DNA of 64,000 nucleotides from Chryseobacterium sp. Leaf180 (GTDB lineage Bacteria; Bacteroidota; Bacteroidia; Flavobacteriales; Weeksellaceae): NCBI RefSeq assembly GCF_001424585.1, contig NZ_LMPJ01000011.1:18197-82196 (forward strand), read 5' to 3'. Of the stretch, positions 1-64,000 are shown in pieces (positions within the stretch are counted from its first letter, which is position 1; each line of letters starts with the position of its first letter). The translations under genes and the position numbers were made by a program. The notes under the pieces were generated by a model. That model made no database searches and was not told where the DNA came from. It saw only the letters and a program-made list of their open reading frames with translations.

Positions 1-237
1 TACCGCATCCGGACTGTATTTTTCGAAAACTTGTCTCAGTTCTTCAGGCTTCGTGATGTCGGCTTTTTCGAAAACGTAATTCGGTTCGTTTTCAATATCT
101 TTTAAATTTTCAAGATTTCCGGCATACGTCAGCGCATCGAGATTGATGATGGTCATTTCAGGATGATTTTTTACAAATTCCCGAACCACATGAGATCCGA
201 TAAATCCTGCGCCGCCTGTGATGATGATATTTTTCAT
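1..237 (-). CDS. rfbB: dTDP-glucose 4,6-dehydratase, N-terminal part (cut by window edge)
   Basis: The first 79 residues are present; the gene runs off the left edge. The start is ATG at 237. Residues 8-14 form the GxxGxxG dinucleotide-binding turn (GGAGFIG) of short-chain dehydrogenases, and D34 begins the DALTYAGN segment that is typical of RmlB/RfbB. The enzyme turns dTDP-glucose into dTDP-4-keto-6-deoxyglucose in the cytoplasm. It is the last visible gene of the leftward polysaccharide locus and could supply the keto-sugar used by the aminotransferase at 8291-9373. Other NAD-dependent epimerases share the N-terminal turn, but the DALTYAGN match makes RfbB the best call. Confidence 0.85.
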   Translation of the reverse strand, partial: MKNIIITGGAGFIGSHVVREFVKNHPEMTIINLDALTYAGNLENLKDIENEPNYVFEKADITKPEELRQVFEKYSPDAV

Positions 238-358
238 TGTTTTATGCTAATGGCCGCCGGCTTTTGGCAGTTTTAAAATTCTTTAAAAAGGTATGACAGC
301 TGTATATTATTTATTTATAATACAATCGCAACATTTACTAAAAAAACTGTAGTTTATA

Positions 359-1522
359 TTATTTAAGTACATTTTGATACTCTTCCAGCACTGCTTTCCA
401 TACTACAGACTGCTCATAGCGGTCAGCGATCATTTTTCTTGAATTCTGCTTCATATAACTGTACAGTTGAGCATCCTTCACCAATCGATTCATTGACTCC
501 AGTATCGCATTATCATCTTTCACCGGAATGACTAACCCGTTCTGCTCATTTACAATAATTTCATTGCAACCATTAATATCGGTCACAATGCTGGGCAAAT
601 GCATGGCTCCTGCCTGCATTACCACATTGGGGAAACCTTCCCTGTAGCTTGGGAAAACCAAAGCATGAGCTACGGCAAAGTAAGGTCGAACATCCTGCTG
701 AAAGCCTACTTGTATAATTTTTTCGTTTTTATGGATTTCCATTAACACCTCCGGCAACAATGGATCCAGATCTTCTTCCAACGGCCCGACCAGCAAAAGT
801 TTGATATTTGGAATCTCTACTTTTGAAAATGCTGCTACCAACTCATTAATTCCTTTATCTTTTACCAACCGGCCCACAAAAATAAATACAAAATCTTTAC
901 AGTCAATCTTAAGCCTATTTTTCAGATCTCCCAGCTGATTTTCCGAAAATTTATCCGGATTAAAATAATCCAGATCGATCCCATTCACATTTCCATTTGC
1001 TAAGACTTTTAATGGTTTGGAGGTAATTTTATATTTTATCAAATCATCTTTTACGCCATTCCCTTCAGGATATATATGGGTAGCACAAGCACATAAAAGC
1101 TTATCCATCATTATTAAAAGCTTTTGCATGCTACCTGATTTTGAAGGAAATATCAAGCCTGTGAAAGTATGCATCCGAACAGGAACTCCAGCCATTTTCC
1201 CTGCCATCATTGATAAAAGACCTGCTTTTGGCGTTATTGAATGAACTATTTGAGGATTTTCGCGTTTAAACAATAAAAACAATTTAATAAGAGAATGGAA
1301 ATCTTTTAAAAGAGAGATATTTCGATTCATAGCTATACTTATAGTGCGAACCTTTTCACGCTCGGTAACCGCCTGCAAATGTGAATCAGGGCCAGAAACT
1401 GCTACTACTTCATAATATTGATTCAAATAAGCCAGTTGACCTTTTAATAAAATATCTAAAGATGCTGCGACTGTAGATGTTCGAGTCAACTTTACCACTT
1501 TTCTATCTTTGTAAAATTTCAT
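359..1522 (-). CDS. Glycosyltransferase, GT4 family (GT-B fold)
   Basis: 387 residues, normal for GT4. The C-terminal donor-binding domain is clear: FVGRLVKDKG at 215-224, then EGFPNVVMQ at 295-303. In most GT4 enzymes this is E-x7-E; here the second Glu is Gln (Q303), a variant I recall from PglA/WbpT-like members of the family. The protein should transfer one sugar to the lipid-linked repeat unit on the cytoplasmic face of the inner membrane. Its start overlaps the end of the upstream GT2 gene by 20 bases, so the two are probably translated together. Donor and acceptor cannot be told from sequence. Confidence 0.88.
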   Translation of the reverse strand: MKFYKDRKVVKLTRTSTVAASLDILLKGQLAYLNQYYEVVAVSGPDSHLQAVTEREKVRTISIAMNRNISLLKDFHSLIKLFLLFKRENPQIVHSITPKAGLLSMMAGKMAGVPVRMHTFTGLIFPSKSGSMQKLLIMMDKLLCACATHIYPEGNGVKDDLIKYKITSKPLKVLANGNVNGIDLDYFNPDKFSENQLGDLKNRLKIDCKDFVFIFVGRLVKDKGINELVAAFSKVEIPNIKLLLVGPLEEDLDPLLPEVLMEIHKNEKIIQVGFQQDVRPYFAVAHALVFPSYREGFPNVVMQAGAMHLPSIVTDINGCNEIIVNEQNGLVIPVKDDNAILESMNRLVKDAQLYSYMKQNSRKMIADRYEQSVVWKAVLEEYQNVLK

Positions 1523-2318
1523 CTATCGTTAATTTACTTATTCTCGTAGCGTTACGTCTATTTATTAAAAATTTCTCATTATTCACTAAACTAAATAAAA
1601 AATATATAAATCCTGACAAATAATATTTAACAAAAAATTTGATAATATTGATATTATACATATGCTTTTTTAAAATGTATACTATTGGTCCGAAACCTTT
1701 AAAATATTTTTTGTAGTAATCCTTTCCAAATTCACGATAAAAAAAAAGTGGTTCCGCTAAAACTTGAAAATTATAGATATTACGTGTTCTATACCAAAGT
1801 TCAGCATCCTCTAACCGTACAGCTCTAACATCATAAGGATTCGCTAAAAACCAACTGGTTTTTGCGATGATCGTAGGATGAATAAAAGAGTCCACTTTAT
1901 TAAGGACTTTTTGGCTATTATATGATAATCTTATCCCCTGTACCCATCCTTCTTCATCTATTGAATAAGCATTTGTTCCCAAGACGTCAATATGAGGATT
2001 TGATTCTAAAATTAACAGCTGTTTTTGTATTTTTTCAGGATGCATTATATCATCGGCATCCATTCTTGCCAAATACTTGGTCGTAACTAATGTAGGAATC
2101 TGATTCAAACGGTACCCAAGATTTCTATTTTCACCATCTGTATGAATGATAACTCTTGAATCATTTTGATATTTTACAGCAATTTCTAAAGACCCATCTG
2201 TAGAACCATCATCAATTAAAAGTAGTTTCCAATCTTTATATGTTTGGTTAAAAACTGATTGAATGGCCAGATCCAGAAAAGGCGATGCGTTGTAAAAAGG
2301 TATTGCTATTGTGATCAT
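1503..2318 (-). CDS. Glycosyltransferase, GT2 family (GT-A fold)
   Basis: 271 residues. The N-terminus shows the GT2 pattern: IPFYN at 6-10, DDGSTDGS from residue 36, and the metal-binding MDADD at 86-90. The C-terminus has a hydrophobic stretch (about 225-250) that may hold it to the membrane. The ATG overlaps the stop of the upstream polymerase gene, and its 3' end overlaps the next GT4 gene, so it lies inside a tightly packed operon. It should add one sugar of the repeat unit; the sugar is unknown. Confidence 0.88.
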   Translation of the reverse strand: MITIAIPFYNASPFLDLAIQSVFNQTYKDWKLLLIDDGSTDGSLEIAVKYQNDSRVIIHTDGENRNLGYRLNQIPTLVTTKYLARMDADDIMHPEKIQKQLLILESNPHIDVLGTNAYSIDEEGWVQGIRLSYNSQKVLNKVDSFIHPTIIAKTSWFLANPYDVRAVRLEDAELWYRTRNIYNFQVLAEPLFFYREFGKDYYKKYFKGFGPIVYILKKHMYNINIIKFFVKYYLSGFIYFLFSLVNNEKFLINRRNATRISKLTIDEILQR

Positions 2319-3382
2319 TACTGTTTTTCAAAAAAAATAAAGATTGAAACTAAAATAATGGTTGTGATTGTGGCAACCTTTTTCGGAAAGCCTGTGCTAA
2401 ATACAGGTGCTAATAATATTGGAATTACTACCCAAGACATTAATCCCCACCTATCTGAATATGGAATTTGAAATGTTATAAAAAAGACAGCACTCATTAT
2501 CAGATAATATTTTAACACACTGTCATAATATTGATTGTGCAGACCATTATTTTTAATGTAAATAAAGAATAATAAAAAAAAAGTATTAAATGCAACGAAT
2601 TGTGGCTTGAATCCGATGGTATATATTTCATCGGTGGAGGTCAAGTATCCTGACCTTCTTTCATCAACCATCAAAAAACCTATATAATCTTTAAATGATA
2701 GCAAACTTACATTAACCATTGATAGGGCAAGAAAAAAAACATATATGATATAAAATACTTTCACTTTTAACTTTTTAAAGTACAGTATAAAAATGTAAAA
2801 GATGATGGGAATTATAGACGTAAAATGAAAAAGGATACAAAGTATGAGCGGTAGTAACCAATTTATTTTCTTCTCTTTATTGTGCTGATAGTTAATCATA
2901 GCCAGCAATAAAAAAGAAAGAGATACCCCTTGTCTTATAATATTAATCCCGAGTGTTTGAAAATAAAAAAAGGAAATAAAGCTGAAAAAAATCAAAAAAG
3001 CACTGCTTCTAAAAAAATTCGCATTTCTTTTAATAGCAATCGTTAAAACACCAATGAAAAGAACACTCATGAAAAAAATAAATGACTCAAATGGTAATTT
3101 TAAAATGTGAAATAAATTAAAAATATAATACATGACAACATCAGTTCCGTAGCTATTATCCTCATAGAAATTGAATTGTAATAAATAATTAGGTGTATCT
3201 GTTCCTAACATCCCTCTTAATCCAAACAGTAAAACAAACAATAAAGAAATCAGGTAGATTATTTTGTTTGTTATCTTTACTAAAAGATTATTTTTCTTCA
3301 CATCCATCTGGGTAGAAACTACAATTGAAATCAATGTCGCTGCCAGATAAATTAAATAATATTTAAACTTAAAATCTACCAT
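2318..3382 (-). CDS. EpsG-type polysaccharide polymerase (Wzy)
   Basis: 354 residues and almost wholly hydrophobic, with about ten membrane segments. After the first two segments comes GLRGMLGTDTPNY, with R56, G60, D62 and Y66 in the R-x3-G-x-D-x3-Y spacing seen in EpsG proteins. In Wzx/Wzy systems such a protein joins repeat units on the periplasmic side of the inner membrane. It is the only polymerase candidate in the locus and sits among glycosyltransferase genes, which fits. EpsG/Wzy proteins diverge fast, so the family call rests on this motif and on context. Confidence 0.8.
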   Translation of the reverse strand: MVDFKFKYYLIYLAATLISIVVSTQMDVKKNNLLVKITNKIIYLISLLFVLLFGLRGMLGTDTPNYLLQFNFYEDNSYGTDVVMYYIFNLFHILKLPFESFIFFMSVLFIGVLTIAIKRNANFFRSSAFLIFFSFISFFYFQTLGINIIRQGVSLSFLLLAMINYQHNKEKKINWLLPLILCILFHFTSIIPIIFYIFILYFKKLKVKVFYIIYVFFLALSMVNVSLLSFKDYIGFLMVDERRSGYLTSTDEIYTIGFKPQFVAFNTFFLLFFIYIKNNGLHNQYYDSVLKYYLIMSAVFFITFQIPYSDRWGLMSWVVIPILLAPVFSTGFPKKVATITTIILVSIFIFFEKQ

Positions 3383-3451
3383 ATTTGTATTTCACCAGCG
3401 TATTATAACAAAAATTACAATTGCATTTATTATATAACTATTAAAAAAAAA

Positions 3452-4567
3452 TTATTTCATTTCTTGAAATAAAGATGCCCATTGCAACATTATTTTTTCA
3501 GCTGTAAATCTATGACTATTTTTTTTTGCATTACTGCCATATTCCTTTCTTAATTCTTCATTTTCAATCAACTGAATCAAGCCGGAAGATAGTGCTTCAG
3601 GTTTTTGATTTTCAACTAAAATACCATCTTCTAGGTGGGTTAGAATATGTCTGGGTCCGGTAGGACAATCAAAACTGACTACAGGCAGACCGACAGATAA
3701 AGCCTCCAGCAAAACCATTGGATAGCACTCTGTTTGGGAACTCAATGCATAAATGCTATACTCGGAAAAAGTTTTAATACTATCTGTGGTCACGCCTCTA
3801 AAGAATATCACTTTTTCTAAATGGTACTGAATTATTAATTTCTGCAATTCGTTTTTTGTCCCAAGATAGTCTTCGCCATAAATATGTAATTCCCAATCAG
3901 GAAATATATTGTGAACCTTAATCCAAGATTCTATTAATTTATCAAAACCTTTAACTTGATTTATACGACCTGCAGCTATAACCTTTTTATTTTTTAAATT
4001 TGCTATTGTTGTTGGTAAAGTGACAGGATTGGAAATAACGGAAATTTTTGAACTTTTATAAAAAGTAATTTCTTCGGGATTTAAAACTATAATTCGATCA
4101 TATAAAGATTCTATCCAGTCGGTTATCTTATACCGGAGTCTGGTTAAAACTGATAATGAGGTGGAACGTATCTTATGCTCGAAAAAACGCGATGAATGGA
4201 ACTCTTTAATTTTTTTTGACCCCCTATTTATAAATGGAGTCATGTAAAAGTCAAACCCAAAATTAGATACTATCACAAAATCTGGATTTAACATTTTATA
4301 CTTATTCTTAAGAGATAAAAAATGTTTGGGGATTTTTAGTAGATTTTCAATTGAGAAAAAACTTTTAGAACGATTGTAATTAATACCCAAATCTAGCTGC
4401 TTTATTTTTTCACTTAAAATATAACATGCGTTTCTATGTTTTTGCTCGGAGGTTAAAATGATTACTTCATATCCTAAAACATCCGCGAAATAATTGGCTT
4501 TTTCTGCCATCACTTTTTCTATACCACCATGCAAATATGTTTGATCAGTACTGAATATTATTCTCAT
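3452..4567 (-). CDS. Glycosyltransferase, GT4 family
   Basis: 371 residues. GGIEKV at 14-19 is the N-terminal glycine loop of GT4 enzymes, GRINQVKG lies at 200-207, and E280-x7-E288 (ECYPMVLLE) is the standard nucleotide-sugar motif. The start overlaps the stop of the next upstream GT4 gene by four bases (ATGA type). It resembles that neighbour in length and in the GGxEKV/GGLERV opening, the SFDC segment and the G-rich loops, so the two are probably old duplicates. It acts on the cytoplasmic side in repeat-unit assembly; the sugar is unknown. Confidence 0.88.
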   Translation of the reverse strand: MRIIFSTDQTYLHGGIEKVMAEKANYFADVLGYEVIILTSEQKHRNACYILSEKIKQLDLGINYNRSKSFFSIENLLKIPKHFLSLKNKYKMLNPDFVIVSNFGFDFYMTPFINRGSKKIKEFHSSRFFEHKIRSTSLSVLTRLRYKITDWIESLYDRIIVLNPEEITFYKSSKISVISNPVTLPTTIANLKNKKVIAAGRINQVKGFDKLIESWIKVHNIFPDWELHIYGEDYLGTKNELQKLIIQYHLEKVIFFRGVTTDSIKTFSEYSIYALSSQTECYPMVLLEALSVGLPVVSFDCPTGPRHILTHLEDGILVENQKPEALSSGLIQLIENEELRKEYGSNAKKNSHRFTAEKIMLQWASLFQEMK

Positions 4568-5661
4568 TTGAATAAGCTTTTAAATAAGCGATCCCAATTA
4601 TCAACGATAGGTTTCGCTAAATATCTTTTAACATTTTCTTTACCTTTGCTTCCCATTGTCCTTCGCAATTCCAGATTATCAATTAAAAAGACAATTTTTT
4701 CAGCTAGAGCCGATTTATTTTCCTTCTCCACTAAAAAACCATCGATAGAATCGATTATTATATCAGAAGGCCCGTAATTACAATCAAAAGAAACACATGG
4801 AAGTCCGCAAGCCATTGCTTCAATCAAAACCATACCGAAACCTTCATATCGTGAAGACATCACATACAATGAACTTTCTAAATATTTTTGAGAGATATCT
4901 CTTTCTGGTTTATAAAATGTAATACTTTTTTCAATTCCTAACTTTTCAGCAAGCCTGACCAATCCTAAACTATCATCAACCTTCCCATAAATCTCTAATT
5001 TCCAATCCGGACATTTCATTAAGACCTTTTGCCAAGAACTAAGCAGTAGATCGTATCCTTTTTGATAAGAATGCCTTCCTACAGAGATTACTGTTTTGTT
5101 TTGTAATGAACTAGACTGTTCAGGATAAAAAGACAGTGGATTAGCAATTACTGTTAGATTTTGTAAAGAACTCCACTCTTTTTTATTTCCATTGGTTAAA
5201 ACCACAAACTTGGAAAAATCTTTTGCCAGAAACTCCATCAATTGCCATTTCAATTTTACACCTAATTTTTTACGGAAAGAGAATTCGTTATTCATCTCGA
5301 CTTCTTTCGAGACGTGACGCTCATAAATTACAGGAGTTTTTATTCGCAATATTTTAGGCAAAAAAAAGGCCTTCAGACCATCATCACAAACTGAAATAAC
5401 ATCGGGATTATACTTCTTTACAATGTTGCAAATCCCATTTTTATAAGATAAAAAATATTGAATTGGATTTCCTCCAACATCAATACTAACCATTTTAATT
5501 TTTTTAGAAAATTCATAGAAGGGATTTAAATGATTGTTATTTAATGAAAGAATTGTTACTTCATATCCGTAGTTTTCTGCCAAATAAGAAGCCTTAATGG
5601 ATAAAACACGTTCTAATCCACCTGAAGCATTGATTCCGTTGGTTATGTATAATAATTTCAT
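4564..5661 (-). CDS. Glycosyltransferase, GT4 family
   Basis: 365 residues. GGLERV at 14-19, SVGRHSYQKG at 193-202 and E273-x7-E281 (EGFGMVLIE) followed by AMACGLP are classic GT4 features. It is translationally coupled to the downstream GT4 gene through a four-base overlap. A retaining sugar transfer to the growing lipid-linked oligosaccharide is expected from the family; the specific linkage cannot be predicted. Codon use is AT-rich like its neighbours in the cassette. Confidence 0.88.
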   Translation of the reverse strand: MKLLYITNGINASGGLERVLSIKASYLAENYGYEVTILSLNNNHLNPFYEFSKKIKMVSIDVGGNPIQYFLSYKNGICNIVKKYNPDVISVCDDGLKAFFLPKILRIKTPVIYERHVSKEVEMNNEFSFRKKLGVKLKWQLMEFLAKDFSKFVVLTNGNKKEWSSLQNLTVIANPLSFYPEQSSSLQNKTVISVGRHSYQKGYDLLLSSWQKVLMKCPDWKLEIYGKVDDSLGLVRLAEKLGIEKSITFYKPERDISQKYLESSLYVMSSRYEGFGMVLIEAMACGLPCVSFDCNYGPSDIIIDSIDGFLVEKENKSALAEKIVFLIDNLELRRTMGSKGKENVKRYLAKPIVDNWDRLFKSLFK

Positions 5662-5680
5662 GATGATTTCTTGAACAAAT

Positions 5681-6742
5681 TTATCTATATCCAGTAATTA
5701 TATTATATAATTTTGGAGTTTTCGATTTTAAAACAGACCCAATAAATATTGAAATCAGAGTTACTATTATTGGTGTAATAATAAACATTGCAAAAAGTAA
5801 GTATTGGTTTACAAGAAACTTTTTAGAAAGCTGAACTATAATCATAGTTGGAATTCCATGTACGGCAAAAATAAAAAAACTGCGATTATAAAAATCAAAG
5901 TTATTCCATTGCTTTTTACTATTAAAAAAATCATATAATAACCAGATAGAAAAACAACCTACCAAATCTTTACTAATATTTAAAAATTTGAATGGAAGAG
6001 AAGCACTTTTATGGTAAATATCATTATACAAAGAAAATACATTAAGCGCAAACCATAATAAAACAGCAAATATAACAAGTGTATAGTTTTTCGTGAACTT
6101 CAAATCAACTTTATAAAGTGCTAAAAAAGCGCCTAATGAAAAATAAAATAAAGGTATGAAAAGTAAAACACTGTAGCCATTAACCTTTAATAAACTATTA
6201 TAAAAGAGAGGAAGAATAAATAAGATTAATAATGAAAAATATTTCAAATATTTGATACCTAAATAAATTAGGGGACATAAAATAAGTAAAAATATCAAAT
6301 CTCTCAAATACCAAAAAGGATAATTTACAGGTTCAATAAACATATACGTTAAAGCCTCTTCAAAATTAACTGTATGTAAAGGCTTACTGAAAGAACCGGT
6401 CAAAAATGAAATTTGTTGTAAAAAGTACATCAATAAAAACCAAAACAAACACCAGGAAACAAAAGGTATCACTATTGATCGCAGTCTTTTCTTACTATTA
6501 TTTATGAAAAAATAGACATTAAAAGATGTATTAATGTCGGCTTTTAAAAAATACAGATATCCGGCAATTATGAAAAATAAAGGAACTGCTATCTGTGTTA
6601 ACCTATGAGAAACGAAATATTGAAAACTATATATAAAATCGACTCTTTCTTCAATATCAATATTTAATGAATGTAATATAACAACTAAAAAAATTAGCCA
6701 AAAGGAAAAGAAAGTAAGTTTATTGCTTAGATATTGATTCAT
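5681..6742 (-). CDS. Membrane acyltransferase, AT3 family
   Basis: 353 residues with about ten hydrophobic segments. The first segment ends in VVILHSLN, with H24 in the place of the conserved His of acyltransferase-3 proteins, followed by HRLTQIAVPLFFIIAGYL, also typical of the family. Members add acetyl or other acyl groups to sugars of surface polysaccharides. Its place between glycosyltransferase genes suggests O-acylation of the repeat unit. The acceptor sugar is unknown. Confidence 0.82.
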   Translation of the reverse strand: MNQYLSNKLTFFSFWLIFLVVILHSLNIDIEERVDFIYSFQYFVSHRLTQIAVPLFFIIAGYLYFLKADINTSFNVYFFINNSKKRLRSIVIPFVSWCLFWFLLMYFLQQISFLTGSFSKPLHTVNFEEALTYMFIEPVNYPFWYLRDLIFLLILCPLIYLGIKYLKYFSLLILFILPLFYNSLLKVNGYSVLLFIPLFYFSLGAFLALYKVDLKFTKNYTLVIFAVLLWFALNVFSLYNDIYHKSASLPFKFLNISKDLVGCFSIWLLYDFFNSKKQWNNFDFYNRSFFIFAVHGIPTMIIVQLSKKFLVNQYLLFAMFIITPIIVTLISIFIGSVLKSKTPKLYNIITGYR

Positions 6743-6755
6743 ATTTTACAGTAAA

Positions 6756-7655
6756 TCATCTTATAATTTTGAAAACAGAAATTTGTTTTTTTATAACATT
6801 AAAAATCATATTTAAATAAATAAATGAAAATTTAAAATCAGAATATGGTCTGTTTAATATTGCTCTAACTAAATGAACAAAACCCTCTTTAAAATACGTT
6901 AAAAATGTAGCCGAAATATATTTTAAGTTTTTAGGATTATGATTCATGAATAATAAAACATCAGAAAAAGACTTTTCAACATTTTTTAAGTATGGTGTTC
7001 CACTATATACTCCCAAATCATGAATTCTGTAGGTTGATGAATTGAAAGGTAGAACGACAATCTTACCTCCGTTTTTAGTCAACTCTAAATATAAAATCAT
7101 ATCCCCGAAATTACATTCATAAAAATAATTTGGAATTGTAAAATCATTTCGAAATATACTGGTCAGAGTAGCGACCTTATTATCGGCAAAAATATTAAAA
7201 TGATCAAAAAAACTTACATCTTTAAATCTATTTATCTCAATAATTTTATTATTACTTAACTTACTGTAGTTCGTTCCACATAAAACTACATTATCATTTG
7301 ACTCTAAAAAATCCACCTGCTTTTGTAATTTTGATGGATCTGTCCAATAATCATCTCCTTCACAAATAGCAATATATTTACCTTTTGCTTGCTGTAAGGT
7401 CCATATGAAATTTGGCATCATTCCCAAGTTTTTCGCATGACTTGTATACTTAATCCAACTTCCATTAGGATGATTTGCAATAATTTCTTTTACAATCAGT
7501 TCGGTATTATCAGGAGATTTATCATTGGAGATAAGCAGCTCTACTGAGCCATTATAATTTTGCATCAAAACACCTTCAACAGCTTGCTTTATATATGCTT
7601 CATGTGCAAAAGTAATCATCACAACACTTATTAATGGATATTCGTTTCCTCGCAT
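6756..7655 (-). CDS. Glycosyltransferase, GT2 family
   Basis: 299 residues. ISVVMITFAH at the N-terminus, SNDKSPDNT at 43-51 (nucleotide binding) and CEGDDYW ending at residue 104 (metal-binding region) define a GT-A fold. The EGDDYWTD variant is common in glycosyltransferases of O-antigen and capsule loci. The gene lies six bases from the acetyltransferase stop. It should add one sugar to the lipid-linked unit in the cytoplasm. Confidence 0.88.
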   Translation of the reverse strand: MRGNEYPLISVVMITFAHEAYIKQAVEGVLMQNYNGSVELLISNDKSPDNTELIVKEIIANHPNGSWIKYTSHAKNLGMMPNFIWTLQQAKGKYIAICEGDDYWTDPSKLQKQVDFLESNDNVVLCGTNYSKLSNNKIIEINRFKDVSFFDHFNIFADNKVATLTSIFRNDFTIPNYFYECNFGDMILYLELTKNGGKIVVLPFNSSTYRIHDLGVYSGTPYLKNVEKSFSDVLLFMNHNPKNLKYISATFLTYFKEGFVHLVRAILNRPYSDFKFSFIYLNMIFNVIKKQISVFKIIR

Positions 7656-7661
7656 TTAATT

Positions 7662-8288
7662 CTAATTAATAATTTTTGCAGGAACCCCTACTGCTACACA
7701 GTTATCAGGTAAATCCTTATTCACAACTGCCCCTGCACCAACAATTACATTTGTTCCAATTTTCACATCTGGAAAAATAACTGCATTCGTTCCTACCGTT
7801 GAAAAATCCCCAATAGTACATCTACCTAACAGCTTTGCTCCTGGTGAAATCTCAACAAAGTCACCTACAGTTACATCATGAGTGATTATAGAATTATAAT
7901 ACACGATTGTTGCTTTCCCTATTGTCACACTATTAGACACAATAGCACCTGATAAAATAGCACTGCCTGAACCTATTGCAACATCATAACTTCCTACATC
8001 CGAAAATTTACTTACTGCAGAAATCATAGTCCCTCCCAATCTCGTAAACCTATCGTACATCTTCTTTCGCAGAATGCTGCCTCCAAGACCAATAATAAAT
8101 GTATTGTCAAATTTTTCAAAATGATGTACTGCTTTCTGTTCACTCTTTAAAATAGGAAATGTATTAAATAAAAAATTTGGACAGTCTAAAGTAACATCAT
8201 CATAGAAAGCCAAATTTTCTAACTGTCCATTCTGATGAAGAATTTCTAAAACCTCCTTTGCAAATCCTTTTGCCCCGACAATTATCAT
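7662..8288 (-). CDS. Sugar O/N-acetyltransferase, NeuD/PglD family
   Basis: 208 residues, the usual length. The N-terminus has a small Rossmann-like domain (VGAKGFAKEV from residue 4). Residues from about 95 onward are hexapeptide repeats of a left-handed beta-helix, with H137 (ITHDVTVGD) at the catalytic His position. Such enzymes acetylate the amino group of a UDP- or dTDP-4-amino-sugar. It is directly downstream of a sugar aminotransferase (two bases between them), so the pair likely makes an acetamido sugar, as VioA/VioB do for dTDP-Qui4NAc. The exact substrate is inference. Confidence 0.85.
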   Translation of the reverse strand: MIIVGAKGFAKEVLEILHQNGQLENLAFYDDVTLDCPNFLFNTFPILKSEQKAVHHFEKFDNTFIIGLGGSILRKKMYDRFTRLGGTMISAVSKFSDVGSYDVAIGSGSAILSGAIVSNSVTIGKATIVYYNSIITHDVTVGDFVEISPGAKLLGRCTIGDFSTVGTNAVIFPDVKIGTNVIVGAGAVVNKDLPDNCVAVGVPAKIIN

Positions 8289-8290
8289 TT

Positions 8291-9373
8291 TTAATTATTT
8301 TGAATTCGTAATAACAACCTGCAAATCAAATCTACCTCCTCCATAGTGAGTTCTGAAAATAGAGGAAGACACATCACTCTTTTAGCAATATCTTCGGTAA
8401 TATTCATCTCAACAGCCTCAACATAAGGTAGTACATTCGCCAATGAAGGGTAAAAATAGCGTCTTACAAATATTTCGTAAGTTTTTAAATTATCTATACA
8501 TTTATGTAATAACTCTTCACTTTCCACAACAACTGGATAATATGCATAATTCTTAGAACTCTTCGAATTCCAGACAGGCTTAATTGCATGAAATCCTTTC
8601 AGTTTTTCATCGTATCGTTCGCTTATTGCTTTTCTACTGTAATGGATCGTATTTATATGTTTTAAATTCACTAAACCCATTGCGGCATGAAACTCAGAAT
8701 TTTTTCCGTTGAAACCCAACTCAGCAAATGCTTCAGGTCCATCAAAACCAAAGTTTCTCATATAAGCCAATTTTTTAAGAAGTTTTGCATCTTTCGTAAT
8801 CACTAGTCCACCTTCAATGGCATGGTATAATTTTGTAGCATGCAAACTACAGATGGATATATCTCCATATTCAAAAATAGATTTCCCATTGATTTCTACA
8901 CCGAAAGCATGTGCACCATCATAAATTACCTTAAGATTATGCTTTGACGCAATTGCCTCAATTTTATCGACTTCACAAGGATTTCCATACACATGAGTGG
9001 CTAAAATAGCAGACGTTTTTTCGGTAATCGCGGCTTCGATTTTAGATGCATCTATATTTAAAGAATCTTGGTCAATATCTACAAAGATAGGCGTACAACC
9101 TTCCCAAACGATCGAACTTGTAGTCGCAACAAATGAAAAAGGAGTGGTAATAATTTCACCTTTTAGATCCAGCGCTTTAATAGCCATTTGCAAAGCAACA
9201 GTACCATTGGTTACAAAAAGTAGATGTTTCAGTTTTAAATGGTCTTTCAACTTTAATTCTAAATCACTTGCCAATGGTCCCATATTAGTCAACCACTGAC
9301 GGTGCCAAATACCATCTAAATATTTTTCATATTCTCCTTGAGGTGGCAAAAAAGGTTTGGTTACTGGTATCAT
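8291..9373 (-). CDS. PLP-dependent sugar aminotransferase, DegT/DnrJ/EryC1 family
   Basis: 360 residues. D152 in YDGAHAFG and K181 in SLHATKLYH are the PLP-contacting Asp and the Schiff-base Lys. The HATKLxHxIEGG segment is like that of VioA and FdtB, which aminate dTDP-keto-6-deoxyhexoses. With RfbB at the left edge and the acetyltransferase just downstream, a dTDP-4-acetamido-4,6-dideoxyhexose is the likely product. Amination at C3 instead of C4 cannot be ruled out, because no ketoisomerase gene (fdtA) is visible but the locus is cut. Confidence 0.87.
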   Translation of the reverse strand: MIPVTKPFLPPQGEYEKYLDGIWHRQWLTNMGPLASDLELKLKDHLKLKHLLFVTNGTVALQMAIKALDLKGEIITTPFSFVATTSSIVWEGCTPIFVDIDQDSLNIDASKIEAAITEKTSAILATHVYGNPCEVDKIEAIASKHNLKVIYDGAHAFGVEINGKSIFEYGDISICSLHATKLYHAIEGGLVITKDAKLLKKLAYMRNFGFDGPEAFAELGFNGKNSEFHAAMGLVNLKHINTIHYSRKAISERYDEKLKGFHAIKPVWNSKSSKNYAYYPVVVESEELLHKCIDNLKTYEIFVRRYFYPSLANVLPYVEAVEMNITEDIAKRVMCLPLFSELTMEEVDLICRLLLRIQNN

Positions 9374-9402
9374 AGAATTTATTTTTTAAATTTTTATCTT
9401 AT

Positions 9403-10212
9403 TTATCGATAATTTACTGTATCGTATAAGATTATATCTTCACTAAAAACATGTTCACTATATTTTAAAATAATTGGATGAAATACTTGAGCTAAAATAA
9501 ATGACCACTCTACAGGATATCCTATATTATCTCCGTACACATTTCCGGGATTTTTTATCAATGCCTGCTCCAATTTATCTAATCTTGAATTAACTTCATT
9601 CATCCATTCTTGCGCAATCGGTGAATTGGGTTTGAAAATATATCCACAATTGCCAATTAATAAATTATGATATTTTTTAATGTCAATTCCAATATTTCCT
9701 TCTAAATCAGGAACACCACCACTATATATTTCTCTAGGACCAATGCACCAATGTTTTGGAGCTTGGTTTAACTGTTCAAAAAGTCTCTTCCAAGAAGTCA
9801 AAGATGGTTTAATATCTGCGTAGCCACCACCGTGATGCAACATAAAATAACATCTCAAATAATCTGATTTATGAATTAATGATAAATATTCATATGCTTC
9901 ATGCAAAGGATAATCCTTCAAAATGTAATTGCTCAAATTATTTGGTGTTACCAAAACAATTTCAACTTCGGCTTTTTCTTTTAAGGATTTAATACCACTT
10001 TTCCTATTTTCAGAGATTTCATTATCACCTGTCCAAAAGATATATATTACTTCTTTTGCCTTTTCCAAAGTCAAATCAGTTACTTTTTCTTCTTTGCTAA
10101 CAAACGAATCAGTATAATTTTGTTTTTTGTATTGATAGGTATTAATATAAAGTGTATATATTTTATACAATTTTAAATATATTGGTACCAGAATTTTTTT
10201 CAATTTATTCAT
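9403..10212 (-). CDS. Capsular polysaccharide synthesis glycosyltransferase (Caps_synth/GT32-like)
   Basis: 269 residues from ATG at 10212; an in-frame ATG at 10290 would add 26 residues, but MNKLKKILVPIY is a more natural start. IFWTGDN at about 58-64 and YLRCYFMLHHGGGYADIK ending near 135, which carries the D-x-D-like metal site, match the Caps_synth group of GT32-like enzymes. A long lysine-rich N-terminus precedes the domain. It should transfer a sugar or sugar phosphate to the repeat unit. The AT-rich gap upstream (10213-10483) holds no other gene that I can see. Confidence 0.75.
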   Translation of the reverse strand: MNKLKKILVPIYLKLYKIYTLYINTYQYKKQNYTDSFVSKEEKVTDLTLEKAKEVIYIFWTGDNEISENRKSGIKSLKEKAEVEIVLVTPNNLSNYILKDYPLHEAYEYLSLIHKSDYLRCYFMLHHGGGYADIKPSLTSWKRLFEQLNQAPKHWCIGPREIYSGGVPDLEGNIGIDIKKYHNLLIGNCGYIFKPNSPIAQEWMNEVNSRLDKLEQALIKNPGNVYGDNIGYPVEWSFILAQVFHPIILKYSEHVFSEDIILYDTVNYR

Positions 10213-10483
10213 ATATATTTTTAAAATAAGTTTCAATTTGAACTTAATAAAATTAACTATTAGAACTATAGATACTGGCTCATAATCCAATCATCATTTT
10301 TCAACCAGTATATCTTATTTCCATTATATTCTTATACACCATCAACAACAAATTTAACATACAGTAAAATAAAACGATATCTAACTATTGAAAATAAACT
10401 TAATAAAATATAATTGATTGTTCTAAAAGAGCGTTCATTGTCACCTCCAGCAAAGCGAATATAAATTTTTCATATTTTAAAAA

Positions 10484-11971
10484 CTATCTTCTAAAAAGAA
10501 ATCCTTTTTCTTCTTTATTAAACAAAGATAAAATATAAAATATTGCAAAAAGTAGGGCATATAATATTCCAATCACTATAAAACTAAACCAACCAGTAAT
10601 TGTAAAATAATTTTTTATGCTGATAAAAATGATTAAAAACACTGTGCTGAAAATCAACTGATATAAGAATGTTTCTTTATAAAACTTCGCCAATTTAAAA
10701 TCAAAAACTTTCACAAAAAGGAAATTACTGATAACGGTATTTATACAACCACCAACTACGATTGGAATTATAACTCCCTTAATACCATAATCTTTTCCGA
10801 AATAAAAACTAAGAGAAATTGCTAAAGTCATGGAAATCAACATACCTAACGATCTGTATTTTACTTTATTCTTAATTTCTAAAATAGATAACCCAAAACT
10901 TTGCGTTAAAGGAATGAAACTAACCATCATTATCAAAAGTGCCACTAACCAGGAATCTGTATATGAATAACCTACCCACAAAATAATAAATTCTTTTCCT
11001 AATACGATAAAACCAATTAATATAAAAAACGAAATAAAAGAGTTCATTCGTCCCACTCTTATCATTTCATCAGTTAACTGTACTGCATTCATTTGACCAC
11101 TGACCATTTTCGCCGCTTTTGGTAACAGTAACGTATTTATTACTCCTGAAAAAGCACCAAAGTAACCTCCTAACATTAATCCTAATGAAAATACAGCTAC
11201 AATCTCCGTTTTAAAATAAAACCCTAAAATAATCTGACCGGCGTTCCACTGAAAAGATAATATGATTGCAAGAATAAAAATCCAGATAGAATATGAAAAA
11301 ATTTCTTTAACAATTTTTGTGCTTCGTTCTTTGAAAGAAAAGCGAACATTTAAAGCAGTAATACAATAATAAAAAGTGATGCCTACCACCAAAATATTAA
11401 ATACAGTATCTGTAACAACGATAGACACAGATTTTCCGCCTAACGTTAACACCGTAATAATTGTAATGGTTCTTAGTACATAGCGAATAATTGAAATTAG
11501 CTTAGGAAAAACAAAGTGGCCATATGCAGTGCAAATTGCTAAAAAACTGCCACTTGGTAATGCAATACCTATATCGAATAGCAATATTAAAAACATTGTT
11601 TTTGCATCCCTTATCTGAGTTGCTGACAATGTATTCCTGAAATAAAGATCTAGATTAAAATAAAACAAAAGACCCAAAAGAATTAGAATCACTGAAATGA
11701 CTAGATAAATAAGCATGACTGTTCCTAAGAAATTCCTTTCACTATGATGATCGTTTTCTGCCCGATATTTGGCTACAAATCTTACTATTGTATTGTTCAT
11801 CCCCAAATCCATTAAAGTTAAATACGCCACCAGAGAGCCAATCAGTGTATATAAGCCATATTCTGAATTACCTAAGGATTTGATGATAAACGGTGTTAAA
11901 AATAAGCCTACAACATTGGTAAGAAAGATACTCACATATGACAAGATAGCTCCTTGTTTAATTTGACTCAT
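10484..11971 (-). CDS. Wzx-type polysaccharide flippase (MOP/MVF superfamily)
   Basis: 495 residues with about 14 membrane segments. The opening (MSQIKQGAILSYVSIFLTN, then GLFLTPFIIKSLGNSEYGLY) is typical of polysaccharide_synt proteins. It moves the undecaprenyl-linked repeat unit across the inner membrane, before the polymerase at 2318-3382. It is the first gene of the AT-rich part of the cassette, 164 bases after the WecC-type gene. Confidence 0.88.
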   Translation of the reverse strand: MSQIKQGAILSYVSIFLTNVVGLFLTPFIIKSLGNSEYGLYTLIGSLVAYLTLMDLGMNNTIVRFVAKYRAENDHHSERNFLGTVMLIYLVISVILILLGLLFYFNLDLYFRNTLSATQIRDAKTMFLILLFDIGIALPSGSFLAICTAYGHFVFPKLISIIRYVLRTITIITVLTLGGKSVSIVVTDTVFNILVVGITFYYCITALNVRFSFKERSTKIVKEIFSYSIWIFILAIILSFQWNAGQIILGFYFKTEIVAVFSLGLMLGGYFGAFSGVINTLLLPKAAKMVSGQMNAVQLTDEMIRVGRMNSFISFFILIGFIVLGKEFIILWVGYSYTDSWLVALLIMMVSFIPLTQSFGLSILEIKNKVKYRSLGMLISMTLAISLSFYFGKDYGIKGVIIPIVVGGCINTVISNFLFVKVFDFKLAKFYKETFLYQLIFSTVFLIIFISIKNYFTITGWFSFIVIGILYALLFAIFYILSLFNKEEKGFLFRR

Positions 11972-12135
11972 TATTTTACAAATATATTTTTCCTGAAAGA
12001 TGATCGTATAATCAATTTATTTCAAAAATCAATTATATCAGGTGTTTTAAACTAATTTTTTAAGATTGTTTTAGAGATAACATAAATCAAAAGCCTTCAA
12101 CATCCTATCATTAATATAGATTTTTATTGACTGCT

Positions 12136-13659
12136 TTATAATCTTTGATTAACTATACTTACTGGCAATACCCCTTTCACATCGTACACAATACCATTTT
12201 CTTTAAGAAACAGGCTTAGGTCGAGATGCAGAAATTCCTGGTGGGCAACCGTGAGGATAATGGCATCGAATCCTTCGACAGGCTCAGGATGACATTTCCC
12301 TTCGACAAGCTCAGAATGACAATGCCCTTCCACAGGCTCAGGATAACTGGAAGCCGGATCAGATGCTTCGACAGGCTCAGCATGACAATGGATGCCGTAT
12401 TCTGAGAAGACTTCCGCCGGATCGGCCCAGGGATCGACCGTGGTGACTTCAGCGCCATAGTCCTGTAAATGCGTGATTACATCGATGGCTTTTGAGTTTC
12501 TGATGTCCGGGCAGTTTTCCTTAAAAGTGATGCCCAGGTTTAAAATTTTTGAGCCTTTTATTTTGAGGTCTTTCTGGATCATCAGCTTGACGACCTGAGA
12601 AGCCACAAAAGCGCCCATCGAATCATTGAGGCGACGTGCGGCCAGAATTAATTCTGAGTAGTAGCCAATCTCCTGTGCTTTCTGAGCCAAGTAAAAAGGA
12701 TCTACTCCGATGCAATGTCCACCCACCAATCCCGGTTTAAACGGCAGAAAATTCCACTTTGTACCGGCGGCTGCCAATACGTCTTGGGTATCAATATCCA
12801 TTAAGGAGAAAATCTTCGCCAGTTCGTTCATAAAGGCGATGTTCAAATCGCGCTGAGAATTCTCTATTACTTTTGAGGCTTCCGCCACTTTGATCGTCGG
12901 AGCTAGATGGGTACCCGCTGTAATGACCGATTTATACAGAGCATCTACCACCTGACCAATTTCGGGTGTGGATCCCGACGTGACTTTCAAAATTTTATCG
13001 ACGGTATGTTCTTTATCACCCGGATTGATTCTTTCCGGTGAATAGCCTACAAAAAAGTCGGTATTACATTTTAGTCCGGATATTTTTTCCAAAACCGGTA
13101 CACATTCTTCTTCGGTTACGCCGGGATAAACGGTTGATTCGTAGATGACTATGTCCCCTTTATTCAGTACTTTTCCTACCGTTTCGCTGGCGCGGTATAA
13201 AGGGGTGAGATCAGGGCGGTTGTGTTTATCGATGGGGGTAGGAACGGTGACGATGAAGGTGTCGGCGTGTGTTATGTCGTTGAGGTCTGAAGAGGCGAAG
13301 AGACCTGGGTAGGTTTGTGCTTCGACAAGCTCAGCATGACACTGTGCTTCGACAGGCTCAGCATGACCTGCTTCTGTTTTATTTACGACAGGCTCAACAT
13401 GACGTTGCCCTTCGACAGGCTCAGGGTGACATTGTGCGTTGACAGGCTCAGCAGCTTTGAATGGATTGTGCTGCAGAAGGACTGCCTGGAGTGCTTCGTC
13501 GGCGATTTCGTTTGTAGCATCGTGGCCGGCATTGATTTCCTGTATCCGGCTCTGACTGATGTCAAAACCGACGACCGGATATTTTGTCGCCAATAATCGG
13601 GCGAGGGGTAACCCTACGTATCCCAATCCGATTACTGCTATTTTGTGTTTTCTCTGCAT
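12136..13659 (-). CDS. wecC: UDP-sugar 6-dehydrogenase (WecC/TviB type) with two repeat-derived inserts
   Basis: 507 residues, whereas the family is about 420. GLGYVG at 11-16 binds NAD; the catalytic Cys is C316 in GLVGGHCIGVDPFYL; ASKVIENSQRDLNIAFMNE is the family's central helix. Two stretches, about residues 70-117 and 425-463, do not belong to the family. They are runs of CHAEPVEA-like peptides encoded by a dispersed DNA repeat; removing them gives 420 residues. Both lie in loops before conserved strands (TFIVTVPTPID and FDAIILTVAH), so the enzyme may still work. Likely product: UDP-ManNAcA or a related UDP-HexNAc uronate. No WecB epimerase is in view. Confidence 0.85.
   Translation of the reverse strand: MQRKHKIAVIGLGYVGLPLARLLATKYPVVGFDISQSRIQEINAGHDATNEIADEALQAVLLQHNPFKAAEPVNAQCHPEPVEGQRHVEPVVNKTEAGHAEPVEAQCHAELVEAQTYPGLFASSDLNDITHADTFIVTVPTPIDKHNRPDLTPLYRASETVGKVLNKGDIVIYESTVYPGVTEEECVPVLEKISGLKCNTDFFVGYSPERINPGDKEHTVDKILKVTSGSTPEIGQVVDALYKSVITAGTHLAPTIKVAEASKVIENSQRDLNIAFMNELAKIFSLMDIDTQDVLAAAGTKWNFLPFKPGLVGGHCIGVDPFYLAQKAQEIGYYSELILAARRLNDSMGAFVASQVVKLMIQKDLKIKGSKILNLGITFKENCPDIRNSKAIDVITHLQDYGAEVTTVDPWADPAEVFSEYGIHCHAEPVEASDPASSYPEPVEGHCHSELVEGKCHPEPVEGFDAIILTVAHQEFLHLDLSLFLKENGIVYDVKGVLPVSIVNQRL
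12271..12391. repeat. Repeat block 1 inside the wecC-type gene (4 copies)
   Basis: Four copies of a repeat with core TTCGACAGGCTCAGCATGAC on the + strand. The copies begin near 12274, 12301, 12328 and 12367, so the steps are 27, 27 and 39 bases, all multiples of three. On the coding strand they read as CHAEPVEA, YPEPVEG, CHSELVEG and CHPEPVEG. The block makes residues 425-463 of the dehydrogenase. Confidence 0.9.
13316..13458. repeat. Repeat block 2 inside the wecC-type gene (5 copies)
   Basis: Five copies of the same repeat begin near 13321, 13348, 13384, 13411 and 13438 (steps 27, 36, 27, 27). All steps keep the reading frame. The peptides include CHPEPVEG, RHVEPV, GHAEPVEA and CHAELVEA. 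The last copy, next to LLQHNPFKAA, is shortened. Orientation is the same as in block 1. Confidence 0.9.
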
Positions 13660-13684
13660 TTGTTTTTTTACTCTATCACTTTTT

Positions 13685-13870
13685 GATACGATTTCCTCGA
13701 AATCACCCGTAGTGACAACTTTTACGATGTTGCTTCCCGATACAATTCCTCCTGGATCACCCGAAGTGCCGTCCTTTCATACCTCTTGATATAATCCCTT
13801 TGGGATCATTCGAAGTACCGTCTAAATTACTGCGCCCTGTTGATATAATCCTGCGGAATCACCCAAAGTT
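13685..13870. repeat. Four degenerate tandem units of about 52 bp between wzc and wecC genes
   Basis: Units start at about 13685, 13739, 13788 and 13842 (periods 54, 49, 54). Each opens with GATAyrATyCC, has a short inverted pair such as ATCCC-TTT-GGGAT, and goes on with ATCACCCGAAGTnCCGTC-like sequence. They fill the 216-base gap between the wzc stop (13876) and the wecC start (13659). A role as structured leader, attenuator or binding sites is possible but not shown. Confidence 0.7.
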
Positions 13871-13875
13871 ACGGT

Positions 13876-16251
13876 TTACCGGTTCAAAAGTTTCTGCCAC
13901 CAAGATTTTTTGGTGTCTGCGGAGTAGCCGTAACCGTATTTATAGCCGTAGCCGTAACCGGAGTGCTTTTTATTCACATCATTTAATACAAAAGCGACAT
14001 TTTTAATTTTCTTCTCACGTACCTGGCGGTTGGCAAAGTCGATGAGTTCTTTTTCTGTATAGCCGGAACGGGTTACATATACCGTCGCATCCGCCACGTC
14101 TGCAATAAGGAATGAATCGGTCACCAACATTAACGGCGCGGTATCTAAAATAACGTAATCGTAGGTTGATTTTAAGGCCTCGATCAGTTCCTCATATCTG
14201 CCGTTGGATAATAATTCGGTAGGATTTGGTGTGATGGCCCCTGAATAAATCACGTCGCAATTGGGGTTAAAGGTCGAGTGGTGGACGATTTCATTGACCT
14301 GCATTTCCGAATCATACATAAATTCCGAAAGACCTGTCAGGCCTTTGCGGCTTTCGTTGTAGCGCTGTAACTGGGGATTCCGGATGTCAGAACCAATAAT
14401 AATCACCTTTTTACGAGGGCTCGCCAGGGTTAATGCGAGATTTACCGAAGTAAAGGTTTTTCCTTCCCCTTTAACGGTAGACGTCACTAAAATCACGTTT
14501 CCTTTTTTATTTTTCGGAAGCATGAACCCAATGTTCGTAATTAAAATCCGGAATGCCTCCGCCATTGGAGATAAATCGTTGATCTGTACCAACTCGGGAT
14601 CCCCTTTTTCCAAAGTCGGCAGTTCAGCAATAACCGGTGTGGATTCTGCAAGATTTTCCAAATCATTCTTCGACTGAATTTTATTGTTGAACAATTCTGT
14701 CAGATAAATTAATGCAAACGGTATCAACAGTCCCACAATTAAGGCTCCGAGTAATATGATCTGTTTCTTAGGAGATACTACTGCCGTAGTTAAGGCATCG
14801 TCTACCACCCTTGCTTTAGGCGCTGAAATCGCCAGTGAAATTGCTGCTTCTTCACGACGTTGTAATAAGAGCAGGTATAACTGTTCTTTGATGTTCTGCT
14901 GGCGCTCAATGCTTCGGAACAGTTTTTCCTGAACCGGAACCTGGGAGATTCTACCTGACAAACGATTTTGTTCGACCTGTATATTATTGCGTGATATCTG
15001 CAATGCCGAGCGGCTTTTGCTCAGACTCTGGGCAATTGAACTCCGTACCGCAGCAATCTGGCTGGATATGTCCTGCACTACCGGATTTGCAGATGTTGAA
15101 TTCTGCAACAACCTGTTTTTTTCGATGATCAGCTGGTTATATGCGGCGATGTCGGACATCGTACCTGTGTCCGACAACCCAATATTTAACGGTAATACCT
15201 GGGTGTCTCCCTGACGCTGCAGGTAGCCCTGAAGGCTGGTGATCAGTTCCAGCTGGGATTCATTTTCCATCTGTTTCTGACGCACTGCTGCAGAAGTTTC
15301 TAAGGACAGTTCTGCTTCCGACTGTATATCGGCAATGTTGTTGCGAACCTTGAAGTTTTCCTTCTGCGATTCGACCGCTCCCAATTCATTACCTATCAAA
15401 CCAATTCTCTCATCGATAAAATCTGCGGTTTTCTGTGATTCAGAATTCTTATCGAGAATTGCAACTTTGTTGTAATTTACTGCCAATTTATCCAGAATGT
15501 CTACGGCTTTCTCCGGAGAAGGATGATTGATGGACAATTTAACCACTGTAGAATTTTTTTCGACCAGACTTACATTTAGAGAACCCAGTAATGCCCTTGC
15601 CCGATTCATCGCTGAGACGAATTCTAAACGGTAATGAATTTTACTGTTAGGATTTTGTTTAAAAGCAGGGTTATTCTGAAACAGCACCACGCCAAAAGGC
15701 ATTGTAAATGCTTTATCAAAACCCGTTTCTATCGAATTTTTAAACGATTCAGACTCTATTATAATTTTATTTCCTGCCACTGTTGCAAATACCTCTCTGT
15801 CCGGAAATGGCGCTTTGGGTTTCTCGCTTATGATTCGCACCGTGAACGGTGCAGAGTCCTTATACAGTTCTGATTCTTTGATTTTTCCTTTGGAATAAAT
15901 ATTTGTTTCCAGACCCAGCTCCTTTACAACAGAAACCATCAGTTTTTTTGACTTAAAAATTTCAATCTCATTGTCCACCGAATTGGTCCCCATCCCGCCA
16001 ACGCCTCCAATTTCCGAGAGTACTGACATTTCCGGCTGGCCTGAAGAAGATTTTTTCACCTCTTTTATCAATAAGGTCGATTCGGTGCTGTAGACCGGAA
16101 TGCTGTAGCGCAGAAAAAACCAGGCTGCCACTACCGCGACTACTGCCCCAACGATAAACCAATACCAACGGTAGAGGTAGGGTTTCAGCAATTCCCTGAT
16201 GTTCAGCGATTCTTCCTGTTCCGTATTTTCTGTCTGACTGTAGTCTGCCAT
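13876..16251 (-). CDS. wzc: Wzc-type polysaccharide copolymerase and BY-kinase
   Basis: 791 residues. It has an N-terminal membrane segment (about 30-50), a Wzz domain, a long periplasmic coiled-coil part, a second membrane segment (about 505-525) and a cytoplasmic BY-kinase domain. Walker A is KGEGKT at about 592-600, Walker A' is IIGSDIRNP, and Walker B is YVILDTAPL near 697. The tail 765-776 is an alternating Gly-Tyr run with six tyrosines, the expected autophosphorylation cluster. It controls polymer length and export with Wza, whose gene precedes it by 21 bases. BY-kinases cycle between phosphorylated and free forms during assembly. Confidence 0.93.
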
Positions 16252-16272
16252 TTAAATGATTCGATGATTAAA

Positions 16273-17082
16273 TTAATTTCTTGTCAATGCCAATACCCCC
16301 AACGCGATCGATGCGATTACCGACGCCACAGAGATGTATAATCCGGTGTTCGGATCGATTCTCGCTGCCCTTTCACGAACGCTGTTCGGCTGTACATAAA
16401 TCAGGTCATTCTGTTTCAAGTAGTACGAAGGTGAATTAAAAAATTTTGCAGAGCTGAAATCGATGCGTTCCTGTGTGATCTTGCCATCGACCGTCCGTAC
16501 CAACAATATGTTATTTCTCACTCCAAAAGTGGTTAAATCCCCTGCAAGTGCCAATGCCTGCGGAAGCGTTACGGTACCGTCAGGAATCACATAGGTTCCC
16601 GGCTTGTTCACCTCACCCATTATCGCAATTTTGAAGTTGATCAGCCTGACTTCCACTACCGGTTCTTTAACGTATTTAGAAATCCCATCCACTAATTTCC
16701 GCTTAAAGGACTCTACGTTTTCTCCTTTCGTATTGACCGAACCCAATTGTGGAAAGTCGATATTCCCATCCGTATCTACCTGATAGGTCGGTCCGCTTGC
16801 TGGAACCGGCTGAAACTGGTTATTACCCGATGCCTGCGTATACTGCGCTACTGTTGCTGTGGATGAATAATTCTGATTAAACGGCTTTACCACATCCAGG
16901 TCTTTAGCCGATACTGTAATAATTAACTGATCCCCCGGCTGCAGCGTCGAGCGTGAATTTTTTACCGAATTTTCCAACGCGACATTTTCAATGTCTTTCA
17001 TGTAATTCAGTTCCTGACGGGCGGTACATGATGCCAATGTAACGGCCACTGCCGATGCGGCTACAAAATTCCTGATGTTCAT
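16273..17082 (-). CDS. wza: Wza-type polysaccharide export lipoprotein
   Basis: 269 residues from ATG at 17082. A longer frame reaches 17145, but the shorter start gives a lipoprotein signal peptide with lipobox LASC and C19 as lipidated Cys, and a -7-like box lies at 17100-17107. The poly_export/SLBB region follows (QPGDQLIITVSAKDLDVV, then YQVDTDGNIDFPQLGSV). The C-terminus has a hydrophobic segment (SVASVIASIALGVLAL). It is shorter than E. coli Wza, as is usual in Bacteroidota. It should form the outer-membrane or periplasmic export channel with Wzc. Confidence 0.9.
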   Translation of the reverse strand: MNIRNFVAASAVAVTLASCTARQELNYMKDIENVALENSVKNSRSTLQPGDQLIITVSAKDLDVVKPFNQNYSSTATVAQYTQASGNNQFQPVPASGPTYQVDTDGNIDFPQLGSVNTKGENVESFKRKLVDGISKYVKEPVVEVRLINFKIAIMGEVNKPGTYVIPDGTVTLPQALALAGDLTTFGVRNNILLVRTVDGKITQERIDFSSAKFFNSPSYYLKQNDLIYVQPNSVRERAARIDPNTGLYISVASVIASIALGVLALTRN

Positions 17083-17099
17083 GGTTTTGAAAATTTTCA

Positions 17100-17107
17100 C
17101 AAAAGTA
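17100..17107 (-). promoter_or_regulatory. Candidate -7 box for wza
   Basis: TACTTTTG on the minus strand fits the Bacteroidota -7 consensus TAnnTTTG and lies 18 bases upstream of the chosen wza start. No good -33 TTTG is seen. It supports the start at 17082 over 17145. Confidence 0.4.
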
Positions 17108-17251
17108 GGTTTATTATTCTGATGACGGGATGAATTGTGCTTCATATTATTTTGGTTGGCTGTTGACGGCCTTTGCGATTATGAATTATAAATGATAAAT
17201 TATGAATGATGAGTTATGGGTTATGGGTTTTAAGGTGTCCATTGTTAACTG

Positions 17252-19297
17252 TCAGCCGTCAGTTTCGGTTTTTAACGGTTGCACTGCCGGTATCGGATTA
17301 ACGGCTTTGTCGTCAGGTAGCTGAGCACCGGCTGCACCTGCATTTTCGATATCTTTAAAAGTGATGATTTTATCGAGGACTTCAAATTCGGAATTCTGAC
17401 TGATGAATTCAGGAACGATTTCTTTTAAGAGTTTTACCACCTGCAAGCGGTCGCGTTTTACGGCCGCTTTGATGATGGCGCGGCTTAATTTATCTACCTG
17501 CCCATGCCCCAGAGTCGGATCTTTTGAGATCATGATCTTCTCATGGTGGGTCGTCATCGTGGTCGCATCGTTGCTCAACAGTTCTTCATAGAGTTTTTCT
17601 CCAGGACGCAAGCCCACAAAAGTAATTTTGATGTCTTCATCCGGAATATAGCCTGACAGCCTGATCATTCTTCTGGCCAGATCCAGAATTTTCACCGGTT
17701 CACCCATATCGAAGACATAAATTTCCCCCCCATCACCCATGGTGCCTGCCTGCAAAACGAGTTCACATGCTTCCGGAATGGTCATGAAGTAGCGGATGAT
17801 GTCTGGGTGGGTGATGGTTACCGGACCGCCTTTTTCGATCTGGCGTTTAAAATGGGGAATGACCGAGCCGTTTGAGCCCAGTACATTGCCGAAACGCGTT
17901 GTGATGAATTTGGTGGTGTTGTCTTCCAGATCCTGTAAAGACTGCACAAACAGTTCAGCGGCCCTTTTGGACGCACCCATTACGTTCGTCGGATTGACCG
18001 CTTTATCGGTGGACACCATGACAAATCGGTTGACGCGGTATTTTTTTGCCATTAACGCCACATTCCGCGTTCCGAGAATGTTGACAAAGATGGCTTCATG
18101 CGGGTTGTTTTCAATTAACGGCACATGCTTGTAGGCGGCTGCATGGTAGACCATCGAGAAATTATGGGTTTCAAAGACTTTTTCCAGCCTGTAGGAATTT
18201 GAAATGTCCGCCAACACGAAGCTGAATTTCTGATCCGGGAAACGCTCGAGTAATTCCAGTTCCAGATCGTAGAGCGGTGACTCCGCCTGATCCAGGACCA
18301 CAATGAGTTCCGGCTGAAACTGTGCTACCTGACGGACGATTTCGCTGCCGATGGATCCGGCACCGCCTGTGACCAAAACATTTTTGCCGGTGTGACGTCT
18401 CGCAACATCCTCGTTTTCAATTTTAATCGGCCGGCGGTTTAACAGATCTTCAATCTGGAGATTCCGAATTCCGCCTACCAGGTCATTCTCACGGACTTTG
18501 CTTAGCGTCGGTGCTTTGAGCACTTTCATGCCTTTATCGAGTGCCAACACCATCCATTCTTCCATTTCCTTTTTGGACATGATTTCCCTAATGATCAACA
18601 AGGCATCGAAATTTGAATGTATGCTTTCCTTGCTGAAGAATTCGTTTTTGGTAAAAATTTTATGGCCCAATAATACGGCGCGCTGGGAATCTGACCGGTT
18701 GGTGAGGAAGCCTGCGAGGCGATAGGGATAGTTCGGATTGTGCAAAATCGCTCTTGCCACTGACACCGAAGCGTCTCCCACTCCCACTACAGCCACGCGC
18801 ACTTTGTTGCGCTCGCCGGTAAAATCTAACAAGAGGTTAAAGAAACGTTTGACGACCATCCGGAAGAAAAACATCATCGATACCGATATAAAGAAGAAGA
18901 GGAATAAGGTGGGATACAGGAATAACGGTAAGCTATTAACTTTCGCAAAACCATAATTGATTACAACCAGTGTCGCCAATGTGCCGCCCGAAGACAGGAT
19001 GATTTTAAACAGATCAAAAAAGGTCGAATGGCGGATGATGCCCGCATAGGTTTTGAAGACAAACATGAAGATGATGTTGACCATCAGCATCAGGATGACC
19101 TGGTGGGAACGGTACTGTGGGAAGTTCAGGCGAACGCGCAATTCCGTAAGAAAGACATGGCTCAGAAAGACCGCTCCCAATACAATGACTATATCTATCG
19201 CCAGTACAATCCACCTCGGAATGTAGCGTATTTCGGATATTCTCACCATATTATCGCCGCCATACAGCGCCGAGAAGCCGTCGTAAAGTTTTTTCAT
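17252..19297 (-). CDS. CapD/FlaA1/WbpM-type nucleotide-sugar 4,6-dehydratase, membrane-bound
   Basis: 681 residues from ATG at 19297; a longer frame to 19381 contains a candidate promoter box and is unlikely. The N-terminus has four membrane segments, then a CoA-binding-like Rossmann region, then the catalytic SDR domain with VTGGAGSIGSE at about 305-315, YHAAAYKHVPL and STDKAVNPTNVMGASKR. Large CapD/WbpM proteins make UDP-4-keto-6-deoxy-GlcNAc for surface polymers. It is the first gene of the leftward polysaccharide locus. Confidence 0.9.
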   Translation of the reverse strand: MKKLYDGFSALYGGDNMVRISEIRYIPRWIVLAIDIVIVLGAVFLSHVFLTELRVRLNFPQYRSHQVILMLMVNIIFMFVFKTYAGIIRHSTFFDLFKIILSSGGTLATLVVINYGFAKVNSLPLFLYPTLFLFFFISVSMMFFFRMVVKRFFNLLLDFTGERNKVRVAVVGVGDASVSVARAILHNPNYPYRLAGFLTNRSDSQRAVLLGHKIFTKNEFFSKESIHSNFDALLIIREIMSKKEMEEWMVLALDKGMKVLKAPTLSKVRENDLVGGIRNLQIEDLLNRRPIKIENEDVARRHTGKNVLVTGGAGSIGSEIVRQVAQFQPELIVVLDQAESPLYDLELELLERFPDQKFSFVLADISNSYRLEKVFETHNFSMVYHAAAYKHVPLIENNPHEAIFVNILGTRNVALMAKKYRVNRFVMVSTDKAVNPTNVMGASKRAAELFVQSLQDLEDNTTKFITTRFGNVLGSNGSVIPHFKRQIEKGGPVTITHPDIIRYFMTIPEACELVLQAGTMGDGGEIYVFDMGEPVKILDLARRMIRLSGYIPDEDIKITFVGLRPGEKLYEELLSNDATTMTTHHEKIMISKDPTLGHGQVDKLSRAIIKAAVKRDRLQVVKLLKEIVPEFISQNSEFEVLDKIITFKDIENAGAAGAQLPDDKAVNPIPAVQPLKTETDG

Positions 19298-19327
19298 TCG
19301 CTTCTTTTCTTTCACACCATTTGGATG

Positions 19328-19335
19328 CAAAGATA
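19328..19335 (-). promoter_or_regulatory. Candidate -7 box for the polysaccharide locus
   Basis: TATCTTTG on the minus strand is an exact TAnnTTTG match 31 bases upstream of the ATG at 19297. No clear -33 box is visible at 17-20 bases. It probably drives the capD gene and perhaps the whole locus. Confidence 0.5.
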
Positions 19336-19761
19336 CATTTATTTGAATTATGTAGTGAATTTTTTTCTTGATGTAAGTCAAAGGCAGGAGAAATCACGGA
19401 TAATTAATGATTAATGTTTAATGTTTAATGTTTAATGATGAATGGAGTAAGAGAATTATAAATTATGAATTATGAAATATATTTAATTGGGGAGTGATTA
19501 ATGATTAATTATTAATGGTTAATAGTTAATGGTTAATAGTTAATGGTTAATGATGAAATATTAATGATGAATGAAATGACCATGTGTTAATGTTTAATGG
19601 TGGTTGGAGGGAGGAAATTCTAAAATATGAGTTCCTGTTTTAGGTGGATCTGATACTATCGGGTTTTTATTACTGATTTTTTTGACCGTACTTTTAAAAT
19701 GTGGAGTTCAAATAAAAAACTCCTGCGGATGCAGGAGTTTTGTTGAAAAATATGCTGTGAT
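19336..19761. repeat. Gap of low-complexity repeats before the polysaccharide locus
   Basis: No gene is seen. TTAATGT is repeated four times in tandem at 19411-19437, and related TTAATGGTTAATAG-like sequence runs to about 19580. The last 30 bases hold a terminator for the genes to the right. Confidence 0.7.
19711..19741 (-). terminator. Rho-independent terminator after the 79-residue gene
   Basis: AAAACTCCTGC (19716-19726), loop GGAT, GCAGGAGTTTT (19731-19741): an 11-bp perfect stem. On the minus strand it runs into TTTTTTATTT. It closes the unit of the small anchor-tailed protein and the T9SS protein. Confidence 0.85.
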
Positions 19762-20001
19762 TTACTGAGCCGTTTTTCTGGCTTTTCCGTACGCTATGGC
19801 TAAACCGAGGGCTGCAACCATCAATAAAGGAATATAACTGTCTATTGGATTTCCTGGAGGATCTCCCGGTTCTGCCGGTGCGTCCCCATCAGCACGCATC
19901 GTGGATTCGTGTGGTTCGTCGTAGATGTATGGATTGTCTGACTGCTGGCTCCAAGCCACGGATGAAACCGACAGTCCGAATATGATGATTATCTTTTTCA
20001 T
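19762..20001 (-). CDS. Small secreted protein with C-terminal PID/membrane/basic tail
   Basis: 79 residues. A signal peptide (1-18, ending SVAWSQ) is followed by a short acidic, proline-rich body. The C-terminus is NPIDSYIPLL, a hydrophobic segment to about residue 71 and then a basic tail (YGKARK). The order of PID motif, membrane segment and positive end resembles the sorting tails of exosortase-like systems; I recall similar flavobacterial tails being called PID-CTERM. It sits 17 bases after the T9SS cargo gene and shares its terminator. Function is unknown. Confidence 0.75.
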   Translation of the reverse strand: MKKIIIIFGLSVSSVAWSQQSDNPYIYDEPHESTMRADGDAPAEPGDPPGNPIDSYIPLLMVAALGLAIAYGKARKTAQ

Positions 20002-20018
20002 AAGAATGAATCTTTCTG

Positions 20019-23000
20019 TTATTTACTAATTTTTTTGGTGAATTCTTTTCCGGCCGATACCGCTTTTACGATGTACATTCCTTTTGTGTCCAGTCTGATT
20101 TCCGCAGACAATGCATTCGGAACCAATGTGATGATTTTTCTTCCTGCTGCATCGTATACTTCTACCGACTCAATCTTTTTGCTGTTCCTGATTACAAAAT
20201 GATCTCCTTCTCTGTATATTTCAAAATCTGATTTTGCTGCTTCCGAAGTCGCCAATAATCCTGCTGTATATACGATCTCAAAACGACTGGTAAACTCCCC
20301 TTCTGCTGATGAGAATGTGTAACTCTGATTCTGAAGATTGGTGTAGGTATTCAGCTGTTTGTCGTGAAGATAAATTGCCTGTCCGGTTGCGAATAGTCCG
20401 GTTTTTGCCTCTAAGGCAATTGTAAAGTTTCCGGATTCAAAATGTTTTGTTCCCAGAGGAACAATATCCGTTGCTGCAAACGGTGCACGACCCTGAATGA
20501 TCACTTTATCAGTTCCCACTGTACTGAAGAATGCATCGGCGCCTGTACTCATTGCTTTTGAATCGAAGTTATCTAAGGCATCTGTTGCACCCTGACCGTA
20601 GGTAACCGCCTGGGTAAGATTTGCCCCGTAAGAAGTTGTCATTTTTAACCAGAATTTGCCTTCAGCATTCACGTTTTTATTCATGAAGTTTCCTACTGTT
20701 GCGGTACGCATTGTGTTGTTAAATAATGCGGTGGAGGCCGTCAATGCTTTTACAATGAAACCCTGCCCTATTTTTGCTACCGCACCATTTGCATTCAGCT
20801 GAGCTGTGGTATTTGCAGAGGTGCTATTCGGCGCCGCTACCCATGTTCCTGTTCCTGCAGCATTAAATGTCGCATAACTGTTGTTCGTTGCCGTAGCGCC
20901 CGTCTGCGTCGATACCGATCCGCCCGAATTATCCCAGAACCATAAAGTAGATGCGATGTTTGCCTGATTGGCTGCGAGGAAATCTACTAAATTTATATTG
21001 GAAGGATATGGATTTCCGATCAGGTTAAAACCGTTTCCGGCGTTGCTCAAAGGAACCGTGATGTTTCCGTTGTTTGGGGTTTTCGCCGAACCACCATAGT
21101 TTACGCCTGTAAGTGAATTAGCCGGCATTTTCACGGAGTATCCCACGCCGGCATTTGCCGTAAAGTTTGAGGCTGCATTCGGGATCTGCGTATAAAAATT
21201 GGTAGCTGTATTATAGGTCATTACATACTGCGGCTGATTTCCTGAAGGATAGATATCAAAGATATTCTGAGCGGCTACCGGTGAAGACCAGAAGACGTAT
21301 TTCAACGGTACGGATGCTGTATTTTTCTGAACATTGAATGCTCCTGTTATTGGTAATGTTAATACGCCGCCATCTCTCTGGATCAGGTTTCCACCATCTT
21401 CTACGGTTACGTTATTTGCGGTGATGGTGTTGCCGGAAGTAATTTCGAGGACACCGCTGTTTTTGATAGAGATATTTTTTGCTGTAAAAGCAGGTTGTGT
21501 AGTAGTGGAATAATTACCCGTGATGACAACATCTTTTCCAGTAGGCAAACCATTTGACCATGATGAGCCGTTCCAAGAGGTTGTTTCTATCTTTTTATAT
21601 AAACTAACTTCAGGTAATTGACTGCTTGGTCCGTATGCTTTGAATCCCGTAGGAGAAAGTCCAGAATTATATTTTAGCATTCTATCCTGATCAAGAAGGT
21701 TTTTAACAGAAAATATGCCGGACTGATACGTAATATTCCATCGCTGCTGGTTGCTAGTCAAATTTGTTTCAGTTGAAAGGTTAGTGCTGCTTGCTGTATA
21801 ATTTAAATATTTATTATCTAAAGAATTTTGAATTGAATAAGAGCCACTATTAGAAACTAAATTCCATACACTATTAATAGATGGGTTTATAATCTCATTA
21901 TTTGAAGCTCCCAATGCAGCTGTTGCTAAAATACCGGAAGAAACCGTATTGATCGCTCTTACAGCATTATTTTCATCTGCTATTACATAATAACCGTCTG
22001 TAAGATCATTTAAAGAAGAAATTTTTTCAAATCTTCCCACGCCAGCGTAGACCGGGGATATAATAATATTGTTCGAGTTTACTGTTTGGAAACTCCCTGC
22101 TGTTGCAGAAATTACATATGTATCAGCTGTATCAAATTTTATATCTGAGAAATTTGCTATACCATTTACAAAATTTACAGTTGCTGTTCCTGATAGCGTA
22201 CCTGCTCCACTTACTTTAGCTAAAGTAACACCTCCTGAATAACCCGTATCTACCGTAGTACCATTAGCAGCTACAGCTTTAACTGAAAATGCAGAAAGGT
22301 TTATATTAACAAATCCCGTTGCAGGTATATTATCAAAAACTATTTGAGTTGCAGGAGAAAGCGTCGTAAAAGATCTTTCTGTTGAACTGTATATGTAATT
22401 ATTATTGGCATCTTTTATATAAGCACGATAATAATAAGTAGTTCCATTTAATAATGAGCCTAAATTATATGAATAAGCTCCTGTTGTTACAGCTGCATTT
22501 CCAACAGGCATGATGTTAGAAGTCGGATAAGTACTTCCTGCACCACTTGTGGTGCTGTAAATAAACCCTTTTTCAACTGTAGCTGGGCAAGTTCCTAAAG
22601 ATGTTATGCTTCCATTTAGACCTGCTGAAATATAATCGATATTTGTAGCAATACCCGACTGTACAGCACCTGAAGTTGAAGCAGATCCTATCCCCGAGAT
22701 ACTGTATGTTGCCGTATTGCTTCCGGCAGTCGTACTTGTAACTGTTAATGTTGCGGTTTTATTTCCTGATGAAGTTGGTGTAAAAGTAGTTGTAAAAGTT
22801 GACGTTGCTCCGGGAGCAATCGTTACAGAAGAAAGTGCTGACAAAGCGAACTGATTATTGCCGGAAGATACTGTTACCCCAGTTGCATCTACGGTTCCAT
22901 TATTTGTAATTGTGTAAGTGATTGGAGCTGCTGATGTATTCGGGCAAGCTGAACCGTTTGATGCCGTCCCTGAAATTGCAAGAACAGGATTATTTAATGT

Positions 23001-24161
23001 TGTAAATGTTCTTTCGGAACCAAAAGCTGATACTCCATTTGCATCTTTTACGTATGCTTTATAGTAATAAACAGTTCCAGCAGAAAGCGAGCTTACATCA
23101 TATATATAATTTCCTGTTGAAACAGAACTTCCCACCACGACAGGATTCCCGTAAACACCTGCAGCCGTTCCGTAGACAAAACCTTTCTCAACTGATGACG
23201 GGCAGCTCCCTAAAGCGCTCACATTTCCATTAAAAGTTGCTGTACCTGATGTTACCGCCGATGCAGCGTTTGTAGTAACTGTGGCAGGAACGTTTTGAGA
23301 TCCGACTCCCGAAACAGCCAATGTTGGACTGTTACTTCCCAATGTAGTGCTTGTAACAGTGATTACTGAAGATTTACTCCCTCCTGATGTCGGAGTAAAA
23401 GTTACGTTGAAAGTTGCTGATGACCCTGCAGTGATGGTAGTAGTAGACAATCCTGAAACAGAAAACTGAGGATCACTGGAAGAAACATTGATGCCTGTTG
23501 CATCTAAAGTCCCTGTATTTGTAATCGTATAGATTACCGGTGTTGCTGCTGTATTGGGACAAGTTGATCCATTAGAAGCTGTTCCAGATATTGAAAGATT
23601 AGGATTACTACTAATTGCGTCATAAAAACTTATATCATCGATATAAATTTGCTTATTACCAGTGTTCGGTGCACTTCCTACTAATGTAAACCTTATTCTT
23701 ACACCAGCGTTATTACCTGAAAGATTTGTGAAATACTCATAGTCTGCAACCGTTGTTGATAAAGTGAATAATGTAGCGCCGAGCCATGCACTACCGCCAT
23801 TTAGAGAATACTCAACTTTTACATTTGTGTTTGCCGCAGAGTTTTTAGCTTTGAAAGTAACTTTGCTAATATTTGCCGTTCCAAATTCAGTTTGAGTATA
23901 TCCAATATTGCCGTCGTTATAAATTCTTATTTGTTGAGATACAAAACCTGAAATAGCACCCGTTGTACTTGGAGTGCCATAATAAGTTTTCCATGTACCA
24001 CCTGAGGGACCAGTAGTAACTGTTGATTGATAACTTTGACTCGTTGCAAATCCACTTTCGAATCCTGTAGTGTATAATAGATTCTGCCCCCATCCCCACA
24101 CCGAGGAGAGCACCATCAAAAACGCCCAGAGCATTTTCGGAAATAATAATTTGTGTTTCAT
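20019..24161 (-). CDS. Very large T9SS-exported modular surface protein
   Basis: 1,380 residues. A signal peptide (1-26, ending SVWGWGQ) is followed by a lectin-like N-terminal part to about 190. Then come two pairs of modules: a choice-of-anchor D-like domain (near 190-290 and 393-492, each opening SISGTASNGS or similar) and an FN3-like domain (KGFVYGT..., KGFIYST...). After an Ig-like module and a ricin-like stretch (about 706-860) comes an SWSNGLP segment common in flavobacterial surface proteins. The last 80 residues (FEIYREGDHFVIRN, VEVYDAAGRKI, MYIVKAVS) are a T9SS type A sorting domain. It should be exported through the T9SS to the cell surface or medium; its binding target is unknown. 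Confidence 0.9.
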   Translation of the reverse strand: MKHKLLFPKMLWAFLMVLSSVWGWGQNLLYTTGFESGFATSQSYQSTVTTGPSGGTWKTYYGTPSTTGAISGFVSQQIRIYNDGNIGYTQTEFGTANISKVTFKAKNSAANTNVKVEYSLNGGSAWLGATLFTLSTTVADYEYFTNLSGNNAGVRIRFTLVGSAPNTGNKQIYIDDISFYDAISSNPNLSISGTASNGSTCPNTAATPVIYTITNTGTLDATGINVSSSDPQFSVSGLSTTTITAGSSATFNVTFTPTSGGSKSSVITVTSTTLGSNSPTLAVSGVGSQNVPATVTTNAASAVTSGTATFNGNVSALGSCPSSVEKGFVYGTAAGVYGNPVVVGSSVSTGNYIYDVSSLSAGTVYYYKAYVKDANGVSAFGSERTFTTLNNPVLAISGTASNGSACPNTSAAPITYTITNNGTVDATGVTVSSGNNQFALSALSSVTIAPGATSTFTTTFTPTSSGNKTATLTVTSTTAGSNTATYSISGIGSASTSGAVQSGIATNIDYISAGLNGSITSLGTCPATVEKGFIYSTTSGAGSTYPTSNIMPVGNAAVTTGAYSYNLGSLLNGTTYYYRAYIKDANNNYIYSSTERSFTTLSPATQIVFDNIPATGFVNINLSAFSVKAVAANGTTVDTGYSGGVTLAKVSGAGTLSGTATVNFVNGIANFSDIKFDTADTYVISATAGSFQTVNSNNIIISPVYAGVGRFEKISSLNDLTDGYYVIADENNAVRAINTVSSGILATAALGASNNEIINPSINSVWNLVSNSGSYSIQNSLDNKYLNYTASSTNLSTETNLTSNQQRWNITYQSGIFSVKNLLDQDRMLKYNSGLSPTGFKAYGPSSQLPEVSLYKKIETTSWNGSSWSNGLPTGKDVVITGNYSTTTQPAFTAKNISIKNSGVLEITSGNTITANNVTVEDGGNLIQRDGGVLTLPITGAFNVQKNTASVPLKYVFWSSPVAAQNIFDIYPSGNQPQYVMTYNTATNFYTQIPNAASNFTANAGVGYSVKMPANSLTGVNYGGSAKTPNNGNITVPLSNAGNGFNLIGNPYPSNINLVDFLAANQANIASTLWFWDNSGGSVSTQTGATATNNSYATFNAAGTGTWVAAPNSTSANTTAQLNANGAVAKIGQGFIVKALTASTALFNNTMRTATVGNFMNKNVNAEGKFWLKMTTSYGANLTQAVTYGQGATDALDNFDSKAMSTGADAFFSTVGTDKVIIQGRAPFAATDIVPLGTKHFESGNFTIALEAKTGLFATGQAIYLHDKQLNTYTNLQNQSYTFSSAEGEFTSRFEIVYTAGLLATSEAAKSDFEIYREGDHFVIRNSKKIESVEVYDAAGRKIITLVPNALSAEIRLDTKGMYIVKAVSAGKEFTKKISK

Positions 24162-24183
24162 AATCTTTAAATTTATATCCCTA

Positions 24184-24212
24184 CAAATCTAAAATTATTT
24201 TTGAAACACAAA
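24184..24212 (-). promoter_or_regulatory. Promoter of the T9SS protein gene
   Basis: On the minus strand, TTTG (24209-24212), 17 bases, then TAGATTTG (24184-24191). Both match the Bacteroidota -33/-7 consensus. The start codon at 24161 follows within a short leader. Confidence 0.7.
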
Positions 24213-24236
24213 CAAAAATCTTAAATTAAGTTACTA

Positions 24237-24701
24237 TTAAGTCTCAAAACCCTGTGTAATCAGGTCGTATTCGTACCCGCGACCCATCAGATAGGTAATG
24301 GTTTTACTCTTTTTCTTATAATCCTGCATTCCCGAAATCTTATCTGAATAATTCTCTATGAGGCGACGCAAGGTTTTTTCATAATCGTCGGGATCAATCT
24401 CATCAAAACATTTATCTGTTAACTTTTCCGTAATGCCTTTCTGCTTCAGATGCATCTTAATTTTGTTTTTGCCCCAGTGTTTGATGTAAAATTTCCCACG
24501 GATGTAGCTGCGCACAAACCGCTCTTCATTCAGGTAATTTTCCCGCATCAGGTACAGCAAAATCTCCTCTTTTGCTTCGGGAATCAGAACAAATTCGCGC
24601 ATCTTCTGCTCCACTTCGGCATGGCAGCGGTCCTGATACACGCAGTAGTTGACGAGCTTCTGTTTGGTTTCCTCAAAGGTGAAGAGTTTTTTATCGGACA
24701 T
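24237..24701 (-). CDS. recX: Regulatory protein RecX
   Basis: 154 residues, normal for RecX. The three tandem three-helix repeats are visible: VYQDRCHAEVEQKM, then YLMRENYLNEERFVRSYIRGKF, then the C-terminal GMQDYKKKSKTITYLMGRGYEYDLI. YLNEERFVRSYIRGK is the typical RecX core. It modulates RecA filaments in the cytoplasm. It stands alone, without recA nearby. Confidence 0.9.
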   Translation of the reverse strand: MSDKKLFTFEETKQKLVNYCVYQDRCHAEVEQKMREFVLIPEAKEEILLYLMRENYLNEERFVRSYIRGKFYIKHWGKNKIKMHLKQKGITEKLTDKCFDEIDPDDYEKTLRRLIENYSDKISGMQDYKKKSKTITYLMGRGYEYDLITQGFET

Positions 24702-24732
24702 GAAAGCAGTTGTTAATGGTTAATGATTAATG

Positions 24733-24762
24733 GCTTTAGGCTTTAGGCTTTAGGCTTTAGGC
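24733..24762. repeat. Heptamer tandem repeat GCTTTAG x4
   Basis: Four GCTTTAG units plus two bases in the gap upstream of recX. The same unit forms a longer array at 46508-46572. Confidence 0.9.
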
Positions 24763-24898
24763 GAAATTAACGGTTAATGATTAATTATCAATGATGAATG
24801 ATGGCAGTTGGCTAATGGCTATTGGCTTTTACCTGTTGGCTGTTGGCGGATGGTTGATGGCTATTAGCGGATGGCTTTAGGCGGTTGGTGGATGGCTA
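24763..24898. repeat. Degenerate GGCTGTTGGC-like repeat region
   Basis: The gap between recX and glyA is filled with loosely repeated words such as GGCTATTGGC, GTTGGCTGTTGGCGG and GATGGCT. No gene is seen in it. Reversed, it resembles an in-frame segment of the dcp gene at 60139-60201. Confidence 0.6.
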
Positions 24899-24899
24899 T

Positions 24900-24933
24900 G
24901 AAAAGAGGCACAAAATTATCTGCACCTCTTTTC
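24900..24933 (-). terminator. Probable terminator after glyA
   Basis: GAAAAGAGG (24900-24908) and CCTCTTTTC (24925-24933) form a 9-bp stem with a 16-base loop. Because the stem ends in TTTTC on the minus strand, termination is plausible but the U tract is short. Confidence 0.55.
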
Positions 24934-24983
24934 TATTTTTATCTTAAAAAGCTTACCGCGTAAAGCGAGTTTCTTACAGGCTG

Positions 24984-26249
24984 CTAATAATTGAACAGTG
25001 CTTTGCCTTCCATCAGTCCATTTACTTTCTTGCGGACTTCAGCCATTACGTTTTCATTTTTGATGTCAGCCACCACTTCGGAAATGAGTTCGGCAATCGT
25101 CTGCATATCGTTTTCCTTTAACCCTCTCGTAGTAATCGCCGCTGTTCCCAGACGGATGCCAGAGGTGGTAAACGGTGACTTATCGTCAAACGGCACCATA
25201 TTTTTGTTGCAGGTGATATCGGCTTTCACCAGGGCTTTTTCGGTTTCTTTCCCGTTCACGCCTTTGTTTCTCAGATCGATCAGCATTAAATGATTGTCGG
25301 TTCCGCCGCTCACAATATCGAATCCCAAACCGATCATCGATTTTGCCAAAGCCTGCGCATTGGTCTGAACCTGCTTGGCATAGGTTAAGAATTTTCCATC
25401 AATCGCTTCCTGAAAAGCCACGGCTTTCGCTGCGATTACATTTTCCAGCGGACCACCCTGAATTCCAGGGAAAACGGCGCTGTCGAGCACCTGACTCATC
25501 ATTTTGATTTCGCCTTTCGGGGTTTTGTGTCCGTAGGTATTTTCAAAATCTTTGCCGACCATGATCATTCCGCCACGCGGACCACGAAGGGTTTTGTGCG
25601 TTGTTGTGGTTACTACGTGACAATGCTCAAACGGATTATTCAGCAAACCTTTTGCAATTAACCCTGCAGGATGCGCAATATCAGCCCAAAGCGTTGCGCC
25701 AATTTCATCGGCCACTTCACGGAATTTCGCATAATCCAAATCTCTGGAGTACGCCGAGAAACCGGCAATCAGCATTTTCGGTTTTTCACGGAGCGCCACT
25801 TCACGCATCTGGTCGTAATCGATCAGTCCGGAATCCTGTTTAACGCCGTAAGAAACGACCTCGTACTGAATTCCCGAGAAATTCACTGCCGATCCGTGCG
25901 TTAAATGTCCGCCCATCGAAAGATCCATCCCCATGATTTTATCACCCGGTTTCAGGATCGAAAGATATAATGCGGCATTCGCCTGAGAACCGGAATGCGG
26001 CTGTACATTGACATATTCCACTCCGAAAAGTTCTTTTGCCCGGTCGATCGCCAGGGTTTCCACCTCATCTACCACTTCACAACCGCCGTAGTATCTTTTT
26101 CCGGGATACCCTTCTGCATATTTGTTGGTGAGCACGCTGCCCATGGCTTTCATCACGTTTTCTGATACAAAGTTTTCTGAGGCAATGAGTTCCAAACCGT
26201 GCAACTGTCTGGCTTTTTCTTTTTCGATGAGGTCAAATATTACGTCCAT
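24984..26249 (-). CDS. glyA: Serine hydroxymethyltransferase
   Basis: 421 residues from ATG at 26249, the usual SHMT length. A longer frame to 26357 would add 36 residues with no family match and would contain a -7 box, so it was rejected. [13 protein letters not shown] near the N-terminus, [13 protein letters not shown], and [14 protein letters not shown] with the PLP-binding Lys are diagnostic. It converts serine and tetrahydrofolate to glycine and 5,10-methylene-THF in the cytoplasm. Confidence 0.97.
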
Positions 26250-26561
26250 GTATTTATTTCTGATTTTAATTACGTTCAAAAATAAGGAATTTTGGCTGAA
26301 TGTGCGTGATGATTTTAATCGGCTTGGAATAAGGATTTTCTGAAATACATGCTGCATTAAGATTTCGATGAAATTATTTATGCATACCCGTTATTGATCA
26401 CTGTTATTAATTAAACGGATGGTCAAATAGGGAATTTTCAAATATTGCCCGTTTTTAAATTAGACAACGGCGTTAACTTGACAAAGAAATACAAGGTATT
26501 TTTAATTATAACAGATTGCGGACCACCGTGCATTATTAAACGTTAATCAGAGGAAAAAGTT
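26250..26561. promoter_or_regulatory. glyA upstream gap with candidate -7 box
   Basis: TATTTTTG (minus strand, 26277-26284) matches TAnnTTTG 28 bases before the glyA start; no convincing -33 box is present. The rest of this 312-base gap, up to the acr3 stop, shows no gene or structured element. Confidence 0.45.
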
Positions 26562-27593
26562 TCAGTACCACTTTTTTTTCAGCCAAAGGCTTGTTTTCAC
26601 CAGTAAAATCAACACCGGAACTTCCACCAACGGACCGATCACCCCAACAAATGCCTGTGCAGAATGAATTCCGAAGACCGAAATTGCGACCGCAATCGCC
26701 AGTTCAAAATTGTTTCCGGTGGCGGTAAATGCTATTGAAGCATTTTTATCATACGGCACATTCACCGACCGATTAATGAAAAAACTGACGAAAAACATCA
26801 GTACGAAATAAATGACCAACGGAACAGCCACTTTCAAAACATCCATCGGAAGTTCTACCATTCTGTCACCTTTCAGACTGAACATCAGAACAATCGTGAA
26901 CAGTAATGCGTATAATGTGACCGGAGAAATTTTCGGAACAAATTTTCGGCTGTACCATTCCATTCCTTTTAATTTAATCAAAAAATACCGGCTCAGAAAG
27001 CCTGCCAGAAAAGGAATTCCGAGATAGATCAAGACGCTCTCCGTCACATCACGCATCGGTACCGAAACACTGAAATCTCCCAAACCTAATTTCTGCGGCA
27101 AAATATTAATGAAGAGCCACACGAAAAAACTGTAAGAAAAGATCTGAAAAATACTGTTCAAGGCCACCAAAAGTGCGGCGTACTCACGATTTCCTTTCGC
27201 CAAATCATTCCACACGATGACCATGGCGATGCACCTTGCCAAACCGATCAGGATCAAACCGACCATATAATCCGGCTCATTTTTGAGAAAAATAATAGCT
27301 AAGATGAACATCAAAACCGGGCCGATAATCCAGTTGAGAAAAAGCGATAATGACAGTACTTTTTTATCTTTAAACGCCATTGGCAGCAGCGCATAATCAA
27401 CTTTCGCAAGTGGCGGATACATCATTAGAATCAAACCGATCGCCAACGGAATATTGGTGTTTCCCACAGAAAGCGAACTGGTGATTTCTGAAATACTGGG
27501 GAATAAATAGCCTAAACCGACACCAATTGCCATGGCAAGGAATATCCAAAGGGTAAGAAAACGGTCGAGAAATTTGAGTTTGGATTGCATCAA
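26562..27593 (-). CDS. acr3: ACR3-type arsenite efflux transporter
   Basis: 343 residues with ten hydrophobic segments. C121 in [16 protein letters not shown] is the conserved arsenite-binding Cys of the fourth segment, and [11 protein letters not shown] carries the conserved Glu of segment nine. It pumps arsenite out across the inner membrane without an ATPase. Its ATG follows the arsC stop with no gap, and it is the last gene of the arsenic operon. Confidence 0.93.
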
Positions 27594-28205
27594 TTATTTT
27601 TTAATTAAAGAAAAAACATACAAACATTCCATCGCAATCTGGTTGCTTCTTTCCGTATATTTTTCGTCCTGAAGAACGGAATTATCGAAAGATTTCGGAT
27701 CAAAGTAGGTTGTTCCTATTCGAAGATCGCAACCCGGAATAAACGGACAGTTTTCGTCTGCATCGCCACAAGTCATAACGGCTACAAAGTTTTCTTTGGG
27801 AAGACTTTCATCATCACTGGTTTTAGAAAAACAGAGACTCGATTTTCCATCCCCGAAAATCACGTCAGATTTTGGGTTAGGATTCCCATCTAATTTTTTC
27901 ACTTCAAAACCTGCGGCAATCAAAGTGTTGATGGCATTTTCATTGAAAGCAGTAGCCTCTGTTCCGGCAGAAAAAGTATTGATGCTGAAACCATAAAAAT
28001 CGGCAGCAACTTTTGACCAAACCTGTCCTAAATGACTTCTGCGAGAATTGTGTGTACAAACGTAAATCAGATTGATCTCTTTTTCAGAATTCAATTTTTC
28101 CTGAATATGATTGGCTAATTTCTCCAATAAAATTTTTCTTTCAGCATTGATTTCTTTAAAATTTTTGCTGAGGATTTCGCAACGGTTTCTGATGTTCTGA
28201 TCCAT
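27594..28205 (-). CDS. arsC: Arsenate reductase-like low-molecular-weight phosphatase
   Basis: 203 residues. The CX5R active loop is C50-THNSR-R56, followed by SHLGQVW, as in the thioredoxin-coupled ArsC/LMW-PTP family. Two more Cys lie in TCGDADENCPFIPGC, where ArsC carries its relay cysteines and a DP/DE-like Asp. It has an extra N-terminal helix of about 40 residues. It should reduce arsenate to arsenite for export by the ACR3 pump directly downstream. Activity as a plain protein-tyrosine phosphatase is possible but less likely here. Confidence 0.85.
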   Translation of the reverse strand: MDQNIRNRCEILSKNFKEINAERKILLEKLANHIQEKLNSEKEINLIYVCTHNSRRSHLGQVWSKVAADFYGFSINTFSAGTEATAFNENAINTLIAAGFEVKKLDGNPNPKSDVIFGDGKSSLCFSKTSDDESLPKENFVAVMTCGDADENCPFIPGCDLRIGTTYFDPKSFDNSVLQDEKYTERSNQIAMECLYVFSLIKK

Positions 28206-28231
28206 TAAGATTTGTTTAACTTAAAAAAAAC

Positions 28232-28705
28232 TTAGCAGCATCCACTTCCCGGAGTACAGGTATTTGAAGGATTTGCAGTCAGTTCATTTAAGTTTTTCTT
28301 TTGCTTTTCAGAGGGAATTCCGCAGGCATCTTGGGCCAGACACGCAGTTGTTTTATTGACTAAAACAAAGTTTTTCCCATTAAAGTCCAAATCGTATTTT
28401 CCGATTGTGGTCGATTGATATTCCACTTCAATTTCAGCATCTTCAATGCCCAGTTTTTGTTCAGAAAGTCTGATGATGTTTAATAATTTCTGCGGTTTCA
28501 GGCGGTGCTCAAAATCATCAGCATTCCACAGCTGAAAGTTGACCACTTTTTCTGAGCGCATGGTACCACCGCAGTCGATGAATTTTCTGGAAATTTCTCC
28601 CACTTCCGTTACGTGAAAATGTTCGGGAACAAACGTTCCGTTCTCCAACTGGAAGTCTACGTTTTCCACCGACTTTAAAATTTCTTTTATTTCTGAAAGT
28701 TTCAT
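28232..28705 (-). CDS. DUF6428-family arsenic operon protein
   Basis: 157 residues with no membrane segment. I recognise it as DUF6428-like from the PEHFHVTEVG segment and the RSEKVVNFQLW stretch. It ends in CTPGSGCC, and has further Cys (CGG near residue 46, CLAQDACG), which suggests metalloid binding, for instance as a carrier or chaperone. This function is inference. It lies between arsR and arsC with a second operator-like site just upstream (28729-28743). Confidence 0.75.
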   Translation of the reverse strand: MKLSEIKEILKSVENVDFQLENGTFVPEHFHVTEVGEISRKFIDCGGTMRSEKVVNFQLWNADDFEHRLKPQKLLNIIRLSEQKLGIEDAEIEVEYQSTTIGKYDLDFNGKNFVLVNKTTACLAQDACGIPSEKQKKNLNELTANPSNTCTPGSGCC

Positions 28706-28728
28706 GATTGAATGTTTAATATATGTTA

Positions 28729-28743
28729 TATTGCTATATTACG
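28729..28743. promoter_or_regulatory. Second ArsR operator-like site, upstream of the DUF6428 gene
   Basis: TATTGCTATATTACG matches the site upstream of arsR (29105-29119) at 14 of 15 bases. It lies in the 56-base gap between arsR and the DUF6428 gene, so an internal regulated promoter is likely. Confidence 0.65.
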
Positions 28744-28761
28744 GTGATACAGATTAAATTT

Positions 28762-29094
28762 TTAGCAGCACGAATCCGTCTTTGTATCCTGAGTGAAAAA
28801 AGACTGCATCTCGCTCTGCACCGTTTTCCAGACCTCATCATCAATACAGTAACAGACCGATTTTCCTTCGACCGTTCCTTTTATGATTCCGGAATTTTTC
28901 ATTTCTTTCAAATGTTGGGAAATGGTGGCCTGCGCCAAACCAAGTTCTTCCACCAAATCATTGCAGATACACGCTTTCTGACTGATGATGTGCTGAAGAA
29001 TCGCAATTCTTGCCGGATGCGCCAGTACTTTGAACAACGTTGCGAGCCTGTTTTGTTTATCGCTGAAAATTTCCGTTTTTGTGAGACCCATCAT
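28762..29094 (-). CDS. arsR: ArsR-family transcriptional repressor
   Basis: 110 residues. The winged-helix core is clear: ALAHPARIAIL-like VLAHPARIAIL, then ACICNDLVEELGLAQATISQHLKEM, with C42 and C44 at the metalloid-binding position of the recognition-helix region (ELCVCDL in classical ArsR). An extra CC pair ends the protein (DSCC). It should leave DNA when it binds arsenite, switching on the operon. A palindromic site sits just upstream of its own start, so it probably represses itself. Confidence 0.92.
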   Translation of the reverse strand: MMGLTKTEIFSDKQNRLATLFKVLAHPARIAILQHIISQKACICNDLVEELGLAQATISQHLKEMKNSGIIKGTVEGKSVCYCIDDEVWKTVQSEMQSFFTQDTKTDSCC

Positions 29095-29104
29095 TGCGTA
29101 TTAG

Positions 29105-29119
29105 TATTGCAATATTACG
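29105..29119. promoter_or_regulatory. ArsR operator upstream of arsR
   Basis: TATTGCAATATTACG includes the perfect palindrome TATTGCAATA. On the minus strand it overlaps TAATATTG, one base from the -7 consensus, so a bound repressor would block the promoter. Confidence 0.7.
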
Positions 29120-29235
29120 ATATTAAATTTTAAAAAAATCTTTTTTTAGCGGTTCGTGTCCTGCTTATTCTTTATAAACCGTCTTAAAGGCTTATCTTTG
29201 CCTTTACCGAAAAAAAGTAAAATACGACTGATATT

Positions 29236-29529
29236 ATGGGAAAGAAAAAATACAAAAAGCAGCTGCTGAAGTCTTTGAAATCGCTGGGTGAATCTGAACA
29301 TCAGCTTCTCACGAGCATTACCAATCTGATGCTTGAGGGCGAGATTAAGGAAAATAACATCAGTTTTGAGAAAGGTGACACCTTCAGTTTCAATGACGAC
29401 ATTTTCGATTTCAGTACGGATAAAAACATCCGCCGACTGGCCAAACTGCGCCGCAAAATGCTTGCTACGATGAGCAAAGTGGTGGCGTCTAATAACTTTA
29501 AAGATAAAGAAATCAAGTTTTTAAGCTGA
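29236..29529 (+). CDS. Small uncharacterised basic protein
   Basis: 97 residues, no signal peptide or membrane segment. Lys-rich start (MGKKKYKKQLLKSLKSLGESEHQL), acidic middle (FNDDIFDFSTDK) and basic C-terminal helix (IRRLAKLRRKML). I do not recognise a family. It is transcribed away from the ars operon and closed by a strong terminator at 29552-29586, which supports a real gene. Confidence 0.65.
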   Translation: MGKKKYKKQLLKSLKSLGESEHQLLTSITNLMLEGEIKENNISFEKGDTFSFNDDIFDFSTDKNIRRLAKLRRKMLATMSKVVASNNFKDKEIKFLS

Positions 29530-29551
29530 TTTTAAGTCTTTACTGTAAACC

Positions 29552-29586
29552 AAAAAAAAGTCCCGCATTACCGGGACTTTTTTATT
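29552..29586. terminator. Bidirectional terminator
   Basis: AAAGTCCCG and CGGGACTTT stem with loop CATTAC, with A and T runs on both sides. It can serve both the small + strand gene and the export operon that converges from the right. Confidence 0.9.
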
Positions 29587-29608
29587 TTAAGCTAATTTTC
29601 CGCAACAT

Positions 29609-30805
29609 TTATTTTCCTGATTTCTCCTTCAGTTCTTCTTTATCTTTATCGGAAGGATTCCACACTTTTACATCTGCATTTTTATCAAGACCTGAAAGTA
29701 CCTGAACTTTGATTCCGTCGCTTGCGCCGAGTCTGATGTAGGTTTTTTTAAAGGTGCCGTCGGCCTGTTTTACTTCCACAAAAGGTTTGTCTTTACCATT
29801 GACTTTTTCGTACTGCACCAGAGATTCATCCAGAAGTAAAGCATTTTTTTGTGAACTCATCACGATCTCGCCGTTTGCAGAAAAGCCGGCGCGGATGTAT
29901 TCATTGTTCGGATTATACACATCGCCTTCCACCGGAAATTTGATGGTTCCGTTGTTGTCTTTCCCTTTCGGGGCAATCATTGTGAGTTTTCCCGGGAAGG
30001 TTTTATTCTGCAACGCACCGATCACAACGTTCATGTTCATTCCCTGTTTTAATTTCCCTGCCTGCGCCTCATCGATTTCACCCTGAAAAATCAAGCGGTT
30101 CAGATCAGCAATCGAGCAAATCGTTGTTCCTGCGTTGAATGAGTTGGCCTCAATCACCTGACTTCCGACTTTCACCGGAACTTCCAAAACCGTTCCCGAG
30201 GCTTTTGAGCGAATCTGTGTCGTTGCCAGGCCCTGTAATTCCGGAGTTGCACCCGTTTTTGCGATCAGTAATCTTTTCTGAGCTGTATTCAGCTGCTGAT
30301 TGGCATTGCGTACTGCCTGCTGCATTGAGTACAGATTCTGCTGTGAGGTAAGGAATTCCTGTTTTGAAATCACGCCCTGTGTATAGAGTCTGTTCTGCAT
30401 TTCGAACTGCTTCTGCATATTCGCCACGTTCATTTTGGCATTGCTGATCTGCAGCTGCGAGTTTAACACCTCCTGCTGCGCGTTGTTTACCTCAGCCAAA
30501 TTCGGAACAATACGAACGGTCGCAATGAGCTGTCCGGCCTGTACGCGGTCGCCTTCATCCACGAGAATTTTATCGATAATTCCGGCGATGTTGGGCTTGA
30601 TTTCGATTTCCTCTTTCGGAACGATTTTGCCGGTCGCCATTACTTTGTCTTCCATATTCTGCACCACAGGTTTGCGCGTCAGAAATGCTTCGCTCTGTTT
30701 GGAATTTGATTTTACGAGATATACAATCCCGGAAATCAGCCCTGCCGCCAGCAAGAGCCCGAGAAATATATACAGGCCTTTTTTAAAGGTAAACTTCTTT
30801 TTCAT
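29609..30805 (-). CDS. MacA-like periplasmic adaptor (membrane fusion protein)
   Basis: 398 residues. An N-terminal membrane anchor (about 10-30) is followed by the lipoyl-like half motif GKIVPKEEIEIKPNIAGIIDKILVDEGDRV, a coiled-coil hairpin (NNAQQEVLNSQLQ... to about 180) and a beta-barrel domain. It should link the ABC exporter encoded upstream to an outer-membrane channel. It is the last gene of the ATPase-permease-permease-adaptor order. No TolC-like gene is in the window. Confidence 0.9.
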   Translation of the reverse strand: MKKKFTFKKGLYIFLGLLLAAGLISGIVYLVKSNSKQSEAFLTRKPVVQNMEDKVMATGKIVPKEEIEIKPNIAGIIDKILVDEGDRVQAGQLIATVRIVPNLAEVNNAQQEVLNSQLQISNAKMNVANMQKQFEMQNRLYTQGVISKQEFLTSQQNLYSMQQAVRNANQQLNTAQKRLLIAKTGATPELQGLATTQIRSKASGTVLEVPVKVGSQVIEANSFNAGTTICSIADLNRLIFQGEIDEAQAGKLKQGMNMNVVIGALQNKTFPGKLTMIAPKGKDNNGTIKFPVEGDVYNPNNEYIRAGFSANGEIVMSSQKNALLLDESLVQYEKVNGKDKPFVEVKQADGTFKKTYIRLGASDGIKVQVLSGLDKNADVKVWNPSDKDKEELKEKSGK

Positions 30806-30809
30806 ATCG

Positions 30810-30925
30810 TTTATTTATTTAAAATTGAGATTTGAGATTCAGACTTGAGATTTGAGACTTCAGACTTCAGACTTAAAAAATTATTCACAATTGTCATTTG
30901 TCATTATTGATTCATCATTCATCAT
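30810..30925. repeat. Degenerate GAGATTTGAGACTTCAGACTT repeats
   Basis: Short words GAGATTTGA, GACTTGA and CTTCAGA alternate between the adaptor and permease genes, followed by TCATTCATCAT-like sequence. Similar wording occurs in frame within valS. Confidence 0.6.
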
Positions 30926-30933
30926 TAAAACAA

Positions 30934-32205
30934 TTACTCGCTTCGCAACGCTTCGATCGGGCGGATTTTCACGGCGCGCTGTGCAGGAATCAAACCGATC
31001 AGCAGACCCAGCAAAATCATTATGCCCATCGCTCCAAACACCTCACCGTAGTTGACCGTCGGGTTGTAAAACGGAAACGAATCCTGATTCTGCGTGGAAA
31101 GATCCGCCACAATCAACAGCAGAATTCCGAAGATGAATCCCAGAAGTCCGGAAGAGAGTGTAATGACGACACTTTCGAGCAAAATCTGGTTGCGCACTTC
31201 TGAAGGTTTGGCGCCCAACGCTCGCCGGATCCCGATTTCTTTGGTTCGTTCTGTTACCGTAATCAAAAGGATATTTGAAATTGCAATCACCCCCGCGATA
31301 ATCGTGAGTGTTCCTACGATGATGGTCAGCAATTGCATTCCAGTGAGAAAACCGGTGACTTTTCCAAATATCTTCCCGAGATTGAAACTTCCGAAAGCAT
31401 TGGTATCCTCGGGCGAAACATTATTTTTCTTTTTCAGTTCATCTTTCGCCTGATCTTCCACAACCGAAAGATTTGCCTCCGGCTTGCTGACGATGGCAAA
31501 AAAATCAACCTTGTCGCCGTCATTAAAAATCTTGGTAAAAGTCGACAGCGGAATAAAAACCGTCGTATCATTGCTGTTTGGGCCGCCCGCTTTCGGCACT
31601 TTATAGACGCCGATTACGTTAAAGAAAAGCCCTTTTACGGTAATCGATTTCCCGATCGGATCCTCGTTTTTCTTGGCGTCGAAAAAGTTTTTATAAATCG
31701 CTTCACCGATGACGGCTACATTTTTATTTCCGCTCACGTCGGCATCATTCAGGTAACGTCCGAAAATGAGTTTTTTCTCGGCAATCTTGTTCCCTACCGG
31801 ATAATCGCCTGTCAACGTATACACTGCGCTTTTGCCGTTGCGGCTCATCTGTTCGCCAGCACTGCCGAAACTTCCGCGTGAATTCTGCGGTGAAATGTAA
31901 TCGATCTGCGGGATCCGCTTTTCCAACAACTGCATATCCGGAAGACGGAGATCGACCTCACGGCCTTTCGGGAAACCGTCATACGGAATCGACGTTGTCT
32001 GCGCCCACATGAAAATTGAGTTGGTGGCAAAACCTGAGAAAAGCCTGTTGAAGCCGTTTTCCAAACCTTTTGCTGCCCCGAGCAGACTCACAAAAAGGAA
32101 CATGCCCCAGCCCACGCCGATCATGGTGAGAAAGGTGCGGAGTTTATTATTTTTCAATGAAAAATAGATCTCCTGCCAGGTATCTTTTTTAAATATGATG
32201 TTCAC
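30934..32205 (-). CDS. MacB/FtsX-type ABC transporter permease
   Basis: 423 residues. One N-terminal membrane segment, a large periplasmic MacB_PCD domain and three C-terminal membrane segments with the signature TERTKEIGIRRALGAKPSEV, followed by PAQRAVKIRPIEALRSE at the end. Its partner permease is encoded upstream (32366-33595). The two may form a heterodimer with the ATPase at 34358-35047. MacB-type systems work as mechanical exporters of lipoproteins, peptides or toxins; the substrate is unknown. Confidence 0.9.
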   Translation of the reverse strand: MNIIFKKDTWQEIYFSLKNNKLRTFLTMIGVGWGMFLFVSLLGAAKGLENGFNRLFSGFATNSIFMWAQTTSIPYDGFPKGREVDLRLPDMQLLEKRIPQIDYISPQNSRGSFGSAGEQMSRNGKSAVYTLTGDYPVGNKIAEKKLIFGRYLNDADVSGNKNVAVIGEAIYKNFFDAKKNEDPIGKSITVKGLFFNVIGVYKVPKAGGPNSNDTTVFIPLSTFTKIFNDGDKVDFFAIVSKPEANLSVVEDQAKDELKKKNNVSPEDTNAFGSFNLGKIFGKVTGFLTGMQLLTIIVGTLTIIAGVIAISNILLITVTERTKEIGIRRALGAKPSEVRNQILLESVVITLSSGLLGFIFGILLLIVADLSTQNQDSFPFYNPTVNYGEVFGAMGIMILLGLLIGLIPAQRAVKIRPIEALRSE

Positions 32206-32321
32206 TTTGGTTAATTATAAGTTATGCATTATGAGTGGTAAGCTTTCACTTTATTATATCAATTCGCTACGATGTAAATGCTGCTTTTAGGCGTTATTTT
32301 GATTTGAAATTTAATATTTGA

Positions 32322-32359
<38 letters not shown>

Positions 32360-32365
32360 AACAAA

Positions 32366-33595
32366 TTACTCTGTTCTCAGAGCTTCAATCGGGCGTATTC
32401 TGGAAGCGCGGTACGCCGGGATAAATCCGGCAATTAAACCCGACAAAACCAGACAGACAAAAGCTGCGATGATCAATCCCCAACCCACACCAGGATCTTT
32501 GATGAAATACTGCTCGAGGCTGTCGCCGATTAATTCTAACGTTAAAATACCGACTCCTACACCCACAAAACCTGAAATCACGGTGATCACAATACTTTCC
32601 TGCATGATGAGCGCGACGATGCTGCGCGGTTTGGCACCAATCGCCTTCCGCACACCGATTTCTTTGGTGCGCTCTTTCACGATATACACCATGATGTTGC
32701 TGATACCGATGATGCCCGCCAACAGCGTTCCCATACCGATAAATCCGACAATCATCGTGATTACGAAAAGGAAAGTAAAAGAATCTTTAAGACCTTCTGC
32801 TTTATTATTTATACGAACTGCATTTTCGTCATCCGGTGAAACCTTTTTGCGGCTCCGGAGTTCTTTTTCGAGTTTTTTACCGTACTCAATAGCCTGATCC
32901 GGTTTCAGGTTTTCATCGTAGGCAATAAAGATATTGTTGATGGTATCGGAACCTTTTTTAATCTGCTGTAGCGTGGAAATCGGAATGCTGATCATCCGCT
33001 CATCAAAATCGCCGCCTTCATCCGAATACACGCCCACCACTTTGAAAACACTTCCGTTGATCTGCAGTTCTTTGCCAATCGGGTCGCCATTTTTAATTAA
33101 ATCGCGCTGCACCATTCGGCCTATAACGGCCACTAATTTCCGGTCGGTGATGTCTTTATCTGAAATAAAACGGCCATTCATCAGTACGCGGTTTTCGATA
33201 AACGATTCCTGATCATTGGCTCCCGAAATCTGGTAACTGCCGCTTTCTTTGCCATATTTCACCAGAAAATTCGTCGAGTATCTCGGTGTAGAATACTGTA
33301 CTTTATCCGGATCTGATTTTATCAGTGCACTGTAATCGTCGTTGTTTAATGAAATATCGCGGTCAGCCTGCAATCCAGCAAAAGGAAGATTCGCACGGCC
33401 GGTAAAAATCGTAATCAGATTCTGCGCATCTCGTGTAAAACCATCCTGAAAGGCATTCTGCAGACCGTTTCCAATGCCGAAAAGCACGATAAAAATGTAG
33501 AGTCCGAGGGCTACAGTGAAGCCGGAGAGCACCGTACGCAGGATGTTGCTGCGTATTGAACTGAATATTTCCTGCCAACGGTCGAGATCAAACAT
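32366..33595 (-). CDS. MacB/FtsX-type ABC transporter permease
   Basis: 409 residues with the same layout as its downstream paralogue: MFDLDRWQEIFSSIRSN at the start, a periplasmic domain, then KERTKEIGVRKAIGAKPRSI and the end PAYRASRIRPIEALRTE. Two paralogous permeases in one operon point to a heterodimeric transporter. The gap to the ATPase gene is unusually long (762 bases) because of the repeats and the four-helix-bundle gene between them. Confidence 0.9.
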   Translation of the reverse strand: MFDLDRWQEIFSSIRSNILRTVLSGFTVALGLYIFIVLFGIGNGLQNAFQDGFTRDAQNLITIFTGRANLPFAGLQADRDISLNNDDYSALIKSDPDKVQYSTPRYSTNFLVKYGKESGSYQISGANDQESFIENRVLMNGRFISDKDITDRKLVAVIGRMVQRDLIKNGDPIGKELQINGSVFKVVGVYSDEGGDFDERMISIPISTLQQIKKGSDTINNIFIAYDENLKPDQAIEYGKKLEKELRSRKKVSPDDENAVRINNKAEGLKDSFTFLFVITMIVGFIGMGTLLAGIIGISNIMVYIVKERTKEIGVRKAIGAKPRSIVALIMQESIVITVISGFVGVGVGILTLELIGDSLEQYFIKDPGVGWGLIIAAFVCLVLSGLIAGFIPAYRASRIRPIEALRTE

Positions 33596-33599
33596 AATT

Positions 33600-33880
33600 T
33601 GTTTTTTACTTGGTACAAAGTGAATTTGCTTTGCTGTGAATTTTGCTTCGCAAGTTAATTGTGAATTTTTTTTGTCAATTTACTTCGCAGTGAATTTTGC
33701 TTCGCAAGTCAATTATTTTCAACGTCAATTTATTTTCTTTGAGTTAATTGTTAATTAAATTCTGCTCATATTCTTTTAAAAATGTTAATCATCTGCACTT
33801 TGAATTTTCTTTGAAGTCAATTAACTGCGTTGTCAATTTCTTCGGTGGTTAATTTTTAATTATAATCAAACTTATTTGTG
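33600..33880. repeat. Degenerate GTGAATTTTGCTTCGCAAGT repeats
   Basis: Two near-identical copies at 33635-33660 and 33689-33714 (period 54) and several decayed copies fill this gap. No gene is seen. Confidence 0.65.
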
Positions 33881-33900
33881 AAGCAAAATTGAGTGTTCAC
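33881..33900. repeat. Direct repeat, left copy, beside the four-helix-bundle gene
   Basis: AAGCAAAATTGAGTGTTCAC; the right copy at 34330-34349 differs at two of 20 positions. It ends two bases before the stop codon of the four-helix-bundle frame. Confidence 0.65.
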
Positions 33901-33902
33901 TT

Positions 33903-34256
33903 TTAACTTTTAAACATTCCACTTAGTAAAATGAAAGTGGTCTTTATTAATTTTCCAGTTTTTTCTAAATCAACTTTTTGTACATAATCACATTCTATGA
34001 CTATGTCAAAACAAGAATCTAACTCTATTACCGAACCTCTGGCGATTTCAAAATATCTTTTTCTTTCGGTCTCAGATTTCCGCGAACAGCCTTCTGTCAT
34101 ATTTAAAACAACGGAAGTTGACGCTCTTCTGATCTGATCAGTCAGATTAAATCTTTCCTCATGAGGAAGAAATTTTATAACTCTATAACATTCAAATCTT
34201 AATTCTCTGGCAACTTTGTAAACATCCAGACTGTAATGATTAAGATTTAAAAACCT
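33903..34256 (-). pseudogene. Four-helix bundle protein (IVP family), no start codon found
   Basis: The reading frame RFLNLNHYSLDVYKVAREL... through LPHEERFNLTDQIRRAS, LNMTEGCSRKSETERKRYF to SGMFKS is a full-length IVP-type four-helix bundle protein, a family also found as insertions in 23S rRNA genes. The frame is open back to a stop at 34305-34307, but no ATG, GTG or TTG lies between that stop and the family start; the first ATG is internal (34100, giving 65 residues). It may start at a non-standard codon or be decayed. It lies inside an ABC exporter operon between imperfect direct repeats. Confidence 0.7.
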
Positions 34257-34329
34257 TTTTTCACTTTTTAAAAGTTCACATTTTCTGTAGAATTTACCAC
34301 AAAATCATATCTTAAAAATTCACTTGCAA

Positions 34330-34349
34330 AAGCAAAACTGACTGTTCAC
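34330..34349. repeat. Direct repeat, right copy, beside the four-helix-bundle gene
   Basis: AAGCAAAACTGACTGTTCAC, 18 of 20 identical to 33881-33900 and in the same orientation. It lies eight bases from the stop of the ABC ATPase gene. Confidence 0.65.
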
Positions 34350-34357
34350 CACTGATT

Positions 34358-35047
34358 CTAAAGCACCAACTGCTGAATAAACTCATCGCTTTCGATAATG
34401 CCGTCGCGGAGGATGACATTTCGTTTGGTCTGAGCGGCCACATCGGGCTCATGCGTTACGACGATGATGGTCTTCCCTTCGCCGTTAATATCCTGCAAAA
34501 GCTTCATGATATCGTGTGTGGTTTTGGAATCCAAAGCCCCGGTCGGTTCATCAGCCAGCACGACTTTTGGGTTGGTGATCAGGGCACGAGCGATTGCTAC
34601 CCTCTGTTTCTGTCCGCCCGAAAGTTCATTCGGAAGGTGATCTGCCCACTGCGCAAGACCGACTTTCTCAAGATATTCCATGGCGCGCTGATTCCGTTCT
34701 TTGCGCGGAACATTTTGGTAATATAACGGCAAAGCCACATTTTCAAGTGCTGTTTTGTAACCGATCAAATTGAAAGACTGGAAGACAAATCCCAAAAACC
34801 GCGAGCGGTATTCTGCCGCTTTCACTTCATTCAGATCTTCGATAGGAATACCGTCGAGATTATACACGCCGGAATCTTTTTCGTCGAGAATACCGATGAT
34901 GTTCAGCAACGTAGATTTCCCGCTGCCCGAGCTTCCCATGATGGAAACAAACTCGCCTTCACCTATCGTGAGATTGATTCCTTTCAGCACGTGCAGACTG
35001 CTCTTTCCGGTGTCGTACGACTTGTGTAGATCCTGAATTACCAGCAT
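34358..35047 (-). CDS. MacB/LolD-type ABC transporter ATPase
   Basis: 229 residues. Walker A GSSGSGKST at 38-46, signature LSGGQKQR from 142, Walker B VVLADEP at 162-168 and the LolD-type GALDSKTT after it. It is the first gene of the exporter operon and drives the two FtsX-type permeases encoded downstream. Length and motifs are standard. Confidence 0.93.
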   Translation of the reverse strand: MLVIQDLHKSYDTGKSSLHVLKGINLTIGEGEFVSIMGSSGSGKSTLLNIIGILDEKDSGVYNLDGIPIEDLNEVKAAEYRSRFLGFVFQSFNLIGYKTALENVALPLYYQNVPRKERNQRAMEYLEKVGLAQWADHLPNELSGGQKQRVAIARALITNPKVVLADEPTGALDSKTTHDIMKLLQDINGEGKTIIVVTHEPDVAAQTKRNVILRDGIIESDEFIQQLVL

Positions 35048-35480
35048 ATTTTGATTGATATTTACCTTTAATAAGTAGCAATGAAAACCTATTTGTTACA
35101 TCATTCACGAAAAGTTCATTTTCACAATCTGTTTAATGCTTAAAAATCTGATTATAAATTAATTGCATTTTATTGTTTAAACCTAAATCTTTGCAGATGC
35201 AGGTTTTCCGCAAAGAAAGTGCGTCAGCCTTTACCTACGCGTGGTTTCAGGCAATTGTGGAAAACTTTTAAGGTTAAAAGTCAGCCGATTAGTCTTTTGC
35301 CCTTTCAAAATCAGGTTGTGTTTTCTAACTTTGTACCTCTCACGGGAAAGCCATTTTCAGGATGAATCGCGCAGTGAATATCTCTGCAAAATAAAGACAA
35401 TCAATTCATTACGATATATTACGGTGCGGAAATTTCTGTGCAGATTTTTTTAAACAACAACACACACTACAAATTACGAT
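35048..35480. promoter_or_regulatory. nrdB upstream region with palindrome and candidate promoter
   Basis: This 433-base gap separates divergent genes. ACTTTTAAGGTTAAAAGT at 35264-35281 is a perfect 18-base palindrome, a possible operator. TAACTTTG at 35326-35333 fits the -7 consensus for nrdB, with no good -33 box. No riboswitch motif that I know is present. Confidence 0.4.
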
Positions 35481-36455
35481 ATGGGAATTTTTGATAAAAG
35501 AGTAAGCTACAAGCCATTTGAGTATCCTGAAGTTCTTCAGTTTACAGAAGCGATTAATAAATCTTTCTGGGTGCACTCGGAAGTTGATTTCACGGCAGAT
35601 GTTCAGGATTTTCAGTCGCAGCTGGAGCCGCACGAGAAAAATGCGGTAAAAAATGCACTTTTGGCGATTGCTCAGATCGAAGTTTCGGTAAAGTCATTTT
35701 GGGGAAACCTTTACAATCACCTACCAAAACCTGAACTGAACGGTTTGGGATCTACATTTGCAGAATGTGAATTCCGTCATTCTGAAGCGTATTCGCGTTT
35801 GCTGGAAGTTTTGGGATATAACGAAGAATTTTCTCAGGTTGTAGAAGTTCCTGCGTTGAAAAAAAGAATTGATTTCTTATCCAACGTGCTGAAACACGCC
35901 AATTCTGCAACGCCGAAAGAATATGTTTCCTCTCTGCTTTTGTTCAGTATTCTGATTGAGAATGTGTCTCTGTTCTCGCAGTTTGCCATTATTTTATCAT
36001 TTACAAGATTCAAAGGTTTCCTGAAAAATGTTTCCAATATTATTGCCTGGACGTCTATTGATGAGCAGATTCACGCGAACGGCGGAATTTATCTAATCAA
36101 CAAAATCCGTGAAGAGCAGCCGGATCTTTTAACTGATTCTGATATTGAAGATATTTATACTTTGGTAGACCAGTCTATCGAGCTTGAGGGAGAAATTCTT
36201 GACTGGATTTTTGAAATGGGCGAACTTGATAAATTCTCAAAACAGGATTTAATTAACTTCATGAAATACCGTGTTGACGAAAGTCTTGAAAAAATCTACA
36301 TGGAAAAAAGATACAACACCACTGCAGAGCAGTACAGCCCTATGAAATGGTTTGAAGAGGAAGTTTTCGCCAATTCTATGGATGATTTCTTCGCAAAAAG
36401 ACCGGTGGATTATACGAAGCACGATAAGAGTATTACGGCGAATGATCTTTTCTAG
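35481..36455 (+). CDS. nrdB: Class I ribonucleotide reductase, small (radical) subunit
   Basis: 324 residues. E97, H100 and Y104 in ECEFRHSEAY match E115, H118 and the radical Y122 of E. coli NrdB. The first metal ligand is probably E67 (AIAQIEVSVK), a Glu where E. coli has Asp84. The second half has the DEQIHANGG ligand pair. There is no N-terminal ATP-cone. The protein makes the tyrosyl radical used by NrdA to reduce ribonucleotides. nrdA follows on the same strand after a 756-base repeat island. Confidence 0.95.
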   Translation: MGIFDKRVSYKPFEYPEVLQFTEAINKSFWVHSEVDFTADVQDFQSQLEPHEKNAVKNALLAIAQIEVSVKSFWGNLYNHLPKPELNGLGSTFAECEFRHSEAYSRLLEVLGYNEEFSQVVEVPALKKRIDFLSNVLKHANSATPKEYVSSLLLFSILIENVSLFSQFAIILSFTRFKGFLKNVSNIIAWTSIDEQIHANGGIYLINKIREEQPDLLTDSDIEDIYTLVDQSIELEGEILDWIFEMGELDKFSKQDLINFMKYRVDESLEKIYMEKRYNTTAEQYSPMKWFEEEVFANSMDDFFAKRPVDYTKHDKSITANDLF

Positions 36456-37211
36456 ATTTAAAATTTAAAATTCAAGGTTTAAGATTATTTGGGCGCCTAT
36501 TTCCGCCTTCCACTCCCGCTTTTTTGTCATTGCGACAGAGCAGAAGTTGTTTTTTGAACTATTTTCGAATCGCAATAACAAAAAGAGCTTCGTTCAAGTC
36601 GGGGCGCGAGTGAAGCGAGCGCCGAAACAGTTAGTATTAGAGATTTCATGCTGAGCATGTCGAAGCATAAGCTCAAAAGTTGAGATGCTTCGTTCCTCGC
36701 AACGATAATATTAAATAAATGAGTAAAACCAGCTAGGTTTGGTAAGGATTAATAGGAACGGGCTTTAGCTCGTTTTCAAAAGAGAAGAAGTTCATCTGGC
36801 TTTAGCCAAAACTTAAAAAAAGTATTTTTTGCGCAAAGAACCTTGTCAAGGTTGATTCAGAAGTGGGAAGATTAACCGATTGAAAGAGATTGCTTTTTCC
36901 GAAGGCTGAAGACATATTGCTTTTCAAAATGAAAGGGGGTTTTAATGTGTTTTGTAAACCTAATGGGTTTTGAAAACCCGTTAGGTTTGGCTGGAGTCTA
37001 AAGAAAAACAAAACGTCATCTTAGCCCTGATTGCAGCGGCATCCTTTTGTGTGATTGCGATGGCAGAACAGCGAAAATGGTAAATTAACGTTGTCCGCAA
37101 TCACAAAAAAGATATAGCGAAAGCAGGTAGAAAAGTGAGGAGAAAGACTAAATTTTCTGCTCCCTAAAAATTAACAAAACAATGCATAAACTGCATTTTA
37201 CAATATAAAAA
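36456..37211. repeat. Repeat island between nrdB and nrdA
   Basis: No convincing gene. It holds several distinct elements: an inverted repeat at 36518-36588 (GTCATTGCGA versus TCGCAATAAC); a GGCGC...GCGCC hairpin at about 36603-36623; a copy of the wecC-type repeat at 36645-36668 (TCATGCTGAGCATGTCGAAG); a GATGCTTCGTTCCTCGCAAC element at 36684-36703; and a 33-base inverted repeat at 36956-36988. The short frame at 36802-37011 shows no family likeness and lies over these repeats. Confidence 0.75.
36956..36988. repeat. Long inverted repeat
   Basis: AAACCTAATGGGTTTT and AAAACCCGTTAGGTTT face each other around one G, with one mismatch. It could fold into a strong hairpin but has no T run, so it is more likely a dispersed palindromic element than a terminator. 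Confidence 0.8.
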
Positions 37212-38870
37212 ATGGAAGAACAAAACAACAATATCTGGTGGCTCAACGAAGAATCTGAGCAAATGCTGAACAGAGGATACCTTCTGAAAGGCGAAACTGT
37301 AGACGGTGCAATCGACAGAATCACGACTGCTGCAGCAAAAAAACTATACAAACCTGAACTGCAGCCGGCTTTTAAGGAGATGATCATGAAAGGATGGATC
37401 AGTTTTTCTTCTCCGGTGTGGGCGAATATGGGAACGCAGAGAGGTCTTCCAATCTCTTGTTTCAACGTGCATATTCCGGACAGCATTGAAGGAATTACCC
37501 ACAAAATGGGTGAAGTGATCATGCAGACAAAAATCGGGGGTGGAACTTCGGGTTATTTCGGGGAACTTCGTAACAGAGGAACTGCGGTAACGGATAACGG
37601 AAAATCTTCCGGTGCGGTTTCGTTCATGAAACTGTTTGACACTTCAATGGATGTGGTTTCTCAGGGTGGTGTAAGAAGAGGTGCTTTTGCAGCTTATCTT
37701 GATGTTGACCACGGCGATATTGAAGAATTTTTATCAATTAAAGACATCGGAAGTCCGATTCAGAACCTGTTCACAGGGATTTGTGTACCAGATTACTGGA
37801 TGCAGGATATGATTGACGGTGATGCCGACAAGCGTAAAATCTGGGCAAGAGTCTTGGAAAGCCGTCAGCAAAAAGGTCTTCCGTATATTTTCTTCACCGA
37901 TAACGTGAACAGAAACAAACCTCAGGTATATAAAGATCTTGGATTGACCGTCAATGCGAGTAATCTCTGTTCGGAAATTATGCTTCCTTCTACCAGAGAG
38001 GAATCTTTTATCTGCTGTCTTTCTTCTATGAACCTAGAATTATATGACGAGTGGAAAGATACGAACGCTGTACAGTTGGCGATTTATTTCCTTGACGCTG
38101 TTCTGTCTGAATTTATCGAAAAAACGGAAGGAAATTACTATCTAAAGGGAGCGAGAGACTTCGCAATGCGTCACAGAGCACTTGGTTTGGGAGTTTTGGG
38201 TTACCATTCTTATCTTCAGAAAAATATGATTCCTTTTGAGAGTTTTGAAGCGACACAGTTTAATGCAAGAGCTTTCAAACACATCAGAGCTCAGGCGGAT
38301 ATCGCTTCAAAAGAACTGGCAAACATCTACGGAGAACCGGAAATCTTAAAAGGTTACGGAATGAGAAATACCACGGTAATGGCGATTGCGCCAACCACTT
38401 CAAGTTCGGCGATTTTAGGACAGACTTCTCCTGGAATTGAGCCTTTTGCATCAAATTATTACAAAGCTGGTCTGGCAAAAGGAAACTTCATGCGCAAGAA
38501 TAAATATCTTGCTAAATTGTTGGAAGAAAAAGGTCTTGACAATGAAGAAACATGGAGAACAATTATGTTGAATCATGGTTCTGTTCAGCATTTGAATGAA
38601 CTGACTGACGAAGAAAAAGCAGTATTTAAAACATTCAAAGAAATTTCTCCGATGGAGATTATTTCTCAGGCTGCACAAAGACAGCAGTACATCGATCAGG
38701 CACAATCTCTGAATTTACAGATTCCGTCTACGATGCCTGTGAAAGACGTCAATTATCTTTACATCGAGGCCTGGAAAAAAGGTGTGAAAACTTTGTATTA
38801 CCAAAGAAGTTCGTCTGTTTCTAAGGAAATGATGGTGAATTTTGTGAGCTGTTCGGCTTGTGAAGCGTAG
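37212..38870 (+). CDS. nrdA: Class I ribonucleotide reductase, large (catalytic) subunit
   Basis: 552 residues, short for NrdA because the N-terminal ATP-cone is absent. C83 (ISCFNV) and C268 or C269 (FICCLSS) are the active-site redox pair; N251, C253 and E255 (NASNLCSEIMLP) are the catalytic triad with the thiyl Cys. Y-Y in TLYYQRS continues the radical path, and C547/C550 (SCSAC) form the tail that is re-reduced by thioredoxin. It works with NrdB, encoded upstream. Neither subunit has a visible activity-site domain. Confidence 0.95.
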   Translation: MEEQNNNIWWLNEESEQMLNRGYLLKGETVDGAIDRITTAAAKKLYKPELQPAFKEMIMKGWISFSSPVWANMGTQRGLPISCFNVHIPDSIEGITHKMGEVIMQTKIGGGTSGYFGELRNRGTAVTDNGKSSGAVSFMKLFDTSMDVVSQGGVRRGAFAAYLDVDHGDIEEFLSIKDIGSPIQNLFTGICVPDYWMQDMIDGDADKRKIWARVLESRQQKGLPYIFFTDNVNRNKPQVYKDLGLTVNASNLCSEIMLPSTREESFICCLSSMNLELYDEWKDTNAVQLAIYFLDAVLSEFIEKTEGNYYLKGARDFAMRHRALGLGVLGYHSYLQKNMIPFESFEATQFNARAFKHIRAQADIASKELANIYGEPEILKGYGMRNTTVMAIAPTTSSSAILGQTSPGIEPFASNYYKAGLAKGNFMRKNKYLAKLLEEKGLDNEETWRTIMLNHGSVQHLNELTDEEKAVFKTFKEISPMEIISQAAQRQQYIDQAQSLNLQIPSTMPVKDVNYLYIEAWKKGVKTLYYQRSSSVSKEMMVNFVSCSACEA

Positions 38871-38922
38871 GCTGAAAAGAGTCAAGTAAAAAGTAAAAAA
38901 GAGCCAAGTTGGCTGTGAATAT

Positions 38923-38951
38923 AAACCGTGGGAATTTTTTCTGCGGTTTTT
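38923..38951 (+). terminator. Probable terminator after nrdA
   Basis: AAACCG and CGGTTT pair around a 17-base loop, followed by TTTTTATTTAATTT. The stem is short. Confidence 0.5.
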
Positions 38952-38967
38952 TATTTAATTTACACAA

Positions 38968-39537
38968 ATGAAAAAACTCATAATCATATTGCTGATTTCA
39001 ATTGTCAATTTTATTTATTCTCAAACTAAAATTTATGCCTTTGTAGGTAAGAAAATTTCCGTCGAAAGAGTGAAAGCCGATGACAGTTTTAATCTAAAAT
39101 ATAGAAATGTCTATAAAGTGGAACAAGCCTTTGATGAGGAGATTAAAACTGATACTCTCGTCTTCAATTCATATACTCACATGAATCAAATTCAATATTC
39201 TGTTTACGATTATGCCATCATTTATCTTGTAAAAAATGAAAAGGATGAATTCATTCACAGGAGAACGTATTACACCCCTATAATTTTAAAACAAAATGGA
39301 AAATGGTATGGTTTTGACAGCAGTGATGAGAACATTGATGAATATGAAATTATACATGATGAATATCTTAATATCAGAAAAAATCTGGCAGTCGGAAAGA
39401 AAGTTTTAAACGAAAAAATAAAAAACAAATGGCTTGTTAAATCTTTCTATCCAGACAGATTTTTTATCCAAATCAACAGGAATAAATTAGAAATCAAATA
39501 TCTTAAAACAGCAGAAAAACTTTTAAAATTTAATTAG
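38968..39537 (+). CDS. Secreted protein of unknown function
   Basis: 189 residues with a signal peptide (MKKLIIILLISIVNFIYSQ, 1-19). The mature part is rich in Tyr, Lys and Asp and predicted to be mostly beta. I do not recognise a domain. It lies alone between nrdA and the DUF72 gene, 31 bases after the nrdA terminator hairpin's start of U tract. Likely periplasmic. Confidence 0.75.
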   Translation: MKKLIIILLISIVNFIYSQTKIYAFVGKKISVERVKADDSFNLKYRNVYKVEQAFDEEIKTDTLVFNSYTHMNQIQYSVYDYAIIYLVKNEKDEFIHRRTYYTPIILKQNGKWYGFDSSDENIDEYEIIHDEYLNIRKNLAVGKKVLNEKIKNKWLVKSFYPDRFFIQINRNKLEIKYLKTAEKLLKFN

Positions 39538-39577
39538 ATTCTGCTATTTTTAATACTCCAAAACTAAATCAACAGTT

Positions 39578-40468
39578 ATGAAATTCGGACAAGTAGACGA
39601 TCCCTCAAACATAGATTTTACATTACCTAAAGATCATCCGAGAACCCAGGAAATTCTCGCGGAACATAAACAAGGCATCGATACAATTTCTGTCGGATGC
39701 GCCAAATGGAACAAAACCGATCTGAAAGGATTTTACCCAAAAGGCACAAAAGACGAGCTCACGTATTACGCAACCCAGTTCAATTCGATTGAACTTAATG
39801 CCACATTTTACGGTATGCCAACGCCTGAACAGGTAGAAACCTGGAAAGAAAAAACACCTGAAGATTTTAAGTTTTTCCCGAAAATTACCAATACGGTTTC
39901 CCATTTCCGACGGCTTCTGAATATTGATGATGTCGTGACGCAGTTTGCCTCGGCCGTATTACATTTCGACAAAAAACTGGGAATGGTTTTCCTGCAGCTG
40001 CATGATAATTTCAAACCCAAAGATTACGAAAGGCTGGAGCAGTTCGTCAATAAATGGCCAAAAGAAGTTCCGCTTGCGATCGAACTGCGCAATACCGAAT
40101 GGTTTACCGATGACGAAATTTTAGACAAAACCTGCGAACTTTTTGAGAAAAACAACATTACCAACATTATTGTAGATACGGCCGGCCGCCGAGACATGCT
40201 GCATATGCGGTTGACGACGACTTCTGCGTTTATCCGATACGTCGGAGCCAATCATGAAAGCGATTATGACCGCCTGAACGACTGGGTGGAAAGGCTTACA
40301 AAATGGAAAAAAGAGGGTCTGGAAAATCTCTACTTCTTTGTGCATCAGAATCTTGAAAAAGCATCGCCTCTGTTGTCTGCTCATTTTATTCAGGAATTAA
40401 ATAAATCCTGGAAAACCGATCTGAAAATCCCACAAATGGCGCAGGATAAACCCGGAACGCTGTTTTAA
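39578..40468 (+). CDS. DUF72 (YecE-like) TIM-barrel protein
   Basis: 296 residues. ISVGCAKWNKTDLKGFYPKGTKDELTYYA at the start of the barrel, FNSIELNATFYGMPTPEQVETW, and FFPKITNTVSHFRRL are typical DUF72 features; LGMVFLQLHDNF follows. The family has a TIM-barrel fold with no settled reaction. It converges on the HD-domain gene with three bases between stops. Confidence 0.9.
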   Translation: MKFGQVDDPSNIDFTLPKDHPRTQEILAEHKQGIDTISVGCAKWNKTDLKGFYPKGTKDELTYYATQFNSIELNATFYGMPTPEQVETWKEKTPEDFKFFPKITNTVSHFRRLLNIDDVVTQFASAVLHFDKKLGMVFLQLHDNFKPKDYERLEQFVNKWPKEVPLAIELRNTEWFTDDEILDKTCELFEKNNITNIIVDTAGRRDMLHMRLTTTSAFIRYVGANHESDYDRLNDWVERLTKWKKEGLENLYFFVHQNLEKASPLLSAHFIQELNKSWKTDLKIPQMAQDKPGTLF

Positions 40469-40471
40469 GAT

Positions 40472-41116
40472 CTAATCAACATTCCATTCTTTATAAAACT
40501 GGTCGAGGAAATTCAGCATAAACTGATGTCTTTCTTCGGCCATTTCTTTTGCTTCAAAAGTATGCATCATATCTTTTAAAAGCAGTAATTTCTCATAAAA
40601 ATGATTGATCGTTGTGCCGTCAGATTTTTTATATTCTTCTTTTGACATCCCAATTTTCGGCGGCATTTCCGGGTGGTACATCAGATTGTTTTTGAATCCG
40701 CCAAAGTTGAAAGTCCGGGCAATTCCCATGGCACCAATCGCGTCCAAACGGTCGGCATCCTGCACAATTTTTAATTCTATTGGTGAATTTTGCGGTGCCT
40801 CTGCTCTGTTTTTAAATGAAATATGCTGAATGACAAACAGAACTTTTTCAACAGTTTCTTCAGGAACATGTATTTTATGCAGAAAATCGTAAGAAATTCT
40901 TAAAGCAAGCGTTTCGTCGCCGTTGTGAAATTTAGGATCGGCAATATCGTGAAGTAAAGCGGCCAGTTCTACCACTAATAAATCAGCGTTTTCTTTCCCG
41001 GCAATTTTTTTGGAAAGTTTCCACACTCTTTCTATGTGAAACCAATCGTGGCCGGCTTCGGCGCCGTGCAGTTTTTCTTTTACAAAATCAACCGTCTGCT
41101 GAATAAAATGATTCAT
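40472..41116 (-). CDS. HD-domain metal-dependent phosphohydrolase
   Basis: 214 residues. H23 and H27 (GHDWFHIERVW) and H56-D57 (LLHDIAD), with a later Asp in QDADRLDAIGAMGIART, form the HD metal site seen in YedJ-like proteins. Such enzymes cleave nucleotide or small phosphate esters; the substrate is unknown. It lies six bases after the ribokinase gene, so co-transcription is likely. Confidence 0.88.
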   Translation of the reverse strand: MNHFIQQTVDFVKEKLHGAEAGHDWFHIERVWKLSKKIAGKENADLLVVELAALLHDIADPKFHNGDETLALRISYDFLHKIHVPEETVEKVLFVIQHISFKNRAEAPQNSPIELKIVQDADRLDAIGAMGIARTFNFGGFKNNLMYHPEMPPKIGMSKEEYKKSDGTTINHFYEKLLLLKDMMHTFEAKEMAEERHQFMLNFLDQFYKEWNVD

Positions 41117-41122
41117 CTGAAA

Positions 41123-42016
41123 TTATTTAAAATCTGAAAGCTTTGGAAGTGCTGTCTGCGCACCTTTTCCTAAAGACACGCGCGAGGACACTTCATTTCC
41201 GAACTTCACACAGTCTTCGATCGTATTTTTGTGGCACAAAGCAATGGCAAAGCCTGCTGTAAAAGCGTCGCCCATTCCCATTTTATGGACCATGCTGGAA
41301 TTTTCATTTCTGAAATATTTCATTTCCGTTCCGTCAAAATAAACGGTAGAATTGGTCTCGTCACGGATAAAAACTTTATTAAAATATTTTTTCAACACTT
41401 TCTCACGCTGGTCATCACCAAAAATGATTTCCAATTCGCCACTTTTAGCAACGATAAAATCGACCAAATCAATGATTTCCGCTTTCAAAGCCAAACCTGG
41501 AGAAGCATAGAGTCCGACAATCTTTCCATATGCCTTGGCCTTTTTTACCGTATATTCTACTACATCCAAAGGAATTTCAAGCTGTAAAAGTACAAGATCT
41601 GCGGCGTGAATGTATTTTGAAGCTGCTTCAATGTGTTCGATTTTTAAACTGCGGTTGGCAGCAGGAACGACAACAATTGCGGATTCGCCGCCGCTCATCG
41701 TCACATACGCAGTTCCTGTCGGTTCGCGGTCGCATTCGCCTACAAATCCAACATTTACATTTTCATTCACCAAATTCCGCATGATCTGCTGGCCCAGGGG
41801 ATCCATCCCGACGCAACCAATAAAATGTACCGAGGCGCCCAGCCGCGAAGCTGCCACCGCCTGATTGGCACCTTTTCCGCCAAAATAACTTTCAGAATTT
41901 TTTGCCAAAACCGTTTCGTTAGGCGCAGGAATTTTGTCGGTATACATTATCAGATCGAGTGAGCAACTGCCTACGACGATGATTTTTGGTGATTCAGAAG
42001 TAATGTTGATTTGCAT
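41123..42016 (-). CDS. rbsK: Ribokinase (PfkB family)
   Basis: 297 residues. YFGGKGANQAVAASRLG at 44-60 is the N-terminal PfkB motif, and KMGMGDAFTAGFAIAL near 250 is the C-terminal GxGD motif with the catalytic Asp. VGSCSLDLI at the start is typical of ribokinase. It would phosphorylate ribose at C5 in the cytoplasm. No ribose transporter is near; another PfkB sugar kinase is possible. Confidence 0.85.
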   Translation of the reverse strand: MQINITSESPKIIVVGSCSLDLIMYTDKIPAPNETVLAKNSESYFGGKGANQAVAASRLGASVHFIGCVGMDPLGQQIMRNLVNENVNVGFVGECDREPTGTAYVTMSGGESAIVVVPAANRSLKIEHIEAASKYIHAADLVLLQLEIPLDVVEYTVKKAKAYGKIVGLYASPGLALKAEIIDLVDFIVAKSGELEIIFGDDQREKVLKKYFNKVFIRDETNSTVYFDGTEMKYFRNENSSMVHKMGMGDAFTAGFAIALCHKNTIEDCVKFGNEVSSRVSLGKGAQTALPKLSDFK

Positions 42017-42053
42017 TCGAAAAATATTATTTAAACTTCTATAAATACCTCAA

Positions 42054-42695
42054 TTAGCTTACCAAAATTTCGATAAACTCGGTAATCAGTTTCACAGGCT
42101 GTCCGTCTGCCGACAAACCGATGTAGCTGGCGTAAAATCCTTCCCCGTAGCCGGCTTCAAAAGCGAAAATAGTTCCCGGATTTTCTTCCGAAGGTTTCAA
42201 AAAAGCAAACTGATCGATCGCACCTTTTTCATCAAAAAAATGCTGATGAAAAAACTCTTCATAAATTCCTGTAAAATCTACGCCTTTGCTGTGATACAGT
42301 TTCTGTTCGAGCTCATTCAGGTCGGCCTGCGTACGCACATCCATCAGGCAGCCCATTCCGCTTTCGACAGGATAGCCAAAAACTTCACCTTCCGAAAGAT
42401 CTTTCAGATTCTGATTTTCAGTCACGGCAAGTTCCCAGCCTACAATTTTTTTATCACTGAAAACGACCTCAACATACGCCACACAATTGCTTTCGCGCTC
42501 TTTGTGCACCGTTACAGGAAAATTTCCCTGCGGAAAAACCATTGTAAAAGGCAGCATATCGTTAGTAATCAACGGATCGCAGGCTACCAGATTTCCGGTC
42601 GCCAGGTAGATTTTTCCCACATCAAAACTTTCCAGCAACGGACTTTCTACAAAGTCTTTTGAGAAGAGTTTCTGTATATTTTCAAGGTGTGTCAT
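42054..42695 (-). CDS. DUF4241 domain protein
   Basis: 213 residues, soluble, no signal peptide. The stretch YLATGNLVACDPLI and the end AFEAGYGEGFYASYIGLSADGQPVKLITEF mark DUF4241. The function of the family is not known to me. It is 37 bases upstream of rbsK and probably in the same unit. A copy of the dispersed repeat lies just upstream of its start (42711-42736). Confidence 0.85.
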   Translation of the reverse strand: MTHLENIQKLFSKDFVESPLLESFDVGKIYLATGNLVACDPLITNDMLPFTMVFPQGNFPVTVHKERESNCVAYVEVVFSDKKIVGWELAVTENQNLKDLSEGEVFGYPVESGMGCLMDVRTQADLNELEQKLYHSKGVDFTGIYEEFFHQHFFDEKGAIDQFAFLKPSEENPGTIFAFEAGYGEGFYASYIGLSADGQPVKLITEFIEILVS

Positions 42696-42710
42696 TTTAG
42701 TTTTTTTTGA

Positions 42711-42736
42711 GTGTCAGGCTGAGCGGAGTCAAAGTC
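42711..42736 (+). repeat. Dispersed repeat copy a (left of the GIY-YIG gene)
   Basis: TGTCAGGCTGAGCGGAGTC plus AAAG. In the opposite orientation the same sequence occurs at 43064-43091, so the two copies bracket the GIY-YIG gene as inverted repeats. Confidence 0.85.
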
Positions 42737-42792
42737 TTTATCTATCTTAATATTATCTGAGTGACTTTTATTTTGACAGACGGATAATTCTT

Positions 42793-43053
42793 TCAGTTTT
42801 CCCAGTTGTCGTTAATAATCGCTTCTTTCTTTTTCCTGCTCCAACCCTTTACTTGTTTTTCAAAGGCTATTGCCTGATTTACATCGTTAAACTCACAGCA
42901 AAAAACCATCTCAACAGGTCTTCTTTTATGCGTATAATTACTCGGATGGTTGCAAGACTGATGTTGTACGAGCCTTGTCTCAGGATCATTTGTAACTCCT
43001 GTGTAATAAGAGTCGTCTGAACATTTTAATATGTAAACAAAATAATTTTTCAT
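42793..43053 (-). CDS. Single-domain GIY-YIG nuclease (UPF0213 type)
   Basis: 86 residues. YFVYILKCSDDSYYTGVT is the GIY-YIG core, and AFEKQVKGWSRKKKEAI the C-terminal helix with the metal-binding Glu. Nothing but the nuclease domain is present, so DNA specificity would come from the domain or from the bound repeat. It stands alone, between inverted copies of a dispersed repeat that also invades the wecC-type gene. A repair or repeat-mobilising role is inference. Confidence 0.9.
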   Translation of the reverse strand: MKNYFVYILKCSDDSYYTGVTNDPETRLVQHQSCNHPSNYTHKRRPVEMVFCCEFNDVNQAIAFEKQVKGWSRKKKEAIINDNWEN

Positions 43054-43063
43054 ATTAATAATA

Positions 43064-43091
43064 AGGCTTCGACTCCGCTCAGCCTGACAGA
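43064..43091 (-). repeat. Dispersed repeat copy b (right of the GIY-YIG gene)
   Basis: GGCTTCGACTCCGCTCAGCC plus TGACAGAT; inverted relative to copies a and c. With copy c it forms a facing pair 28 bases apart. Confidence 0.85.
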
Positions 43092-43119
43092 TCTTACATT
43101 ACCAGTTTACATTATTTAT

Positions 43120-43146
43120 CTGTCACGCTGAGCGAAGTCGAAGCGT
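43120..43146 (+). repeat. Dispersed repeat copy c (touching the valS stop)
   Basis: CTGTCACGCTGAGCGAAGTC plus GAAGCG. It faces copy b, and its last base is within the valS stop region, so the pair may act as the end of the valS transcript. Confidence 0.85.
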
Positions 43147-45848
43147 TATAAACTTTTCAGTTTCTCTTCTAAAAGTGCAATCTTATCAATAGCATCTTTC
43201 TGCTTTTTGCGCTCTACTTCTACCACTTCAGGTTTAGCGTTGGCAACAAATTTTTCATTGGAAAGCTTTTTGTCTACTGAAATCAGGAAGCCTTTTAAAT
43301 ATTTTAATTCTTCTTCGGTTTTCTCTTTTTCTTCTCCTAAATCTAAGTTTTCACTTAAAGGGATTGAGATTTCTATTGAACCAACCAGGAATGTAAAACT
43401 CGGTACCTCTGTTTTTGTTCCGAAATGAATTTCAGCAACATTAGCCAGTTTTTTGATGACAGGCTCATTCGCAAGTTCTGAAGCATTCGTGTAGACTTCC
43501 ACAATCTCTTTCGGAGAAATTCCTTTGGTCTGGCGGTAATTTCTGATTCCGGAAATAATTTCAGATGCCGTTTCGAAGTTTTTAATGATTGCTTCGTCGA
43601 AACTTTCTGATTTCTTCTGCTGGGCAATCATCAAAGCATCTTCAATCTTTCTTTCTGAAATCGTCTGCCACAATTCTTCTGTAAGGAAAGGCATAAACGG
43701 ATGTAGCAGCTTCATCAGTTCTTCAAATAACGCAATCGTCTTCGTGTAAACTTCTTTTGAAATTCCTTCTCCGAAATTGGGTTTGATAGCCTCAAGATAC
43801 CAACCGCAGAAATCATCTTTAATTAATTTCTGAATTAAATTTAATGCATCAGAAATCCTGAATTTATCAAACTGATCATTGATATCTGCAGTTGATTTAT
43901 TTAATTGATTTTCAAACCATTCTATAGTCTGAATTTCTGTGGAGTTGGCAGATTTATCTTCATGTTTCCACATATTGATCAGTCGGAATGCATTCCAGAT
44001 TTTAGTTCCGAAATTTCTTCCCAAATCACAAAGTGGAGAGGTGTAAATTGAATCTTTTCCTTCTTCCATCCTCTGTTTTACCTGCTTTTCAGTCAAAACA
44101 TTTCCTGCTTCATCAATCTGCTCAGAATCGAATTTCAAATCATTTCCGGCTGCAGAACTCATCATAATTCCTACTCTCACTGCATCAGCTCCGTAACGCT
44201 CGATCAAATCCAGGGGATCGGGAGAATTTCCAAGAGATTTAGACATTTTTCTGCCAATTTTATCTCTTACAATTCCTGTAAAATAAACATTTTTAAATGG
44301 AATTTCCTTTCTGTATTCTAATCCCGCCATGATCATTCTGGCAACCCAGAAAAAAATAATGTCCGGACCTGTAACAAGATCGGAAGTTGGATAATAATAG
44401 TTAATTTCCTGGTTTTCCGGATTATTGAGTCCGTCAAAAACCGACATGGGCCACAACCATGATGAGAACCATGTGTCGAGAGCGTCTTCATCCTGACGGA
44501 GATCTGAAATTTGAAGGTTTGAAACTTGAGATTTTTCCTTCGCAAGTTCTAATGCATCTTCAATATTTTCGGCAACTACGAAATCATTTTCACCGTCGCC
44601 ATAATAGAATGCAGGAATCTGCTGTCCCCACCAAAGCTGGCGGGAAATATTCCAGTCGCGGATGTTTTCCATCCAGTGTCTGTAAGTGTTTTTGAATTTT
44701 TCGGGATAAAATTTCACCTCATCATCCATTACAACATCCAAAGCCGGCTTCCCTAATTCAGACATTTTAAGGAACCACTGAACAGAAACTTTAGGCTCAA
44801 TGACGGCTCCTGTTCTTTCAGATGTTCCTACTTTATTGTTGTAATCTTCTGCTTTCAGCAAAAGATTATTTTCTTCAAGTTCTTTTGCGATCTGCTTCCT
44901 TACAACAAATCTGTTTTTTCCTGCATAATGCAAGCCATGCTCATTTAGATTGGCGTCGTCATCAAGAGAATCAATCATTTGAAGATTGTGTTTCTTACCG
45001 ATTTCGTAATCGTTGATGTCGTGAGCAGGCGTGATTTTCAATGCTCCGGTTCCAAATTCAATATCAACATATTCATCTTCAATAATAGGAATAACTCTGT
45101 TGACGATAGGCACAATCACGTTTTTTCCTTTCAGATGGGCATATCTGTCATCATTTGGATTAATACAGACAGCTGTGTCTCCAAAAATGGTTTCCGGACG
45201 TGTGGTTGCTACCGAAAGAAACTCTTCTGTTCCTTCAATTTTGTATTTAAGGAAATATAATTTCCCGTTTTGTTCTTTAAAAATTACTTCCTCATCAGAA
45301 ATATTTGTTTTTGCCTCGGGATCCCAGTTTACCATTCTGTAACCCCTGTAAATCAATCCTTTATTATACAAATCAACAAAAGCTTTGATTACCTGACCCG
45401 AAAGCTTTGGCTCCATCGTGAAACTCGTTCTGTCCCAGTCACAAGAGCAACCCAGTTTTTTCAGCTGTTCAAGGATGGTTCCGCCATATTTGTCTGTCCA
45501 TTCCCATGCGTGTTTTAAAAATTCTTCACGCGTAAGATCAGATTTATTAATTCCTTCAGATTTCAGTTTGGCAACCACTTTCGCTTCTGTAGCAATTGAA
45601 GCGTGATCAGTACCAGGAACCCAGCAGGCATTGAAGCCCTGCATTCTTGCACGGCGAACCAGAATATCCTGAATGGTATTATTCAGCATATGCCCCATGT
45701 GGAGAATTCCGGTGACGTTTGGAGGTGGTATCACAATCGTGTACGGTGGCTTATCGTTTGGTTCTGAGTGGAAATATTTGTTTTCCAGCCAGTATTTGTA
45801 CCATTTCTGTTCGGTTTCCTGTGGATTATATTTCTCTGAAATCTGCAT
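43146..45848 (-). CDS. valS: Valyl-tRNA synthetase
   Basis: 900 residues. HMGH at 50-53 and KMSKSLGNSPDP near 534 are the class I HIGH and KMSKS motifs; PPPNVTGILHMGH is specific to ValRS. The C-terminal coiled-coil arm is present (ends EKLKSL). Near residues 438-450 the sequence SQVSNLQISDLR is encoded by DNA worded like a gap repeat. It charges tRNA-Val in the cytoplasm and edits mischarged Thr. Confidence 0.97.
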   Translation of the reverse strand: MQISEKYNPQETEQKWYKYWLENKYFHSEPNDKPPYTIVIPPPNVTGILHMGHMLNNTIQDILVRRARMQGFNACWVPGTDHASIATEAKVVAKLKSEGINKSDLTREEFLKHAWEWTDKYGGTILEQLKKLGCSCDWDRTSFTMEPKLSGQVIKAFVDLYNKGLIYRGYRMVNWDPEAKTNISDEEVIFKEQNGKLYFLKYKIEGTEEFLSVATTRPETIFGDTAVCINPNDDRYAHLKGKNVIVPIVNRVIPIIEDEYVDIEFGTGALKITPAHDINDYEIGKKHNLQMIDSLDDDANLNEHGLHYAGKNRFVVRKQIAKELEENNLLLKAEDYNNKVGTSERTGAVIEPKVSVQWFLKMSELGKPALDVVMDDEVKFYPEKFKNTYRHWMENIRDWNISRQLWWGQQIPAFYYGDGENDFVVAENIEDALELAKEKSQVSNLQISDLRQDEDALDTWFSSWLWPMSVFDGLNNPENQEINYYYPTSDLVTGPDIIFFWVARMIMAGLEYRKEIPFKNVYFTGIVRDKIGRKMSKSLGNSPDPLDLIERYGADAVRVGIMMSSAAGNDLKFDSEQIDEAGNVLTEKQVKQRMEEGKDSIYTSPLCDLGRNFGTKIWNAFRLINMWKHEDKSANSTEIQTIEWFENQLNKSTADINDQFDKFRISDALNLIQKLIKDDFCGWYLEAIKPNFGEGISKEVYTKTIALFEELMKLLHPFMPFLTEELWQTISERKIEDALMIAQQKKSESFDEAIIKNFETASEIISGIRNYRQTKGISPKEIVEVYTNASELANEPVIKKLANVAEIHFGTKTEVPSFTFLVGSIEISIPLSENLDLGEEKEKTEEELKYLKGFLISVDKKLSNEKFVANAKPEVVEVERKKQKDAIDKIALLEEKLKSL

Positions 45849-45927
45849 AAATTCTAGTTTCTTTCGCTTATAATCTGCAAAAATAGTTTAAAGAAAAAAA
45901 ATTATGATTATTAATTAAAATAATTTT

Positions 45928-45935
45928 TAACTTTG
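45928..45935 (+). promoter_or_regulatory. Candidate -7 box for the DUF1573 gene
   Basis: TAACTTTG fits TAnnTTTG and lies 40 bases before the ATG at 45976. No clear -33 box. Confidence 0.45.
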
Positions 45936-45975
45936 TTCTTTAATCTTATCTAATTACATATTAACAATCAAGAAT

Positions 45976-46440
45976 ATGAAAAATTTATTTGCAGGAATTG
46001 CACTTTTCGGAACTTTCGCTTTGGCATCTGCACAAACCATCACTTTTGATACAACCACGTACGATTACGGAACCATTAAGCCAAGCGCTGACGGAACAAG
46101 GTTTTTTACCGTAAAAAATACCGGTGACAAGCCATTGATTCTTTCAAATGTGAAGCCTGCCTGCGGATGTACCACTCCGGAATTCAGCCAGGATCCTATT
46201 ATGCCTGGAAAAACTGCAAAAATCAAAGTTGGATACAATACTGCATTGCAGGGAGAATTCAACAAGATGATCGAGGTTTTTTCTAATGACCCTGTAAACA
46301 GCAGAAGCGTAATCTACATCAAAGGAAAAGTAGACCCGAATGCTCCAGAACCTAAACCATTAACTGCTGCAGAAATGAAAGCTAAAGAAAAAGCGGACAA
46401 AAAAGCTGCAAAAATGGCAAAGAGAGTTGCTAAAAAATAA
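45976..46440 (+). CDS. DUF1573 secreted protein
   Basis: 154 residues with a signal peptide (ends ALASAQ, about 20). A single immunoglobulin-like DUF1573 domain follows: FDTTTYDYGTIKPSADGTRFFTVKNTGDKPLILSNVKPACGCT-like core and GKTAKIKVGYNT. The C-terminal 25 residues are Lys/Ala-rich (MKAKEKADKKAAKMAKRVAKK), probably a flexible basic tail. Periplasmic or cell-surface; exact role unknown. A hairpin terminator follows. Confidence 0.88.
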   Translation: MKNLFAGIALFGTFALASAQTITFDTTTYDYGTIKPSADGTRFFTVKNTGDKPLILSNVKPACGCTTPEFSQDPIMPGKTAKIKVGYNTALQGEFNKMIEVFSNDPVNSRSVIYIKGKVDPNAPEPKPLTAAEMKAKEKADKKAAKMAKRVAKK

Positions 46441-46462
46441 TTTTTACCTTTTGGTGAAATTG

Positions 46463-46493
46463 AAATCCGTCTTTTTACAGGGCGGATTTTTTT
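46463..46493 (+). terminator. Terminator after the DUF1573 gene
   Basis: AAATCCG (46463-46469) and CGGATTT (46483-46489), then TTTTT. Short but with a good T run. Confidence 0.75.
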
Positions 46494-46507
46494 GTGAATT
46501 GTGGCAT

Positions 46508-46572
46508 GCTTTAGGCTTTAGGCTTTAGGCTTTAGGCTTTAGGCTTTAGGCTTTAGGCTTTAGGCTTTAGGC
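46508..46572. repeat. Heptamer tandem repeat GCTTTAG x9
   Basis: Nine perfect GCTTTAG units plus two bases between the DUF1573 terminator and ppk2. Likely prone to slippage; it is about 80 bases upstream of the ppk2 start. Confidence 0.95.
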
Positions 46573-46648
46573 AAAATTAATTCTTAACGAATATCTAAAT
46601 TCCTACTATTCTAATTTTTTTAACCTTTAATTTTTTAAATAACAAACC

Positions 46649-47515
46649 ATGACAGACTTCTCCGGAGAATTTAAAGTAAAAGATCATTTTTCAATTGAAA
46701 AGGCCGAAACCAGACACAGTGGAAATCTAAGCAAAGAAGAAGGCCTGCTGATGCTCGAAGCAGAAAAAAAGAAACTGCGGAAGCTTCAGGAAAAACTTTA
46801 TGCCGACGGAAGTCAGTCTTTGCTTGTTGTGCTTCAGGCGATGGATGCTGCCGGAAAAGATTCGCTGATTGAGCATGTTTTTGGAGGCGTCAATCCGCAG
46901 GGCTGTCACGTGACTAGTTTTAAAACACCCTCCGAAAAAGAATACAGCCAGGATTTTCTTTGGCGGCATTACGTCGCGCTTCCGCAAAAAGGAATGATCG
47001 GAATTTTCAACCGGTCGCATTATGAAAGTGTTTTGGTGTGTAAAGTTCACCCTGAATATAATTTAAAAGAAAAAGTCTGGAAATCGGTAAAAGATTTTGA
47101 TCAGGAATTTTGGGATAAACGGTACGAAAGCATCCGGAATTTCGAAAAACATCTTTGCCAAAACGGCACAACAATAATTAAGATTTTCTTACATATTTCT
47201 GAAAAAGAACAGAAAGAAAGACTGATTGACCGCATTGACGAAACCGACAAAAACTGGAAATTTTCTCTGAGTGATCTTCCTGAGCGTGCTCTTTTCCCGG
47301 AATATATGAAATGCTACGAGAAGGCAATTAACGAGACTTCAAAAAGCGAGGCGAGATGGCATGTGATTCCGGCAGATCAGAAATGGTTTGCACGGCTCTC
47401 GGCGATTCAAATTATTAATGAAACTTTAGAAAAAATGAATCTGCAGTTTCCGGAAGTTTCTGATGAAGAAAAACAAAAACTGCAGGAGGCAAAAAAGCAG
47501 CTTGAAAGCGAATAA
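46649..47515 (+). CDS. ppk2: Polyphosphate kinase 2 family protein
   Basis: 288 residues. Walker A AMDAAGKDS (65-72 region), then FKTPSEKEYSQDFLWRHYVALP and NRSHYESVLV from 121 with the second catalytic motif. Single-domain PPK2 proteins of this length move phosphate between polyphosphate and (d)NMP or NDP; the class III type accepts AMP and ADP. Cytoplasmic. Gene stands alone. Confidence 0.92.
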   Translation: MTDFSGEFKVKDHFSIEKAETRHSGNLSKEEGLLMLEAEKKKLRKLQEKLYADGSQSLLVVLQAMDAAGKDSLIEHVFGGVNPQGCHVTSFKTPSEKEYSQDFLWRHYVALPQKGMIGIFNRSHYESVLVCKVHPEYNLKEKVWKSVKDFDQEFWDKRYESIRNFEKHLCQNGTTIIKIFLHISEKEQKERLIDRIDETDKNWKFSLSDLPERALFPEYMKCYEKAINETSKSEARWHVIPADQKWFARLSAIQIINETLEKMNLQFPEVSDEEKQKLQEAKKQLESE

Positions 47516-47597
47516 TATCTTAGAATTAGGGAGTTCGAAAATGGAAATACTAAAGTTATATTTTAAAATTCCTGTTTCGAACATCACACTTTAAAAA

Positions 47598-47930
47598 CCA
47601 CGAGAAAATCTGTAAGCCGGATTCTGTCTCCCGATACATCGGGACGTCTGTTATTTATCTGCGCTTTACATTGCTGCAAAACTTGAGCTGATTACCCCTC
47701 GGCTTTCAGAGCGAGCCGCTCCTGATTTTCATTTCTGAAAAAAACCGATATACTTATCATTGCACCGCAAAGAGTTTACCTGGTTTCACTACAGCCGTAC
47801 TGTACCTGCTTTCTGTTGCACTTGTCCTACCCTCGCGGGCGACGGATGTTATCCGCTTTGCTGCTCTATGGTGTCCGGACTTTCCTACCCTTACCGAAAT
47901 AAGAATCAACAGACCAATTTTCTCGTGGGC
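47598..47930 (-). ncRNA. rnpB: RNase P RNA (class A)
   Basis: On the minus strand it starts CCACGAGAAAAT and ends ATTTTCTCGTGG, the P1 pair. Inside are GGAAAGTCCGGAC (P4 side), the ACAGAATCCGGCTTACAGAT segment near the 3' end, and GAGGGTAGGACAAGTGC. These are conserved bacterial RNase P elements. The RNA cuts the 5' leader from tRNA precursors with RnpA. A strong promoter lies directly upstream. Frames read across it are not genes. Confidence 0.95.
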
Positions 47931-47931
47931 G

Positions 47932-47960
47932 CAAAGATAGTGATTTGAAAATTTGGCAAT
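47932..47960 (-). promoter_or_regulatory. Promoter of rnpB
   Basis: On the minus strand ATTG (47957-47960), 17 bases, TATCTTTG (47932-47939), with the RNA beginning just downstream. The -7 box is a perfect TAnnTTTG. Confidence 0.75.
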
Positions 47961-48097
47961 GTGATAATATGTAAAATTTTAATTCACCCGATGACTGTTA
48001 TTGTTATTAGAAAAGAGACTTTACACGTTCATCTTCAAATTGCTAAATTTTCAGATTTTCAAATTAAACCATATCTTCGCCGCATTATTACTGTATT

Positions 48098-48589
48098 TTG
48101 ATTTCCAAAGAGAAAGAATTTGCCAAGCTTGTGAAAGATAATCAGGGACTGATTATTAAGGTTTCGCGGCTATATACCAATTCTCCCGAAGATGAAGAAG
48201 ATCTTTTTCAGGAGATTGTTCTGCAGCTCTGGCGCAGCTACGATTCTTTTAAAGGAAACTCTAAAATATCAACCTGGATGTACCGCGTGGCGCTGAATAC
48301 AGCCATTACCCTTTTCAGAAAAAAAACAAAAAGCCTTCAGACGAATGAACTCGACATCAATCACCGCGATTTTGTGGAAGATGACGACGACAAACAGCAG
48401 CAGATTTCGCTTCTTTACACGGTGATCAAAACGCTTCCAAATGTAGAACGCGCGATTGTAATGATGTATCTGGATGATCTTCCGTATCGGGATATTGCCG
48501 AAAATCTCGGAATCACTGAAGTAAATGCGCGTGTGAAAATGAACAGACTGAAAAAAATCCTTAAAGAAAAGATGGAAAAACATGCCTGA
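48098..48589 (+). CDS. ECF sigma factor (sigma70 family)
   Basis: 163 residues. Region 2 (NSPEDEEDLFQEIVLQLWRSYDSFKGNSKISTW, about 30-65) and region 4 (LPYRDIAENLGITEVNARVKMNRLKKIL, about 130-158) are plain. The start is TTG at 48098; no ATG fits the family start. It overlaps the next gene by eight bases, so the membrane partner is probably its anti-sigma or regulator. It should guide RNA polymerase to a stress or envelope regulon. Confidence 0.9.
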   Translation: MISKEKEFAKLVKDNQGLIIKVSRLYTNSPEDEEDLFQEIVLQLWRSYDSFKGNSKISTWMYRVALNTAITLFRKKTKSLQTNELDINHRDFVEDDDDKQQQISLLYTVIKTLPNVERAIVMMYLDDLPYRDIAENLGITEVNARVKMNRLKKILKEKMEKHA

Positions 48590-49256
48590 TTTCGATTTAG
48601 ACAGCTTAAAAAAAACCTGGCAGCAGCAGCCTGTACAGCCGAAATATAATGACAGCGAGATTCTCAGAATGCTTAATAAAAGATCGCGCAACTATATGAA
48701 GTATATCTTCTGGATCAGCGCTGCAGAGTTTTTATTTTTCACGATTCTTGGGTTGTACTATATCGTTCAGAGCAAAGAATCTGATTCTTTCCTGAGCATT
48801 TTGAAACGCCTCGGTGTGGAAAAAGACCAGCGTCTGGAAGACACGCTCGATATGATTTATTTATGTATAAAAATCATCAGCCTTCTTGTAACCGGATATT
48901 TCGTGGTGAAATTTTACCAGAATTACAGGAAAATAAAAGTGCAGGAAGACCTCAAACTTTTCATCACGAGAATTATTCAGTTTAAAAAAACCGTCAATGC
49001 GTTTATCATTATTAATCTGGCGTTACTTGTTATTTTTTCGCTGGCGCTGACGGCTTTTGTCATCTACACTCTTCAGTATCAGAATATCGAACTCAGCAGC
49101 GAAACAACGCTTGGTTTTGTTTTAGGTTTAATGATCAGCACCGTACTTTGTATATTGCTTTTGTGGCTTTATTACAGACTCGTCTATGGAATCATTATGA
49201 AAAGGCTCGACAAAAATCTTTCTCAATTAAAAAGTATCGACGCCAATGAGGCATAA
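48582..49256 (+). CDS. Membrane protein paired with the ECF sigma factor (possible anti-sigma)
   Basis: 224 residues with four membrane segments (about 40-62, 90-108, 140-162 and 175-200). The N-terminal 38 residues (MPDFDLDSLKKTWQQQPVQP...) are cytoplasmic and could hold the sigma factor. I do not recognise a named anti-sigma domain; the overlap with the sigma gene is the main evidence. Positive residues after each helix fit an inner-membrane protein. Confidence 0.7.
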   Translation: MPDFDLDSLKKTWQQQPVQPKYNDSEILRMLNKRSRNYMKYIFWISAAEFLFFTILGLYYIVQSKESDSFLSILKRLGVEKDQRLEDTLDMIYLCIKIISLLVTGYFVVKFYQNYRKIKVQEDLKLFITRIIQFKKTVNAFIIINLALLVIFSLALTAFVIYTLQYQNIELSSETTLGFVLGLMISTVLCILLLWLYYRLVYGIIMKRLDKNLSQLKSIDANEA

Positions 49257-49257
49257 A

Positions 49258-49296
49258 TAAAAAAGCATTTCAGGAAATTCTGAAATGCTTTTTTAT
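49258..49296. terminator. Bidirectional terminator
   Basis: A 13-bp perfect stem (AAAAGCATTTCAG/CTGAAATGCTTTT, 49261-49292) with loop GAAATT and A/T runs on both sides. It serves the sigma-partner unit and rpoN, which converge here. Confidence 0.92.
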
Positions 49297-49317
49297 TTAT
49301 TTAAATTGATCTAAATT

Positions 49318-50787
49318 TTACAATTCTTTACGAAGCCTCGCTACAGGAATATTCAACTGTTCACGGTATTTAGCAATCGTTCTTCGGGCAATATTGTAAC
49401 CCTGTTCTTTCAAAATCACTACCAAAGCGTCATCTGTTAAAGGTTTTCGCTTATTTTCTTTGCTGATGACTTCCATAAGATGCATTTTGATTTCTTTCGT
49501 CGAAACCTCTTCGCCATCGTCATTCGTCAGACTATCAGAGAACAGATCTTTCAGATATAAAATTCCGTTGGCGGTATCGGCGTATTTACTTTTTACCACC
49601 CTTGAAATCGTTGAAATATCAAAACCGGTAATATCTGCAATATCTTTCAGAATCATCGGACGAAGTGATTTTTCATCACCTGTAATAAAATACTGCTTCT
49701 GGAATTTTACAATCGCATTAATGGTTTGCAAAAGCGTATTCTGGCGCTGATTAATTGCGTCGATGTACCATTTGGCAGCATCGAGTTTCTGCTTAATGAA
49801 AAGTGCAGCCTGCTTATGCTCCACCGATTTTTTATCGTGAGAATAGGTCGAAAGAATATCTTTATACTCCTCAGAAACGCGCAAAGTCGGTGCATTCTTG
49901 CTGTTCAGCATCGGGATTACTTCGCCGTCTTTCACTGTGATAACAAAATCCGGAATGATTTCCTGATTGATCGTAATCGTCTGCGTATCGAAATTTCCGC
50001 CAACTTTTGGAGAAAGCTTTGAGATTTCTTCCAAAGCATCTTTCAGATCTTCCTCTTCAATATCGTATTTCTGAATAATTTTGTTGTAATGCTTATTTGT
50101 AAGCGCATCAAACTGATAACGCAGAATATTTGCAGCAAGTGAAACTGCTTTATCTGAACTTACCTTTTTTTCGATCTGAAGCAAAAGACATTCCTGCAAA
50201 CCTCTTGCGCCAACGCCAGGCGGATCCAGCTTCTGAACATAATTTTCAAGAATATCCTCAATTTTTTCTTTTGTAGTGTATACTCCCAATGAGAATGCCA
50301 GATCATCCACAATAGATTTTACATCTCTCCGCAGATATCCATCCGTATCAAGATTACCGATGATGTATTCTGCGATTTTCAGATCTTCTTCGTTGATGCT
50401 GCTCAGGTTGATCTGTTCTCTCAGATAATCATAAAGCGACTGACCCTCTGTAAGAAGGCTTTCATTATCAAACTCTTCGTCGTCTGCACTGTAGTTGCTG
50501 GATGAAGTTTTATAGCTTGGCTCGTCGTCGTATAAGTAATCGTTTACATCAAAATCTGTATCAATGGTTTCGGTACCTTCAGCCTCATAGGTTTCCTCTA
50601 AAGCGGTAGTAGTGTATTCTTCTTCAGGCGTTTCCTCTTTGGCGATTTCCAGAGCCGGGTTTTCTTCTAATTCTCTTTCCAACTCTTCTTCAAATTCCAG
50701 CGTGTGCAGCTGTATCAGCTTCATCAACTGTATCTGCTGCGGCGCCAATTTTTGTCCGAGTCTGAGTTGTAAATTTTGTTTTAACAT
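49318..50787 (-). CDS. rpoN: RNA polymerase sigma-54 factor
   Basis: 489 residues. Region I is Gln/Leu-rich (LKQNLQLRLGQKLAPQQIQLMKLIQL), followed by an acidic linker, the core-binding domain and the HTH, and the RpoN box ARRTIAKYRE at 467-476 near the C-terminus. It recognises -24/-12 promoters and needs an enhancer-binding ATPase, none of which is in the window. Confidence 0.96.
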   Translation of the reverse strand: MLKQNLQLRLGQKLAPQQIQLMKLIQLHTLEFEEELERELEENPALEIAKEETPEEEYTTTALEETYEAEGTETIDTDFDVNDYLYDDEPSYKTSSSNYSADDEEFDNESLLTEGQSLYDYLREQINLSSINEEDLKIAEYIIGNLDTDGYLRRDVKSIVDDLAFSLGVYTTKEKIEDILENYVQKLDPPGVGARGLQECLLLQIEKKVSSDKAVSLAANILRYQFDALTNKHYNKIIQKYDIEEEDLKDALEEISKLSPKVGGNFDTQTITINQEIIPDFVITVKDGEVIPMLNSKNAPTLRVSEEYKDILSTYSHDKKSVEHKQAALFIKQKLDAAKWYIDAINQRQNTLLQTINAIVKFQKQYFITGDEKSLRPMILKDIADITGFDISTISRVVKSKYADTANGILYLKDLFSDSLTNDDGEEVSTKEIKMHLMEVISKENKRKPLTDDALVVILKEQGYNIARRTIAKYREQLNIPVARLRKEL

Positions 50788-50987
50788 ATAAAGTGCTGTG
50801 TTTGGCTAATGGTAAGGTACGAATTTAATACTTTTTTTTTACAATATCGATAAGTAGCACGATTTTTGATGAGATCGAGACAATAATGTTAGTTAGTTAT
50901 TAAATATAAGGTCAGTCTGGAATTTTTTCAGGCTGATTTTTATTTCTAAGGTATGCAAATTCCTTCATACTTTAGTAAAAAATAAAA

Positions 50988-51338
50988 ATGGTCAGACTTT
51001 GCATTATTTACCTTTTACCGTTCCTGATAATTTATGTATCATTTGCAAAACTCTCAGAAAGATTCGGGCAGACAAAATCTGCATTTTGGAAAATATTTTT
51101 CGCGATGCTCATTTTCTTTGGTACTCAGTTTTTGGTTTCCAACATGACGGTTTTTTTGGTTCTCAGCTCTGATGATATCAACATTAAAAACAGCTTAGTT
51201 TTACACATCTTTTCAGCGCAAATTATTTTCTCTTTAACTGCTGCTGCAGCTTGCCATGCTTATTATAAATTTTTAAAAGGAAAATTCATGAAAGAAGATC
51301 TTCTCAGGAAAGATTCTATCAACGAAATCGGGCAATAA
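50988..51338 (+). CDS. Small membrane protein of unknown function
   Basis: 116 residues with three hydrophobic segments (about 1-22, 34-58 and 72-92). No family recognised. A clear terminator follows, and the frame is followed by asnS on the other strand, so the gene is plausible. Codon use is AT-rich. Confidence 0.6.
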   Translation: MVRLCIIYLLPFLIIYVSFAKLSERFGQTKSAFWKIFFAMLIFFGTQFLVSNMTVFLVLSSDDINIKNSLVLHIFSAQIIFSLTAAAACHAYYKFLKGKFMKEDLLRKDSINEIGQ

Positions 51339-51339
51339 A

Positions 51340-51370
51340 AAATGCGCTGAGAAAATTCAGCGCATTTGTA
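51340..51370. terminator. Terminator between the small membrane protein and asnS
   Basis: AAATGCGCTGA/TCAGCGCATTT, an 11-bp perfect stem (51340-51350 and 51357-51367), loop GAAAAT, T-rich on the right and A-rich on the left, so usable from both sides. Confidence 0.9.
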
Positions 51371-51378
51371 TTTTATTT

Positions 51379-52827
51379 TTAAAACTCCGCATTTTTCGGC
51401 GTTCGTGGGAAAGGAATCACATCGCGGATGTTCGTCATTCCGGTTACAAAAAGTACCAGTCTTTCCAAACCAAGCCCGAAACCTGCATGCGGCACCGAAC
51501 CGAATTTCCGTGTATCAAGATACCACCAGAGTTCGTGCGGATCTACACCGAAATCTTTCATTTTTTCCAAAAGCACATCGTGTCTTGCTTCTCTTTCCGA
51601 GCCGCCGATGATCTCGCCAATTCCCGGGAAAAGTACATCCATCGCCGCAACGGTTTTATTATCATCATTCAGCTTCATATAAAAAGCCTTGATTTCTTTA
51701 GGATAATCAAACAATACTACAGGACATTCAAAATGCTTTTCAACCAAAAATCTTTCGTGCTCAGATTGAAGATCTGCACCCCACTCTTCGATTGGATAAG
51801 CGAACTTTCCTTTTTTATTTTCTTTTGAATTTAATAAAATCTCAATTGCTTCTGTATAAGAAACTCTTTTGAAACGTTTAGCAATAACATTTTCAAGCTT
51901 TTCGATCAAACCTTCTTTGGCTCTTTCTTTTTCCGGTTTCGATTTCTGCTCTTCCGCAAAACGTTTATCTAAGAAATCCAAATCACCCTTGCAGTGATCT
52001 AAAACATACTGAATAACATATTTAAGGAAATCTTCTGCCAGATCAATATTGTCTTCCAGATTATTAAAAGCCACTTCCGGCTCGATCATCCAGAATTCTG
52101 CCAAATGTCGCGTCGTATTCGAATTTTCTGCTCTGAAAGTCGGTCCGAAAGTATAAATTCTTCCCAATCCCATCGCCGCAGTTTCGCCTTCCAGCTGACC
52201 GGAAACCGTCAGATTAGTCTTCTTTCCGAAGAAATCCTGGGCAAAATCGATCTCGCCCTGCTCATCTCTTGGGATATTGTTTAAGTCAAAATTAGTCACA
52301 CCAAACATTTCGCCAGCGCCTTCAGCATCGGCTCCGGTGACGATCGGCGTGTTGATGTAGAAAAACTGATTCTGATTAAAAAATGAATGAATCGCAAAAC
52401 TCACTGCGTGACGCACCCTGAAAACTGCTCCGAAAAGATTGGTTCTGAATCTCAGATGCGCCTGATCTCTTAAAACTTCCAGCGAGTGTTTTTTTGGTTG
52501 AAGAATCGTCTTGTCACGGTCTTCGGTAAAATTATCACCCAAAACGATGATTTTTTTCGCAACGATTTCCACAGTTTGCCCGGCACCCTGACTTTCCACG
52601 ACTTCGCCGGTAATTTTCAATGAAGAAGCGGTACTGATCTTAGCGATGATTTCTTCATCAAAATTCTCAAAATCAACGACAACCTGCAGATTATTAATGG
52701 TAGATCCATCATTCAGGGCGATAAAACGGTTTGAGCGGAATGCGCGTACCCAGCCGTAAACCGTGATGTCGTGATGTAAGATTTTTTTATAATTCTGTAA
52801 AACGTCTTTTACCGTCTGCTTTTTCAT
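51379..52827 (-). CDS. asnS: Asparaginyl-tRNA synthetase
   Basis: 482 residues. The N-terminal OB fold ([20 protein letters not shown]) is followed by the class II core: [24 protein letters not shown] as motif 2 and [16 protein letters not shown] as motif 3. The end [15 protein letters not shown] is typical of AsnRS. It charges tRNA-Asn in the cytoplasm. Confidence 0.97.
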
Positions 52828-52945
52828 GTGTTGATTGCTAATTTCTATGTGAAAATTAATGTCTGCAAAGTTACAAAAATCAGGGTAATAAAGATTTACT
52901 GAATTGCCGTAAATAATCTTGATTTATATAAAAGCGCATGAAATT

Positions 52946-53545
52946 TTAATTAATCAAAACTGATTTTTTGATTTTTTTGCCTTTTCTGATTTTTAAAGCA
53001 TGATAAAAACTCGGAACATCATACTGCCATTTCGGAAGAATTAAAATGATCAGCATAACATCGAGGTGAGAAATTATACCTAAAACAATCGCGAGATCAA
53101 ACGCCCAACCCACTTTCTGAAAACCAATCAAATACGTAAAGGCCAACAGCAAACTGATTCCCCACAATTTTGAAAGCCACGCATGTGTGCAGGTTTCTTT
53201 TTTAAATTTTATCCAGCTGATCAGGTAACAGAGTGCTTCGAGGAAAAAAACCAGTGCGATGCTGAACCATTCATTTTTTATTAAAACAGAATTTAGAAAA
53301 TACGCTGCAAAACCAAGTGAAAGCCAGAAAGCCAAATCTACCTGACTGTCGAGTCTTCGTAGTTTTTCGGTTGAAACATTGAGTTTTCTAGCGATAATTC
53401 CGTCGAAAATATCGGTGAATAATCCGATGTACATTAATGTTAAAATGATAAAGCGTGATTCTGAACCTTTAAAATAAGCGAGAGACAGAATGACAGGCGC
53501 AAGCAGAAAACGGGTGGTTATTAAGATGTACGGTATTGTCTTCAT
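52946..53545 (-). CDS. CDP-alcohol phosphatidyltransferase family protein
   Basis: 199 residues with about five membrane segments. The active site reads D45-x2-D48-G49-x2-A52-R53, then D66-x3-D70. The Gly expected between R53 and D66 is replaced by Leu (L62), a small departure. The family joins CDP-activated lipids to an alcohol such as glycerol phosphate, serine or inositol; the acceptor here is unclear. Inner-membrane protein. Confidence 0.82.
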   Translation of the reverse strand: MKTIPYILITTRFLLAPVILSLAYFKGSESRFIILTLMYIGLFTDIFDGIIARKLNVSTEKLRRLDSQVDLAFWLSLGFAAYFLNSVLIKNEWFSIALVFFLEALCYLISWIKFKKETCTHAWLSKLWGISLLLAFTYLIGFQKVGWAFDLAIVLGIISHLDVMLIILILPKWQYDVPSFYHALKIRKGKKIKKSVLIN

Positions 53546-53592
53546 GATTCTTGATTTTAGATTGATTAATCTGATATAATATTATTTTCCAA

Positions 53593-54213
53593 TTATTCGG
53601 CTCTTCTAAATTCCGCACTTCTGCTTGTTGTTGACCATCCCATAGGAATAAAGAACAGACCACCAGAACGATGTTCGTAGATCAGAACATTTAAGTTTCC
53701 ACTTTTATCTATATTTAACTTCAATTTGGTAATATCTAACGCTCCGGCAAGATATGGGACCAACAGAGCTTTAGTATTTTGATTTTTTAAAATCAGAATG
53801 TTTTTCTTCTGTTTGAATTTATAAGTTTTTTTATGCAAAATTTTATCGAACTCGTCTATTGTGGAAATGGCTACATGCCATCTATCGACCATCTCAAGTT
53901 TTATTTTGTATTTATCAATGGGCTTTCCCTGCAAAGTATCTCTGATAAGCTTTCTGTTTAGCAATGAAACTAAGTTGTATCTTAAACTACCATTTAAACA
54001 TTTCGCTTCGAATATTCCATTAATATTCAAAACTTCATTCTTTGCTTTCCGGGGCATAGTGCATGAATAAAAGTTTAAGAGTAAGCTCAAACCGAACAAG
54101 AAACTTATGAACTTATTGCCTCTTTTTAAACCATCAAAATCAGTAGATTTTTCCTTTGCCGTAACCTCAAAATTTTCAGTTTTCATATCATTCATTTTTA
54201 AATTATACATCAA
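53593..54213 (-). CDS. Probable lipoprotein of unknown function
   Basis: Up to 206 residues. A hydrophobic stretch (about 34-50) ends LLNFYSC, a possible lipobox, but 30-odd residues precede it, so the true start may be one of the inner Met codons (for example M10 at 54186). The body is Lys-rich with beta-like segments and no known domain. Divergent from the HTH gene at 54292. Confidence 0.55.
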   Translation of the reverse strand: MMYNLKMNDMKTENFEVTAKEKSTDFDGLKRGNKFISFLFGLSLLLNFYSCTMPRKAKNEVLNINGIFEAKCLNGSLRYNLVSLLNRKLIRDTLQGKPIDKYKIKLEMVDRWHVAISTIDEFDKILHKKTYKFKQKKNILILKNQNTKALLVPYLAGALDITKLKLNIDKSGNLNVLIYEHRSGGLFFIPMGWSTTSRSAEFRRAE

Positions 54214-54267
54214 AGCTAATTTTGAAAGTCAACTTTCTGAATGCGAAAAAAAATTAAAATAAAATGA

Positions 54268-54275
54268 TACATTTG
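54268..54275 (+). promoter_or_regulatory. Candidate -7 box for the HTH gene
   Basis: TACATTTG fits TAnnTTTG, 17 bases before the GTG start at 54292. No good -33 box. Confidence 0.4.
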
Positions 54276-54291
54276 TGAAAATCGCAAAAAC

Positions 54292-55224
54292 GTGAATCAG
54301 GAAGTTCTTCTCAGACAAATCCGTAAAAAAATCGGCGACAAATCGCTGAATGACGAGATTGCCAATATTCTCAACATCAGCTACGACGCAGCTCACAGAC
54401 GAACGTCGATGAAAGCTAAATTCAGTTTTGAGGAAGCAATTGAGCTTGCGAAATATTATCAAATTTCATTAGATCAGTTTTTGGGAACTGAAAATCAGCT
54501 GGTCGTGAAGCGCACAAAACCTGTAAAAACGAAGGAAGATTTACTGCATTTCTTTGAAAGCTCGCTGCAGATTCTTCATGTTTTTCAGAATGAAAAACAG
54601 TCGAAAGTATATTATTCGGCGAAAGATATTCCGTTTTTTTATACGATTTCTGACACCAAACTGTCGAGATTCAAGTTTTATGTTTGGATGAATCTTCTGA
54701 ATGAAGATAAATATCTCTGCTCTTTCGAAGATTTTGATCTTCCGTATCATTCGCTGAGAAACGAAAAACTGAAAGATCTGTATGAAAGTCAGGATGTGAC
54801 CGAAGTCTGGAACGACACGACGGTCATGAGCATTCTGATGCAGATTTCTTTTTATTCTGAAATGGGGCTTTTGAAATACTCTGATATTGTGGAAATTCTG
54901 GGTGAAGTACGAACAGTGATTCAGCATATCGAATACAAAATTCAGCACAACCCGGATTTTCATTTTTACGTCAACGATCTGGTGATTTTAAGCAATAATA
55001 TTCTCTTTAAAAACGAGTATCAGTCGTCATTTTTCATTCCTTTTAATATGTTTGGATACATGATGACCAGTGACGAAAAAACATGCAGCGATACTTTGAT
55101 TTATTTTGAACATGAAATAAAAAATTCGAAATCGCTCAATTCATCCGGAAACCGGGAGCGGAAAATGTTTTTCAATAAAATATACCGCCAGATTGATGAT
55201 TTGCATGAAAAACTAAAACCTTAA
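54292..55224 (+). CDS. HTH-type (XRE-like) regulator with long C-terminal part
   Basis: 310 residues from GTG. Residues 1-65 look like a helix-turn-helix domain (LRQIRKKIGDKSLNDEIANILNISYDAAHRRTSM, followed by FSFEEAIELAKYYQISLDQF). The rest is a helical, Phe/Tyr-rich region with no recognised domain, perhaps a ligand or protein-binding part. Similar proteins occur in many flavobacteria. Its regulon is unknown; it faces the lipoprotein gene upstream. Confidence 0.75.
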   Translation: MNQEVLLRQIRKKIGDKSLNDEIANILNISYDAAHRRTSMKAKFSFEEAIELAKYYQISLDQFLGTENQLVVKRTKPVKTKEDLLHFFESSLQILHVFQNEKQSKVYYSAKDIPFFYTISDTKLSRFKFYVWMNLLNEDKYLCSFEDFDLPYHSLRNEKLKDLYESQDVTEVWNDTTVMSILMQISFYSEMGLLKYSDIVEILGEVRTVIQHIEYKIQHNPDFHFYVNDLVILSNNILFKNEYQSSFFIPFNMFGYMMTSDEKTCSDTLIYFEHEIKNSKSLNSSGNRERKMFFNKIYRQIDDLHEKLKP

Positions 55225-55303
55225 AGTAATTGTATTTTAATCGGGAGAAATAAATTTTGCAGCGATGTTTTTTGTAGATTTGACTTGTTACAAAATACAG
55301 TAT

Positions 55304-55705
55304 ATGAATATCACTTTAAAACAGGCGCAGAAAGCCATTGAAGCTGCCATCGTAAAATCGAACGAGCTGGGCGTAAAAATGAATATTGCCGTTGTAGACA
55401 GCGGAACCAATCTTGTCGCTTTCGCGAAAATGGATGATGCGTGGCTTGGTTCGATCGACATTGCACAAAAGAAAGCAAGAACTGCACGCTTTTTCAATAT
55501 GAATACAGGAGAAATTGGAAAACTGTCACAGCCCGGACAACCGTTATACAACATCGAGCATTCGAATAACGGCTTGATTTCTTTTCCCGGCGGTGTTTTA
55601 ATTAAAGATCACGAAGGCAACATCATCGGTGCGATCGGTGTGAGCGGAAGTTCTGTGGAAGACGATCACGAAGTGGCGAGCGCAGGTTCTTTAGCCATTT
55701 TTTAG
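55304..55705 (+). CDS. GlcG/HbpS family heme-binding-like protein
   Basis: 133 residues from ATG at 55304. A frame to 55265 would add 13 residues but overlaps a TAGATTTG box (55275-55282), so the shorter start is preferred. The HbpS/GlcG fold is shown by [42 protein letters not shown]-like and [22 protein letters not shown]. Members bind heme or small ligands; no signal peptide here, so cytoplasmic. Confidence 0.85.
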
Positions 55706-55724
55706 GGTAATATGCAAGCAAAAT

Positions 55725-55757
55725 AAAAGTCGGCATTTTTACGTGCCGACTTTTTTA
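55725..55757. terminator. Bidirectional terminator between the HbpS-like gene and rimM
   Basis: AAAAGTCGGCA/TGCCGACTTTT, an 11-bp perfect stem with an 8-base loop, T run on the right and A run on the left. Confidence 0.9.
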
Positions 55758-55765
55758 TTTTTTAT

Positions 55766-56308
55766 CTATTCATCTTTTTTAGACGTCACCAGAAAAACAT
55801 CGATGAGCCCTTCTGGCAGCTGCATTTTGATGAATCGTTCTTCACGGTCAACTTCGAGAATCCAGTCTTTTATTAACGGAATCACTACTTCTTTTCCATC
55901 GAGATTTGTCACAAAATAATTCTGGGCAGTCTGGTCATTTACCGAGCGAATCACGCCACAGTTATTGTCATCCTGATCAAAAATCTCAAATCCGATGATC
56001 TCATGATAGTAAAACTGCTTCCCCGAAAGTTTAGGAAGTGATGATAAAGGCAGATAAACATTTTTGCCTAAAGACTGATCTACAAGTGCTTCAGACGAGT
56101 TTTTGAAAGCAATATTCAGCGCATCCTGTTTGCTGAACGCTGTTTTTTCAACAAAGAAAGGCACCAACAAACCATTGATTTCTACAAAAATAGAATCCAG
56201 ATTTTTATATTGCGAAGGCTGATCGGTATCGAGTTTCAAAATCACGTTTCCAGCAAGGCCGTGTCTGCGGGTAATTTTCCCTAAAAAATAGCAGTCTTCT
56301 TTTTTCAT
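55766..56308 (-). CDS. rimM: Ribosome maturation factor RimM
   Basis: 180 residues. The N-terminal barrel (YFLGKITRRHGLAGNVILK) and the PRC-barrel C-terminal half (YYHEIIGFEIFD through VIPLIKDWILEVDREERFIKMQLPEGLID) are typical. RimM assists 30S head assembly and binds S19. It follows rpsP on the same strand with a hairpin in the 139-base gap. Confidence 0.95.
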   Translation of the reverse strand: MKKEDCYFLGKITRRHGLAGNVILKLDTDQPSQYKNLDSIFVEINGLLVPFFVEKTAFSKQDALNIAFKNSSEALVDQSLGKNVYLPLSSLPKLSGKQFYYHEIIGFEIFDQDDNNCGVIRSVNDQTAQNYFVTNLDGKEVVIPLIKDWILEVDREERFIKMQLPEGLIDVFLVTSKKDE

Positions 56309-56401
56309 ATGGTCATGGGAGCGTTTATCGTAATATTATACAGTCTAAAATAGCAAAATAAAATTTTTGGCGCAACAAAAACTTTGGTTTTTAAAAACAG
56401 C

Positions 56402-56426
56402 AAAGACACGAAAAAATCGTGTCTTT
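56402..56426 (-). terminator. Hairpin between rpsP and rimM
   Basis: AAAGACACGA/TCGTGTCTTT, a perfect 10-bp stem with a 5-base A loop. On the minus strand a moderate T run follows (CTGTTTTTAAA). It may lower rimM expression relative to rpsP. Confidence 0.55.
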
Positions 56427-56447
56427 ACCAGATATTCTTGAGGAGAA

Positions 56448-56999
56448 TTAAGCCTGAGTTTCTTCAGTACCTTCTTCTGTAGTCTCAGCAGCAGTTTCTT
56501 TAGCAACTGGTGCGTTAGCCGCATCTTCAGCAGCCTGAGCGTCAGCTTTCGCCTGAGCAGCAGCAGAGATTCTTGCTTCGTTTACTTTAGTTTCAGCATC
56601 GAATGCTGCTTTCTTAGCATCAGATTTAGCAGTTGCTAAGTTTTCTTTTTTGCCTTCAACTTTAGAATCTTTAGACTCTAACCAAGAAGCAAATCTTTTT
56701 TCAGCTTCAGCTTCATCAAAAGCTCCTTTAGCAACACCACCTTGCAAGTGTTTTTTGTAAAGAGCACCTTTATAAGAAAGGATAGCTCTGGCGGTATCAG
56801 TTGGCTGAGCACCGTTGTTTAGCCACTTTACAGCAGAATCTACATTTAAATCGATCGTTGCAGGATTAGTGATTGGGTTATACGTTCCCAATTTCTCGAT
56901 AAATTTACCATCTCTTCTTGATCTTGAATCGGCAACTACGATGTGGAAAAAAGGTTTTCCTTTTGAACCGTGTCTCTGTAATCTGATTTTTACTGACAT
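56448..56999 (-). CDS. rpsP: Ribosomal protein S16 with long C-terminal tail
   Basis: 183 residues, about twice the E. coli protein. Residues 1-80 are S16 (VKIRLQRHGSKGKPFFHIVVADSR, KFIEKLGTYNP). The remaining 100 residues are Ala/Glu/Lys-rich, low in complexity and predicted helical, ending TTEEGTEETQA; such tails are usual in flavobacterial S16. First gene of the rpsP-rimM unit. Confidence 0.95.
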   Translation of the reverse strand: MSVKIRLQRHGSKGKPFFHIVVADSRSRRDGKFIEKLGTYNPITNPATIDLNVDSAVKWLNNGAQPTDTARAILSYKGALYKKHLQGGVAKGAFDEAEAEKRFASWLESKDSKVEGKKENLATAKSDAKKAAFDAETKVNEARISAAAQAKADAQAAEDAANAPVAKETAAETTEEGTEETQA

Positions 57000-57152
57000 A
57001 ATGTTTGAATGTTTAGGGAACTCGTCCCGGTTAAATATTTAAGTGTGCAAAGATAGGAAAAAAGTTTAAAGAAAAAACTTTCTGGTTAATAGTCGACATT
57101 AACTTTAAAATAATTTCTAAATCTCCTAATCAAAAAGTTGTAATCCTTAAAT

Positions 57153-57184
57153 TTTCAATCTTTCAATCTTTCAATCTTTCAATC
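57153..57184. repeat. Octamer tandem repeat TTTCAATC x4
   Basis: Four TTTCAATC units. The last unit contains the TGA stop of the nitroreductase gene (57179-57181). Confidence 0.9.
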
Positions 57185-57691
57185 TAATTTTCCCATATAG
57201 AAAAGCCCCAGACACTGCTGGTTTTCTTCAATCGTAAGTGATTCCTTCAGGTTATTTACTATTTTAGGCGAACTCCAGTAGCAGCCGATTTCATTTGCCG
57301 TACAGGTGAGATACATATTCTGAACTGCCATCGAGACGGCGGCAATTTCTTCCCATTCCGGAACCATTCCACTGAAATTGACTACAATCGAAATGACAGC
57401 ATCCGCTTTATTAATCTTAAAACCAATATCATTATATTTTTTCTCCAGAAACTGCTGTTCGGATTGCATAGACTTGTAAATCTCCTGCATCTCCGAAGCC
57501 AATTTTTCTTTTTCTGTGCCCTGAAACAGCTTAAATCGCCACGGTTTTGTTCTCTTATGGTTCGGAGCAAAAGTCCCCGAATTCAGAACCGATTCAATGA
57601 TATCTTCCGGAATCTTTTCTCCTGTATAATCTTTCGGAAAAATACTTTTCCTTTTTTCTATAATGTCTTTTAAAATTTCTGCTTGGTTCAT
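57179..57691 (-). CDS. Nitroreductase family protein
   Basis: 170 residues. Family features: IEKRKSIFPKDYTGE..., SVLNSGTFAPNHKRTKPWRF (FMN-binding start), NEIGCYWSSPKIV (later FMN contact) and CLGLFYMGKLD at the end. It reduces nitro or quinone compounds with NAD(P)H and FMN in the cytoplasm; the substrate is unknown. Its stop codon is within a tandem repeat. Confidence 0.9.
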   Translation of the reverse strand: MNQAEILKDIIEKRKSIFPKDYTGEKIPEDIIESVLNSGTFAPNHKRTKPWRFKLFQGTEKEKLASEMQEIYKSMQSEQQFLEKKYNDIGFKINKADAVISIVVNFSGMVPEWEEIAAVSMAVQNMYLTCTANEIGCYWSSPKIVNNLKESLTIEENQQCLGLFYMGKLD

Positions 57692-57749
57692 ATTTTTGTT
57701 GATGATGAATTATAAATGATAGATAATATTTTAAAATCTTTAATCAAGA

Positions 57750-58199
57750 CTAAAGCACTTCCACCACTTTCTGATAAATTTTATTGAGCGTAAAATCATC
57801 GCCGGGCGACATGCCCATCATTTTTTTTGCCATCGGACTTTCAGGGGAAATCGCATAAAAACGATCCCCTTCGAAGAAAAATTCTCCCAGAGAAACACTG
57901 ATGTAAAAACGCGCCTTATTGGTGATAACCAGCGATCCCAGCTGCACTCTTTTTGTGGCTGCGGGGAGCACTTTCAGCATATTTCTTTTTAAGTCGTTAA
58001 GTGCTGCGAGCTGTTTCTGCATCTGATAAATTTCTTCCTGCATTTCCTCGCGCATGCTATCGTATTTCGGGGTCTTTTTTATATCTCTGCTTGCTTCCAG
58101 CGTGAATTCTATGAAGTTTTTAAGTTTTTCTATTTTGCCTGCGATCACGGTTTTTACGTAATTCCGGATGCGATCTTTCTCAAATACAATCTTCTCCAT
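57750..58199 (-). CDS. GreA/GreB-like C-terminal domain protein
   Basis: 149 residues. An N-terminal coiled coil (about 10-75, Lys/Glu-rich with heptads) is followed by a Gre C-terminal-like fold (VQLGSLVITNKARFYISVSLG, then YAISPESPMAKKMMGMSPGDDF). It may act in the RNA polymerase secondary channel, like GreA or Rnk, but the acidic tip residues cannot be assigned with confidence. It could bind the polymerase in a different way. Confidence 0.75.
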   Translation of the reverse strand: MEKIVFEKDRIRNYVKTVIAGKIEKLKNFIEFTLEASRDIKKTPKYDSMREEMQEEIYQMQKQLAALNDLKRNMLKVLPAATKRVQLGSLVITNKARFYISVSLGEFFFEGDRFYAISPESPMAKKMMGMSPGDDFTLNKIYQKVVEVL

Positions 58200-58233
58200 T
58201 GATCGGTTCTTTAGATAAAGATATGATTTTTTT

Positions 58234-58264
58234 CCAAAAAAAAGTTCTGCGTGTGGCAGAACTT
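58234..58264 (-). terminator. Terminator after the SRPBCC gene
   Basis: AAGTTCTGC/GCAGAACTT, a 9-bp perfect stem (58242-58250 and 58256-58264), loop GTGTG, with eight T on the minus strand. Confidence 0.85.
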
Positions 58265-58270
58265 GGGACT

Positions 58271-58798
58271 TTACTTCTCAGCGATATTTTTCAGATTCTG
58301 AAGACCTTTCTCAAACATTTTTTTCATATTCATATCCATAAAAGGCTTCATAGGCTTCATTAACGGTTCCATTTCAAAATCCATCGCCCAGGTCATTTTT
58401 GTTTTTCCGTTTTCCGGTGTGAGTGAGAATCTGCTTTTAGCGTTGCTTTCAAAAGGTTTAATGAAATGAAGATCGGTTTCCATTAGCTGATTCGGCACAA
58501 GTTTGCTCACCGTCTGTGTTCCCTCGCCAGATTCTTTTCCTGTCCAGTGATAAGAATCGCCGATTTCACCGCTGTTTCCGCTGTACTCTATTTTCATTTC
58601 TCTGTCTTCTTTCGAAAACGGATCCCAGGCATTATAAGCGCGCAGCGAGTTGCTGTGTTGCCATACTTTTTCGACGGGCGCGTCGATCACTACTGATTTT
58701 TCGTAGTGATACGCTTTATCGAAAGCGAGAATCGCGATGCCACAATACAGCAGAACGAGCAAGAGAATTACTCCCAGAAATTTCAGGATTTTTTTCAT
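58271..58798 (-). CDS. SRPBCC (START-like) family membrane-anchored protein
   Basis: 175 residues. One N-terminal hydrophobic segment (about 8-28) and then a START-like fold: YHYEKSVVIDAPVEKVWQHSNSLRAYNAWDPFS is the typical opening, and KTKMTWAMDFEME a later strand. The N-terminal anchor suggests a location outside the inner membrane or facing it. Ligand unknown. Terminator directly downstream. Confidence 0.85.
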   Translation of the reverse strand: MKKILKFLGVILLLVLLYCGIAILAFDKAYHYEKSVVIDAPVEKVWQHSNSLRAYNAWDPFSKEDREMKIEYSGNSGEIGDSYHWTGKESGEGTQTVSKLVPNQLMETDLHFIKPFESNAKSRFSLTPENGKTKMTWAMDFEMEPLMKPMKPFMDMNMKKMFEKGLQNLKNIAEK

Positions 58799-58950
58799 GG
58801 TTATTGGTTTAAAGTTTCTGATTTAAAGTTAAAAAAAATCAAGTGATCTTCATTCATAAAAATTACAATAGCGTTTTTTGGGAAAATTTAATGCTAAAAC
58901 TTTTAATCCGTTTTACAATTCGCTAAATTTACCTTTACAAAAACATTTCA

Positions 58951-61023
58951 ATGAATATTTTAACAGAAAAATTCAATACACCATATCACGCGGCACCTTT
59001 CGATAAAATCAAAAACGAAGATTTTTTGCCCGCTTTTACATCATTAATAGAGCAGTCTGAAAAGGAAATCGATGACATCACTCAAAATTCTGATGCAGCC
59101 ACTTTTGAAAATACAATTGAAGCGCTGGCTTTTTCCGGTGAACAGCTAGACAGAGTTTCCAATATATTCTTTAATTTAAATTCAGCAGAAACCAGTGACG
59201 AACTGCAGCAGATCGCGCAGGAAGTTTCTCCGATCTTAACGGAATATTCATCTAAAATTTCGCAAAACGAAACCCTTTTTAAAAGAATCAAAAAGGTTTT
59301 TGAAGAAAAGAATGAATACAACCTCAACGAAGAACAACAAATGCTTTTAAATGAAACCTACAAAGGTTTTGTAAGAAGCGGCGCACTTTTGAATGATGCC
59401 GAAAAAGAAAAACTGAGAAATATCAATAAAGATTTAAGCTTAAAATCGCTGCAGTTTGGGCAAAATGTGCTGGCATCGACCAATAATTATTTTAAACATA
59501 TCACCAATAAAGAAGATTTGTCAGGAATTCCGGACGCAATTCTGGAGCAATACGCAGAAGAAGCTAAGGAAAGAAATCTGGAAGGATGGGTCGTAACATT
59601 GCAGTATCCAAGCTATATTCCGTTTATGACTTACGCTGAAAACCGTGATTTGAGAAAAGAACTGGCGCTGGCAAACGGTAAAAAATCGTTCGGTGGCGGC
59701 GAGCACGACAATCAGAATCTGATCAAAGAAATCGTTGATCTGAAACAGAAGAAAGCAGAACTTTTAGGGTATAAAAATTATGCAGATTATGTTTTGGAAG
59801 AACGCATGGCAAAGTCTCCGGATAAAGTATTTGATTTCCTAAATGAACTACTCACGAAAGCAAAACCGTACGCCGAAAAAGAAATTGAAGAATTAAAATC
59901 TTTAGCAAAAGCTGACGGAACAGAGGATCTACAGTCGTACGATCATGCTTTTTATGCTGAAAAACTCCGCAAAGCGAAATATGATCTGAACGATGAAGAA
60001 CTGAAACCTTATTTCCCTTTAGAGCAGGTTCAGAAAGCCGTTTTCGGATTGGCAAACCAACTTTTCGGACTTAGTTTTAAAGAAAATAATGAGCTGCCGA
60101 AATATCACGAAGAAGTAAAAGTATATGAAGTTTTTGAGAACGAAGTGCCGGGATCAGCGAATCAGGAGCCAACCACCGACAACATAAAGCCAACAAACGA
60201 TTTTAAAGCTTTGCTCTACGTAGATTATTTTCCGCGAAAAGGCAAAAGAGCCGGCGCGTGGATGACGAGTTATAAAAATCAGTACAAAAAAGACGGTGAA
60301 AATTCTCGGCCGCACATCTCGATCGTCTGCAACTTCAGCAAGCCAACGAAAGATGCCCCGAGTTTGCTGACGTTTCAGGAAGTGACAACGCTTTTTCACG
60401 AGTTTGGTCATGCACTGCACGGAATGATGGCCGATACGCAATATCCAAATTTATCAGGAACGTCTGTGAAATGGGATTTTGTGGAACTGCCTTCGCAGTT
60501 TCTGGAAAATTTCTGCTACGAACCTGAATTCCTGAAGACTTTTGCCCGACATTACAAAACCGGTGAAGTTTTGCCCGACGAGAAAATCGAGAAAATTGCT
60601 CAGTCTAAAAACTTTATGGAAGGTTACCAGACGATGCGCCAGATCGGATTCGGACTTTTGGATATGAATTACCATTCGAAAACCGGCGATCTTCAGAATG
60701 TGAGCGTAAAAGAGTTTGAAGACACGTACACCAAAGAAACGCAGCTCTACCCTGCCAACCCGGAAATCGCAATGAGTCCGAGCTTTTCGCATATTTTCCA
60801 GGGCGGATATTCGGCGGGATATTATTCTTACAAATGGGCCGAAGTTTTGGATGCCGATGCTTTCCAGTACTTTAAAGAAACCGGAATCTTCAACCCGGAA
60901 ACCGCGGCGAAATTCAAGGTTTTGCTTTCTTCCGGTGGCACCAAAGATCCGATGGAACTGTATAAAAACTTCCGGGGCAGCGAGCCAAAAGTGGAGAGTC
61001 TGCTGAAAAGAGCGTTTGGGTAA
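58951..61023 (+). CDS. dcp: M3-family metallopeptidase (Dcp-like)
   Basis: 690 residues. H483-E484-F-G-H487 (TLFHEFGHALHG) is the zinc motif; the third ligand Glu lies in the following FVELPSQFLENF region. The rest matches peptidyl-dipeptidase Dcp/oligopeptidase A: QTMRQIGFGLLDMNYH and FQGGYSAGYYSYKWAEVLDAD. No signal peptide, so cytoplasmic. Residues 397-417 (SANQEPTTDNIKPTND region) seem extra and are encoded by DNA worded like gap repeats. It should cut short peptides. Confidence 0.92.
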   Translation: MNILTEKFNTPYHAAPFDKIKNEDFLPAFTSLIEQSEKEIDDITQNSDAATFENTIEALAFSGEQLDRVSNIFFNLNSAETSDELQQIAQEVSPILTEYSSKISQNETLFKRIKKVFEEKNEYNLNEEQQMLLNETYKGFVRSGALLNDAEKEKLRNINKDLSLKSLQFGQNVLASTNNYFKHITNKEDLSGIPDAILEQYAEEAKERNLEGWVVTLQYPSYIPFMTYAENRDLRKELALANGKKSFGGGEHDNQNLIKEIVDLKQKKAELLGYKNYADYVLEERMAKSPDKVFDFLNELLTKAKPYAEKEIEELKSLAKADGTEDLQSYDHAFYAEKLRKAKYDLNDEELKPYFPLEQVQKAVFGLANQLFGLSFKENNELPKYHEEVKVYEVFENEVPGSANQEPTTDNIKPTNDFKALLYVDYFPRKGKRAGAWMTSYKNQYKKDGENSRPHISIVCNFSKPTKDAPSLLTFQEVTTLFHEFGHALHGMMADTQYPNLSGTSVKWDFVELPSQFLENFCYEPEFLKTFARHYKTGEVLPDEKIEKIAQSKNFMEGYQTMRQIGFGLLDMNYHSKTGDLQNVSVKEFEDTYTKETQLYPANPEIAMSPSFSHIFQGGYSAGYYSYKWAEVLDADAFQYFKETGIFNPETAAKFKVLLSSGGTKDPMELYKNFRGSEPKVESLLKRAFG

Positions 61024-61030
61024 TAGAATT

Positions 61031-61080
61031 AATTTAAAGTCCTCTAAACTCTCCTGTTTGGAGGACTTTAAATTTTTTTT
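61031..61080 (+). terminator. Terminator after dcp
   Basis: AATTTAAAGTCCTC-AAAC / GTTTGGAGGACTTTAAATT (61031-61074), a stem of about 19 bp with one mismatch, then eight T. Confidence 0.92.
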
Positions 61081-61276
61081 GCTGTTTTTATTCTAAAAGA
61101 ATAACATTAATCTGCAATTGAACAGTTCGTAGAATAATGAAAGATAAAAAATATGGGACTTAATATTCAATAGAAGCATTTGTCTGAAAAGCGAAATGCT
61201 TTTAACTGATGTAGTAGATTGCATGAGGTTACTTTATAAAAAGCACAGATCATAAATCCGTGCTTCCTATAATACC

Positions 61277-61852
61277 TTACTTAATAATCTCGCCCTTATA
61301 ATATTTTTCCAGAAAGAATCCAAGATCAGCTCGGTAGCCGATGCCTGAAGCCTCAAATTTCCAGCTGCCGTTTTTCCTGTACAGCCTGCCGAATTCGATG
61401 CCGGTTTCGATGGAGAAATCTTCATCGAGTTCGTACTTGGCAATTTCCTGATTGGTATTCTGATCGACAATCCGGATATATGAATTTCTTACCTGCCCGA
61501 AATTCTGGCGGCGGCGCTCATAGTCTTCAATAGTCACCACGAACAGAATTTCTTCCACTCGCTGATCCACTTTCTCAAGATCGATCATAATGGCTTCGTC
61601 ATCGTCACCATCGCTGTTTTTTCCGCTTGGGTCGTCGCCGGTATGCGTGAGGGCACCGTCAGGAGACTTGAGGTTGTTGTAGAAAACAAAGTATTCTTCA
61701 CTCACGAGTTTGCGCTGCGCATCAATCATTATGGCAGACGCATCGAGATCAAAATCATAGCCTGTTCCCTCATTCGGATCCCAGCCGAGACCGATGGTGA
61801 GTTTGGTGAGTCCGATATCTATCCGCTGTCCTTTCTGTAAATTGATCGCCAT
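61277..61852 (-). CDS. TerD-family protein
   Basis: 191 residues, normal for TerD. MAINLQKGQRIDIGL, LGWDPNEGTGYDFDLDAS and HTGDDPSGKNSDGDDDEAIMIDL carry the Asp-rich calcium-binding loops. TerD proteins take part in tellurite and stress resistance, but no other ter gene is near, so its role here is open. Cytoplasmic. Confidence 0.92.
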   Translation of the reverse strand: MAINLQKGQRIDIGLTKLTIGLGWDPNEGTGYDFDLDASAIMIDAQRKLVSEEYFVFYNNLKSPDGALTHTGDDPSGKNSDGDDDEAIMIDLEKVDQRVEEILFVVTIEDYERRRQNFGQVRNSYIRIVDQNTNQEIAKYELDEDFSIETGIEFGRLYRKNGSWKFEASGIGYRADLGFFLEKYYKGEIIK

Positions 61853-61911
61853 AGGTTTTATACTTTCTGTCTAAGATAGCGCCGATTCTTCGGTTTTCCA
61901 AATATTTAAAC

Positions 61912-61946
61912 CAAAAAAAATCCGGTCTTCGAAAAACAAACCGGAT
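61912..61946 (-). terminator. Terminator after the flippase-like gene
   Basis: ATCCGGT/ACCGGAT (61920-61926 and 61940-61946), loop of 13 bases, with eight T on the minus strand. Confidence 0.85.
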
Positions 61947-61983
61947 CTTAATGATGTATTTTAATTGGCTTAAACTTTCTCTG

Positions 61984-63045
61984 CTACACCATTTTACTTT
62001 TCGCTTTCGCCAAGACCGGAATGGAAATTAATCCCGTAACGAGTGTTAAGAAAAACTGCAGCGGAAGTGAAATGAAAGAATAAGTAAGTCCCATTTCGGC
62101 ACCGAATTCGGCTGATTTTCCTGCGCCGATAAACAAGGCCATAAAACCATATTTCATCGCGAGATTAAAAGCCCCAAGTCCGCCACTTGCCGGGACAATC
62201 ATCGCAAGCGTTCCAACCGTGATGATGAAAAATCCGTCTGCAAAAGTAAAATCAGACGTTTCAGGAAGTGCAAAGCAAACGAGATACGCGGCAAAAAAAT
62301 AGGAAATCCAGATGCCCAGCGTGTAAAGGATGAACCTGACTTTCTGTTTTAATTTAAAAATGGAAGTCAAACCCTGAAAAATTCCGCGGGCAAAACTGAT
62401 AAATTTTTCTTTTTTTAATCTGTAAAGAGCGACTAAACCTGCGATGATAAGAACGAAAATAAATATCTTAAGATAGAAATAGAAAGCATTTAGGTCTGAA
62501 ATTCCGGTCTGAAGAATAAATTTTTCGAAAGAATTGGGCTTAGAAACGTGTGCGGTTTTCTTTGTCTCAGTCACGAAATGGTAAAAAGCCAAAATCGCTT
62601 CATATTTAAAGATCAAAGTAAGCAGAAGAAATCCCATCATACAGATCAGATCCACTACCCTTTCCAGAATAATCGTTCCGAAAGATTTGTCGACAGGCAC
62701 TTTTTCTACGCCGTAAAGCGCCGTCGCGCGGGCTACTTCGCCGCTCCGTGGAATGGTGAGATTCATGAGATAACCGAAAGAAATCGTCCAGAATGCGTTG
62801 GCGTCAGAAATTTTGTGACCCATGGGTTCCAGGAGAAGATTCCACCGCACGGCACGAAGCCAGTACGCTAAAAGTCCGAAAACCCCGGCGAACGCTACCC
62901 AAAGATAATTGGCTTTTGCCAAAGATTTTTTCACGATAGAAAAATCGAAGCCACGGAGAGCAATCCACAGAAAAAAGCCCGCAAAAGCGAGCGACACGAC
63001 GAGCGTGATGATTGATTTTAAATGGTTTTTAGACGTTCCCTCCAT
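61984..63045 (-). CDS. LPG synthase-type transmembrane protein (UPF0104/flippase-like)
   Basis: 353 residues with about eight membrane segments. YWLRAVRWNLLLEPMGHKIS, then NLTIPRSGEVARATALY and ASGGLGAFNLAMKYGF are marks of the lysylphosphatidylglycerol synthase TM (UPF0104) family. No C-terminal aminoacyl-transferase domain is present, so it is more likely a lipid flippase or a glycosyl-type enzyme. It follows panD by three bases. Confidence 0.85.
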   Translation of the reverse strand: MEGTSKNHLKSIITLVVSLAFAGFFLWIALRGFDFSIVKKSLAKANYLWVAFAGVFGLLAYWLRAVRWNLLLEPMGHKISDANAFWTISFGYLMNLTIPRSGEVARATALYGVEKVPVDKSFGTIILERVVDLICMMGFLLLTLIFKYEAILAFYHFVTETKKTAHVSKPNSFEKFILQTGISDLNAFYFYLKIFIFVLIIAGLVALYRLKKEKFISFARGIFQGLTSIFKLKQKVRFILYTLGIWISYFFAAYLVCFALPETSDFTFADGFFIITVGTLAMIVPASGGLGAFNLAMKYGFMALFIGAGKSAEFGAEMGLTYSFISLPLQFFLTLVTGLISIPVLAKAKSKMV

Positions 63046-63048
63046 ATA

Positions 63049-63399
63049 TTAAGTCAGAAGATTGGTCTTTTCATCCGGAAAAACAATTTTTGGCTGAAAA
63101 TCTTTAGCTTCCTCGGGCGTCATCTGCGCATACGCGATGACGATAATAATATCGTCGCGCTGTACTTTTCTTGCGGCAGGACCGTTCAGACACACTTCAC
63201 CGGACTTTCTTTTTCCTTTTATAATATAGGTATCGAAACGCTCACCGTTATTCACGTTTACGATATAAACACGCTCGCCCACGACCAATCCGGCTGCATC
63301 AATAAGATCTTCATCAATAGTAATACTGCCGATATAATTAAGATCCGAGGCAGTAACCCGCACTCTGTGTATTTTAGATTTGAAAACTTCTATTAACAT
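63049..63399 (-). CDS. panD: Aspartate 1-decarboxylase proenzyme
   Basis: 116 residues, the usual length. The self-cleavage site is G24-S25 in YIGSITID; S25 becomes the pyruvoyl group. K9 and the RVTASDLNY segment fit. It makes beta-alanine for pantothenate and CoA. First gene of a two-gene unit with the flippase-like protein. Confidence 0.96.
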
Positions 63400-63794
63400 G
63401 CTGCAAATTTACTATTTAAATTTTAGAAACTTTAAAAAACACAGGTTTGAAGTATACCACAGCCACCTGACTTTAATCAGAAATATCCATTCATAATACA
63501 CTGACCGATATTAAAAAAGCAAAAATTCTAAGGGAAAATAGCTGAAATGATTAAATTAAGAAATATGCAATTTGAAATTCGACATTTTCAAATTTTATAA
63601 ATCGTTTGTTAGCCGAGCATTGGCATGATTTTAGATCGCAGGATGATAGATTTCAGGCAGGTTGAAAGATTATGAATTTTAAAACGTTTGTAACCTTTCA
63701 TTAATATTATAATTACTTTTTCGTAAAAAATCTGCAAAAATCGAAAATAGTTTTATATTTGTTACTTAAATCAACTCAACTTAATACTAAAATT
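63400..63794. promoter_or_regulatory. Gap between panD and HU genes, with HU promoter
   Basis: A 395-base gap between divergent genes. TATATTTG (63754-63761) is a perfect -7 box and TCTG at 63731-63734 a near -33 box, 19 bases apart, for the HU gene at 63795. The rest shows no gene or repeat that I can name. Confidence 0.6.
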
Positions 63795-64000
63795 ATGAAC
63801 AAATCTGAATTAATTGAAGCTATGGCAAAAGATGCCGGCATTACAAAGGTAGCGGCAAAGTCTGCATTAGAATCTTTCATGATGCACGTTACAGAAACCC
63901 TTAAGAAGAAAGAAGGAAAAATTTCGTTAGTCGGTTTCGGTACATTTTCTGTATCTGAAAGAGCTGCAAGACAGGGAATCAATCCTGCAACGAAGGAGCC
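63795..64000 (+). CDS. HU-family DNA-binding protein, N-terminal part (cut by window edge)
   Basis: 68 complete codons are present; the gene runs off the right edge. MNKSELIEAMAKDAGITKVAAKSALESF is the N-terminal helix pair of HU, then GKISLVGFGTFSVSERAARQGINPAT with the start of the DNA-binding arm. It bends and compacts DNA. The promoter at 63731-63761 fits. Confidence 0.93.
   Translation, partial: MNKSELIEAMAKDAGITKVAAKSALESFMMHVTETLKKKEGKISLVGFGTFSVSERAARQGINPATKE

Follow-up and report, generated by a model that had tools for sequence, protein, structure and literature searches.

The GIY-YIG Gene and Its Neighborhood

The window, by which we mean the whole stretch of 64,000 nucleotides from Chryseobacterium sp. 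Leaf180 analyzed here, contains a small GIY-YIG nuclease gene between valS and a gene for a DUF4241 protein, together with three copies of a short repeat (Table 1). The sequence-only reading had described an 86-residue, single-domain GIY-YIG gene with copies a and b inverted around it and copy c beyond, and all of these elements are present and oriented as described. The encoded protein matches the catalytic domain PF01541 over its length (E 8.5e-18, residues 3–76 on positions 1–76 of the 78-position profile). The GIY-YIG domain stands alone, as this protein gave no match to an intron, an intein or a further domain, and NCBIfam provided no model for it. PADLOC models did not match the gene, and assignment to defense or phage protein families was rejected after zero matches.

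Table 1. Features of the window, with positions counted from its first nucleotide
Feature	Position	Strand	Remarks
UDP-glucose/GDP-mannose dehydrogenase ORF	12136..13659	-	two in-frame repeat clusters, 12273-12380 and 13320-13424
Single sister-subtype repeat core	36651..36665	+	between ribonucleotide reductase small- and large-subunit ORFs
DUF4241 gene	42054..42695	-	downstream neighbor of nuclease gene
Repeat copy a	42712..42738	+	54 nt past nuclease gene stop; 2 mismatches vs copy b
GIY-YIG nuclease gene	42793..43053	-	86 aa, single domain
Repeat copy b	43063..43089	-	TGTCAGGCTGAGCGGAGTCGAAGCCTT; 9 nt from nuclease start codon
Copies b and c, REPIN-like inverted pair	43063..43147		tags face each other
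Repeat copy c	43121..43147	+	TGTCACGCTGAGCGAAGTCGAAGCGTT; compensatory CGCT/AGCG stem; 2-nt overlap with valS end
valS	43146..45848	-	upstream neighbor of nuclease gene

The structure predicted for the 86-residue protein is a confident GIY-YIG model (mean pLDDT 88.4). Across 24 aligned sequences, the window protein and 23 relatives, residues Y7, Y17, R27 and E65 do not vary (L117 was left out of the structure alignment), and we take them to be the Tyr, Tyr, Arg and Glu of the GIY-YIG active site and presumably catalytic. The nearest solved folds and sequences in the PDB are the UPF0213 proteins 1zg2 and 1ywl (E 1.7e-5 and 8e-4), whose records give neither a function nor an association with repeats. 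Slx1 is a weaker match (best E 0.013). The titles of its PDB entries name branched DNA as the substrate, which by analogy would fit a hairpin or cruciform as the target of the 86-residue nuclease.

The 3.35-Mb genome (15 contigs) encodes one protein of this family at E ≤ 0.001. Judged by flanking sequence, the end of valS and the start of the DUF4241 gene bracket the nuclease gene in 26 of the 30 best matches from the genus. In the close clade the gene mostly stays at one place, apparently by vertical inheritance. At the 3' ends of the genes of close relatives (L007–L034), many reading frames continue into the downstream repeat and end in GFDSAQPD-like residues.

Repeats in the Window and across the Genus

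All three copies in the window carry the tag TGTC, and copies b and c each form a 5-bp stem with a 12-nt loop. Folded alone, the window REPs are weak (-2.9 and -3.4 kcal/mol, z -0.34 and -0.16), and the stretch from 43061 to 43149 that covers copies b and c could form one long hairpin (-28.1 kcal/mol, z -8.9). A search of the genome with a 20-mer core, allowing at most two mismatches, returned four sites, three of them at the nuclease locus; the reversed pattern returned none. The identity of a known Rfam RNA was rejected, with four matches that all scored far below the gathering scores.

Further repeats occur elsewhere in the window. The sequence-only reading had counted nine copies of the same repeat family inside the wecC-type gene and one between nrdB and nrdA. 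Repeats of this kind are indeed present at both places, and they are of a sister subtype, with the core GAGC[C/T]TGTCGA in the dehydrogenase ORF as opposed to GAGCGGAGTCGA at the nuclease locus. In the dehydrogenase ORF, six repeats were found by regular expression and eight CHPEPVEG-like units were read in the translation. Rickettsia palindromic elements occur inside genes, and the dehydrogenase ORF resembles that situation in that repeats are translated in frame within a protein gene; it differs in that its units are a sister subtype of a repeat linked to a nuclease. RPE repeats are named in the available text of PMC3733652.

Across the genus the repeat follows the plan TGTC, stem, GA, interior, GA, stem. 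Among 40 copies, 39 of which were gathered by their core alone, the outer two stem positions pair in 37 and 34 cases, and the complementary combinations seen there are of five different kinds. The repeat center also has a longer form, with two small internal hairpins. Exact copies of the core CTGAGCGNAGTCGAAG number 1015 and are dispersed over 148 genomes. Pairs in minus-then-plus orientation are common, often 52–75 nt apart and sometimes wider, and head-to-head dimers are thus formed by genus pairs as well as by copies b and c. The pairs also behave as REPINs, as a unit of approximately 100 bp is matched at many places in the genus and is missing from some orthologous sites. An element resembling TTAGTATTAG, or its complement, recurs beside the tag in REPIN spacers, for example at L208, L217 and L223.

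Repeats Bracket GIY-YIG Genes in Several Phyla

Bracketing was quantified with a detector that contains no repeat sequence and specifies GTC, a 5-nt stem, GA, up to about 70 nt, GA and the complementary stem; nested matches count repeatedly, in the flanks as in the controls. The detector was designed on the genus set of 90 GIY-YIG loci, of which 89 were counted after one (L098) gave no tblastn match. The 300-bp flanks of these 89 loci contain 137 matches, with 55 loci having a match upstream, 55 downstream and 41 on both sides. As controls, 62.5 kb of the window gave 3 matches, two of which are dehydrogenase-gene repeats; the more distal DNA of these loci gave 25 in 135 kb, and shuffled flanks gave 3 in 1.07 Mb. 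Most loci of the close clade have their repeats at similar offsets.

We then applied the detector to 80 named loci that had not been used for its design; these are the best 80 among the matches listed and were found by protein similarity alone. Their flanks (51.2 kb) contain 193 matches, compared with 46 in the 326 kb beyond 700 bp, and a match lies upstream at 50, downstream at 53 and on both sides at 44 of the 80 loci. With the comparison restricted to intergenic DNA, 180 matches fall in the 33.4 kb near the gene, where 19.5 are expected, and 31 in 53.2 kb of distant DNA. One expectation of the sequence-only reading, an excess of such repeats beside GIY-YIG genes, is borne out by this result. 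When a second detector was added, 62 of the 80 loci had a match on at least one side; the remaining 18 showed no repeat upstream or downstream with either detector. With a loose detector (7-bp stem starting with A, no GA), the 51.2 kb of flanks of the named loci gave 12 matches and the 326 kb gave 34.

According to record titles, loci recognized by the strict detector belong to Bacteroidota, Calditrichota (L136), Dehalococcoidales (L166), Marinicella (L181), and Clostridia and relatives (L145, L160, L171, L180). The same detector found nothing at loci from, among others, Verrucomicrobia (L141), Clostridiales (L146), Deltaproteobacteria (L149), Melainabacteria (L150), Elusimicrobiota (L157), a second Calditrichota record (L163), Kamptonema (L164), Brocadiaceae (L167) and Oscillospiraceae (L175). 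At the level of sequence, repeat-flanked GIY-YIG genes are found in several phyla and the link is general.

Repeat Subtype Follows Protein Clade

The flanks of the genus loci contain several core types, namely GAGCGGAGTCGA, GAGCTTGTCGA, GAGGNNCTCGA, TCGAGT...TATCGAGA, ATTCTGA...GAAGAAT (or ATTTCGA) and the short TGTCATTCCGNAGGAATC. With label patterns that were written after inspection of the flanks, 87 of the 89 loci have at least one core within 300 bp. One of the two unlabeled loci (L093) carries a GTC-less form, and a relative of it (L189, genome G122) has CGTCATTGCGAGGAGCGAAAGCGACGAAGCAATCTC on one side and a similar copy in inverted orientation on the other. Some clades share core types: GAGGNNCTCGA is common to two protein groups, one with TGTC-tagged repeats and the other with repeats that have an extended GGTGGCT stem and are mostly untagged. 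A GTC tag is missing from most clade B repeats, and L079 and L083 are single exceptions in that each has a core typical of other groups.

Mapped on a tree of 85 proteins, core type changes nine times; the minimum is 6, the mean after shuffling is 51.7, and none of 200 shuffles was as low. This tree rests on few columns and leaves many forks unresolved, and it excludes four of the 89 loci (L015, L022, L053, L057) whose genes are broken, with fewer than 60 residues to the first stop. As far as sequence comparison goes, nuclease clade and repeat subtype go together, with exceptions.

The same correspondence is seen in copy numbers. In a matrix of 148 genus genomes that is uncorrected for relatedness, genomes with protein A contain a median of 9 A repeats (27/27 non-zero) versus 2 (82/121) in those without it (p 2.4e-7); for protein A2 the medians are 16 (11/11) and 1 (84/137; p 5.1e-6), and for protein E 7 (22/23) and 0 (24/125; p 1.1e-15). 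The six mismatched pairings of repeat and protein gave p values from 0.057 to 0.96. Presence sets were compiled by hand from the protein matches listed, down to near E 1e-9. Gene copies with stops occur in the genus, and set A includes four genomes with such copies (G005, G054, G109, G130) and set A2 one with a broken copy (G135); in set E, three members out of 23 (G011, G018, G108) were assigned by identity alone.

The prediction that copy numbers of repeat and gene go together holds for matching subtypes (A, A2 and E), with exceptions, as many genomes contain repeats without the gene. A simple rule of presence and absence was rejected on the same grounds: beside the genomes that have A repeats without protein A, G129 contains 64 copies of the core repeat and no GIY-YIG match with the family profile, and such a match is missing in 7 of 20 repeat-rich genomes. 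Because so many repeats occur without the gene, either loss or another agent must be invoked.

Broken, Exchanged and Polymorphic Repeats

We read the valS–DUF4241 site in twenty genomes without protein A. In G081 and G071 the gene-free alleles consist of a hybrid of two REP halves and match the occupied alleles up to points inside both flanking REPs. Seven genomes (G010, G015, G023, G032, G052, G066, G095) have a palindrome of similar kind whose limits are less clear, a stretch starting with TGTCAGGCTGAG is found in G105 and G129, and another palindrome-like stretch in G075; seven more have other sequence of 324 to 693 nt, and in G072 the end of valS was not located at this site. The gene-free alleles may be losses or ancestral targets. 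These alleles predict that a break would fall in the REP center, between TGTCAGGCTGAG and CGAAGCCT, and the analogy to RAYTs predicts that it would fall at the TGTC tag.

REP centers are also exchanged between loci of otherwise like sequence. At L012 the center of the upstream REP is replaced relative to L011 and L013, with flanks that are otherwise identical, and a like swap distinguishes L021 from L029 (upstream) and from L022 (downstream), with near-identical flanks. In both groups the exchange is for the longer two-hairpin form.

Presence/absence polymorphism was found for a complete REP–gene–REP unit and for REPINs. Azospirillum lipoferum carries such a unit between sufB and sufC, and three relatives lack it there (94.7–96.3% identity); the spacer at this site is too diverged for exact insertion ends or target duplications. 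GIY-YIG genes occupy the same sufB–sufC junction in Azospirillum and Shinella (L246, L259). An intergenic site of G129, compared across 30 orthologous loci, contains a REPIN in five of them, and in G046 it is a 72-nt spacer without REPIN. The same site contains a short TGTCATTCCG pair in G122 (L290) and a GGTGGCT-type repeat in G017, whose nuclease locus (L076) has GGTGGCT-type repeats as well. The short TGTCATTCCG repeat was not found at the nuclease locus of G122 (L189), which is bracketed instead by the CGTCATTGCGAGG form. The 51-nt interior of the orthologous REPIN at this site is identical and inverted between G129 (L284) and G076 (L288), within a matched region of 79% identity. This inversion and the center swaps could result from ordinary recombination between repeats.

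A Proposed Role for the Nuclease

Our preferred reading, to which we assign a probability of roughly two in three (0.68), is that single-domain GIY-YIG nucleases are dedicated partner enzymes of TGTC/CGTC-tagged REPs and spread REPINs by cutting and by repair or re-joining. The nuclease would recognize the unpaired tag and the hairpin of its own REP, presented as a single-stranded hairpin or as a cruciform, and would cut in or near the REP. Repair or re-joining could then spread REP pairs (REPINs) to new sites, and could also swap REP centers and at times remove the nuclease gene. The short repeats would disperse in this way, and within the close clade the gene itself mostly keeps its place. 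Beside bracketing and subtype matching, this reading draws on the conserved residues and fold of the protein, the compensatory stem changes, the breaks and swaps at repeats, and the polymorphic gene unit and REPIN. Counting against it are repeats without the gene, named loci without repeats, cores shared between clades, the mostly tagless clade B repeats, the discordant types at the two G122 sites, and the weak folding of single window REPs. The data support the link between nuclease and repeat, and the mobilizing function is what we infer from it. The sequence-only proposal of a nuclease linked with its own repeats, on a plan like that of REPs and RAYTs, gains support from the enrichment and from the subtype-matched copy numbers.

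Several other explanations deserve consideration. Since REPs are mostly intergenic, any gene that lies between them could appear bracketed, and the layout might reflect chance or a hot spot, with small genes landing in repeat-rich intergenic DNA. We find this hardly credible, given that an approximately nine-fold enrichment persists in the intergenic-only control, that repeat subtype tracks the protein tree, and that offsets are similar in most loci of the close clade; chance clustering was rejected by the detector controls for genus flanks, named loci and intergenic DNA alike. It is also unlikely, to a lesser degree, that the nuclease is bound to the repeats and mobilizes nothing, the REPs being sites of regulation or processing, either of the nuclease mRNA or in genome maintenance, that spread otherwise. 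The short distance of copy b from the start codon and the mostly conserved place of the gene in the close clade are consistent with such a role, as is the occurrence of GIY-YIG domains in housekeeping repair, for which the available text of PMC1564403 gives UvrC as an example. This explanation leaves unaccounted for that repeat number tracks the matching protein and that REPINs and the gene itself are polymorphic in presence and absence.

The swaps between identical flanks and the breaks inside REPs at two gene-free alleles would also follow from homing-like gene conversion alone, in which a REP is cut and repair from another copy exchanges centers or variants, with new sites arising rarely or by accident. 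REPINs at sites that are empty in relatives, and the dispersal of the exact core copies over so many genomes, argue against it, and we consider it quite improbable. The remaining candidates are RAYT-type Y1 transposases that mobilize the repeats in trans, with the GIY-YIG link being secondary. Y1_Tnp domains are indeed present in 19 of 20 repeat-bearing genomes. Eight loci were examined among the 65 Y1_Tnp matches, and no repeat of this kind lies within 1.5 kb of any of them. G146 contains 20 core repeats and protein A without a Y1_Tnp match, and Di Nocera et al. found no gene for a tyrosine transposase with CGTC repeats at its sides, according to the available sections of PMC3733652. RAYTs as the main agent were rejected on the grounds of the unflanked Y1_Tnp loci and of G146, and action in trans is very improbable.

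The proposed partnership has a precedent in GTAG REPs and RAYTs, which, as presented in the available part of PMC3733652, comprise tagged hairpins, inverted pairs, a flanked enzyme gene, enzyme-specific families and some enzyme-free genomes. The system described here likewise has short tagged hairpins in inverted pairs, a small enzyme gene between its own repeats, several enzyme-specific repeat families, and repeats without the enzyme in some genomes. By this analogy the nuclease/repeat pair would work like a REP/RAYT pair. It is not a member of that group, since its repeats carry TGTC or CGTC in place of GTAG and its enzyme is a GIY-YIG nuclease instead of an HUH tyrosine transposase; the Y1 genes examined are not flanked by the repeats. 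With GIY-YIG homing endonucleases the protein shares the catalytic domain PF01541, and copying by repair of a cut site would be possible for both. Unlike those enzymes, it is encoded between valS and the DUF4241 gene, in the company of dispersed repeats, instead of being associated with an intron, an intein or an extra domain.

Plasmid-Collection Loci and CGTC REPs

A protein search of a plasmid collection gave 32 records, of which we read 16; these were chosen by eye to represent different species and include some near relatives. A tagged hairpin lies upstream at 14, downstream at 15 and on both sides at 13 of these 16 loci. Their distant parts contain nine tagged hairpins, which the Neisseria and Photobacterium loci alone account for. 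The repeat is, for example, CGTCATCCCCGCGAAGGCGGGGATCCAG in Azospirillum lipoferum, CGTCATCCTCGGGCTTGACCCGAGGATCCA in Sinorhizobium meliloti and Shinella, and CGTCATTCCCGCGCAGGCGGGAATCTAG in Neisseria gonorrhoeae, and the tags at the plasmid-collection loci are CGTC, TGTC or CCTC. The repeats beside most of the genes read have the form that was published as CGTC-tagged REPs, including Neisseria dRS3.

CGTC REPs are defined in the available text of Di Nocera et al. 2013 (PMC3733652) by a hairpin (8–9 bp stem, 4–5 nt loop) that has an unpaired CGTC, TGTC or CCTC tag at its foot, and by predominantly head-to-head dimers. The same text reports them from five phyla, with Bacteroidetes, alpha-proteobacteria and Neisseria among the carriers, points out that TGTC or CCTC often takes the place of the tag, and equates the CGTC REPs of Neisseria with dRS3. 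The window repeats resemble them in the TGTC tag and the head-to-head pair, and differ in their shorter stem and longer loop. Hairpins of the published dimensions are found at many plasmid-collection loci, such as those of Azospirillum and Neisseria, and the window copies lack them. Therefore, we call the window copies TGTC-tagged relatives of CGTC REPs and not members of that group.

The available sections of PMC3733652 further state that CGTC repeats have no association with transposase genes and seem to be without a dedicated transposase; the mobilizer is left open there, and its early disappearance is considered possible. The string "GIY" is absent from the text of PMC3733652 as available. 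Among the papers listed by literature searches that had preprints and most subscription papers outside their scope, none ties GIY-YIG proteins to REP, REPIN, RAYT or CGTC repeats in bacteria; this does not prove priority for the link between GIY-YIG nucleases and REPs. We lean slightly toward a broader reading, in which GIY-YIG nucleases would be a new transposase-like class that mobilizes hairpin REPs in several phyla, a second and independently evolved alliance of REP and nuclease beside that of the RAYTs. Such a class would explain the CGTC REP superfamily, with dRS3 of Neisseria as part of it, and each nuclease clade would recognize a tag and a hairpin of its own.

With clade and subtype matched, a specific enzyme can be put forward as a candidate and its cognate and non-cognate substrates can be named, and the question as to what mobilizes CGTC REPs is therefore directly testable. 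If the proposal is true, it adds an enzyme family that the known REP system does not use, suggests what is done by proteins whose sole annotation is "GIY-YIG nuclease family protein", and offers small sequence- or structure-specific nucleases. In Planktothrix (L253), a repeat-flanked GIY-YIG gene is located between the genes for an MmeI-like enzyme and the DISARM protein drmA.
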